Positions 1 to 34,171 of a stretch of DNA of 34,171 nt are shown piece after piece. This DNA is from Candidatus Gastranaerophilales bacterium (GTDB taxonomy: Bacteria > Cyanobacteriota > Vampirovibrionia > Gastranaerophilales > Gastranaerophilaceae). Location of the stretch: assembly GCA_947857085.1 (NCBI GenBank), contig CANUDF010000013.1:1-34171 (forward strand), given 5' to 3'. The notes below the pieces were generated by a model. That model made no database searches. It had not been told where the DNA came from and saw only the letters and a program-made list of their open reading frames with translations. How positions within the stretch are numbered: the stretch's first letter is position 1; each line of letters opens with the position of its first letter. The position numbers were made by a program, and so were the translations under genes.

Positions 1-849
1 ACTATGAATACTCAACAAACTCTTGCTGGATACAAAAACACTGAAGATTTTGTTAACGAGTTAAGTAAACACTTTAAAATTACTAAAATCTGTAAGAATA
101 ACGAGTTAACTTCTTGTTTTAACGATAAAGTTTATTGGGGTTCTGATAATGAAGAAATTGAAATTGCTGATATTAAAACTGCTAAGAACTTTGGGCAGGA
201 TGATTGGGATACAAATGTAGTCGGTGTTCAGTTTGCTAACGGTACTACCGGGTTAATAGCATACAATCCTACTACAGAATGTCACCAAGACCCATACAGT
301 AACCAAATTACAGGAACCTCATGCCTTGCTATATTATATGACACGTCTGGACATAAAAATCCTAACACCAGTGGGAAAGACTTAAGAAGTATTAATGTCA
401 CAAGCTTGGGCAGCAGTAATTGTTATATGGAAGTTAAAGGCATTTGTATTGCAAACGCACCGTTCATACCTGCTTCATTAACATATGATGAGTGCATACA
501 AAGACAAAACGAACTTGGTATAAAAAATTGTATAGCAGATGAAGATGACAACTGGGGTGGCGCTGTAAAAAAATGCAAAGATGCAGGAAAACGTCTTCCA
601 ACCATGGCGGAGCTTGGAAAAATAGCTGCATATATATACAATGTACCGAGCATAGGAGAACAAGAATTTCTAGAGGTAACAAGAGACGAGGACAAGGTTT
701 CTCTTCTGCTTGGATTCCAATTAGCAACACCTTTTGCTTTTTGGTCAGAGCAATCAACATCGAGCAGAATGTTTGATCCAGCCGGTACATACTTTCTCTC
801 CTCTCTTACCCGCAGAAGTCAGCTTTTTGCCGTTTGCGTTAGTGATTAA
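1..849 (+). CDS. Prepilin-like surface protein, 5' end missing
   Basis: This is the C-terminal ~282 residues of a type IV pilin/type II secretion pseudopilin-like protein. The frame is open from base 1. The first Met (base 4) aligns with an internal Met of the paralogue at 26963-28012, so the leader, the FTLAEV cleavage site and the hydrophobic helix lie before the window. Blocks shared with the paralogue include MNTQQTLAGYKNT, a GVQFANG segment and DPYSNQITG followed by SCLAILYDTSG and NTSGKDLRS. Paired cysteines (KIC...TSCF, C...SC) suggest disulfides in an exported domain. The C-terminus has GKRLPTMAEL, later FAFWSEQ and a final AVCV. That pattern resembles DUF1566/Fib_succ_major (C-type-lectin-like) domains, which is inference. 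Probable role: fibre subunit or adhesin outside the cell. A terminator hairpin follows. Confidence 0.8.
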   Translation, partial: TMNTQQTLAGYKNTEDFVNELSKHFKITKICKNNELTSCFNDKVYWGSDNEEIEIADIKTAKNFGQDDWDTNVVGVQFANGTTGLIAYNPTTECHQDPYSNQITGTSCLAILYDTSGHKNPNTSGKDLRSINVTSLGSSNCYMEVKGICIANAPFIPASLTYDECIQRQNELGIKNCIADEDDNWGGAVKKCKDAGKRLPTMAELGKIAAYIYNVPSIGEQEFLEVTRDEDKVSLLLGFQLATPFAFWSEQSTSSRMFDPAGTYFLSSLTRRSQLFAVCVSD

Positions 850-875
850 TTGTAAATAATTATTAATAAAATAGC

Positions 876-918
876 AACTCCTTTTGTGTTTGAGGTTTAA
901 ACTACAAAAGGAGTTTTT
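876..918 (+). terminator. Terminator-like hairpin overlapping the next gene's Shine-Dalgarno
   Basis: A perfect 12-bp stem, AACTCCTTTTGT (876-887) with ACAAAAGGAGTT (904-915), is followed by T916-T918. It fits a terminator for the prepilin-like gene. The 3' arm also contains AGGAG, 7-8 nt before the ATG at 921, so the folded stem would hide the ribosome-binding site of the next gene in any read-through transcript. Confidence 0.7.
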
Positions 919-920
919 GT

Positions 921-1541
921 ATGCAGGTGGATTCCGCAGGTAATGTCAATTTCACAAGTGTTATTCCTGTTAAGGTTATAAGTAAGAATGAAGAAATTCT
1001 TGACGCAAGAATAGTTCAAAAAGCCTGCCGTGAAGCAATAAAAGCTATTGCCGGTCCACTCCAGGCCAATCCACAGTATAAACCGGCAGCAGCTCAGCTT
1101 GCTGTTATGGATCCTGACTATAGATATGCACGTGCACTTTTTGGTTATAAAAGCTGTATTCCAGGTCAGCAATCAAATATATCCAACTTTTTTAAAATTA
1201 TTTATGATAGGAACAATAAAGGATACATAGTAACCGGAAAAGAATCCGATAGAATGTCCTTACTAGGCAAAGCTTACGGAAAAACTAAAAAATCCTGTAA
1301 ATATGGTTTATTGAATCCTGATGAAATTAAGCTTGCACGCGATAACTATTGGAAATATATAGCTGAAATAGGAAATAATTTGAGTTTACGCATTAAAGAA
1401 GCATTTTCTTCGGCAACACGGGAAAAATTAGGCAACTTTCAACAAATGGAAGTACATATCAAGACCAAACCAATAAAAATTAAAGGTATAGATGATACTA
1501 AAGTTACGCTGGAAAATATAACTTTCAGCGATAAAATATAG
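921..1541 (+). CDS. Hypothetical protein with N-terminal NFTS motif
   Basis: A 206-residue protein of no family I can name. There is no signal peptide or membrane span; it is basic and mostly hydrophilic. The start ATG at 921 is supported by AGGAG 7-8 nt upstream. The short N-terminal segment MQVDSAGNVNFTSVIPVKV resembles other proteins in this window that begin with a polar tail and then F-[TSG]-x (10903, 21782 and 23363 starts). The middle is tyrosine- and lysine-rich (YRYARALFGYKSC, YGKTKKSCKYG). It lies alone between a terminator hairpin and the flavoprotein gene 86 bp downstream. It is probably a lineage-restricted gene of unknown role. Confidence 0.7.
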   Translation: MQVDSAGNVNFTSVIPVKVISKNEEILDARIVQKACREAIKAIAGPLQANPQYKPAAAQLAVMDPDYRYARALFGYKSCIPGQQSNISNFFKIIYDRNNKGYIVTGKESDRMSLLGKAYGKTKKSCKYGLLNPDEIKLARDNYWKYIAEIGNNLSLRIKEAFSSATREKLGNFQQMEVHIKTKPIKIKGIDDTKVTLENITFSDKI

Positions 1542-1627
1542 GTTAACAAAAACTTCACAAAGTCTTTTAAAAATAATTTCTTTAGGTTATATTTATCAGG
1601 TTGACATATTAAACACTGGAGAGAAAG

Positions 1628-3004
1628 ATGTATAACGTAGCAATTATAGGAGCAGGCCCTGCAGGAATTTTCGCGGCACTTGAAGTAACAAAATTAAGAC
1701 CAGATTGGAAAGTAATTCTTGTTGAAAAAGGACAAAAGATAGAAAACAGGAAATGTCCTTTACGTGAAGGTTCACCTAAATGTATAAATTGCAGACGCTG
1801 CGGCCTGTTATGCGGCTGGGGCGGAGCCGGTGCATTTTCTGATGGTAAGCTTACGCTCACTCCTGATGTTGGCGGTCATCTTGTTGACTATATGTCCAGA
1901 CAAAATGCTGAAGAATTAATTGATTATTCTGATAAATTGTACCTTGATTTTGGTGCAACCGAAGAAGTTTTCGGTACTGATATGAAAACGTTCCAAGAAC
2001 TTGAACATCAAGCTGTACTTGCAGAATTAAAACTTGTTCATTCACCGGTAAGACATTTAGGAACAGAAAGAAGTCTTGATGTTTTAAAGGCAATGCAGGA
2101 TTATCTGAACGAAAGAATTACAATTTTAAACAATGTTTCTGCTGACAGTTTAATTGTTGAATGCGAACAGGTAAAAGGTATTAAATTAAGCAACGGCGAA
2201 ACTATTTGTGCTGAATACACTATTATAGCACCGGGCAGAGAAGGTGCTGACTGGTTAACCCAGGAATTTGCAAAACATAAAATCGGTATGGTTAACAATG
2301 CTGTTGACGTAGGGGTTCGTGTTGAGCTTCCCGCACCGGTGTTTGAACCATTGACTTCAAAATTATACGAATCAAAATTGATTTATCACTCACCGACATT
2401 CGGCGATGAAGTTCGAACTTTCTGTATGAATCCGAACGGTGAAGTTGTGCAGGAAAACTACAGCGGTATTGCTACTGTTAATGGTCACAGTTATGCAAAT
2501 TATAAAACACCTAATACTAACTTTGCACTTCTTGTAAGTGAGAAATTTACAGAACCGTTCAAAGAACCTATTCAGTATGGACAGCACATTGCAAGACTTG
2601 CAAATATGCTCGGTGGCGGAATTTTAGTGCAGCGTTTCGGAGATTTACTTGACGGACGCCGTTCTACTCCGGAAAGAATTAAAGCAAGCGTAATCACACC
2701 GACATTAACCTGCGCTACTCCGGGTGATTTGAGCCTTGTAATTCCTTACAGACAAATGACAAGTATTAAAGAAATGCTTTTTGCTCTTGATAAAGTTGCA
2801 CCGGGAACTGCGTCACGATATACACTGCTTTACGGTATTGAAGTTAAATTCTATTCTGCAAGAGTAAAATTAACGAACGAACTTGAAACTGAGGGCGTTA
2901 AAAACTTATTTGCAATCGGCGACGGTGCTGGTGTTACAAGAGGTCTTATTCAGGCATCCGCATCAGGTGTTCATGTTGCAAGAACTATTTGCTCACGCGG
3001 TTAA
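1628..3004 (+). CDS. FAD-dependent dehydrogenase, COG2509 type
   Basis: A 458-residue flavoprotein. The N-terminus has a beta-alpha-beta dinucleotide fold with GAGPAG at residues 8-13 and the acidic end VEKG near 35-38. A cysteine cluster follows (KCPLREG...CINCRRCGLLCGWGG), then GAFSDGKL, characteristic of the uncharacterised FAD-dependent dehydrogenases of COG2509. A C-terminal FAD motif, FAIGDGAGVTRGLIQASASG, closes the domain. It is expected to be a soluble cytoplasmic oxidoreductase; the substrate is unknown. The start at 1628 has GGAG seven bases upstream. The cysteine cluster could bind a metal or an Fe-S centre, but this is not shown. It ends 19 bp before the histidine kinase, so the two may be cotranscribed. 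Confidence 0.88.
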   Translation: MYNVAIIGAGPAGIFAALEVTKLRPDWKVILVEKGQKIENRKCPLREGSPKCINCRRCGLLCGWGGAGAFSDGKLTLTPDVGGHLVDYMSRQNAEELIDYSDKLYLDFGATEEVFGTDMKTFQELEHQAVLAELKLVHSPVRHLGTERSLDVLKAMQDYLNERITILNNVSADSLIVECEQVKGIKLSNGETICAEYTIIAPGREGADWLTQEFAKHKIGMVNNAVDVGVRVELPAPVFEPLTSKLYESKLIYHSPTFGDEVRTFCMNPNGEVVQENYSGIATVNGHSYANYKTPNTNFALLVSEKFTEPFKEPIQYGQHIARLANMLGGGILVQRFGDLLDGRRSTPERIKASVITPTLTCATPGDLSLVIPYRQMTSIKEMLFALDKVAPGTASRYTLLYGIEVKFYSARVKLTNELETEGVKNLFAIGDGAGVTRGLIQASASGVHVARTICSRG

Positions 3005-3023
3005 ATAATGGTATAATTTATAT

Positions 3024-4796
3024 ATGGATAAAAAAGTAAGTCTAACAACCCAAAACCGATTGATAATTTTCGGGCTTATTTTAAGTACATTGCTGATTAT
3101 GGCAATAGCAATTTTCTCTGTCTTAAATATTCAGAAAAAATTAAATGAGGGTTACCAGAACTTTGGTCAGGTCATATCTAAAACACTAGCAATTGAAAGT
3201 AATGAACTTACCAAAAATATTCCGGATACAGATATTTACAATACCTTGAAAACACATACTGATACAATTCTTAAAAGCCATAATGATATTGTTTTTATTG
3301 AATTCACGGATAAAGACGGCAATATAATTTATTCAGGCAAAAACGAATCTCATAAAAGTACAAAACGCCCGAATATAACAGTCAGTTCACCATTAACTGA
3401 TGTAATAAACAACTCCCCTATCGGCTCTGTAACCGTCGGTTTATCTGGAAATATTATCAGCGAAATTTCTTCTACAACCCGCGCATCACTGCTTTTTGTT
3501 TTTGCGGTTGCATGGCTTGTTTTCGCATTTGTTATTCTTATAAATACATACCTTATTACCAGAGAATTAAGAATATTACATGATGGTGTACAAAAAATTT
3601 CATCAGGAAATTTCGGTTACAAAATTGAAGGTGAAAATGTTAGTAATGAAGTTCAGGAACTGTTTAACTCTTTCAATGATATGTCTGCACGCCTGCATTT
3701 ATATGAAGAGCAAAATATTGAGCAGTTAACGCTTGAAAGGAATAAACTGGAAGCTGTTCTTATGAGTATTGCAAACGGCGTTGTTGTTTGTGACAACAAT
3801 GATATGGTAGTTCTTGTCAACAATCACGCACAAAACCTTCTGGAAGTTACTGAAGATCAAATGCTTAATACCGAAATCCAAAATTATATCGATACTGAAG
3901 GGAATTTCTGCTTTAAAGATAAAATTGAAGAATTTAAATCAAGCGAAAATAAGTTTGTAACCTTTAACATTAATGTTGACAAAAGAGTAATTAAATCAAT
4001 TATTTCACCGATGTACACAAGAAGCGGCGATTATGTCGGTTATATAATTGTGTTGATTGATATTACAAGAGAAACAGAAATGGATTTGATGCGGTCACAA
4101 TTTATTTCAAATGTGTCGCATGAATTAAGAACACCGGTAACTGTTTTGAGAAGCTATATTGACACACTTTACCACTTAGGAAACGAATTTGATTATGAAA
4201 CACAAAAAGAATTTATCGGTACAATAAACAATGAAATCATAAGATTAAATAATATGGTCAATGATATACTTGATTTTTCAAGACTGGATGCTGATGTAGA
4301 GTTGGAAAAAACATTCAATGATATTACACAGCTTGTTGAAAATTGTGTAAATCAAATTCAGATACTTGCAGAAGAAAAGAAAGTGACTATAGAAATATCA
4401 AAAGATGATGATATTCCTGAAATTCTATGCCACTATGACAGCATAGAACGCGCGTTAAGAAACCTTTTGTCTAATGCAATAAAATATTCTCCGGAAGGTA
4501 AAAAAATTCGCGTACACCTCTCTAAACAGCCTGAAAATAATCAAATAACATTGACTGTTCAAGATGAAGGCTGCGGTATTGCTCCTGAATTTCAAAAGAA
4601 AATTTTCGACAGATTTTTCCGTGTCGAAAATGATACCCATACAATTAAAGGCACAGGTTTAGGTTTACACCTTGTCAAAACGACTATTGAAAAACACCAC
4701 AATGGTGCAGTATTTGTTCATTCAAAAATAGGTGAAGGTTCAACATTTGGGTTCACTCTGCCAATAAATGATGAAGCCTTAATTGCGCAAAAATAA
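3024..4796 (+). CDS. Membrane sensor histidine kinase (HAMP-PAS-HisKA-HATPase)
   Basis: A 590-residue sensor kinase. Hydrophobic segments at about 13-35 and 154-177 flank a ~120-residue extracytoplasmic sensor region. A HAMP linker (about 178-230) and a PAS domain (about 239-350) follow. The HisKA motif has the phospho-acceptor His366 in SHELRTP. The ATPase domain has the N box (NLLSNAIKYSP, 480-490), DEGCGIAP (514-521), FDRFFR and KGTGLGLHL (542-550). All catalytic motifs are intact, so an active kinase is expected. The layout matches WalK/VicK and the cyanobacterial NblS/Hik33 group, which is inference. No response regulator is nearby, so the partner must be encoded elsewhere. It converges with the TPR gene with one base between stop codons. 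Confidence 0.92.
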   Translation: MDKKVSLTTQNRLIIFGLILSTLLIMAIAIFSVLNIQKKLNEGYQNFGQVISKTLAIESNELTKNIPDTDIYNTLKTHTDTILKSHNDIVFIEFTDKDGNIIYSGKNESHKSTKRPNITVSSPLTDVINNSPIGSVTVGLSGNIISEISSTTRASLLFVFAVAWLVFAFVILINTYLITRELRILHDGVQKISSGNFGYKIEGENVSNEVQELFNSFNDMSARLHLYEEQNIEQLTLERNKLEAVLMSIANGVVVCDNNDMVVLVNNHAQNLLEVTEDQMLNTEIQNYIDTEGNFCFKDKIEEFKSSENKFVTFNINVDKRVIKSIISPMYTRSGDYVGYIIVLIDITRETEMDLMRSQFISNVSHELRTPVTVLRSYIDTLYHLGNEFDYETQKEFIGTINNEIIRLNNMVNDILDFSRLDADVELEKTFNDITQLVENCVNQIQILAEEKKVTIEISKDDDIPEILCHYDSIERALRNLLSNAIKYSPEGKKIRVHLSKQPENNQITLTVQDEGCGIAPEFQKKIFDRFFRVENDTHTIKGTGLGLHLVKTTIEKHHNGAVFVHSKIGEGSTFGFTLPINDEALIAQK

Positions 4797-4797
4797 A

Positions 4798-6384
4798 TTA
4801 ATCAAATAGTCCGTTTATTTTATCAACAATATCCTGCGGGTCAATTTCGCCTGTAACTTTGTTTATATCCTGAGCTATTTGATAAAGTTTAGCCGCCTCA
4901 ATTTTATCACCGGTAATTGCAATACAACGCGCAAGATTAAAGTGGGCCAGAGCATAATTTGGGTTGCATTCAACCGATTTTTTAAAAAGTTCCATTGCTT
5001 TTTGCACCCTGCCAAGATCATCAAGATAAATTACGCCGAGATTGTTGTAAGCAATGTCATAATTATTATCATATTCAATTGCAAGCTCATATTCTTTAAT
5101 TGCTTCATCAATATCGCCTTTACCCCAGTACAAAAATCCTAAGTTGCAGTGAATTTTAGCATTTTCAGGTTCTAAATCAAGTGCATTTCTATAAACAGCA
5201 AGTGCATTATTATAATCTTCTTTATCGTAAAATGCGCTACCCAGATTAATATAAATATCAATATCTTCCGGAGTTAAAAGGTAAGCACTCTGATAAGAAC
5301 TTATTGCAGCGTTTAAGTCTGATTTTGCTTCCTGATAAACATATCCTAATGTTTGATTAATAACACTTGTCCATTGTTTATTAGGATTTAACGTAACAGC
5401 AGTTTGAAAATGAGATACAGCGGCATCAGCATCACCTTTTATATACAGAATATTTGCCAAATTTGAATGAAATTCCGGAATATTAGGCATGATTTGTATA
5501 AGTTTTTCATAAATTTCAACAGCACTGTCATAATCGCCTAACTCTTCATATGCCTGACATAAGTGGCGGTAAGCAGAAATATTTAAACTATCAAGCCAGA
5601 TTGCCATCTTATATTCTGTAATAGCATTATCAAACTGACCGACGGAACGGTAAATATCACCTAAAAGGCAGTACAGCGGTACAAATCCCGGAGCCTTTTC
5701 TATTGCATCAATATAAATATCAATTGCCTCCTTCAAACCGCGGGTCTGAACTCGATAAAATCCTTTTATAAGAATAGGCATGAATTTCAAATAAGACAAT
5801 GAACGGCATACATTTTTTACTGCTAACATATCAAACGGAAGTGTCAGCCAGGATAAGAATAGTTCAAAATAAGCCTTCATAGTTGTCTTGAAACATCTGA
5901 AAGATGACACCCTGTATAAAGAATACAAAAGATAATGAGCAGAAGAATTTCTAAAAGGTTTAAATTTAATAGCCTTTTTAGCATTCAAAGAAGCTTCTAA
6001 GAAACGGGCTTTTTTGGTATAGGTTTCTGCGAGTAAATAATAAGCCTTAGCAAATTTTTGATTTTGAGAAACAGCCATATCTAAATAATTTATTGCCTTA
6101 TCCAAATCGCCTTTATAATATTGAGCCTGACCTATTTTAAAGTAAATTTCAGCAGAATCAATATATGTTTCTAATGCCCTCTGATACTCGGTAATAGCTT
6201 CATCAATATACTGGCATGAGTTATAAATATCTAAATGCCAGGCTAAAAATAAATCGCCCAGACGAACATGTAAGTCTGCATTTGTGGGGTCATTCTGCAA
6301 ACCTATTTGACATAGCTCAATTGCCGATTTAACATTACCAGTCTTGAATTCTTTATTTATCTTTTTCTCTAATAGCTTATCCAT
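4798..6384 (-). CDS. Tetratricopeptide repeat protein
   Basis: A 528-residue protein made almost entirely of TPR units, about 12 by eye. Four lie in residues ~3-140, followed by a non-TPR hydrophobic linker (about 145-210), then about eight from ~215 to the end. Clear units have the pattern INLGSAFYDKEDYNNALAVY and CNLGFLYWGKGDIDEAIKEY. There is no signal peptide. TPR arrays are protein-binding scaffolds; the partner cannot be read from the sequence. The ATG at 6384 has no Shine-Dalgarno, but TATTAT sits five bases upstream, which suggests a leaderless mRNA. The 3' end abuts the histidine kinase stop with no hairpin between them. Confidence 0.9.
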   Translation of the reverse strand: MDKLLEKKINKEFKTGNVKSAIELCQIGLQNDPTNADLHVRLGDLFLAWHLDIYNSCQYIDEAITEYQRALETYIDSAEIYFKIGQAQYYKGDLDKAINYLDMAVSQNQKFAKAYYLLAETYTKKARFLEASLNAKKAIKFKPFRNSSAHYLLYSLYRVSSFRCFKTTMKAYFELFLSWLTLPFDMLAVKNVCRSLSYLKFMPILIKGFYRVQTRGLKEAIDIYIDAIEKAPGFVPLYCLLGDIYRSVGQFDNAITEYKMAIWLDSLNISAYRHLCQAYEELGDYDSAVEIYEKLIQIMPNIPEFHSNLANILYIKGDADAAVSHFQTAVTLNPNKQWTSVINQTLGYVYQEAKSDLNAAISSYQSAYLLTPEDIDIYINLGSAFYDKEDYNNALAVYRNALDLEPENAKIHCNLGFLYWGKGDIDEAIKEYELAIEYDNNYDIAYNNLGVIYLDDLGRVQKAMELFKKSVECNPNYALAHFNLARCIAITGDKIEAAKLYQIAQDINKVTGEIDPQDIVDKINGLFD

Positions 6385-6389
6385 AGTGT

Positions 6390-6395
6390 ATAATA
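6390..6395 (-). promoter_or_regulatory. Candidate -10 box for a leaderless TPR transcript
   Basis: On the minus strand TATTAT is followed by ACACT and then the ATG at 6384. Transcription starting 6-7 nt after the hexamer would begin at or next to the A of the start codon. TTTACT, 18 bp upstream, is a partial -35 match. No purine-rich ribosome-binding site is present. Confidence 0.45.
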
Positions 6396-6520
6396 ATATT
6401 TTAAATAACTTTCAGTAAAAATGCAAGTTGTTAATTAAATAACCTGAATTTCTAATTTTGAAGAAAAAAATATAACCATACTACTATATAACAAAGAATG
6501 AGTACTTCACAGACAAAGTT

Positions 6521-6542
6521 CCTTACTATTAAAGTAAGGAGA
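6521..6542 (+). promoter_or_regulatory. Hairpin covering the Shine-Dalgarno of the sigma factor gene
   Basis: CCTTACT (6521-6527), loop ATTAA, then AGTAAGG (6533-6539) form a perfect 7-bp stem. The Shine-Dalgarno AAGGAG (6537-6542) overlaps the 3' arm, and ATG follows at 6548. The folded form would lower translation of the sigma factor. There is no T run, so it is not a terminator. Confidence 0.5.
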
Positions 6543-6547
6543 AACGC

Positions 6548-7138
6548 ATGACAGGAAGCAAGCTTCAATATAAAAAAATTTCGCTTGAAGAACTTGTTGT
6601 CTTATCACAGAAAGATGATTTGAAAGCTCTTGAAGAACTTATCAGGCGTGAACAAAAAAATGTATTTGCGGCATTCTCTTATCTAAGCAAAAAACGTGAG
6701 AATGTTGCAGACTTAACGCAGGAGGCGTTATTGAGGGTTGCAAGAAATATACATTCACTAAAAAATCCAAAAAATTTTAAAAGCTGGCTTAATCAAATTA
6801 TATCAAACTTATTCTATGATGAACTAAGAAAAAAACAACGAAGACCTGACATAATTTCAATTGATGAAGAAGAAGATGAAAATTCTATAAAAACGCAGCT
6901 TCCTGATAAAAAATGTAAACCGCATGAAAAATGCCTTTCTTCAGAATTAGAACAAATTATAAAAGAAGCAATTTTAGATTTACCGGAACAATTTCGTATA
7001 GCAATAATTCTCAGAGAATTACAGGGGTTAAGTTATGAAGAAATCGCAGAGGTGACAAATTCAAGCGTAGGTACCGTGAAATCAAGAATTGCACGTGCAC
7101 GCGGCAAACTACAGGATGGATTGAAATCATATATATAG
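6548..7138 (+). CDS. ECF-family RNA polymerase sigma factor
   Basis: A 196-residue sigma-70 family protein with region 2 at about 20-100 (DLTQEALLRVARNIHSLKN, then FKSWLNQIISNLFYDELRKK) and region 4 at about 138-190 (LPEQFRIAIILRELQGLSYEEIAEV, then GTVKSRIARARGKL, the helix-turn-helix). Regions 1.1 and 3 are absent, as expected of group 4 (ECF) sigma factors. It directs RNA polymerase to a stress- or envelope-type regulon that cannot be named from this sequence. The next gene, 10 bp downstream, encodes a membrane zinc-finger protein and is its likely anti-sigma factor. An acidic run (DEEEDENS) sits in the linker. AAGGAG supports the start. Confidence 0.92.
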   Translation: MTGSKLQYKKISLEELVVLSQKDDLKALEELIRREQKNVFAAFSYLSKKRENVADLTQEALLRVARNIHSLKNPKNFKSWLNQIISNLFYDELRKKQRRPDIISIDEEEDENSIKTQLPDKKCKPHEKCLSSELEQIIKEAILDLPEQFRIAIILRELQGLSYEEIAEVTNSSVGTVKSRIARARGKLQDGLKSYI

Positions 7139-7148
7139 GAGAATAAAA

Positions 7149-7685
7149 ATGCAAAATGAATTGACTTGTAATCAGGTACTGGCATTAATGAGTTTCTACG
7201 TAGAAGATAAATTAAATTACCGGCTAAAAGAATACGTTGATGAGCATTTGAGGCAATGTCCCAAATGCAGGGGAGTTTACATGCAATCTAAAAAAATAAT
7301 GCATCATATCATGAGCTTAACTAATGAAAGCAATAAAGAAAGCCCTTACGTTACTAAACAATATAAGGATTTCAAAAATAATTTGTCAGCCTACATTGAT
7401 AATGAACTTGATGAACACGAAAGTATTAGAATTAAAAAAATAGCAATATCAAACCCCATTGCAAGAAAAGATCTTGAAGATATGTACACTTTCAAACGAT
7501 TATTACACAATTCCTTTGATAAAACAAAAAATGAATGGAAAAGTGATTACTCAAAATATATTGTAAATCAAGTTAATAATGATGCAGAAAAATCATACAT
7601 AGATCCATTTTTTAAAGTAATAGGAGCATTTATGACTCTTATTAGTATAATTATTCTTGGTTTTGCCGCAACATTATATTTTTAA
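7149..7685 (+). CDS. Membrane-anchored zinc-finger anti-sigma factor
   Basis: A 178-residue protein. The N-terminal ~45 residues match the zf-HC2/ZAS anti-sigma fold: TCNQVLALMSFYVEDKL, then HLRQCPKC, giving the H-x3-C-x2-C zinc site. Residues ~75-115 look like a second copy (LSAYIDNELDEHESIRIKK) that has lost the cysteines. One membrane span lies near the C-terminus (about 156-177, FMTLISIIILGFAATLYF). It is expected to hold the upstream sigma factor at the inner membrane until a signal releases it. No signal-sensing extracytoplasmic domain follows the span, so sensing may be cytoplasmic or in the membrane. Its 3' end overlaps the convergent gene by 12 nt. Confidence 0.85.
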   Translation: MQNELTCNQVLALMSFYVEDKLNYRLKEYVDEHLRQCPKCRGVYMQSKKIMHHIMSLTNESNKESPYVTKQYKDFKNNLSAYIDNELDEHESIRIKKIAISNPIARKDLEDMYTFKRLLHNSFDKTKNEWKSDYSKYIVNQVNNDAEKSYIDPFFKVIGAFMTLISIIILGFAATLYF

Positions 7686-8321
7686 ATTACTGCTGCTTCT
7701 GTTAGAAAACTTCATAGCAGCATATTTTTGATAAGTGTCCATTGATATACCTCTGGGGCTTTTCAATCTTTCCTGCTCTAATTTATTTAATTGTGCAAGA
7801 TTTTTTTGCTGCCTGTCAGCTGCATACTTATTTCTCAATACCGGAGTTATAATATTACAGGACAAAATTGAACCTAATGTCATACCAATAACATCAACAC
7901 CATTTTTAAAGCTTTTATATTCATCCTTTATGACGTCATAATTCGCCATGCTTTCAATATTAAATTTAGTTTGTCCCAAACCTTTTTCTACATTCAAACC
8001 TGTTTTAGATAGAAATTCTCTTATTTTAGGATTGGCCAATTTACCGGTAGAAACGAGTTTTGATGAAAAATTTTTAATTGCACTGGTTACAAGGAAAAAT
8101 GAAAGTACATTTATAGCACCATCGCTAATCTCCTGCGGTATTAAAAACATTTTTTGTTCTTTAGGTATTTTATCATTTACAGCTATAGCAACGACTTGAG
8201 CGGCAGAAGATAAAAACCAGCCTAAAACGCCTGTATATATAAGCATCTTGGCAGGATTTGGCCCGTACTTTGTTAATATTGTATTTTTAAAATTAAGAAA
8301 GAGTTTATTTGGATTTATCAT
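7674..8321 (-). CDS. Hypothetical multi-span membrane protein
   Basis: A 215-residue protein of unknown function. Likely membrane spans are at about 25-49 (AKMLIYTGVLGWFLSSAAQVV), 65-85 and 142-160. The C-terminal ~50 residues are charged and helical (KYAADRQQKNLAQLNKLEQERLK). The ATG at 8321 follows AAGGAGGAG with good spacing, so it is preferred over an upstream in-frame TTG at 8342. The start lies inside the end of the upstream gene (17-nt overlap), implying coupled translation of the two membrane proteins. The 3' end overlaps the anti-sigma gene on the other strand. Confidence 0.75.
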   Translation of the reverse strand: MINPNKLFLNFKNTILTKYGPNPAKMLIYTGVLGWFLSSAAQVVAIAVNDKIPKEQKMFLIPQEISDGAINVLSFFLVTSAIKNFSSKLVSTGKLANPKIREFLSKTGLNVEKGLGQTKFNIESMANYDVIKDEYKSFKNGVDVIGMTLGSILSCNIITPVLRNKYAADRQQKNLAQLNKLEQERLKSPRGISMDTYQKYAAMKFSNRSSSNLKI

Positions 8322-8904
8322 TAACTCCTCCTTTATTTGCAAATAAATTCGTTAGGAATTTTGTAAGCGGTGCGTCAATTAAAAAATTCGTAAAAATCAT
8401 TACACCTAAGGCAAGTAACGTTCCTAAAGCATTTTTATACTGAGAGAGCTCGTCCGCAGTATATTTTAAGCCGGGCAGCAATAATGAACGAAATTTTTTA
8501 AATTTCATATTAGGCAGAATTTCATCAGGAGATTTTGTAAAAGAATCAATAGATTTAATACACAATTTTCTTATTGAATAACCTGTAAAAGTTCCTGCAA
8601 GAATTTTCGCAATGGTGCGGCAAATAGAAATTTTTCTAGTTTCAGAATCAACATCTTTATTGGCAGCATCTATAAAAGGCTGTGTCATGAGGGCAGAAGC
8701 ACCAAGGATTAAACGGTTTTCGGCAGAAGATAAATTTTTACCAATCCAGCTCAAAGCATCATTAGTTTTTGGAGAAGAAATAGTAAGCAGCTTTTTTCGT
8801 CCGCCGCACAAATCAAGACCGATTTGAGTAGCTTTACGATCAAATTTATCGTAACTCCTTGAAAAGGATAAATCTAATAATTTATTAAGTCCTAACGCTG
8901 CCAT
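8305..8904 (-). CDS. Hypothetical membrane protein
   Basis: A 199-residue protein of unknown function from the ATG at 8904; an in-frame TTG at 8916 would add four residues, and neither has a clear Shine-Dalgarno. Hydrophobic segments are near 60-76 (RLILGASALMTQPF) and 160-185 (LGTLLALGVMIFTNFLIDAP). The block at about 60-115 (GASALMTQPFIDAANKD, then RKISICRTIAKILAGTFTGY) weakly resembles the block around DKDELREATIKD in the proteins at 20226 and 21792, so they may share an ancestral membrane module. It is cotranslated with the downstream gene. Confidence 0.7.
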   Translation of the reverse strand: MAALGLNKLLDLSFSRSYDKFDRKATQIGLDLCGGRKKLLTISSPKTNDALSWIGKNLSSAENRLILGASALMTQPFIDAANKDVDSETRKISICRTIAKILAGTFTGYSIRKLCIKSIDSFTKSPDEILPNMKFKKFRSLLLPGLKYTADELSQYKNALGTLLALGVMIFTNFLIDAPLTKFLTNLFANKGGVNDKSK

Positions 8905-9045
8905 ATTTCTACCCAAGTATGTAAAGATAGTAAATGTATAGAATTGCTTAAAAAAATGATTTTATTAAGAAAAATTAACAATACAAATACTGCTATTTAC
9001 AGCATTATAACTATAAATCAAACTTAAAAAAATTTCTATAAAAAA

Positions 9046-10281
9046 TTATAAAATAGCTCCTTTAGGCACCACAGTTACACCGCCAGGTGATACATGGAAA
9101 CCTCTGTTGACATCTTCTTCCCAACTGTAACCTATACGTGTATTAGGAGGGATTTTAACATTTTTATCAATAATTGCCTTACGAATTTTTGAGTATCTGC
9201 CTACTTCAACATTCTCCATCAAAATACTGTCAACCACCTGTGAATAACTGTTTATTCTAACTTTAGGCGACAAAACACAATGTGAAAGCATGCCGCCGGA
9301 TACAATACAACCCTCTGATACCATAGAGTTAGTAGCCATACCTACCCTGTCACCTTCCTGCCAAATAAATTTAGCAGGAGGATAATTATAATTAAATGTT
9401 CTTATCGGCCAATCTTTTGAATACAAATCCAGCTCGGGAGTTGCCTGTAATAAATCCATATTAGCCTGCCAGTATGCGTCAATACTTCCGACATCACGCC
9501 AGTAGCCTCTTTCTGCATCAGACATTCCTGACAGACAATTATCGTAAAAATTATATACAAAAATATTTTTACCTTCGTTTAATAACATTGGTATAACATT
9601 TTTGCCGAAATCATGGCTTGACTCCTGAATTTTATCATCTCTATTTAAAGCGTCAAGCAATATATCTTTATCAAAAATATAATTTCCCATAGAAGCAAGA
9701 CACATATTAGGGTTGCCGGGAATAGATTTTGGAGCCGTCTGAGGTTTTTCAACAAAGTTAACAAGACGCCAATTATCATCTACCTCAATAATTCCAAATT
9801 CAGAAGCTTCTTCTATTGGAATTGGAATAGCCGATATTGATAAATCAGCGTTTTTTTCTTTGTGAAAATCAAGCATTTGAGATACATCCATTTTATAAAT
9901 GTGGTCTCCACCAAAAATACAAACATATTTAGGGTCTTCATCTACAATATGAAAAATATTTTGATAAATTGCATCAGCAGTACCTCTATACCAATCATTG
10001 CCTGTCCTCATTTGAGCAGGAGCCAAATCAATATATTGATTTAAAAACGGTGATAACATCCATCCTCTTGTAATATGTTTATTTAATGAGTCAGATTTAT
10101 ATTGCGTCAAGACCTTAATCTTAAAAAAGCCTGAATTAATGAAATTATTAATAACAAAATCAATAATTCTGTATCTTCCGCCAAACGGAACAGCAGGTTT
10201 AGCCCTGTCTTTAGTTAATGGATAAAGTCTTTTACCTTCACCGCCTGCTAAAATCATAACTAATGCATCATCAATAGACAT
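9046..10281 (-). CDS. glgC: Glucose-1-phosphate adenylyltransferase
   Basis: A 411-residue ADP-glucose pyrophosphorylase: glucose-1-phosphate + ATP gives ADP-glucose + PPi, the committed step of bacterial glycogen synthesis. The nucleotidyltransferase loop is LAGGEGKRLYPLTKDRAKP near residues 10-28. Next come GTADAIYQN, FGGDHIYKMD (catalytic metal Asp), FGIIEVD and the sugar-phosphate-binding VEKP. The C-terminal third is a left-handed beta helix (VEVGRYSKIRKAIIDKNVKIPP). Length and motifs are typical. The start ATG at 10281 follows GAGAGGA; the longer open frame upstream has no ribosome site. No other glycogen genes are adjacent. Confidence 0.95.
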   Translation of the reverse strand: MSIDDALVMILAGGEGKRLYPLTKDRAKPAVPFGGRYRIIDFVINNFINSGFFKIKVLTQYKSDSLNKHITRGWMLSPFLNQYIDLAPAQMRTGNDWYRGTADAIYQNIFHIVDEDPKYVCIFGGDHIYKMDVSQMLDFHKEKNADLSISAIPIPIEEASEFGIIEVDDNWRLVNFVEKPQTAPKSIPGNPNMCLASMGNYIFDKDILLDALNRDDKIQESSHDFGKNVIPMLLNEGKNIFVYNFYDNCLSGMSDAERGYWRDVGSIDAYWQANMDLLQATPELDLYSKDWPIRTFNYNYPPAKFIWQEGDRVGMATNSMVSEGCIVSGGMLSHCVLSPKVRINSYSQVVDSILMENVEVGRYSKIRKAIIDKNVKIPPNTRIGYSWEEDVNRGFHVSPGGVTVVPKGAIL

Positions 10282-10309
10282 ATAAATTCCTCTCTCAAAA
10301 TATATATTT

Positions 10310-10315
10310 ATTATA
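10310..10315 (-). promoter_or_regulatory. Candidate -10 box for glgC
   Basis: On the minus strand TATAAT is preceded by TGTG and lies 28 bp before the glgC ATG. The -35 region is poor, so this is a one-box prediction. Confidence 0.4.
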
Positions 10316-10364
10316 CACAATATAACATAAAAAGTTAATATTATTTTTTAATTTTTTTATATTT

Positions 10365-10823
10365 TTAATGACACCCACGACAACCCCCACATCCGCCAAG
10401 TAAATCGGAAAAATCAAAAACTTCATCCTTTAATATTTTATCAATTACAATAGGATAAAGTAAATTCTCTAAGTTATGAATTTCTTTTTCAAATTCATCA
10501 AAATGAGTAGAATTTCCAATAAGTACAGGAAATTGAGCAAGAATTTTGCCATCATAAACAACCGTAATACCTGAAACTTTTACACCAGCTAAAAATGCTT
10601 CACGAAGAGCACCTTCACAGTCAAACGCAGGAAGAAGCGACGGGTGAAGGTTAACACCGTTTTTAGGTATTTTTCCTTGATAATTATAAAAAAGAATTAA
10701 ATCAAAATCGCCGATTACTTTATCAGGCGTATCAAACAATATAATTTCAACATCCTTATCTCTAAAATAATTAAAAAAAGCTTTTGCTATATGGTCACCG
10801 TTAACAAGTGCAAGTTTTTTCAT
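10365..10823 (-). CDS. Shortened formyltransferase-like protein with Cys-rich tail
   Basis: A 152-residue protein related to the formyl_trans_N fold (PurN/Fmt). The catalytic block NLHPSLLPAF keeps the Asn and His of the N-x-H motif. A later Asp in VYDGKILAQ is at the place of PurN Asp144 (DGGPVILQ). PurN is about 190-210 residues; here the N-terminal half is shortened and the GNGSNLQ phosphate loop is missing, so GAR may not be the substrate. The protein ends in GGCGGCRGCH, a Cys/His cluster likely to bind metal and not seen in ordinary PurN. The start at 10823 has only a weak TAGGG upstream. The function is unassigned. Confidence 0.7.
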   Translation of the reverse strand: MKKLALVNGDHIAKAFFNYFRDKDVEIILFDTPDKVIGDFDLILFYNYQGKIPKNGVNLHPSLLPAFDCEGALREAFLAGVKVSGITVVYDGKILAQFPVLIGNSTHFDEFEKEIHNLENLLYPIVIDKILKDEVFDFSDLLGGCGGCRGCH

Positions 10824-10890
10824 AAATATACCCTATATTAAATTTTATTACAAAAAAACGACATGAAACAAAAAAAATTATTTTCAGATG

Positions 10891-10896
10891 TATTAT
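10891..10896 (+). promoter_or_regulatory. Candidate -10 box for a leaderless transcript
   Basis: TATTAT is followed by TACAAT and then the ATG at 10903. Spacing of six bases would start transcription at the start codon. No Shine-Dalgarno lies in the 20 bases before the ATG. Confidence 0.4.
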
Positions 10897-10902
10897 TACA
10901 AT

Positions 10903-11250
10903 ATGCAGATAAATAAAACATCGCCATCATTTGGTATAAAGTTAAATACGGTAAAAGTTCTTGAAGCAACAACTTTAAAGAATATAGAAGCGGAATCAAT
11001 ATCAGATTTAAGACCTGTAATTGATGCACTTTGGCCTGTAAAACTTAAGGGAGCAGGCAACAAAGGATATCGTTATTATTTGCAGGAGATCGGCAACAAA
11101 ATCAATGATAAATATCCTGAAATTGCTAATGCAAGTTTAGAAATTTTAGAATTTTCAAGAAAAAATCCAAAGGCTAAAAGGCCAGAATTACAAAAATTTG
11201 TTGAGCCTATAGTCAAAAAACTAGGTGAAACAATAGACATAACTTTATAA
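10903..11250 (+). CDS. Hypothetical small protein with N-terminal PSFG motif
   Basis: A 115-residue protein from the ATG at 10903; an in-frame ATG at 10888 would add five residues (MYYYN). No known domain is recognised. It begins MQINKTSPSFGI, the short polar tail plus F-G pattern seen in three other hypothetical proteins here. The rest is probably alpha-helical, with lysines near the C-terminus. There is no signal peptide or membrane span. It lacks a Shine-Dalgarno and may be translated from a leaderless mRNA. A strong terminator follows directly. Confidence 0.65.
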   Translation: MQINKTSPSFGIKLNTVKVLEATTLKNIEAESISDLRPVIDALWPVKLKGAGNKGYRYYLQEIGNKINDKYPEIANASLEILEFSRKNPKAKRPELQKFVEPIVKKLGETIDITL

Positions 11251-11283
11251 AAAAAGCTCCCACAAAAATGGGAGCTTTTTTTA
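11251..11283. terminator. Bidirectional intrinsic terminator
   Basis: The stem is AAAAAGCTCCCA (11251-11262), the loop CAAAAA, then TGGGAGCTTTTT (11269-11280) with more T. The A run before and T run after let it act on both strands, ending the 10903 gene and the oad operon. Confidence 0.88.
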
Positions 11284-11299
11284 TTATTTATCACAATAA

Positions 11300-12475
11300 T
11301 TAACCGCAAAGAGCAAGCAGGATACCTGCCGCTACAGCTGAACCGATTACACCTGCAACGTTCGGTCCCATAGCGTGCATTAACAGGTAGTTTTGGTCGT
11401 TAGCTTCTAAACCTACTTTATTAGAAACACGCGCAGCCATAGGAACAGCAGATACACCTGCTGAACCGATTAACGGGTTAATTTTTGTTTTAGAAAACAT
11501 ATTCATAACCTTAGCAAATATAACACCGCCTGCCGTTGCAAGTGCAAATGCGGTGATACCTAAAACTAAAATAAATAATGTTTGCAGTGTCAAGAATTGA
11601 TCTGCAGAGAGCTTTGAACCTACAGATAAACCTAAGAAAATTGTTACAATATTGATTAAAGCATTTTGCATTGTATCTGACAATCTTTCAACAACACCGC
11701 ATTCTTTGCATAAGTTACCGAATGTCAAAGCACCAATCAACGGGCATGCATCAGGTAAGAAAATAATACAAAGTGAAAGAACAACAATAGGGAATACTAT
11801 TTTTTCACGTTTAGTAACATTTCTCAGCTGTGACATTTGAATTTTACGTTCTTCTTCAGTAGTTAACAACTTCATAATAGGCGGCTGGATTACAGGAACC
11901 AGCGCCATATATGAATAAGCTGCAACAGCAATTGCTCCTAATAACTCCGGAGCAAGTTTTGAAGTAACATAAATTGAGGTAGGACCGTCAGCACCACCTA
12001 TAATACCAATGGCAGCTGATTGCGGTAAAGTAAATCCGAATACGCAAAGTGCTAACAATAATGCGCCGAATATACCAAATTGAGCTGCACCGCCTAAAAG
12101 TGCAGTTTTAGGATTTGCAATCAACGGACCGAAGTCAGTCATTGCACCGACACCCATAAAGATAATCAAAGGGAATAACCCCTGATGAATACCTGCTTCA
12201 TAAATAATTCCTAAAAATCCGTGAGGACCTGCAATGTCGGCAACAGGAATGTTTGACAGCAAACCGCCGAATGCAATAGGAACCAAAAGAAGCGGTTCAA
12301 ATTGTTTTTTAATACCTAACCATAGTAAGAACAAACACACCACAAGCATAATTGGCGAACCAAACTGATGTAAAAATTGTTCAACTCCGTTAGTAATGTT
12401 TGGGTCAACCGGTTGAATAAAGTTTGCTATACCGGTAGATGCCCATAATTTACTTAAACTTTCAATTATATCCAT
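11300..12475 (-). CDS. oadB: Oxaloacetate decarboxylase, Na+-pumping beta subunit
   Basis: A 391-residue integral membrane protein of the OadB/GcdB/MmdB family, which decarboxylates carboxybiotin and moves Na+ out of the cell. Signature regions are [14 protein letters not shown] and [21 protein letters not shown]; the latter holds the Asp equivalent to Klebsiella OadB Asp203, needed for Na+ transport. [15 protein letters not shown] is near the C-terminus. Length is slightly short of the 400-430 typical of the family. The ATG at 12475 is preceded by AAGGA. It is the last gene of the birA-oadG-oadA-oadB operon, 18 bp after oadA, and ends at the bidirectional terminator. Family members acting on methylmalonyl- or glutaconyl-CoA look alike; the OadA partner favours oxaloacetate. 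Confidence 0.93.
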
Positions 12476-12493
12476 TTCTTTTTTCCTTCTTTA

Positions 12494-14275
12494 CTATGCA
12501 ACTGTAACTAATACCTGACCGGTTTGAACATGATTGCCCACTTCAATTTCAACAGTTTGAACAGTTCCTCCAACAGGGGATTTAATTTCTGTTTCCATTT
12601 TCATTGCTTCAATAACTGCAAGTACGTCACCTTCAGCAATATTGTCGCCTTCTTCAACTAAAACTTTCAACACAGTACCAGGTAAAGCAGCCTTAACAGG
12701 TGTACCCTCGCCAGATGCTGAATGAGAAGCGTCTATACCGGCTTTAATATTGAAGTCATACAATTTACCGTTGACAGTTGCTTTTTCACCTTCAAGAGCA
12801 ACAGCATATTTTTTACCGTTAACAGTAACTGTGTAGGCATTAGATCCGCCTTCTGATTTTTCAGACTGCTGTTCACATTTTCTAACACCGATTGTACCTT
12901 TGCCTTGTAAGAATAAAATACCTTTTTCTTTACAGGCAGCAGCAATAAAGATATTTTCTTCAGTTTCTTCAAGGTTAGCATCTTTAAGCATTTTCTTAGC
13001 AGCTTCAATACCTTTATTAGGGTCTTTGTCATTAATATCAACAACTTTTTCAGTCGTCGGCTGAAGATTTAACTGTTCGGAAGCTAATCTGATAACTTCG
13101 GCATCGGGTTCACAAGGAGTTTTGCCGAAATATCCCAGAACCATTTTACCGTAACCTTCAGCAATTTTTTTCCATTTACCGAACATAACATTATTAAATG
13201 CCTGTTGGAAGTAGAATTGAGAAACAGGAGTAACAGATGTACCAAAACCACCTTTTTCAACAACTTCTTTCATTGCCGCAACGATTTCAGGATATTTATC
13301 CATAATTCCGTTGTCTCTTAACATTTGTGTGTTAGCAGTTAAAGCACCGCCCGGTAATGGTGATTGAATAATCATCGGGTTTACAGCTAGAGCTTCAGGA
13401 GGCAAGAAATAATCCTTCATGCAATCTTTGAATACTTCTTCTGTTTCAAGAATTTTTTCAATATCAATACCCAAATCGTATTCAGTGCCTTTTAAAGCGT
13501 GCCACATTGAAACAATATCAGGCTGAGCAGTACCGCCTGAAACAGGTTTCATAGACAAGTCAATACCGTCAGCACCGCCGTCAAGAGCCGCAAGATAAGC
13601 AGCCAAACCTGTACCTGCAGTTTCGTGAGAGTGGAATCTGATATGAGCATCCGCGCCCAAGATTTCTCTTGTACGTTTAATTGTTTCGTAAACTTTTCTT
13701 GGTGAAGATGTACCGGAAGCATCTTTAAATGCCAGTGAATCAAATGGAATACCGGCATCCAGAATACTTCTTAAAACTCTTTCATAAAAATCAACGTCAT
13801 GAGCTCCCTGACATCCAATAGGTAATTCCATCATAGTAATAGTAACTTCGTGTTTCAGACCATTATCTTTAATACATTGACCTGAGTAGATTAAGTTATT
13901 AACATCGTTCAATGCATCAAAGTTTCTAACTGTAGTAACACCGTGTTTTTTGAACATTTTAGCGTGTAAATTAATGATGTCTCTAGGTTGAGAATCCAAA
14001 CCAACAACGTTAACACCGCGTGCCAATGATTGTAAATTTACATCAGGACCGACAGCAGCTCTGATTTTGTCCATTGTTTCAAATGCGTTTTCGTTACAGT
14101 AGAAAATAGGTGACTGAAATCTTGCACCGCCTGCAACTTCAAAGTGATTAATACCTGCAGCTACAGCAGACTGTAATGCAGGGATAAAGTCATCAACGAA
14201 TACTCTTGCACCGTAAACGGATTGAAAGCCGTCTCTGAATGAGGTATCCATAACTTTAATAAGTTTTTTTCCCAT
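12494..14275 (-). CDS. oadA: Oxaloacetate decarboxylase alpha subunit (biotin carrier)
   Basis: A 593-residue soluble subunit. The carboxyltransferase TIM barrel (about 1-280) opens with MDTSFRDG and includes FKDASGT and the metal-binding HSHETAGTG. The PYC_OADA domain follows (about 290-480). A linker leads to a C-terminal biotinyl domain with EAMKMET, biotin on Lys559. The reaction moves CO2 from oxaloacetate to biotin, giving pyruvate. The ATG at 14275 is chosen because AAAGGA lies upstream; the earlier ATG at 14293 has none. Pyruvate carboxylase subunit B is the nearest alternative, but oadB and oadG alongside settle the decarboxylase role. The biotin ligase that loads Lys559 is encoded in the same operon. 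Confidence 0.94.
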   Translation of the reverse strand: MGKKLIKVMDTSFRDGFQSVYGARVFVDDFIPALQSAVAAGINHFEVAGGARFQSPIFYCNENAFETMDKIRAAVGPDVNLQSLARGVNVVGLDSQPRDIINLHAKMFKKHGVTTVRNFDALNDVNNLIYSGQCIKDNGLKHEVTITMMELPIGCQGAHDVDFYERVLRSILDAGIPFDSLAFKDASGTSSPRKVYETIKRTREILGADAHIRFHSHETAGTGLAAYLAALDGGADGIDLSMKPVSGGTAQPDIVSMWHALKGTEYDLGIDIEKILETEEVFKDCMKDYFLPPEALAVNPMIIQSPLPGGALTANTQMLRDNGIMDKYPEIVAAMKEVVEKGGFGTSVTPVSQFYFQQAFNNVMFGKWKKIAEGYGKMVLGYFGKTPCEPDAEVIRLASEQLNLQPTTEKVVDINDKDPNKGIEAAKKMLKDANLEETEENIFIAAACKEKGILFLQGKGTIGVRKCEQQSEKSEGGSNAYTVTVNGKKYAVALEGEKATVNGKLYDFNIKAGIDASHSASGEGTPVKAALPGTVLKVLVEEGDNIAEGDVLAVIEAMKMETEIKSPVGGTVQTVEIEVGNHVQTGQVLVTVA

Positions 14276-14307
14276 AATTATATTTCCTTTCATAAAAATA
14301 ATTTAAA

Positions 14308-14538
14308 CTAAACACGTGCCTTAATAACAGCAAGTGCAACTGCGATTGCTTCGTCGTCGGAAGCTTTTTTGGATGGTTTTTCAAGAACAAATACCTGTTC
14401 CGGGAATAATTGATTCAAATAGCCTACAACCTTTGACATAATTCCCATTGAAAAAACCAGAATACAAAGAAAAGCCATTACAAAACATACGCCCATAAGC
14501 ATAATTATAAGACCTTCTCCTAATAGTGTTTCTAGCAT
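14308..14538 (-). CDS. oadG: Oxaloacetate decarboxylase gamma subunit
   Basis: A 76-residue OadG-type protein: one membrane span at about 8-32 (GLIIMLMGVCFVMAFLCILVF) and a short cytoplasmic tail. Gamma subunits anchor OadA to the beta subunit and stabilise the complex. The usual zinc-binding His/Cys residues of the Klebsiella gamma tail are not seen. TAGGAG precedes the ATG. Its start overlaps the stop of birA (ATGCTAG), so the two are translationally coupled. Confidence 0.88.
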   Translation of the reverse strand: MLETLLGEGLIIMLMGVCFVMAFLCILVFSMGIMSKVVGYLNQLFPEQVFVLEKPSKKASDDEAIAVALAVIKARV

Positions 14539-15254
14539 AATATATCTCCTATCGTAAGTACAAATTGTTTTCCGTCCTGTTCAAGAACAAGTTCACCAGA
14601 ATCGTTTACAGATTTTGCAATGCCGCGTTTTATGTCATTAAAACCTTTAACGCAAACTTCCGTATCAAGAAAAGATGCTCTTGAAATGTAATCAGATTTT
14701 ATAAATTCAAAACCTTTATTTAAAAATTCATCGTAATCAGCAAAAAATTTATCCGCAAGCTTTTGGATAAATTCATTCATGTCGATATTTTGATTTAATT
14801 CAATATTTAAAGCCGTTGCTGCTTTATCCTGAATAGCTTCAATATCAGTCTGTCTTGCATTAAGATTAACTCCGATACCTAAAACCAGCCCTTTAAAATT
14901 TGCGCCCTGCATAACTGTTTCTGAAAGAATACCGGCAATTTTTTTACCGTCGATTAAAACATCATTAGGCCATTTAATTTGAGGTTTCAAGCCGTATTCT
15001 TCAAGAAGTTTTGCAAGGACAACAGATAAATATTGCGTTAAATTAGAATAAATTTCGTTAAAGCAATCAGAGGGCTTTAAAACAAAAGAAAGAAACAAGT
15101 TACCGATGCCTAAATCAACCCATTTTCGGTTTAAACGACCGCGTCCTGATGTCTGGCGAAAGGCATGTATTATAGTTTTATCTTCAAATGCAGCCAAATT
15201 ATTTTTGGCATAAACATTTGTAGAATCCACTTCTTCTAGTGTTATAACTTGCAT
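14532..15254 (-). CDS. birA: Biotin--[acetyl-CoA-carboxylase] ligase
   Basis: A 240-residue biotin protein ligase of the short (group I) type, without the DNA-binding helix-turn-helix of E. coli BirA, so it is an enzyme and not a repressor. It activates biotin with ATP and attaches it to carrier lysines. Motifs are EEVDSTN, the adenylate loop SGRGRLNRKW and KWPNDVLIDGKKIAGILSE. The ATG at 15254 follows GAGGGAG; an upstream TTG in the open frame is not favoured. It is first in the operon, so the ligase is made together with its substrate OadA (Lys559), a sensible dedicated arrangement. Confidence 0.92.
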   Translation of the reverse strand: MQVITLEEVDSTNVYAKNNLAAFEDKTIIHAFRQTSGRGRLNRKWVDLGIGNLFLSFVLKPSDCFNEIYSNLTQYLSVVLAKLLEEYGLKPQIKWPNDVLIDGKKIAGILSETVMQGANFKGLVLGIGVNLNARQTDIEAIQDKAATALNIELNQNIDMNEFIQKLADKFFADYDEFLNKGFEFIKSDYISRASFLDTEVCVKGFNDIKRGIAKSVNDSGELVLEQDGKQFVLTIGDILC

Positions 15255-15309
15255 TTCTCCCTCTAACAAAAATTACATATATAACAATTCTATAACAAAA
15301 ATAAAATAT

Positions 15310-15338
15310 TTGCGAAATTTTTTTTCTTGCGTTAAAAT
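15310..15338 (+). promoter_or_regulatory. Sigma-70 type promoter of the ATP synthase operon
   Basis: TTGCGA (15310-15315), a 17-bp spacer and TAAAAT (15333-15338) lie just before the GGGGAG ribosome site of atpB. Spacing is ideal and both boxes are close to consensus. Confidence 0.65.
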
Positions 15339-15359
15339 AAATTCACGAAGGGGAGAAAA

Positions 15360-16058
15360 ATGAGCGGAACCGGACATTGGGTTTATAATACGGTAATAGG
15401 GGGACATAATTTATCCTTTAACATGGATACAATTTTGACAATGTGGTTTGCAATGGCAGTTGTGCTCATATTTGCATTCATTGCAACGCGAAAACTTTCC
15501 ATTATTCCCGGTAAATTGCAGGCTGTTTCAGAGTACCTTATGAAATTTTTCTGGAGCACATTGGACACCATGATTCCTGCCGATAACAGAAAGCATGTTC
15601 CGCTGGTTGCATCACTTTTCTTATTTATATTAATTGCAAACTTAATGGGCCAACTGCCTTTAAGAATAATACATTTAAAAACAGGTGAACTTGCGTCGCC
15701 GACAAACGATTTAAACTTAACTGCCGCAATGGCAATTATAGTTTTGATATACTATGTTGGAATGGGCATTAAGAAAAAAGGACCGAAATTTTTCTTGCAC
15801 GAATTCAGCTTTACGGGCATAATCATGTTTCTTGTGGAACTTTTGGAAATGATTACACGTCCGTTAAGTTTGGCAATCCGTCTTTTTGCAAATATTTTTG
15901 CAGGAGAAATCTTGGTTACAGTTGCACTAGGTGTGTTTGCATATCTTTTGCCGCTTCCTATTATGTTATTTGAAATACTTGTTGCATTTATACAGGCAAC
16001 AGTATTTATGATGTTGACTATAGCGTATGTTTCATCCGCAACAGGTGATGAACACTAA
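15360..16058 (+). CDS. atpB: ATP synthase F0 subunit a
   Basis: A 232-residue membrane protein with about five spans that forms the ion half-channels beside the c ring. The diagnostic ITRPLSLAIRLFANIFAGE includes the essential arginine (E. coli Arg210). GGGGAG before the ATG supports the start. It is the first gene of a seven-gene cluster in the cyanobacterial order a-c-b'-b-delta-alpha-gamma; atpI, often upstream in Cyanobacteria, is absent here, and the divergent birA-oad operon takes its place. Confidence 0.96.
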   Translation: MSGTGHWVYNTVIGGHNLSFNMDTILTMWFAMAVVLIFAFIATRKLSIIPGKLQAVSEYLMKFFWSTLDTMIPADNRKHVPLVASLFLFILIANLMGQLPLRIIHLKTGELASPTNDLNLTAAMAIIVLIYYVGMGIKKKGPKFFLHEFSFTGIIMFLVELLEMITRPLSLAIRLFANIFAGEILVTVALGVFAYLLPLPIMLFEILVAFIQATVFMMLTIAYVSSATGDEH

Positions 16059-16075
16059 TTAATAAGGAGATAAAA

Positions 16076-16318
16076 ATGGAAGAATTAAAAACAATTTCTG
16101 ACTTAGCACAATTAGGCGGCGGTGTCGCAATTGGTTTTGGTGCAATAGGTGCAGGATTAGGTATTGGTTTTGCAACAAAAGGTTTGATGGATGCAATTTC
16201 AAGACAGCCCGAAGTCTCAGGTAAAGCTTTCGGTTTCTTCCTGCTTGGCGCCGCATTATCAGAAGCCTGCGCATTGTATGCTTTCGTTATCGCTGCTAAA
16301 TTAGTAGGTTTAATGTAA
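16076..16318 (+). CDS. atpE: ATP synthase F0 subunit c
   Basis: An 80-residue two-helix proteolipid that forms the rotor ring. The glycine-rich helix GAIGAGLGIGFA, polar loop SRQPE and ion-binding Glu63 (LSEACALY) are clear. The Na+-ligand set of Ilyobacter c (Gln32, Val63, Glu65, Ser66) reads Ile30, Leu61, Glu63, Ala64 here, so the ring is predicted to be proton-coupled. The gene follows atpB by 17 bp with AAGGAG upstream. Confidence 0.96.
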   Translation: MEELKTISDLAQLGGGVAIGFGAIGAGLGIGFATKGLMDAISRQPEVSGKAFGFFLLGAALSEACALYAFVIAAKLVGLM

Positions 16319-16319
16319 T

Positions 16320-16733
16320 ATGGAATTTAACGCAACATTTTTAGTATCAATAATAAGTTTTCTTGTGTTCGTATTTCTTATGAACAAAATTTTCTATGCG
16401 CCATTGGAAAAAATTATTACCGAACGCGAAAAACTTGTTGATGATACTTTAAATGCGGCGAAAAATTCAAGAGACACAGCGTCAGGACTGTTAAAAGAAC
16501 GTGAGAACAAATTAAGCAAAGCGCATGACGACAGCAAGAAAATTATTGCGGACAGTGTTGAAAATGCTAACCTGAAGTCAAAAGAGTTAACCCAAAAAGC
16601 AAAATCCGATTCTGTTGACGAGATTAACAGGCAAAAAACGGCACTTGGGAATCAAAATGAAGCTGTAAAAAATCAGCTTGATAATACAGCAAAAGAACTG
16701 GCAGAGGTAATTACTTCAAAAATTATAGGATAA
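16320..16733 (+). CDS. atpF': ATP synthase F0 subunit b'
   Basis: A 137-residue peripheral-stalk subunit: one N-terminal membrane span (about 5-22) and a long charged helix (KIITEREKLVDDTLNAAKNS and on). It starts one base after the c-subunit stop and is followed by a second b-like gene. A divergent b/b' pair is typical of Cyanobacteria and chloroplasts; the first is named b' by position. Sequence alone hardly separates b' from b. Confidence 0.88.
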   Translation: MEFNATFLVSIISFLVFVFLMNKIFYAPLEKIITEREKLVDDTLNAAKNSRDTASGLLKERENKLSKAHDDSKKIIADSVENANLKSKELTQKAKSDSVDEINRQKTALGNQNEAVKNQLDNTAKELAEVITSKIIG

Positions 16734-16736
16734 AAC

Positions 16737-17237
16737 ATGGCAGAATTTTGGAACCTGATTGTTAAATCAAATACTTTTAACTTTGCAATATTAGTAATAA
16801 TATTGGCTGTTATCATTGCAAAATTAAATCTGCCTGAAGTAATTGAAAAAATTAAAAATGACGTTGCAAGTGCAATAGAACATGCCAAAAATGAAAAACA
16901 CAACGCTGAAAATGAATTAAATTCTGTAAAAAAAACTGTTGCAAATACCGATAAAGAAGTAACAGAACAGCTTCAGAATGCAGAAAAAAATGCTAAAAAT
17001 CTTTCTGATGAAATTTTTAAAAACGCAGAAGAACAAATTAAACATATCAGCGAAAATATCCAGAGGGTAATTGCGGCAGAAGAAAAGAATTTATCTTCAA
17101 AACTAACGCAGGAAACAGTTAATAACTCAATGGAACTTGCACGGCAAAATATTATTACCCGTTTGAACGAAGATTCAAAATTACATGAAAAATTCATTGA
17201 AGAGAGCATTGATGCAATAGACAAGGTAAGGCTATGA
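16737..17237 (+). CDS. atpF: ATP synthase F0 subunit b
   Basis: A 166-residue stalk subunit with a membrane span at about 12-30 (TFNFAILVIILAVIIAKL) and an alanine-, lysine- and glutamate-rich coiled coil with right-handed heptad-like character. It heterodimerises with b' and holds the alpha/beta hexamer through delta. Its TGA stop overlaps the delta start (ATGA), giving coupled translation. Confidence 0.92.
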   Translation: MAEFWNLIVKSNTFNFAILVIILAVIIAKLNLPEVIEKIKNDVASAIEHAKNEKHNAENELNSVKKTVANTDKEVTEQLQNAEKNAKNLSDEIFKNAEEQIKHISENIQRVIAAEEKNLSSKLTQETVNNSMELARQNIITRLNEDSKLHEKFIEESIDAIDKVRL

Positions 17238-17788
17238 TTACACAAATATCACAATCAGCAAAAATTTACGCAGATGCCCTGATAAAATTAGGTCAGGACA
17301 ATGTAATGTCTTATGATGATATTTTAAAATACCTTGATACAATAAAAAATATTCTCAACAGTTCCGAAGATTTAAAAAATGTTTTGCTGACTCCTGCCGT
17401 ACCTGTTGAACAAAAAATAGGCATTATTGAAGATATTTTTCAATCAAGAGTAAATCCACACATTCTAAACTTCTTAAAAATTATTGCAGAGAAGAAAAGA
17501 TTTCCTGAGCTGGAAAATATAATAGAAGCATACAAAAAAGAGCTTGATAATATCAACAATTTAAAAAGAATAACAGTAATTTCCGCAATTGAATTATCTG
17601 ATGATTATAAGAAAAAAATCACGGGCAAACTTCAGGAAAAATTACAAAAAAATATTTATGCTGATTGGAAGACAGACAATACAATTATCGGAGGTCTGGT
17701 AATCCGGATTGACGATAATATAATTGATACAAGCATAAAAACAAAACTTGAAAATTTAAGTAAAAATATTATAAAGGGGAACTTATGA
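17234..17788 (+). CDS. atpH: ATP synthase F1 subunit delta
   Basis: A 184-residue delta (OSCP) subunit that joins the peripheral stalk to the top of F1. Family features are [13 protein letters not shown] near the start, [19 protein letters not shown] in the middle and [22 protein letters not shown] near the end. ATGA overlaps with both b (upstream) and alpha (downstream) show tight coupling. Confidence 0.94.
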
Positions 17789-19296
17789 CATTAATACAAC
17801 CTGATGAAATCAGTTCTATAATTAAGAACAGAATTGAAAACTACGAAATACAAACCGAAGTTGCAAACACAGGAAGTGTTCTTGAAGTCGGTGACGGTAT
17901 CGCAAGAGTTTACGGACTACGCAATGTAATGGCAAGTGAACTTGTGGTATTTGAAGACGGCAAAGACACTCTCGGGATTACAATGAACCTTGATGAGGAC
18001 AACGTCGGTGTTGTTATCCTTGGTGAATATACGCAGATTAAAGAGGGTATGACAGTAAAAACAACAGGGCGTATCGCGTCAGTTCCTGTAGGCGATAATC
18101 TTATTGGAAGAATTATAGATCCTACCGGCAAACCGCTTGACGGCAAGGGTGATTATGAGTACACAAAAACAAGACCCATTGAGCGTGTTGCACCGGGTAT
18201 TGTTGCAAGAAAATCTGTTCATGAACCGCTTCAAACAGGTTTGACAGCGATTGACGGCTTAACACCTATTGGCAGAGGCCAGCGTGAACTTATTATAGGT
18301 GACAGACAAACAGGTAAAACAGCTATTGCGATTGATACCATTATCAATCAAAAAGGTACAGACGTTATTTGTATTTACGTTGCAATCGGTCAAAAAGCAT
18401 CAACTGTTGCGCAACTGGCTAAAACTCTTGAAGATAGAGGCGCAATGGATTATACGATTATTGTTTCGGCAACGGCTGATGAATCAGCGCCTTTACAATA
18501 TATCGCACCTTTCGCAGGGGTTGCTATCGGTGAAGAATTTATGGAACAGGGTAAATCCGTTTTGATAGTCTATGATGACCTGTCAAAACATGCTCAGGCT
18601 TACCGTGCGATGAGTTTGCTGTTAAAAAGACCGCCGGGACGTGAAGCATATCCGGGTGATGTATTCTACCTGCACTCAAGACTTCTTGAACGCGCGGTTA
18701 AATTGAATGATGAACTTGGCGGAGGAAGCATTACTGCATTACCTATCATTGAAACTCAGGCAGGTGACGTTTCAGCATACATTCCGACAAACGTAATTTC
18801 GATTACTGACGGTCAGATTTTCCTTGAAACTAATCTGTTTAACTCGGGTGTAAGACCTGCTATTAATGCCGGTATATCTGTTTCCCGTGTAGGCGGCGCA
18901 GCACAAACCAAAGCTATTAAACAGGTTGCAGGTAAATTAAGACTTGACCTTGCACAATTCAGAGAACTTGAAGCATTTGCTCAATTTGCTTCAGATTTGG
19001 ATCAGGCAACAAAAAATCAGTTGCTTCGCGGTGAAAAATTAACCGAAGTTTTAAAACAGCCGCAATATAATCCTTTAAGTGTAGCTGAACAGGTTAGTAT
19101 CCTGTTTGCGGCAAATGAAGGCTTATTAGATGATATCAAAACAAGTGATATAGGCAGATTTAAAAAAGAATGGTTTGTTCACTTGAATGCTAATTTAAAA
19201 CAGCTTTCAGATAATCTAAATGACGGAAGCGCTTTATCTGATGAGGATAAAAAAGAGCTGAAAACAGCACTTGAAAACTTTAAGAAAACATTTTAA
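17785..19296 (+). CDS. atpA: ATP synthase F1 subunit alpha
   Basis: A 503-residue alpha subunit. The Walker A motif GDRQTGKT is at 172-179. The conserved [41 protein letters not shown] and the arginine-finger region [13 protein letters not shown] are present. It forms the hexamer with beta, whose gene is not in the window; Cyanobacteria also keep beta-epsilon at a separate locus. AGGGGAACTT precedes the start, which overlaps the delta stop. Confidence 0.97.
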
Positions 19297-19304
19297 AGGA
19301 TAAT

Positions 19305-20225
19305 ATGGCAAATTTAAAAGACATAAAAAACAGAATACAAAGCGTAGAAAGTACCAAGAAAATAACACGCGCAATGAAAATGGTAGCGGCTGCAAAAGTT
19401 AAACGTGCAGAAAACGCAGTTAAAGCTTCCAGACCATTTACCTCTGAATTAAACACAATGTTTACCAGACTATTAAATTCTGTCGGGAATATAAATGACT
19501 GCAATGTAAAAGCTACAAATGCAGTGGATAATTATCCTTGTCTTTTAAAAGCACGACCTGTTGATGAGGTTGGGATTCTTGTAATTACATCAAATAAAGG
19601 TCTTGCCGGTGCATATAATGCAAACGTCATAAGAAAAACACTTAAAATTATTGAAGATTATTCTGTTAAGGGTATTAAAAGTAAATTATTCATTGTAGGT
19701 CAAAAAGGCATTTCAATTCTTGGTAAAAAATGCAGAAATTTGGATTGCGAAATTGTCGGAGAATATCTAAGTGTAGCAAATGACCCTACTCCCTCAGGAG
19801 CTAAAATTATAACAGAAGATATTGCAAAATATTTTGTAGAAGAAAAAATTGATAGAATTGAAATTGTAACAACACGATTTAAAAATATGATGAGCTATTA
19901 CACAGAAGACTGGATTGTACTTCCTGTGCAAAAACCTGAGGTTGACGAAGAACATCATCATATTGATCCGTTAATGGAATTTGAGCCGAGTAAAGAAAAT
20001 ATTTTACAAAAAATTGTTCCGCTTTATATAACAAATATAATTTATCAGGCGTTATTAGAAGCACAGGCAAGCGAACTTGCATCCAGAATGACAGCAATGT
20101 CTGCTGCAACAACAAATGCCGAAAAAATGCTTCACGAGCTTTCAATTGAGTACAATAAAACACGTCAAACCGCAATCACTCAGGAACTTATTGAAGTTGT
20201 TTCCGGTGCAAATGCCCAAAATTAA
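19305..20225 (+). CDS. atpG: ATP synthase F1 subunit gamma
   Basis: A 306-residue central-stalk subunit. The N-terminal KDIKNRIQSVESTKKITRAMKMVAAAK and the C-terminal LASRMTAMSAATTNAEKML with TRQTAITQELIEVVSGA are classic. Between LPV (in WIVLPV) and FEPS there are only about 17 residues, where cyanobacterial gamma has about 40. The regulatory insert of cyanobacterial/chloroplast gamma therefore appears to be missing, although flanking sequence is cyanobacteria-like. It ends the operon; the convergent gene's stop codon begins at the next base, with no hairpin. Confidence 0.95.
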   Translation: MANLKDIKNRIQSVESTKKITRAMKMVAAAKVKRAENAVKASRPFTSELNTMFTRLLNSVGNINDCNVKATNAVDNYPCLLKARPVDEVGILVITSNKGLAGAYNANVIRKTLKIIEDYSVKGIKSKLFIVGQKGISILGKKCRNLDCEIVGEYLSVANDPTPSGAKIITEDIAKYFVEEKIDRIEIVTTRFKNMMSYYTEDWIVLPVQKPEVDEEHHHIDPLMEFEPSKENILQKIVPLYITNIIYQALLEAQASELASRMTAMSAATTNAEKMLHELSIEYNKTRQTAITQELIEVVSGANAQN

Positions 20226-21782
20226 TTATTTGTTAAGTATTTTATTAGAAGTAAAATTCATTTGATTGCTTAAGAATGCTAGATTTTCAGGTTTAAGCAT
20301 AATATTTGCAGGGTTTATTGCACGGGTCATAGCACGTTTTTGTTCACTTCTCTTAGTCATATAAATATTAAGTTTAGGGATACCAATACCCAAAACTAAA
20401 CCTGAGAATGCATAACCGGCAAGCTGCGCAATATTCAAATAACGCAATTTAGTTCTTGTTAACTTGTCGGAAGCAGGAAGCAATTTGAGTAATTTTTTAA
20501 ACGGTAAAGCTTTTCCATTTTCAACAGTTGAAATTTTAGCTTTTTTCAGTGCTTCGTAAAGTACTTCGTCACGTGTTCTGCCTACCAGATTTTTATCCAG
20601 GGCTTTTAATGTTCCTCTGGAAACAAAATTACCAAATACAAGCCAGCTCAGATAGCCTAATGTATCCTTAATTGTAGCCTCGCGTAATTCATCTTTATCA
20701 CGTGCAGCTAAAAATCTTGACATGATAGTTAAACCATAAACTAATTTAAACTGGTTCAAGGTTGGTGTGATACCCTTATATTGAATATTCGGTAAAAAGT
20801 CTTTTGCTTTGAACTTACAAATTAAACCATAAGCCATCGTTCCAAAAGCAGCTGCTGTTGCAGTTTTAAGGGCTTTAAAACCAAATGTTTTATCTTTTTC
20901 TCTGCCTTCCACACCAACAAAACCATCACTACCTGTTTTCTTTTTGGTTAAATAAATATTAAGCGGTTGAATAGAACAACCGATAGCGGATGCAATACCT
21001 AAACCTAAAATTGAACGTCTTAAGCCTAAATTTTTCAAACCTTTTACGAAATTTACATCTGAGAAATTTTCAGCGTGTTTGAAAGATTCGACAACCTTGT
21101 CTTTAAATAATGCTTTTGATAATGAAGACACATTATCTACAATATTAGTCAAAGTTGCTTTTACATTTTTGTCACCTGATTTAAGAACAATTTCAGCTTC
21201 TTGTCCCAAATCACTCAGCACGACATTTTTCATCATAGCTTTATGCTCTTTTGATGATGATTTAATATTCTTCACAAGAGCATCAGCAAAAGTTTCCTGA
21301 GCCTCTTTTGAAAGATGAGTACCCTCTTTGGAAGTTATAATTTCAGCAATACGTTTTGAATAATCTTCCGCGATATTTTTAGAATCTGATTTTACAACCT
21401 CATGCTGAATTTTTCCGAGCATATCAATAGTATCTGAATCAGCAAAAATATTTTGCGCCTTTATACCATATTTTGAATTAAGTACAGACGCAAGCAGCAT
21501 ACCTGCAAGAGGACCGTAAACAAGCCCTACAAAAGCATGGTTAACAGTACCGCTTCCCTCACGTCTAAGAGTTTCCATACCGGCATCAGCACCGCGTGTG
21601 AAATCTGTCATTGTTCTTGGGGCAACCATACAAGAAAAGTCAACCGCAGTAGCGCCCCACGCCTGATTTGTATCTAAAAAGCGCAAAAGTTGTACAACGC
21701 CGTCAGTGATACCGGTAAATGTCTGCTGTTTATTATTATTTCTATTTATATTTTGTTGTTGATTTATATTTTGTACTTTCAT
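20226..21782 (-). CDS. Hypothetical multi-span membrane protein, paralogue 1
   Basis: A 518-residue protein that is clearly paralogous to its upstream neighbour. A polar Asn/Gln-rich tail ends in FTGITD (residues 22-27), followed by an amphipathic block with VAPRT. Likely spans are at about 83-101, ~262-280, ~303-325, in the DTLGYLSWLVFGNFV segment, and near the C-terminus (LAGYAFSGLVLGIGIPKLNIY). Repeated signatures are SIQPLNIYLTKK and DKDELREATIKD. A soluble charged region of ~160 residues follows span 1. The function is unknown; the mix of membrane spans and large soluble loops suggests an envelope protein. It starts at 21782 with TAGGA upstream, 9 bp after the neighbour's stop. Confidence 0.8.
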   Translation of the reverse strand: MKVQNINQQQNINRNNNKQQTFTGITDGVVQLLRFLDTNQAWGATAVDFSCMVAPRTMTDFTRGADAGMETLRREGSGTVNHAFVGLVYGPLAGMLLASVLNSKYGIKAQNIFADSDTIDMLGKIQHEVVKSDSKNIAEDYSKRIAEIITSKEGTHLSKEAQETFADALVKNIKSSSKEHKAMMKNVVLSDLGQEAEIVLKSGDKNVKATLTNIVDNVSSLSKALFKDKVVESFKHAENFSDVNFVKGLKNLGLRRSILGLGIASAIGCSIQPLNIYLTKKKTGSDGFVGVEGREKDKTFGFKALKTATAAAFGTMAYGLICKFKAKDFLPNIQYKGITPTLNQFKLVYGLTIMSRFLAARDKDELREATIKDTLGYLSWLVFGNFVSRGTLKALDKNLVGRTRDEVLYEALKKAKISTVENGKALPFKKLLKLLPASDKLTRTKLRYLNIAQLAGYAFSGLVLGIGIPKLNIYMTKRSEQKRAMTRAINPANIMLKPENLAFLSNQMNFTSNKILNK

Positions 21783-21791
21783 GGTCTATTC

Positions 21792-23363
21792 CTATTGTAA
21801 ACTAAAAAAAGATTTAAATGCGGGTGAATTATTTTTGATTTGAGTTCTTAAAAAGCCGTTTGTCGAATTTATCGATTCAGCAAGCTTTTTCAATTCCGCT
21901 TCACGCTTTTTGTTAGTTTGCGTTCGGGTATAAAGCGGGATAAATATACCTAATGCAAGCAAAGAAAATGCCAAGTTGCCCAATTGGCAGACAGAACGCA
22001 GGTTTTTAGCTGTTTTGCCTACAACTTCGTCTGAAGATTTCAGACTAACATCTTTTAACCAATGAGCTAATTTCTTTAATATGTTTGCATCTTTCGGGGC
22101 TTCTTTTAATCTGTTCAGTAATTTTACGTCCGGTTTAATTTTCTCAATAAGAGTAGCAACACCTTTTGCAGCATAGTCACCAAGGAAGTATAAACTTGAG
22201 AATGTCGCTATATCACGGATTGTAGCTTCTCTGAGTTCGTTCTTATCTTCCGATGCCATCATACGGCTTGCAAATGTTGCAGTTGAAATAATTCTTGCTT
22301 GATCCATTGTCGGGAAAATACCTTTAAACTGAAGCATTTGTTTATTAGGAAGTTTTAAGCCCATTGAAAGTAATGCCACACCAATCATTGACCCGACTGA
22401 TATGAATTTTTGTTTTAATAAAGCTGCTTTTTCACGCGGCGTCATTTCTCGTTGTTCTTTGTTTTGAGCAAAATCTTTATAAATAGGGGCACCTTTGACA
22501 CCTGAACGTTTACTTGTAATCCAGCGGTTTAAAGGCTGCATAGAAATTGCAAGAGGAATGATAACACCAAGGCCGGCAAAACTTTTCCAGTTAACAAGTT
22601 TAACGGCATTTTTAAAGAACTTATTATAATGGTCGGCATTTTTAATACCTGCATTTTCAACAGCTCTGTGAATATGTACAAAATCTTCAGCAATGCCTTT
22701 GAGGTTCTTTGATAAAAATTCTTTACTGCCCTTAAGTCTGATATGTTCAGTCATATGAGCAGTATCAGCAATTTGCTTGTAACCTTCTTCTAACAACTTT
22801 TTCGGTTTTTTAGCAATAGAGGCATCAGCAAGTTTCTTAATACCTGAAGACAAATCAAATTCGCTGAATGATTTATATTTACTTCCATCGATACCTTCAA
22901 CATCATTGAAGAAAGAAGTTAAAGCATTTGTAAGTTTTTGGGTTCCGGTACCTTCAGCTTTTGACAGATAACCTTTAATAAGGTTTAAAGATTCTTCATT
23001 TGCCCAAATTTTGGAAAGATTCGTTTTGTTAAAGTCTTTGACAAAAGGTTTTTGTAAAAGTTTAGCAAGCCCCATAACAATAAAGCTTGGGATTAAGCAG
23101 TTAACAATTAGCCCTGAAGATTCTCGCAAAAATGCTTCTGTGCCGGCAAAACCGTTTGATTGCTTGGTTTCAATAATTGTACGCGGAACAATTGCTGTTG
23201 ATAAATCAAGCACGGAAACATTTACCATCGGATTTTCTTCACAAAGCTGAATCCCGCGAAGCAAAGTATCAGCAATGCCTGAAAATGCCGGCTGCTGAGT
23301 TTTTTTTGCATCCCGATTAGGGGTATATTTATTGTTTTCTACACTACTAACTTTACTAATCAT
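21792..23363 (-). CDS. Hypothetical multi-span membrane protein, paralogue 2
   Basis: A 523-residue protein with the same plan as paralogue 1: polar tail ending in AFSGIAD (26-32), block with IVPRT (58-62), a span near 73-93, a soluble region of ~150 residues, SMQPLNRWITSKRSG after a second hydrophobic segment, DKNELREATIRD, and a final hydrophobic segment with LALGIFIPLYTRTQTNKK. Identity with paralogue 1 is modest but runs end to end, so this is an old tandem duplication. The ATG at 23363 has no clear Shine-Dalgarno. A TATAAT inside an 8-bp inverted repeat lies 37-42 bp upstream. The function is unknown. Confidence 0.8.
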   Translation of the reverse strand: MISKVSSVENNKYTPNRDAKKTQQPAFSGIADTLLRGIQLCEENPMVNVSVLDLSTAIVPRTIIETKQSNGFAGTEAFLRESSGLIVNCLIPSFIVMGLAKLLQKPFVKDFNKTNLSKIWANEESLNLIKGYLSKAEGTGTQKLTNALTSFFNDVEGIDGSKYKSFSEFDLSSGIKKLADASIAKKPKKLLEEGYKQIADTAHMTEHIRLKGSKEFLSKNLKGIAEDFVHIHRAVENAGIKNADHYNKFFKNAVKLVNWKSFAGLGVIIPLAISMQPLNRWITSKRSGVKGAPIYKDFAQNKEQREMTPREKAALLKQKFISVGSMIGVALLSMGLKLPNKQMLQFKGIFPTMDQARIISTATFASRMMASEDKNELREATIRDIATFSSLYFLGDYAAKGVATLIEKIKPDVKLLNRLKEAPKDANILKKLAHWLKDVSLKSSDEVVGKTAKNLRSVCQLGNLAFSLLALGIFIPLYTRTQTNKKREAELKKLAESINSTNGFLRTQIKNNSPAFKSFFSLQ

Positions 23364-23391
23364 AAATAAATTTTGTCTGGATATTTTCTGA

Positions 23392-23415
23392 ATACTGTTA
23401 TTATAGCAACAGTAT
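23392..23415 (-). promoter_or_regulatory. Inverted repeat enclosing a TATAAT box
   Basis: ATACTGTT (23392-23399), 8 bp, then AACAGTAT (23408-23415) form a perfect inverted repeat. Read on the minus strand, the spacer holds TATAAT (23400-23405), a good -10 box for the gene starting at 23363. A dyad over the -10 box is a typical repressor site. The arms resemble CTGT/ACAG LexA half-sites of Proteobacteria, but the spacing is wrong (10 rather than 8 between them). Confidence 0.45.
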
Positions 23416-23649
23416 ATTAAAATTAAAAGCGGTCAAATTTAAAAATTGCCCTATCAGGGGTGAATGTTAAGTTAATGTAAAGATAAAATTATGAATATTT
23501 TTTTAAAAATACATTTTTTAAAAACAAAAAAATAAAAAAATTATTTAAATTTTATAAAAAATATTTAAAAATTGTCAAAAATACAATTTTTCGATGAAAA
23601 ATTTTTTGTAAATTTTTGTAAACTTTTTGCATGTAAATACGAATTTTAC
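23416..23649. other. Very AT-rich intergenic spacer
   Basis: This 234-bp non-coding stretch separates the cca stop from the promoter of the 23363 gene. From about 23490 on it is almost only A and T, with runs of A and T and no open frame. I see one weak hairpin (listed separately) and a short CCCTATCAGGGG dyad near 23450. No DnaA-box cluster was found. Confidence 0.6.
23567..23591 (-). terminator. Weak AT-rich hairpin after cca
   Basis: AAAAATTGT (23567-23575) pairs perfectly with ACAATTTTT (23583-23591), with T-rich DNA after it on the minus strand. It could end the rsmE-cca transcript, but with almost no G-C pairs the stem is unstable. Confidence 0.35.
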
Positions 23650-25044
23650 CTAAAAATTACGAATAAAGTTAAGCGCATCATCTTTTGACATGACATCACC
23701 GTTGATTTGTGCTTCATGTAAAGCATTCATTATTTCACCCAGTTTTGGAGAAGGTTTAATATTAAGCTCACGCATTACATCATTTCCGGTTAAAAGTTTT
23801 GGTAGAGGCTGTAACGATGCTCTTACTTTAAGATAAAAATTTTGCAGGCGGGTTAATAATAATATATTTTTTTCGACAATATCATCAGTAATTTCAGGGC
23901 CGCGAGCTGATAATCTATCGGCTTTAGCAAGAACAATATTATCAATTGAATTCATATCCATACGTCTTACAAAGCGCATCATGATTTTATCGGTAATTTC
24001 AGGACTGCACATAACATGAGACGGGTAAATATGATATTTAATTAATATAGATATATAATCAATTTGTTTATTAGAAAAATGCAAATCTTTCAATATTTTT
24101 AATGACATTTTCGCACCGGCATCATCATGTTTGATAAATCTATGGCGTCCGGTGTCTTGTTCAATAGTCCAGGTTGAAAATTTACCGATATCGTGCAGAA
24201 ATCCTGTCAATCGCAAGTGCGCGAGCCGCGAAAATCCACCGAAATCTATTCTGTTTAAATGCTCACGAACCTCTTCATCCGATTGTTTATAAATTTCCGT
24301 AATCTGTCTTACTGTTTCAACTGAATGGTGAAACAAATCCAAATGGTGATGCGAATTTGGCGGAACCTGTTTCACTTGTTTTACGACAGGAAGAATTTCT
24401 TCAAGCAAAAGACAGTCATCAAGCAGTAAAAGTGCTTCGTGCACATAATCACCGGAAAACATTTTCATCAATTCATAATTCACACGCTCAACAGCAGGTT
24501 CATGAATTAGCTTTCTGTGTCTTTTAACGATGTCCAAAAGTTCAGGAGCAACATCAAATCCTAAATTAGCCTTAAACCTAAAAATCCTTAAAAGGCGCAA
24601 AGGATCATCAATAAAGTTCTTTTCAGATATAAGATTAAGTTTTTTGTTTTTCAAATCATTTAGACCGTTAACTATATCAATAATTTCAAAAGTTTTTAGA
24701 TTAACGGCAATAGCATTTATAGTTAAATCACGGCGTTTTATATCGGTCTGTAGAGAATTTTCAACAGGATTAGTAATATCAAGATAATTTATTTTGTCTT
24801 TAAACACCAGACGGTAGATTTTATTAACTTCGTCAAGCGGGATAAATTTCGCGTCAAAGCGTTCTGCAAGCTTAAGTGCAAAATCACGAGCATCTTCATT
24901 ACATACAATAATATCTCTGTCAAAAGTTTCTTTACCCAGAAAAAAATCACGCACCACACCGCCCACAAGGTAAACCTCAGTGTCAAACTCATTAGATATT
25001 ATATTTAAAATTTCATCATTTCTAATTTTTTGTTCCAAACTCAT
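23650..25044 (-). CDS. cca: tRNA nucleotidyltransferase / poly(A) polymerase family, HD domain
   Basis: A 464-residue class II nucleotidyltransferase. LVGGVVRDFFLG is at 26-37, with the metal-binding Asp pair in FDRDI (42 and 44). RRDLTINAIA is at 104-113 and DDPLRLLRIFRFKANLGF near 146-163. A C-terminal HD domain has His240 and His284-Asp285 (FLHDIGK). It would add or repair the tRNA 3' CCA end; a poly(A)- or A-adding specialisation cannot be excluded by eye. The ATG at 25044 is preferred to an upstream TTG at 25065. It overlaps the rsmE stop by 23 nt, so the two RNA-processing genes are coupled. Confidence 0.88.
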   Translation of the reverse strand: MSLEQKIRNDEILNIISNEFDTEVYLVGGVVRDFFLGKETFDRDIIVCNEDARDFALKLAERFDAKFIPLDEVNKIYRLVFKDKINYLDITNPVENSLQTDIKRRDLTINAIAVNLKTFEIIDIVNGLNDLKNKKLNLISEKNFIDDPLRLLRIFRFKANLGFDVAPELLDIVKRHRKLIHEPAVERVNYELMKMFSGDYVHEALLLLDDCLLLEEILPVVKQVKQVPPNSHHHLDLFHHSVETVRQITEIYKQSDEEVREHLNRIDFGGFSRLAHLRLTGFLHDIGKFSTWTIEQDTGRHRFIKHDDAGAKMSLKILKDLHFSNKQIDYISILIKYHIYPSHVMCSPEITDKIMMRFVRRMDMNSIDNIVLAKADRLSARGPEITDDIVEKNILLLTRLQNFYLKVRASLQPLPKLLTGNDVMRELNIKPSPKLGEIMNALHEAQINGDVMSKDDALNFIRNF

Positions 25045-25747
25045 ATATAATATTTCCCAGCGCAACAGTTACAGCAGTTTCAGCCTTTAAGATAAGATTT
25101 CCTAGCGTAAGCATTTCAACCTTTTTGTTTTTAAAAAGCTCAAATTCTCTTTCCGAAAAACCTCCTTCCGGACCTATAACAACCAGAACATTCTCCCCTG
25201 ATTTAACTGGTTTGATATCCTTGAGCGTGTTTGTTGCAATCCGTTCACAGAACACAATTACACGCTCAAATTTGTCAATCAAATCTTCAAGTTTTTCGAG
25301 TTTAAAACAGGTTGGAATATCAGCTCTTTCGCATTGTTTTGAAGCTTCATACATAATACGCTGCCACTTATCTATTTTTTTTGTAATAATTTCCTCGCTA
25401 AGAGCACAATTATCAGTATGAACGGGATATATTCCTTTGATGCCAAGCTCTGTAGCTTTTTCAACCACAAAGGATTGCGCATCACTTCTGAGCGGACTTT
25501 GCGCAAGATATAGTCCAAAATCCAGGCTTCTATCAGACTTATAACTATTTTCAATTTTAACTATAACCTCATTTGACGTAACATTTTCAACAACAGTTTC
25601 GTACTGAATTTTGTTTTCGTCAATTAAAAGAAGTTTTTCACCTTTTCGTATGCGCAAAGATTTTGCAATATGCTTATAATTATTACTATCAGATATCGCA
25701 ATATGGTCATTATTTACATCTTTTGATGAAATAAAAAAGTGTGGCAT
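25022..25747 (-). CDS. rsmE: 16S rRNA (uracil(1498)-N(3))-methyltransferase
   Basis: A 241-residue SPOUT-fold enzyme that methylates N3 of U1498 of 16S rRNA using S-adenosylmethionine. Diagnostic motifs are QSPLRSDAQSFVVEKATELG, IGPEGGFSEREFELF and the knot region LGNLILKAETAVTVALG. An N-terminal PUA-like domain is at about 1-70. The ATG at 25747 has no Shine-Dalgarno; TATTAT lies six bases before it. It is the first gene of the rsmE-cca pair and diverges from the DUF2229 gene. Confidence 0.93.
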   Translation of the reverse strand: MPHFFISSKDVNNDHIAISDSNNYKHIAKSLRIRKGEKLLLIDENKIQYETVVENVTSNEVIVKIENSYKSDRSLDFGLYLAQSPLRSDAQSFVVEKATELGIKGIYPVHTDNCALSEEIITKKIDKWQRIMYEASKQCERADIPTCFKLEKLEDLIDKFERVIVFCERIATNTLKDIKPVKSGENVLVVIGPEGGFSEREFELFKNKKVEMLTLGNLILKAETAVTVALGNIIYEFGTKN

Positions 25748-25753
25748 AAGTTA

Positions 25754-25759
25754 ATAATA
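25754..25759 (-). promoter_or_regulatory. Candidate -10 box for a leaderless rsmE transcript
   Basis: Minus-strand TATTAT, then TAACTT, then the ATG at 25747. Transcription would begin at the start codon. The -35 region has no convincing match. Confidence 0.4.
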
Positions 25760-25846
25760 CAACAAAATTGTTAAATTTTATATTTTCAAGTAGCAAATAA
25801 TAAAATATTGTAGTATTATAAAAGTAGTAGAAATATTAATCGGGAT

Positions 25847-26929
25847 ATGAAAATGACAAAAGAAACAAACACAGAAAAAGTAATAGGCATACCGAGAGCA
25901 ATGTCTTTCTATAATAATTACCCGTTTTATTACGGATTTTTTACTGATTTAGGAATAAAAATTGTGTTATCTGATGTAACAACGAAGCAGACAATGTCAA
26001 GCGGTTCTGCTCTTGTTGTAACGGAAACCTGCTTGCCTATAAAAGTTTACATAGGTCATATATTAAATTTAATTGACAAAGGTGTTGATAAAATTTTAGT
26101 ACCGTCAATCCAGTCAATAGCACCGAAAATTTATAACTGTTCTAAAATACGAGGCCTGCCAGATCTTGTAAGAAATGTTGTAAAACGTGATTTTACAATG
26201 GTTGAAGCAACTCTTGACAAATCAGAAAAAAATCAAGGGCTGTATGAATTTCTGGCTGAAATGGCCGCTCCTTTCGGAATAACAGATGAAAAAATTATCA
26301 AAAAAGCATCAAAAGCCGGCTGGAGATGTTACAATAATTTTCATATTATGTCGAAATCCGGCATGAGCTATAAAAAAGCAATTAACTACGCTATACAAGG
26401 TAAGGTATTTATTGAAAACCAGACAAAAGAATACCCTATATCAATAGCACTTGTATCTCATGGATATAATATCTATGATGACAGAACCTGTATGAAAATC
26501 TTTGACAAACTTGAAGCCATGGATGTAAAAGTATTTACATCATTACAATTATCAAATGAACAGCTTGATGACGGCATCACGTCATTAGGAAACGAACAAT
26601 ACTGGGCAAATGAATATGAAATGACTGGAAGTGCCGGACATTATTTAAAAGATAATAAAGTGGACGGTATTATAACATTGACAGCTTTTGGCTGCGGCCC
26701 TGATTCGTTAATGGTAGAAAGAATTACAAGAAAAGCAAAAAGATTTAATAAACCCCTTTTAAATCTAACTATCGATGAACACACAGGCGAAGCCGGTTTT
26801 ATAACAAGGCTTGAGGCATTTGTTGATATGCTTTTCCGTAAAAAACGTGCAAATATAATTAACAAAATTGAAATAGACGGTCACAAATCTGAATTTATAC
26901 CAAATACAAACTTTATAGAAACGAAATAA
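25847..26929 (+). CDS. DUF2229/COG3580-type protein related to acyl-CoA dehydratase activases
   Basis: A 360-residue protein of the family found as the C-terminal part of, or beside, 2-hydroxyacyl-CoA dehydratase activases. Typical blocks are IGIPRAMSFYNNYPFYYGFF, SALVVTETCLPIKVYIGHI, LVPSIQSIAPKIYNCSKIRGLPD, LTAFGCGPDSLMVERI and LTIDEHTGEAGFITRLEAFVDML. The conserved cysteines (ETCLPIK, FGCGPD) suggest Fe-S cluster binding, as known for the superfamily. No ASKHA ATPase domain is fused or adjacent, nor a COG3581 partner, so the role is open. ATGs at 25847 and 25853 are both possible; GGGAT upstream favours the second slightly. Confidence 0.82.
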   Translation: MKMTKETNTEKVIGIPRAMSFYNNYPFYYGFFTDLGIKIVLSDVTTKQTMSSGSALVVTETCLPIKVYIGHILNLIDKGVDKILVPSIQSIAPKIYNCSKIRGLPDLVRNVVKRDFTMVEATLDKSEKNQGLYEFLAEMAAPFGITDEKIIKKASKAGWRCYNNFHIMSKSGMSYKKAINYAIQGKVFIENQTKEYPISIALVSHGYNIYDDRTCMKIFDKLEAMDVKVFTSLQLSNEQLDDGITSLGNEQYWANEYEMTGSAGHYLKDNKVDGIITLTAFGCGPDSLMVERITRKAKRFNKPLLNLTIDEHTGEAGFITRLEAFVDMLFRKKRANIINKIEIDGHKSEFIPNTNFIETK

Positions 26930-26930
26930 A

Positions 26931-26955
26931 AAGAGGCTCTTTTAGCCTCTTTTTT
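26931..26955. terminator. Bidirectional intrinsic terminator
   Basis: AGAGGCT (26932-26938), loop CTTTT, AGCCTCT (26944-26950), with A's before and T's after. It serves the plus-strand DUF2229 gene and the minus-strand prepilin-like gene that ends at 26963. Confidence 0.88.
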
Positions 26956-26962
26956 AGTTATT

Positions 26963-28012
26963 TCATTTTATAATACAAAGGATTTTATTGTATCCGTAAT
27001 TATTACCGTGATCAGGGGAAGAATGATCCAGCGTAAATACCCGTCCCCAGCCCCTGCCGGATATATCCTGTCCACCCCATTCCGTAACTTCTTCATTAGA
27101 CCATAAGAAAAACTGTTCCTCTGTAGCCAATGTTGGCAATCCATATGAAGCGGCAAGTTCTGCATTAAATTTACCGTCTATCCTTTTATCTGCTGCGGCC
27201 TGGCCGCCATATAACTTTGAAGCTATTTCTGCAAGCTGAGCTCTTGACGGCAAATTATCAAGTCCGCCGCAAGTTTTTACAGCACCTGCCCAGTAATTAT
27301 GTTCATCATTACAAGAAATTCCAAGTTCATCTTTTAAGGCCTCACATTCAGCACCAGATAGGCCAATACCATTTAATGCGGCACTATAACATGTACCATT
27401 AAGTTTAAACGCACACAGCCCATTAAGGCTCAATACATTAAGGCTTCGTAAATCTTTTCCGCTTGTGTTTGGGCTTTTAAACCCTGATGTATCATATAAT
27501 ATTGCCAGACAGTCACTTCCGGTTATCTGATTACTGTATGGGTCTTGTCTACAGTTGGGGTTATATGCAATTAACCCGTTAATACCGTTTGCAAATTGTA
27601 CACCTACCAGCTCAGTATTCCATTCAAGACCAAAATGACTTGATGATTTGAAAGTTGACAGATTAACTTCTGAAACATCCTGGTCTCCGCTGCCCCAATA
27701 AACTTTTTCAGAAAAACAGTTTGTCAAATTACTGCTGCATATTTTAGTAATTTTAATATGTTTTGCTAATTCATTCACAAAATCTTTTGTATTTTTATAT
27801 CCAGCAAGAGTTTGCTGTGTATTCATCACGCGGGTAGCTTCTTCTAACTTTCTCTCAAAAACTTGTGCTGAAGTATTCCAGGATTTATTCTGATAATTTT
27901 GTACAAGTGCAGGTATAGTTAAAGCGGCTACAACACCTATAATAGCTAAAGTTATAAGAACTTCAGCTAAGGTAAATCCCTTAGACCATAAGTGACAAGA
28001 ACTATAATTCAT
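26963..28012 (-). CDS. Prepilin-like surface protein with type IV leader
   Basis: 349 residues from the ATG at 28012. The leader MNYSSCHLWSKG is followed by the prepilin peptidase site G|FTLAEV and a hydrophobic helix (LITLAIIGVVAALTIPALV). This is the N-terminus of type IV pilins and type II pseudopilins; the Glu of FTLAE is the usual Glu5. The exported domain shares MNTQQTLAGYKNT and DPYSNQITG...SCLAILYDTSG with the 1-849 gene. The C-terminal part (LPSRAQLAEI, FFLWSNEE, GRVFTLD) resembles DUF1566/Fib_succ_major, which is inference. This start has no Shine-Dalgarno but lies 9 nt after a perfect -10 box. An upstream ATG at 28116, with a strong Shine-Dalgarno, would read into this frame only if the G9 run at 28081-28089 had ten Gs. 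TTG at 28021 is also in frame. Confidence 0.85.
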   Translation of the reverse strand: MNYSSCHLWSKGFTLAEVLITLAIIGVVAALTIPALVQNYQNKSWNTSAQVFERKLEEATRVMNTQQTLAGYKNTKDFVNELAKHIKITKICSSNLTNCFSEKVYWGSGDQDVSEVNLSTFKSSSHFGLEWNTELVGVQFANGINGLIAYNPNCRQDPYSNQITGSDCLAILYDTSGFKSPNTSGKDLRSLNVLSLNGLCAFKLNGTCYSAALNGIGLSGAECEALKDELGISCNDEHNYWAGAVKTCGGLDNLPSRAQLAEIASKLYGGQAAADKRIDGKFNAELAASYGLPTLATEEQFFLWSNEEVTEWGGQDISGRGWGRVFTLDHSSPDHGNNYGYNKILCIIK

Positions 28013-28021
28013 AATGACCAA

Positions 28022-28050
28022 ATTATAGTACCAGTCCAGAAATTTGTCAA
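28022..28050 (-). promoter_or_regulatory. Exact-consensus sigma-70 promoter inside the prepilin 5' region
   Basis: Minus strand: TTGACA (28045-28050), a spacer of exactly 17 bp, TATAAT (28022-28027). Both hexamers are perfect. The expected start point is near 28015, three bases before the ATG at 28012, giving an almost leaderless mRNA. Confidence 0.7.
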
Positions 28051-28068
28051 ATCCCTTGCTATGAGAGG

Positions 28069-28116
28069 TTAGCTGTGACGCCCCCCCCCGAGATCCCTAA
28101 TAAAAAACTTTTTCAT
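28069..28116 (-). CDS. Short upstream frame with G9 run, possible off-phase prepilin start
   Basis: AGGAGG lies just upstream of the ATG at 28116, the best ribosome site near this gene. The frame reads MKKFFIRDLGGGRHS and stops at TAA (28069-28071). The three glycines are the G9 homopolymer. With one extra G the frame continues without a stop through 28012 into the prepilin, giving a 47-residue leader before G|FTLAEV. With 11 Gs it hits TAG soon after. So this is either the OFF state of a phase-variable gene, a decayed original start, or a sequencing error in the run. Confidence 0.55.
   Translation of the reverse strand: MKKFFIRDLGGGRHS
28081..28089. repeat. C9/G9 homopolymer tract
   Basis: Nine C on the plus strand (nine G on the coding minus strand), a few codons after the ATG at 28116. 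Runs of this length are striking in such AT-rich DNA; the only other one seen is at the window end, in the same type of gene. Confidence 0.9.
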
Positions 28117-28137
28117 GGCTCCTCCTTTTTCCTTTTG

Positions 28138-28166
28138 ATTATAGCAAATTTATTTATTTTGCGCAA
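28138..28166 (-). promoter_or_regulatory. Sigma-70 type promoter upstream of the G9 frame
   Basis: Minus strand: TTGCGC (28161-28166), 17-bp spacer, TATAAT (28138-28143). Transcription would start about 15 nt before the ATG at 28116 and include its AGGAGG. The promoter lies directly after the rpsU terminator. Confidence 0.7.
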
Positions 28167-28172
28167 CAAAAA

Positions 28173-28197
28173 AAGAATCCGTAAGGATTCTTTTTTA
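28173..28197 (-). terminator. Intrinsic terminator of rpsU
   Basis: On the minus strand AAGAATCC, loop TTAC, GGATTCTT, then a T run. It begins about 10 nt after the rpsU stop and separates rpsU from the prepilin promoter. Confidence 0.88.
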
Positions 28198-28204
28198 CTA
28201 TTTG

Positions 28205-28378
28205 CTACACTTTTCTTTTGCGGGCAGCTTCTGATTTACGTTTTCTTTTTACGCTTGGCTTTTCATATCTTTCACGTTTTTTAACTTCAGATAAAATGCC
28301 TGCTTTTTGGATTTTTTTCTTAAAACGTCTCAATGCACTTTCGATTGACTCGTTTTCTCCAACTTTAACTTCTGCCAT
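28205..28378 (-). CDS. rpsU: 30S ribosomal protein S21
   Basis: A 57-residue protein beginning [19 protein letters not shown], with the S21 pattern [26 protein letters not shown] and a very basic C-terminus ([13 protein letters not shown]). S21 binds the 30S platform near the anti-Shine-Dalgarno end of 16S rRNA and helps mRNA initiation. The ATG at 28378 has AGGTGGTG upstream. It is monocistronic, with its own terminator. Confidence 0.95.
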
Positions 28379-28459
28379 TTATATTTTCACCACCTTTATA
28401 AATCTTGTATTAGGGTTCAGCTTGTATAATAACACAAACCAAAATAAATAGCAATACAT

Positions 28460-28675
28460 CTACTTAAGTACAGCTTTATTTAAACGGTGAAAATTATCTT
28501 TTCTACCTTTCTTTTTAGGAACAGAGCTTACAAAAGTATCAGGACGTTCACCTAAAAGTCTTTTTGCAGACTCAATTAATTTAGGATCAATATTTTTAGC
28601 AGTCTTTTTAACAGGTTGTACTGCACCAATTTTAATTAAATAGTTTTTATACTGATAAGGGTTCATTAAATCCAT
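28460..28675 (-). CDS. Hypothetical small basic protein
   Basis: 71 residues, Lys/Arg-rich, no membrane span (MDLMNPYQYKNYLIKIGA at the start; KKKGRKDNFHRLNKAVLK at the end). It begins 32 bp after the SNF2 helicase stop and is probably the last gene of the gpmI-helicase operon. No Shine-Dalgarno is clear; the second Met (28666) is an alternative start. The function is unknown; the charge suggests nucleic-acid or ribosome binding, but that is only a guess. Confidence 0.6.
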   Translation of the reverse strand: MDLMNPYQYKNYLIKIGAVQPVKKTAKNIDPKLIESAKRLLGERPDTFVSSVPKKKGRKDNFHRLNKAVLK

Positions 28676-28707
28676 ATATATACTAAAACAAAGAAATATT
28701 TTTTTTG

Positions 28708-31683
28708 CTATGCAGATAAAGTAAATATATTATATATTTCTTCATCAGAAAGTTCTGTGATAATCTTTTCGCCTTCATAAACTGCTAAATCAGCAAGTTC
28801 TTTTTTAGATTTTAACATCTCGTCAATTTTTTCTTCGAAAGTTCCCAATGTAATCATGCGATGAACCATTACGTTTTTATCCTGACCTATACGGTAAGTT
28901 CTGTCTGTTGCCTGGTCCTCAACCGCAGGGTTCCACCATAAATCGTAGTGAATTACGTTTGTTGCGCTTGTAAGGTTAAGTCCTGTTCCTCCGGCTTTTA
29001 AAGACAATATCATAACTTTTGTATTGTCATCATTCTGGAATTTTTCAATCAATTCTTCCCGCTGCGGAACAGTCAAAGAACCGTGGAAGAATAAAGGCTC
29101 AGTATTACATTCTTCAGCAATAACTTTTGTAAGAATATCACCCATTTCTTTATATTGTGTGAAAATAAGTGTCTTTTCATTATTTTCAAGAATAGTCTGA
29201 ACTGTAGAAATACATTTTTCCATTTTTCCTGATAATTCTTTCCCCATTTCTCCTGATTTTAAGAATTGATACGGGTGATTACAAATTTGTTTAAGTGCTG
29301 TAATAAGTTTAAATATGTTGCCGCGTCTGTTAATACCTGTAAACCCGCTGATTTTTTCCATCATTTCATTAAGAGTTTTTTCATATAAAACAGCTTGAGG
29401 TTTTGACAGATAACAGTATTCATTAAGAACCATTTTTTCAGGCAGATCGGTAATTACGTGCTTGTCTGTTTTTAAACGTCTCAATACAAAAGGCGACACA
29501 GACATTTTTAATTTTGCCGCGCGGGAAGTCTCTTTAAACCTTTCAATAGGTATGGCGTAACTTTTTTGGAAATCTTTTAATGAGCCCAAATACCCTTTAT
29601 TAATGAAATCAAAAATACTCCATAATTCTGTTAATCTGTTTTCGACAGGAGTACCTGTCATAGCTATTTTTACATCAGATTTTAACATCTTAATTGCAAG
29701 CGTTTGTGCAGTATCCGGATTTTTTATATTTTGGGCTTCGTCTACAATAATTACGCCCCAGTTGTGTTTTTTAAGTTCCTCAACATCAATCCGCATAATT
29801 GCATACGTTGTCATTATTACATCATGCTTAACATCAAGTTTTCTTTCAGTACCGTGATATACGACTGCATCAAGATTAGGAGCAAACATTTGAAGCTCTT
29901 TCATCCAGTTACCCATAAGAGTTGTAGGACAAATTACAAGAACTGGTTTTGTCAATGTACCTTCTTCTTTCATTTTAAGAATTAAACTTATAACCTGAAT
30001 TGTTTTTCCCAGCCCCATATCATCAGCCATACAAGCGCCGAAACCTTTTGATATATTTGTCCATAACCATTTCAAACCAATTTGCTGATAAGGTCTCAAT
30101 TCACCCTGCAAAGTCTGCGGAACAGTAACTTCAACAGGTTTGGTAAAATCTTTTATAACTCTTGCAAAGGCATCATCATAATCAAAATCGTATTCATCAA
30201 TCTGGCCTGACATAGCCGCATGAATTAACTCCATTCTGGACATTGATTTTAAGTTAGCTTTTGCAACCTGTTCAAATATTTTTTTGCTTTCTTCTTTATC
30301 AACCAGTACGTATTTGTTTTTATATTTGATTAAACCTGTACTGTTTTCAACAAGTTTGTTAAATTCTTCCAGAGAAATCTTGTCATTTCCGATTGCAATT
30401 TCATAAGAAAAATCAAGAATATCATCAAGAGAAATCTTAGCAGAAGAATTGCTGTTAAATATATCAGCTAAATCAGATGAACGCGAAGCCTTAACTTTTG
30501 CATTGATAGAAGCTCTCGGAACAACGACATTCACAAGTTCATCAGGCAAAATAACATCAATCTGGGCTTTTTGAAGATAATATGCTGTTTGGGTAATAAT
30601 TTTATAAACTTCGTTTAAGTTTAAATCAAGTGCGAGTTTTTCTTCATCTTCAAACAAATCTTCAAGTTCCGGCATATATCGAATTGCATAATTCAATTGT
30701 TTTTCAACAATTCTTGCAATGTCTGATGAATTAGCGCCAAAGACTTTTTCTTCAGTATACAGTTCATCAATCAAGACGCTTTCATCTGTTTTTCTGTTTT
30801 TAATATGAACTTTCAGCCTGAATAACTCGTCTTCAATTCTTTCAATTTTAAAGAAAGGAATTACATCGTATTTACCGAGATAAAGCTCATCAAACCACTG
30901 TGCAAAACTTTCTGCTATATCCAGACCTTTCATAACAGAACGCTGTTCTAAATCTTTTATCAGGTAAGTTCCGGATTTAACATCTTTAAAACGGTAAGCT
31001 TTTATACCTAAAAATTTATAAATAACATAATTAAGATAATTATAAATAAACTCATATACGAAATTTTTAGGCTTTTCGCCTTTAATAAATAAATCCTCGG
31101 GAATATTTTCCTCAAACTGGTTCACAATACGAGCTAATTGCTGGTTTGAAATAATCGGCTCATAAACAATTCTGAACATTTGCCCGCTTGGTGTCCGTTT
31201 GACAGTAGGTATAAAGTATAATTTTTCAATTAACTTCATAACAAAATAAGTCAATTTGTTCATATAAATGAAAGTTGGAGTCAATGCTTCCAAATCAACA
31301 ATATTACCAAACCCGCCAAAGTAATCAAGAACAATGTCAAGCGCCATAGCATAGCCTACATCTTTACCGAGCACCTGAGAATTAAATCTGAAAAGCGAAC
31401 CTTTAGACTTTAGATAATATTGAAAATTATTTGTCGGCGTAACGAAAAAGGATAACTTGTCTTTTTCATTTACGAGATAAAAATTTGTATTTCTTGCCGG
31501 AGTGTAAGGGCTTAAGAATACACCTTCAAACTCATCTTCGACAATCTGATATATCATGCTGAGTGTATAACGGAAGTCTTTATTTTTAAAGCCTTCCGGA
31601 TTTTCGCTTAAATTAAAAAATAATTCATCAACATTATTCTTTTTAAAAGAAAAATCTATATCCCAGTTCTTAATATCAGTCAT
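28708..31683 (-). CDS. SNF2-family DNA-dependent ATPase / helicase
   Basis: A 991-residue protein. The N-terminal ~530 residues have no obvious domain and no SWIM zinc finger. The C-terminal half is a SNF2 ATPase: LRPYQQIGLKWLW, Walker A in DDMGLGKT, Walker B VDEAQNIKN, motif III MTGTPVENRLTELWSIFDF, then the helicase C lobe with LIFTQYKEMGDIL, SLKAGGTGLNLTSA, DLWWNPAVEDQATDRTYRIGQ (motifs V-VI). It should translocate on duplex DNA and remodel protein-DNA complexes; in bacteria, RapA-like or repair roles are known for relatives. All ATPase motifs look intact. TAAGGA precedes the ATG at 31683, 10 bp after gpmI. Confidence 0.92.
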   Translation of the reverse strand: MTDIKNWDIDFSFKKNNVDELFFNLSENPEGFKNKDFRYTLSMIYQIVEDEFEGVFLSPYTPARNTNFYLVNEKDKLSFFVTPTNNFQYYLKSKGSLFRFNSQVLGKDVGYAMALDIVLDYFGGFGNIVDLEALTPTFIYMNKLTYFVMKLIEKLYFIPTVKRTPSGQMFRIVYEPIISNQQLARIVNQFEENIPEDLFIKGEKPKNFVYEFIYNYLNYVIYKFLGIKAYRFKDVKSGTYLIKDLEQRSVMKGLDIAESFAQWFDELYLGKYDVIPFFKIERIEDELFRLKVHIKNRKTDESVLIDELYTEEKVFGANSSDIARIVEKQLNYAIRYMPELEDLFEDEEKLALDLNLNEVYKIITQTAYYLQKAQIDVILPDELVNVVVPRASINAKVKASRSSDLADIFNSNSSAKISLDDILDFSYEIAIGNDKISLEEFNKLVENSTGLIKYKNKYVLVDKEESKKIFEQVAKANLKSMSRMELIHAAMSGQIDEYDFDYDDAFARVIKDFTKPVEVTVPQTLQGELRPYQQIGLKWLWTNISKGFGACMADDMGLGKTIQVISLILKMKEEGTLTKPVLVICPTTLMGNWMKELQMFAPNLDAVVYHGTERKLDVKHDVIMTTYAIMRIDVEELKKHNWGVIIVDEAQNIKNPDTAQTLAIKMLKSDVKIAMTGTPVENRLTELWSIFDFINKGYLGSLKDFQKSYAIPIERFKETSRAAKLKMSVSPFVLRRLKTDKHVITDLPEKMVLNEYCYLSKPQAVLYEKTLNEMMEKISGFTGINRRGNIFKLITALKQICNHPYQFLKSGEMGKELSGKMEKCISTVQTILENNEKTLIFTQYKEMGDILTKVIAEECNTEPLFFHGSLTVPQREELIEKFQNDDNTKVMILSLKAGGTGLNLTSATNVIHYDLWWNPAVEDQATDRTYRIGQDKNVMVHRMITLGTFEEKIDEMLKSKKELADLAVYEGEKIITELSDEEIYNIFTLSA

Positions 31684-31693
31684 AAATTCCTTA

Positions 31694-33223
31694 CTATTTT
31701 ATCAACGAATCACAAGTCATTTCTTTTGGTTTTTCAATTCCAAGCAATTGAAGAACAGTAGGCGCTATATTACAAAGAGCGCCGTCTCCCTGCTTTAATT
31801 TTACGCCCGCAGGAGCATTAATCAAAACAAACGGAACTTCATTTGTCGTGTGAGCAGTTTGAGGCTTTCCGGTTTCTTCATTAACCATAACTTCAGAGTT
31901 GCCATGGTCAGCTGTCAAAAGCATAATGACATCATGTTTTTTGCAGGCATCTGCAATTTTTCCGACACATTCATCAACAACATGGCAAGCTTTAGTTGCT
32001 GCTTCAAGAACACCTGTATGACCAACCATATCAGGATTTGCAAAATTAACAAGTATAAAACCGTATTGAGGGTCATCAATCGCTTTTAACACATTTTCGC
32101 AAACTTCGGGTGCACTCATCTCCGGCTGCATATCATAAGTAGCAACCTTAGGAGATGCAACCAGCACGCGGGTTTCGTGAGGCTGAGGCTCATCTATACC
32201 GCCGTTAAAGAAAAATGTAACGTGTGCATATTTTTCTGTTTCGGCTGTTCTAAATTGTTTGATGCCGTTAGCTTCCAGAACATCACCCAAGATATTTACC
32301 AAATGTTCTTTAGGGAACGCTACAGGGAAAGTAAAGTCTTCATTGTAGCTTGTCATTGTAACATAGCAGATATTTTTCAAAACTTTTTTTCTGTCAAAGC
32401 CGTCAAAGTCTGCAAAATTAAGTGCTTTAGAAATTTCACGCGCCCTGTCTGGTCTATAATTAAAGAATATAATTGAATCATTATCGTGAATTCTGGATTC
32501 TTCTCCGCCGATAACCGTCGGTAATACAAATTCATCATTATCACCGCGTTCGTAAGAAAGTTTTACGCCTTCGCAAGCAGAAGAAGCGTGTTCGCCCTCG
32601 CCAAGCAATAATGCATTGTAACCTTTTTCAACTCTGTCCCAGCGGTTATCCCTGTCCATAATATAATAACGCCCGATAATAGTTGCTACAGGCGGCAAAC
32701 CGTATTTTTTAAGCTCATCTTCAACAGGCTGGATAAAATTGCAGGCACTTTGCGGAGGAGTATCACGTCCGTCCAAAAATGCGTGAACATAAACTTTTTT
32801 CAATCCGTTATCAGCAGCAAGTTTAATCAAAGCCATAACATGTTCAAGAGATGAGTGAACACCGCCGGTTGATACAAGACCGAAAATATGCAAAGCTGAA
32901 TTATTTTTCTTTGCATGTTCAACAGCCATTAAAAATCTTTCATTCTTAAAGAAAGATCCGTCTTTTATAGCATTGTTAATTCTGGATAAATCCTGATAAA
33001 CAATTCTTCCTGCACCTAAATTTAAGTGACCTACTTCGCTGTTGCCCATTTGCCCAGCAGGCAGACCAACATATTCGCCGTCTGCGTGAAGTTTCATAAA
33101 TTGTTCTTCTTTTTCTAATTTATCAACATGAACAGGGTTCGCTAATTTGGTTGCATCGTATTTTGCAGAACCTTTTGAAATGCCCCATCCATCCATAATA
33201 CATAACAATACTCTTTTAGACAT
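31694..33223 (-). CDS. gpmI: 2,3-bisphosphoglycerate-independent phosphoglycerate mutase
   Basis: A 509-residue two-domain alkaline-phosphatase-superfamily enzyme that interconverts 3- and 2-phosphoglycerate in glycolysis, with Mn2+. Metal and active-site motifs are CIMDGWG near the start, GQMGNSEVGHLNLGAG with the phosphoserine, HAFLDGRDTPP, NYRPDRARE, NFANPDMVGHTG and LTADHGNSE. Length is typical. The ATG at 33223 has GAGGGGA upstream. It is the first gene of the gpmI - SNF2 helicase - small protein unit and has a good promoter. Confidence 0.97.
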   Translation of the reverse strand: MSKRVLLCIMDGWGISKGSAKYDATKLANPVHVDKLEKEEQFMKLHADGEYVGLPAGQMGNSEVGHLNLGAGRIVYQDLSRINNAIKDGSFFKNERFLMAVEHAKKNNSALHIFGLVSTGGVHSSLEHVMALIKLAADNGLKKVYVHAFLDGRDTPPQSACNFIQPVEDELKKYGLPPVATIIGRYYIMDRDNRWDRVEKGYNALLLGEGEHASSACEGVKLSYERGDNDEFVLPTVIGGEESRIHDNDSIIFFNYRPDRAREISKALNFADFDGFDRKKVLKNICYVTMTSYNEDFTFPVAFPKEHLVNILGDVLEANGIKQFRTAETEKYAHVTFFFNGGIDEPQPHETRVLVASPKVATYDMQPEMSAPEVCENVLKAIDDPQYGFILVNFANPDMVGHTGVLEAATKACHVVDECVGKIADACKKHDVIMLLTADHGNSEVMVNEETGKPQTAHTTNEVPFVLINAPAGVKLKQGDGALCNIAPTVLQLLGIEKPKEMTCDSLIK

Positions 33224-33259
33224 TATTATATCCCCTCTTATATTTCGTACTATGAACAG

Positions 33260-33288
33260 ATTTTATCAGGAACAGAAAAAAAATTCAA
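33260..33288 (-). promoter_or_regulatory. Sigma-70 type promoter of gpmI
   Basis: Minus strand: TTGAAT (33283-33288), 17-bp spacer, TAAAAT (33260-33265). It lies 37 bp before the ATG and just after the terminator of the neighbouring prepilin-like gene. Confidence 0.65.
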
Positions 33289-33292
33289 GACT

Positions 33293-33317
33293 AAAAAGCC
33301 GAACATAAGTTCGGCTT
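33293..33317 (-). terminator. Intrinsic terminator of the third prepilin-like gene
   Basis: AAGCCGAAC (33296-33304), loop ATAA, GTTCGGCTT (33309-33317). On the minus strand the stem is followed by TTT. It begins 10 bp after the stop at 33327. Confidence 0.88.
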
Positions 33318-33326
33318 AAAAGTTTA

Positions 33327-34171
33327 TTAATCTATACCGCCGGAATGCGAACCATCACGCCCGCAAGACCAATAGGAGTCTAATGACGTGTCTTTATCAC
33401 AACTCCATTTATCAGCACAAGTAAAGCCAACATGTAAATCGTCATTCCAGGTACAATTTTTGTATGAAGTCCAATTGCCTGAAACACCGCTGAAAGAAGT
33501 ATAATTTTCATCATCCCAAACAAAGGTACCGGTTCCAAACCAAACATCTATAGCATCAGGTAATGGAGGAGCTTGAATATTATTTATAGATATATCTCCA
33601 AACTTTTTAATATCTTTTTCAAGCGAATTAGGGTTTCTTGTACCATTCACATCATACAACATAGCTACACAAGATGTGACTTTACTTGTGATATTGGTAT
33701 ACGGGTCCACAGCAACACAATTTTTATCATAAGTAATTAACGCAGAAACACCGCTGTCAAACATTAAGCCTAATACATTGGTTCCCCACTCAGATAATCC
33801 CAATTTAGCACTTGTTTTTAAATCTGCAACCTCATATTCATCTCCGTCAAATTCAAATTTTTCACCAAAACATGATGTTAAATCATCTTTATCACAAATT
33901 TTTCCGATTTTCATATTTTTAGAAAATTCATTAACAAACTCTTCTGTAGTTGAAAATCCTGCTATTTGCTGATTAACATTCATAACCCGCATTGTTTCTT
34001 CAAACCTGTTACGGAAAACTTTATTTGCAGAATCCCAGCTCTTTTCATTGATGTTTGAAACAAGCGTTGGTATTGTAAGTGCTGCAACAACACCGATAAT
34101 TGCTAAAGTGATTAACACTTCAGCTAACGTAACCCCCTTGCTGTTACTACTTAGAGGAGATGCCCCCCCCC
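33327..34171 (-). CDS. Prepilin-like surface protein, cut by the window end
   Basis: At least 280 residues, open to the last base. The visible leader reads GGASPLSSNSKG and then G|VTLAEV with the helix LITLAIIGVVAALTIPTLV, so the prepilin peptidase site is intact. The ATG is beyond the window; the G9 run at the edge encodes leader glycines. The exported part shares the MNVNQQIAGF block, KIC...TSCF and DPYTN...SCVAMLYD with the other two paralogues. Its C-terminal ~80 residues are Trp-, Asp- and Cys-rich (VWFGTGTFVWDDEN, CTWNDDLHVGFTC, SYWSCGRDGSH) and unlike theirs, so only the pilin part is shared. An internal GTG within VLITL is not a sensible start, since it would remove the leader. Confidence 0.83.
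   Translation of the reverse strand, partial: GGASPLSSNSKGVTLAEVLITLAIIGVVAALTIPTLVSNINEKSWDSANKVFRNRFEETMRVMNVNQQIAGFSTTEEFVNEFSKNMKIGKICDKDDLTSCFGEKFEFDGDEYEVADLKTSAKLGLSEWGTNVLGLMFDSGVSALITYDKNCVAVDPYTNITSKVTSCVAMLYDVNGTRNPNSLEKDIKKFGDISINNIQAPPLPDAIDVWFGTGTFVWDDENYTSFSGVSGNWTSYKNCTWNDDLHVGFTCADKWSCDKDTSLDSYWSCGRDGSHSGGID
34163..34171. repeat. Homopolymer of at least nine C/G at the window end
   Basis: The window ends inside a run of C on the plus strand (G in the coding strand of the third prepilin-like gene). Its true length is not known. Position in the leader matches the G9 tract at 28081-28089. Confidence 0.9.

Follow-up and report, generated by a model that had tools for sequence, protein, structure and literature searches.

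The question raised by this locus is whether the length of a G homopolymer, lying between a strong start site and a prepilin frame, decides if the pilin is made. The locus is on the minus strand of a 34,171-nt window, by which we mean the whole stretch of DNA that was analysed, from an AT-rich genome of the Gastranaerophilales assembled as 1.75 Mb in 88 contigs. We compared 59 genomes, this one included; as for the sequence read, it was that of stretches around tracts and prepilins only, not of the whole genome.

The G9 leader downstream of rpsU

The features of the locus are listed below; they were read from the sequence or its translation unless another basis is given.

28205..28378, minus strand: rpsU (ribosomal protein S21), the upstream neighbour, anchor for the syntenic site in relatives
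28168..28190, minus strand: probable intrinsic terminator of rpsU, GAATCC-TTAC-GGATTC-T7 (inferred)
28138..28166, minus strand: P1, promoter of the leader ORF, TTGCGC-N17-TATAAT
28121..28127, minus strand: Shine-Dalgarno sequence AAGGAGG
28069..28116, minus strand: ORF of the leader as assembled, with G9 (OFF), MKKFFIRDLGGGRHS followed by a stop
28081..28089, minus strand: G9 tract; the leader and pilin frames are joined at G10
28022..28050, minus strand: P2, a perfect TTGACA-N17-TATAAT within the ON-frame leader (class B gene), from a block scan of the tract prepilins
28001..28029, minus strand: inverted repeat ACTATAATT-N11-AATTATAGT across the -10 sequence and the internal ATG, a possible operator (inferred)
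28010..28012, minus strand: internal in-frame ATG, near-leaderless from P2, MNYSSCHLWSKG/FTLAEV (the slash marks the cleavage site)
26963..27976, minus strand: type IV pilin-like protein in its mature form (337 aa), with cleavage G/F at 27977/27976 (Pfam N_methyl, PilA N-terminus match, paralogs)
34163..34171, minus strand: another G9 tract, flush with the end of the contig, its downstream flank unique in the genome
33327..34162, minus strand: second tract-bearing prepilin, SKG/VTLAEV..., whose frame state is unreadable for want of the start codon, which is past the end of the contig

The leader ORF starts with the ATG at 28116, 3' of AAGGAGG and 5' of the G9 tract (28089-28081). Translation from this ATG gave 15 aa and then a stop with n=9, a 384-residue prepilin with SKG/FTLAEV with n=10, and 18, 19 and 16 aa with n=8, n=11 and n=12, respectively. 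The earlier note had described the start site AGGAGG and ATG, the G9 run and the stop after 15 codons exactly, and its prediction that ten Gs would open the frame into the pilin and eleven would close it again was borne out. The tract lies between P1 and P2, outside both spacers; a phase-variable promoter, with the tract between the -35 and -10 sequences, was ruled out because no promoter spacer contains it. P1-like sites were present upstream of 38 of 64 tract leaders, compared with 9 in control DNA taken 235 nt further upstream.

The encoded protein meets the criterion for a type IV prepilin, with a class III signal, G/F(T)LAE, and a hydrophobic helix (predicted helix 3-51). It matches Pfam N_methyl over the cut-off, its N-terminus matches solved PilA chains, and the criterion of an encoded prepilin peptidase is also met (PF01478 in G000:C42). 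The mature 337-residue pilin falls in a group of 26 paralogs, one of two large groups (26 and 32 members), with a median identity of about 46% among matching paralog pairs. The predicted model has a mean pLDDT of 74 and is confident in the C-terminal domain (residues 190-337); a structure search with it returned no significant PDB match and no known fold for the mature domain, and a search for related loci using the pilin of the 28116 gene alone found none. The label 'adhesin' is a guess, pilus assembly, adhesion and a surface role not having been shown.

The perfect promoter sequence at 28050-28022, which the earlier note did not mention, ends 9 nt before ATG 28012. Blocks of this kind, TTGAC[A/T]-N17-TATAAT with a spacer of always 17, lie inside the ON-frame leader of 18 of the 67 tract prepilins (class B genes), and the in-frame ATG usually follows 6, 9 or 33 nt after the block. 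Judging from these elements, the 28116 gene could be expressed from P2 without the tract. For this gene only, the tract might then be irrelevant or a relic, the pilin being made from P2 and ATG 28012, which would give an ordinary short prepilin leader, and the longer leader being an added or decaying cassette. We consider this unlikely without setting it aside, and it does not exclude phase variation at the other loci. Against it, in 18/18 class B genes the open pilin frame extends through P2 as far as the tract, which would be unlikely if the leader were untranslated, and the leader has kept its strong Shine-Dalgarno sequence and P1. Moreover, the rpsU-adjacent site of the relative G013 carries a prepilin with a G9 leader of different sequence, one base short of ON, and keeps this tract leader without such a promoter; in the other relatives examined, there was no prepilin within 420 nt after rpsU. 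Given P2 and the in-frame ATG 28012, we rate the claim of switching at the level of the prepilin family above that of strict ON/OFF control of the 28116 gene. The reservation of the earlier note, that expression might come only from ATG 28012, therefore stands for this gene, where the ATG is indeed present, but cannot be extended to at least 33 sister loci without an alternative start.

The P2 block (28001-28050), with its inverted repeat, recurs in the leaders of the 18 tract prepilins. It resembles the promoters of some tract-free prepilins and may be a regulator-binding site.

Tract prepilins in the genome and in the family

A scan of the genome gave 88 runs of nine or more Gs (89 with the contig-end run of the window), 5 of exactly eight and 4 of exactly seven. 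Such a bimodal length distribution is not expected from base composition, and the G9 run is far beyond chance, G8 patterns averaging 0.14 per dinucleotide-shuffled window. With 88 such runs in the genome, the idea of a lone oddity was rejected. A tract was found at most 350 nt upstream in 68 of the 96 N_methyl prepilin matches, and several tracts without an assigned prepilin sit at contig ends, where the pilin has possibly been cut off.

Frames were examined in the 67 prepilins for which an upstream start accompanies the tract. Between tract and pilin, the frame of the pilin was stop-free in 67/67, over gaps of up to about 260 nt; the other two frames were open in 7/134 cases, and in 0/106 when the gap was at least 40 nt. 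The leaders are paralogous, so the 67 loci do not count as independent events, although they vary widely in their inserts and in gap length. An internal promoter is absent from 49 genes, and in 33 of these there is no in-frame ATG, GTG or TTG between tract and pilin, meaning that translation must cross the tract. At their assembled lengths, 11 of the 67 loci were ON, 46 lacked one base and 10 had one too many; one leader type was long by one at n=11.

The longest run seen, a G15 (L058, contig C29), has its prepilin in frame (ON). A second leader type has its run as C9 when the coding strand is read (MKTITTKAVQTV-Cn-...) and likewise lacks one base for ON; it was observed at L001, L015, L044, L049, L062, L067, L080, L101 and others.

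All states were also found in same-genus relatives, where 33 loci comprised 8 ON, 14 short by one and 11 long by one (n from 7 to 12). In G024, which belongs to a different genus and whose usual tract length is 13, with ON at 12, 5 of 20 loci were ON at 11-12 and 15 were long by one, mostly at 13. At one locus (L160) the run is interrupted as G6CGG (GGGGGGCGG), which on our reading would lock the leader into the pilin frame. In GTDB genomes the commonest leader motif was found 67 times, 59 of them with exactly nine Gs and 7 with ten; all records named to the order are Gastranaerophilales MAGs, the others being titled only 'uncultured bacterium'. At least 11 tracts were counted in each of the other members of the genus (15/15), 10 to 115 in most genera of the same family (0 to 9 in some) and 0 to 6 in other families of the order. 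Tract abundance is a trait of this family of Gastranaerophilales. MutS and MutL are encoded in the genome and in nearly all relatives, and mismatch-repair loss as a cause was rejected on these grounds.

Taken together, these data establish the anatomy, the frames, the recurrence across genome and family and the length differences among paralogs and species. They also show three of the features expected of a homopolymer contingency locus: a tract longer than chance within a coding 5' end, a change of one or two bases that toggles a full ORF and early stops (in the 28116 gene and in the set), and tract lengths that differ among relatives or alleles (n from 7 to 15, ON and both OFF frames).

Proposed switching through the leader and its alternatives

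Two pairs of contig ends bear on tract length within the sample. C25/C36 and C7/C45 overlap perfectly except for the run length, 11 versus 12 and 10 versus 11, respectively. The ordinary contig overlap is 55 nt (C13/C64), suggesting an assembly k of 55, and C25 and C7 both start exactly 54 nt before the tract end, which is the branch node expected for n versus n+1 alleles if k = 55. The C25/C36 leader is found nowhere else in the genome; C13 (the contig of the window) and C3 terminate inside a tract. These pairs suggest mixed tract lengths in the reads, although no reads were mapped and PCR slippage could produce the same. Indeed, PCR or sequencing slippage can mimic mixed tract lengths (PMC4965091).

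In our judgement, the likely reading is that a prepilin repertoire is switched ON and OFF at translation by slipped-strand changes to the tract in the leader; that slippage is reversible in cells, that expression goes ON and OFF, that the leader is cleaved and that the pilins have a surface role is inferred. DNA-polymerase slippage would alter the G count in a short prepilin leader. In the 28116 gene, the ribosome would read through into the pilin at n = 1 mod 3 (10, 13) and stop within a few codons at other lengths; prepilin peptidase would then cut the leader off, so that switching would alter whether the pilin is made and not its mature sequence. P2 may add tract-independent expression of this gene. 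The same design would govern roughly 70 diverged prepilins in the genome, and as these are mostly assembled OFF, each cell would display a small subset. In the manner of the surface genes of Campylobacter, about 70 surface-fibre proteins of the bacterium are thus probably subject to random on/off switching. We lean only slightly towards the fuller picture, in which about 70 complete prepilins have a G/C-run switch each and are mostly OFF, single cells show small random pilin combinations with unaltered mature proteins, and the whole is perhaps the largest slippage-controlled pilin repertoire.

Slipped-strand switching is supported by the excess of runs of nine or more Gs and their presence at N_methyl genes, by the pilin frames open throughout the set and the genes without an alternative start, and by the mixed states in this genome, the genus and G024. 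The G9 leader kept at the rpsU-linked G013 site, the interrupted and permanently in-frame L160 tract, the contig-end pairs and the prepilin peptidase add to this. What counts against it is the striking uniformity of the commonest leader in public loci, the same one-base deficit at most loci of the genome, the presence of MutS/MutL, which leaves no repair loss to explain hypermutation, and, for the 28116 gene, the second promoter and start. The earlier note had proposed this mechanism for a single candidate locus. The mechanism remains the best supported, switching itself being inferred, and the observation was correct; its scale was under-called, since about 70 prepilins of the genome, and related gut genomes, have the design. 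The comparison with relatives that the note called for also removes one of its conditions for refutation, that all of them would show exactly nine Gs.

The main rival leaves the tract fixed and invokes transcriptional slippage or programmed ribosomal frameshifting, where a constant small slip fraction would give steady low expression of all pilins from unchanged DNA. Long G runs are plausible slippery sites, and genes of this kind likewise have a homopolymer between the start and an out-of-frame body. The uniform one-base-short state at 46/67 loci would fit, and the main point in favour is that 59/67 loci with the commonest leader have n=9. However, a fixed length, a fixed direction of shift and constant expression are expected of such genes, and the first two are not met, though n=9 dominates one leader type. 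The OFF bias is general but its direction differs, the own genus being mostly short by one and G024 long by one, which argues against a fixed programmed frameshift; so does the one leader type of this genome whose tract, at 11, is a base too long. A clean ON length was found at 11/67, 8/33 and 5/20 loci, tracts of 7 to 15 were seen, and the branches of the contig graph differ in the DNA itself. We therefore hold this rival to be improbable. It is more doubtful still that the leader ORF, with its 15 residues, acts as a regulatory uORF or attenuator in which tract length is incidental: the OFF state does give a short peptide, with a strong Shine-Dalgarno sequence, just upstream of the pilin, but a uORF would not need the single open frame across every tract-pilin gap, and 33 genes have no other start. 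That the runs are an artefact of sequencing or assembly, through poly-G from two-colour chemistry or an error in the consensus, is scarcely credible, for although short-read assemblies can misplace homopolymer length by one, tracts with conserved flanks recur in MAGs of several studies, which to judge by the record names used different assemblers, one leader type has C runs on the coding strand, and the tracts are concentrated in one bacterial family.

Slipped-strand contingency is a known kind of system; the lineage is new, the scale unusual, and the switch is placed in a presumably cleaved leader. In Neisseria, type IV pilus components are varied at high frequency and poly-G tracts occur in pilC, a likeness to the present case; there, one expressed pilin (pilE) recombines with silent cassettes, whereas here many complete prepilins have a frame switch each. 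The poly-G/C contingency loci of Campylobacter jejuni resemble the present ones in that surface genes of an AT-rich genome have G/C runs of about 8-12 near the 5' end of the coding sequence, with ON/OFF frames. That species is reported to have 12-29 G/C tracts of 7 or more per genome (PMC4965091), compared with about 97 runs of 7 or more here. Its targets are mainly surface-polysaccharide genes and not prepilins; the present tract lies in a leader whose cleavage is inferred, MutS/MutL are present and the host is a non-photosynthetic cyanobacterial relative. In Moraxella bovis, DNA rearrangement also governs pilin expression, by inversion of a segment and not tract slippage, and with few pilins (PMC11868660). 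Host-restricted pathogens account for most of the large slippage phasomes known, and whether this skew is a database bias is a question raised in a 2025 review (PMC11868660); no precedent for phase variation in Melainabacteria was found in the literature searched. If switching is true, a repertoire several times that of Campylobacter, dedicated to pilins, exists across a family of gut commensals, which would become a model for surface bet-hedging outside pathogens, and most of these pilins would be overlooked or cut short by gene callers.

Inserts and tracts in other settings

At L005, L006, L008, L009, L063 and L106, repetitive elements are apparently inserted in frame between tract and pilin, stretching the leader to about 100 residues; they are reminiscent of in-frame palindromic elements. 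Non-pilin genes of the genome also carry G/C runs (L084, L073, L093, L094, L077). They include genes for a possible LicD-like protein (judged by eye), for an apparent membrane protein, where ON needs one more base, and for what looks like a large GGGA-repeat protein, which is in frame. G029, from another genus of the family, has many near-identical G10 runs (L264-L281, ...ACAA-G10-TAAACCGCTCATACC...) that are mostly not joined in frame to a prepilin, and the same design was rejected for them, as they are mostly not prepilin leaders of this type. The cluster L282 (G029:C18:1300-11000), in this other genus of the family, holds a number of G/C runs, and ORFs that look methyltransferase-like by eye contain some of them. 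Finally, long G runs at L114, L125 and L126 lie in acetyltransferase-like, thiamine-pyrophosphate-enzyme-like and acyltransferase-like genes (by eye), which suggests that tracts occur in other gene classes too.

Follow-up and report, generated by a model that had tools for sequence, protein, structure and literature searches.

The window analysed here, a stretch of 34171 nucleotides, is contig C13 of a genome of 1.75 Mb in 88 contigs (99.6% complete) from a member of the Gastranaerophilales, a gut bacterium and non-photosynthetic relative of the cyanobacteria. Three related prepilin genes lie in it, in agreement with the count given in a preliminary description of this DNA. The first, at positions 1–849 on the plus strand, is missing its N-terminus at the contig start and is 56% identical over 216 amino acids to the second, a downstream open reading frame at 26963–28021 on the minus strand that scores above cut-off with both PF07963 (25.5 bits) and TIGR02532 (27.7 bits). 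The third (33327–34169, minus strand) is 47% identical to this second, middle prepilin; its mature part (VTLAEVLITLAIIGVVAALTIP..., 33327–34133 with the stop codon included) also exceeds both cut-offs (PF07963, 26.4 bits; TIGR02532, 22.6 bits). The hallmarks of a type IV prepilin, G or A followed by F-T-L-A-E and a hydrophobic helix, were found in the second and third proteins.

The third gene runs leftward from the right end of the window, whose final nine bases, C9 on the plus strand, are G9 on the coding strand (34163–34171, minus strand). After this run the prepilin frame continues as A-S-P-L-S-S-N-S-K-G up to the cleavage site (34134–34163, minus strand, the alanine codon taking the last G of the run) and then as V-T-L-A-E-V-L-I-T-L; the preliminary description had read the run and the segment behind it in the same way. 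Pattern searches of the contig, for a longer run and for H-G8 at this end, found no base past 34171; it is therefore the assembly itself, and not the window alone, that stops within the run, and the real length of the run may exceed nine.

A second run-bearing leader precedes the middle prepilin. Its Shine-Dalgarno (SD) sequence and start codon (AAAGGAGGAGCC with ATG, 28114–28128, minus strand; AGGAGGA at 28126–28120, ATG at 28116–28114) open a leader that begins MKKFFIRDL and reaches a G9 run at 28081–28089 (minus strand). At its assembled length this run is not in the prepilin frame; ten Gs would put it in frame, and the leader then reads GGG-ASQLTSHSKGF. It is this ten-G phase that links the open reading frame to the ATG at 28116; a near-leaderless ATG lies at 28012. 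The ten-G reading had been given correctly before, but the first of the two SKG-F steps in this leader had then been taken for the cleavage site; the real motif, F-T-L-A-E-V, is the second, at 27976, and is preceded by an extra stretch, FDKFLDWYYNLVIMNYSSCHLWSKG. Between run and cleavage site lies a perfect sigma-70-type promoter sequence (TTGACA-N17-TATAAT, 28022–28050, minus strand) with an ATG close downstream. The leader at 28116 and that of the third locus match at 73% over 37 nt, and the proposal that the two are homologous stands.

The same arrangement recurs elsewhere in the genome. An H-G8 search found about 94 runs of eight or more Gs, and analysis of the stretches around each run in both orientations identified at least 66 distinct loci with a run (54 of G, 12 of C) that follows a start codon and precedes a prepilin cleavage motif. 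The order is start codon, leader of about 5–13 codons, homopolymer, another 4 to 89 codons and F/V T L/F A E. The homopolymer had been proposed as a feature common to the family, and a genome search for other tract-bearing paralogues, with run length set against frame, had been called for; the proposal is borne out by these loci, and neither of the outcomes named beforehand as refuting it was encountered, although the preliminary description underestimated the scale and missed the version with a C run (MKTITTKAVQAV-C9-...). A clear SD-ATG stands ahead of the run in 62 of the 66 loci, the few others having a start codon past the contig end or no clear SD-ATG, and a promoter-like site is present within 110 nt upstream of the run in 43. 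Additional runs at contig ends share the leader and are cut off ahead of the motif. A motif search returned 95 FTLAE-type sites in the genome, and most of the run-free ones were checked: about 12 are ordinary prepilins with an SD-ATG 4–23 codons ahead of the motif (for example SD-ATG-KKGFTLAEV), which provide an internal control, and several of the remainder either are truncated at a contig end or match by chance.

The encoded proteins are diverse beyond their N-terminus. Clustering of the 53 complete mature prepilins (203–463 aa) gives 49 groups at 70% identity and leaves all 53 separate at 90%; the first 28 residues of these proteins have a mean identity of 77%, and the median is 32% for hits over at least 70% of the length. 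Assembly machinery is encoded in the same genome, with the prepilin peptidase (PF01478) found once and T2SSE ATPases (PF00437) four times, all above cut-off. Two MutS-family genes are present as well.

From run to motif the prepilin frame is open in all 66 loci, with no stop in 1971 codons, whereas the other two frames contain 126 and 258, and composition-shuffled intervals left 15.4 loci open on average and 23 at most. In a first set of relatives from several genera the frame was open in 71 of 71 loci, with leaders that have little sequence in common between genera (MQTMIEI-G12-PENKLLVGKKIGFTLAEV, MKKLLKDAY-G11-TGLVSFSSAFTLAEV and MNKLNLNL-G11-SRSLKAFTLAEV). These counts bear on the possibility that the run belongs to an upstream leader ORF or non-coding element, that the pilins start downstream of it and that the frame relations are incidental. 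Around 20 of the 66 loci (for example L056, L060 and L088) do have TTGACA/T-N17-TATAAT between run and motif, most with zero or one mismatch, and about six of these also have an SD and ATG 5–9 codons from the motif; judged by these sequences, such loci may have a second, run-independent start, and run-independent production from them is therefore possible. However, about 45 loci lack such a promoter and mostly lack a proximal ATG as well, the frame is open over up to 89 codons and free of stops in that frame only, and an irrelevant frame predicts that near one third of the loci should be in frame as assembled (ON), where half that proportion is observed. We regard a general downstream start as highly improbable.

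As assembled, only about 15% of the loci of this genome are in frame. Counted from the best SD-ATG, nine are ON, 42 are one base short (in need of +1), 11 are one base long (in need of −1) and four have no clear SD-ATG; a larger set from relatives (n = 157) has 22 ON, 68 one base long and 67 one base short. Among 118 dereplicated leaders 20 are ON, where independence of length and required frame predicts 39.7 (0/5000 permutations), a depletion which implies that selection sees the frame, with the proviso that the lack of independence among paralogues and among related species makes the P values optimistic and that their exact values should not be relied on. A mistaken choice of start would move the ON count up to the expectation and not under it. 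Of 236 OFF frames, 207 meet a stop within 45 nt, compared with 138 (maximum 155) in shuffled sequences. The frame is thus apparently of consequence to the cell, the OFF frames soon run into a stop and OFF appears to be the commonest state of a locus. Two of the features by which SSR phase variation is recognised were found: a homopolymer of at least eight in frame near the start, at the 66 loci, and a single length class modulo three that gives the full protein while the others stop early.

The OFF loci of this genome are unevenly divided, 42 of the 53 being one base short, and this one-way excess could reflect shared ancestry, a homopolymer error systematically of one base, or a programmed shift. 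A programmed shift, by frameshifting or transcriptional slippage, would make a run of fixed length a recoding signal, with most or all copies constantly expressed at a fixed low level. Slippage is known to occur at long runs of G or C, run lengths are narrow inside a leader class, and the 42 loci all need the same +1 correction. A recoding site, however, normally holds one conserved slip direction, whereas several lengths and more than one phase occur here inside a single leader class, the OFF frames are closed by stops right after the run, and the needed direction varies by leader class and genus, the relatives being OFF equally in both directions; because of this variation we consider programmed frameshifting unlikely. 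The equal division among relatives also argues against an assembly or sequencing artefact, in which homopolymer length errors would make in-frame leaders seem out of frame. Such errors would fit the excess of short runs in this genome and the assembly breaks at runs described below, but they would push all classes one way; moreover, runs recur in dozens of independent assemblies and studies (among the matches listed), and the run sits in the leader whatever its exact length. To this artefact we give the least credence of the explanations weighed.

The observed anatomy of the loci, the conservation of frame, the three phase classes, the depletion of ON, the early OFF stops, the diversity of the mature pilins and the presence of pilus machinery point instead to slipped-strand translational phase variation of a very large and diverse type IV prepilin repertoire, comprising at least 66 contingency genes, and we hold this reading, drawn from sequence, with considerable confidence. 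Slipped-strand mispairing is the cause of length change in the homopolymer contingency genes of Neisseria and Campylobacter (PMC5953494; PMC6321876). Translation would begin at the SD-ATG, proceed for about 5–13 codons and then cross 8–15 Gs or Cs. In the ON state, one length class modulo three, it would run on across a leader of between 4 and about 90 residues and enter the type IV prepilin, and the prepilin peptidase would remove the leader between G/A and F; in the OFF state, the other two length classes, it would usually stop within about 45 nt of the run and yield a short peptide. Replication slippage in living cells, at whatever rate it occurs, would alter run length by one and flip single genes independently, so that expression would change gene by gene and each cell would display on its pili only a small part, itself changing, of a large and highly dissimilar set of pilins. 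The selective reason may lie in host immunity, phage or attachment.

Downstream of the run, many leaders carry a segment complementary to the SD of their own gene. CTCC or CCTC occurs within 40 nt after the run, mostly at 10–15 nt, in 59 of the 118 dereplicated leaders as against none of 12 ordinary SD genes, and the segment varies with the SD between genera (GGAGAG with CTCTCC, TAAGGAGCT with AGCTCCTTA, GGAGGTTAA with TTAACCTCC; example loci are L183, L184, L117, L240 and L171). Complementarity between a gene's own SD and anti-SD exceeds that of permuted pairings (0/2000), and the two bases beside the anti-SD core covary with those beside the SD (1/5000). Computed folding did not place SD accessibility below that of shuffled sequence, and a general thermodynamic sequestration of the SD by a hairpin is on this comparison unsupported; perhaps the G run itself is able to pair with the same pyrimidines, which would account for the null result. 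The anti-SD segment may be a second layer of control or a by-product of how the leaders originated. We put forward only tentatively, and with some doubt, a two-layer switch in which ON ribosomes would melt the hairpin and OFF ribosomes would stop near it, keeping the repertoire tightly OFF with few pilins per cell.

Several classes of leader can be distinguished in the genome. Class A reads (M)KELLNMKL-G9-SPLSRKEEGF and is in frame at ten Gs, class B reads MKTITTKAVQAV-C9-SYTSGLGFKGFTLAEV and is in frame at ten Cs, class C reads MGANTHYHYFAS-G10/11, and class D is a mixed group whose later part (FDKFLKSDYNSNIMNYKSG) holds a near-perfect or perfect TTGACA-N17-TATAAT. Class B, which has no ATG beside a G run, was considered as a different element and ruled out as such; it has the same design with a C run, on the other strand. 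Inspection by eye found no matching flanks that would indicate DNA inversion between G-run and C-run leaders, and a search with Rfam found no RNA element in the leaders.

Many leaders contain in-frame repeat inserts (CHCEGAKRLSQSHYR..., AEPRQHIRHWSKGFTLAEV). Dispersed repeats, CHCEGAKRLSQSHYR... or RQHIRHWSKGFTLAEV, lie in frame between run and cleavage site at L037, L064, L093, L094, L104 and L105, and some of the dispersed leader repeats duplicate the FTLAEV motif. A removable leader may tolerate such insertions, yet the frame is maintained. Rickettsia palindromic elements and similar repeats are also found in frame within genes, as are the repeats reading CHCEGAKRLSQSHYR... here; unlike those elements, the repeats here are in the leader part, which would be cleaved away.

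The distribution of the arrangement was followed with a pattern of G8 and then FTLAE-type codons within 8–38 nt. Being narrow, this pattern passes over every C run and the leaders whose inserts are longer, and the genome counts obtained are lower bounds: 12 of 16 genomes of the genus, 73 of 383 genomes and 14 of 52 genera in the order and, in a phylum-wide draw, 49 of 386 genomes, all of them from the same family as the source organism. No match came from ten genomes that belong to its class but not to its order, nor from about 200 genomes of other classes. A control with the pattern read backwards gave zero in every genome searched, which places the arrangement far above chance. A GTDB-wide scan returned, among the matches listed, gut records named as Gastranaerophilales, Melainabacteria or “Cyanobacteria bacterium,” bins named “uncultured bacterium,” and one “Fusobacterium sp. 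CAG:439,” which we take to be a misnamed melainabacterium.

In the assembled sequence run lengths range from 8 to 15 among paralogues. Length variation, or a repeat shared by many paralogues, had been suggested to be compatible with a contig that ends in the run, and the contig ends are consistent with this: 14 of 176 lie within 60 bases of a run, as against about 0.6 expected, and two pairs of ends differ in nothing but run length. The ends of C7 and C45 belong to the same locus, not a recognised prepilin, with 44 + 30 identical flanking bases and runs of G10 and G11, and those of C25 and C36 belong to one prepilin leader, with 43 + 7 identical flanking bases and runs of G11 and G12; both pairs are assembled contigs, in which PCR or sequencing stutter could give the same difference. 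Breaks at runs could match the behaviour of an assembler on a mixed population, with paralogue repeats adding further breaks. A G run that follows SD-ATG-MKELLNMNF closes contig C15 (G000:C15:1-8, L052). This is the only class A contig end without downstream bases and is a likely candidate for the neighbour of the right end of the window; a join of C13 to C15 would put the leader in frame at ten Gs.

Several known systems resemble this one in part. In Neisseria, pilC, encoding a PilY1-type pilus tip adhesin, has a poly-G tract early in its reading frame. As there, the prepilin genes have a G run early in a type IV pilus-related gene, with ON and OFF that would be set by length modulo three; the two are not homologous, however, and one or two tip-adhesin copies there compare with at least 66 prepilin genes here. 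pilC is counted within the Neisseria phasome, which has a maximum of 54 putative phase-variable loci of all kinds per genome (PMC5953494). Strains of Campylobacter have 5–81 putative phase-variable genes, and their poly-G/C phasome is likewise one of dozens of tracts in an AT-rich gut bacterium with mostly surface functions (PMC6321876), but it is spread over many families, whereas in the present genome most tracts belong to a single family and share one position, the prepilin leader. In gonococcal pilE/pilS and the pilin inversion of Moraxella bovis a type IV pilin subunit is also varied from a repertoire, by means of an expression site together with either RecA gene conversion or site-specific inversion (PMC11868660); by contrast, almost all copies here seem to be equipped individually with an SD, a start codon and a switch. 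An organisation of the pilE/pilS type, with a single expression locus and promoterless silent cassettes, was considered and rejected on the SD-ATG and promoter-like site counts given above (62/66 and 43/66).

The mechanism of SSR translational phase variation is known already. What looks new, being unmatched in the literature searched (most subscription journals and preprints lay outside the search), is the scale, the gene family with its prepilin leader, the lineage and the OFF bias; within the same scope no paper joins phase variation with the Gastranaerophilales, and the only phase-variation paper that includes Melainabacteria is a flagellin survey. If the reading is correct, this repertoire is among the largest single-family contingency repertoires known, with about four genes per 100 kb, all of them pilins, and is held by a gut lineage that is common, though little studied. 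It would account both for the abundance of prepilin genes in the genome and for the breaks in its assembly, and metagenome reads that already exist would allow a direct test of commensal surface variation in the face of host antibodies or phages. The action of selection on phase can also be tested at the population level through the OFF bias seen across genera.

Some individual runs are of separate interest. The longest one found in the genome is a G15 run, in frame, at L066 (1575-1589 on the plus strand; a minus-strand run of G000:C29), of a length that would in principle suffice for an intramolecular G-quadruplex. About 12 G or C runs lie in or beside genes that are not recognised as prepilins (L100:1535-1544, L047:about 1514-1523, L084:1553-1561, L090, L069 and L101), one of which encodes a long, repeat-rich “GGAIYVG” surface-type protein; these are possibly further phase-variable genes.
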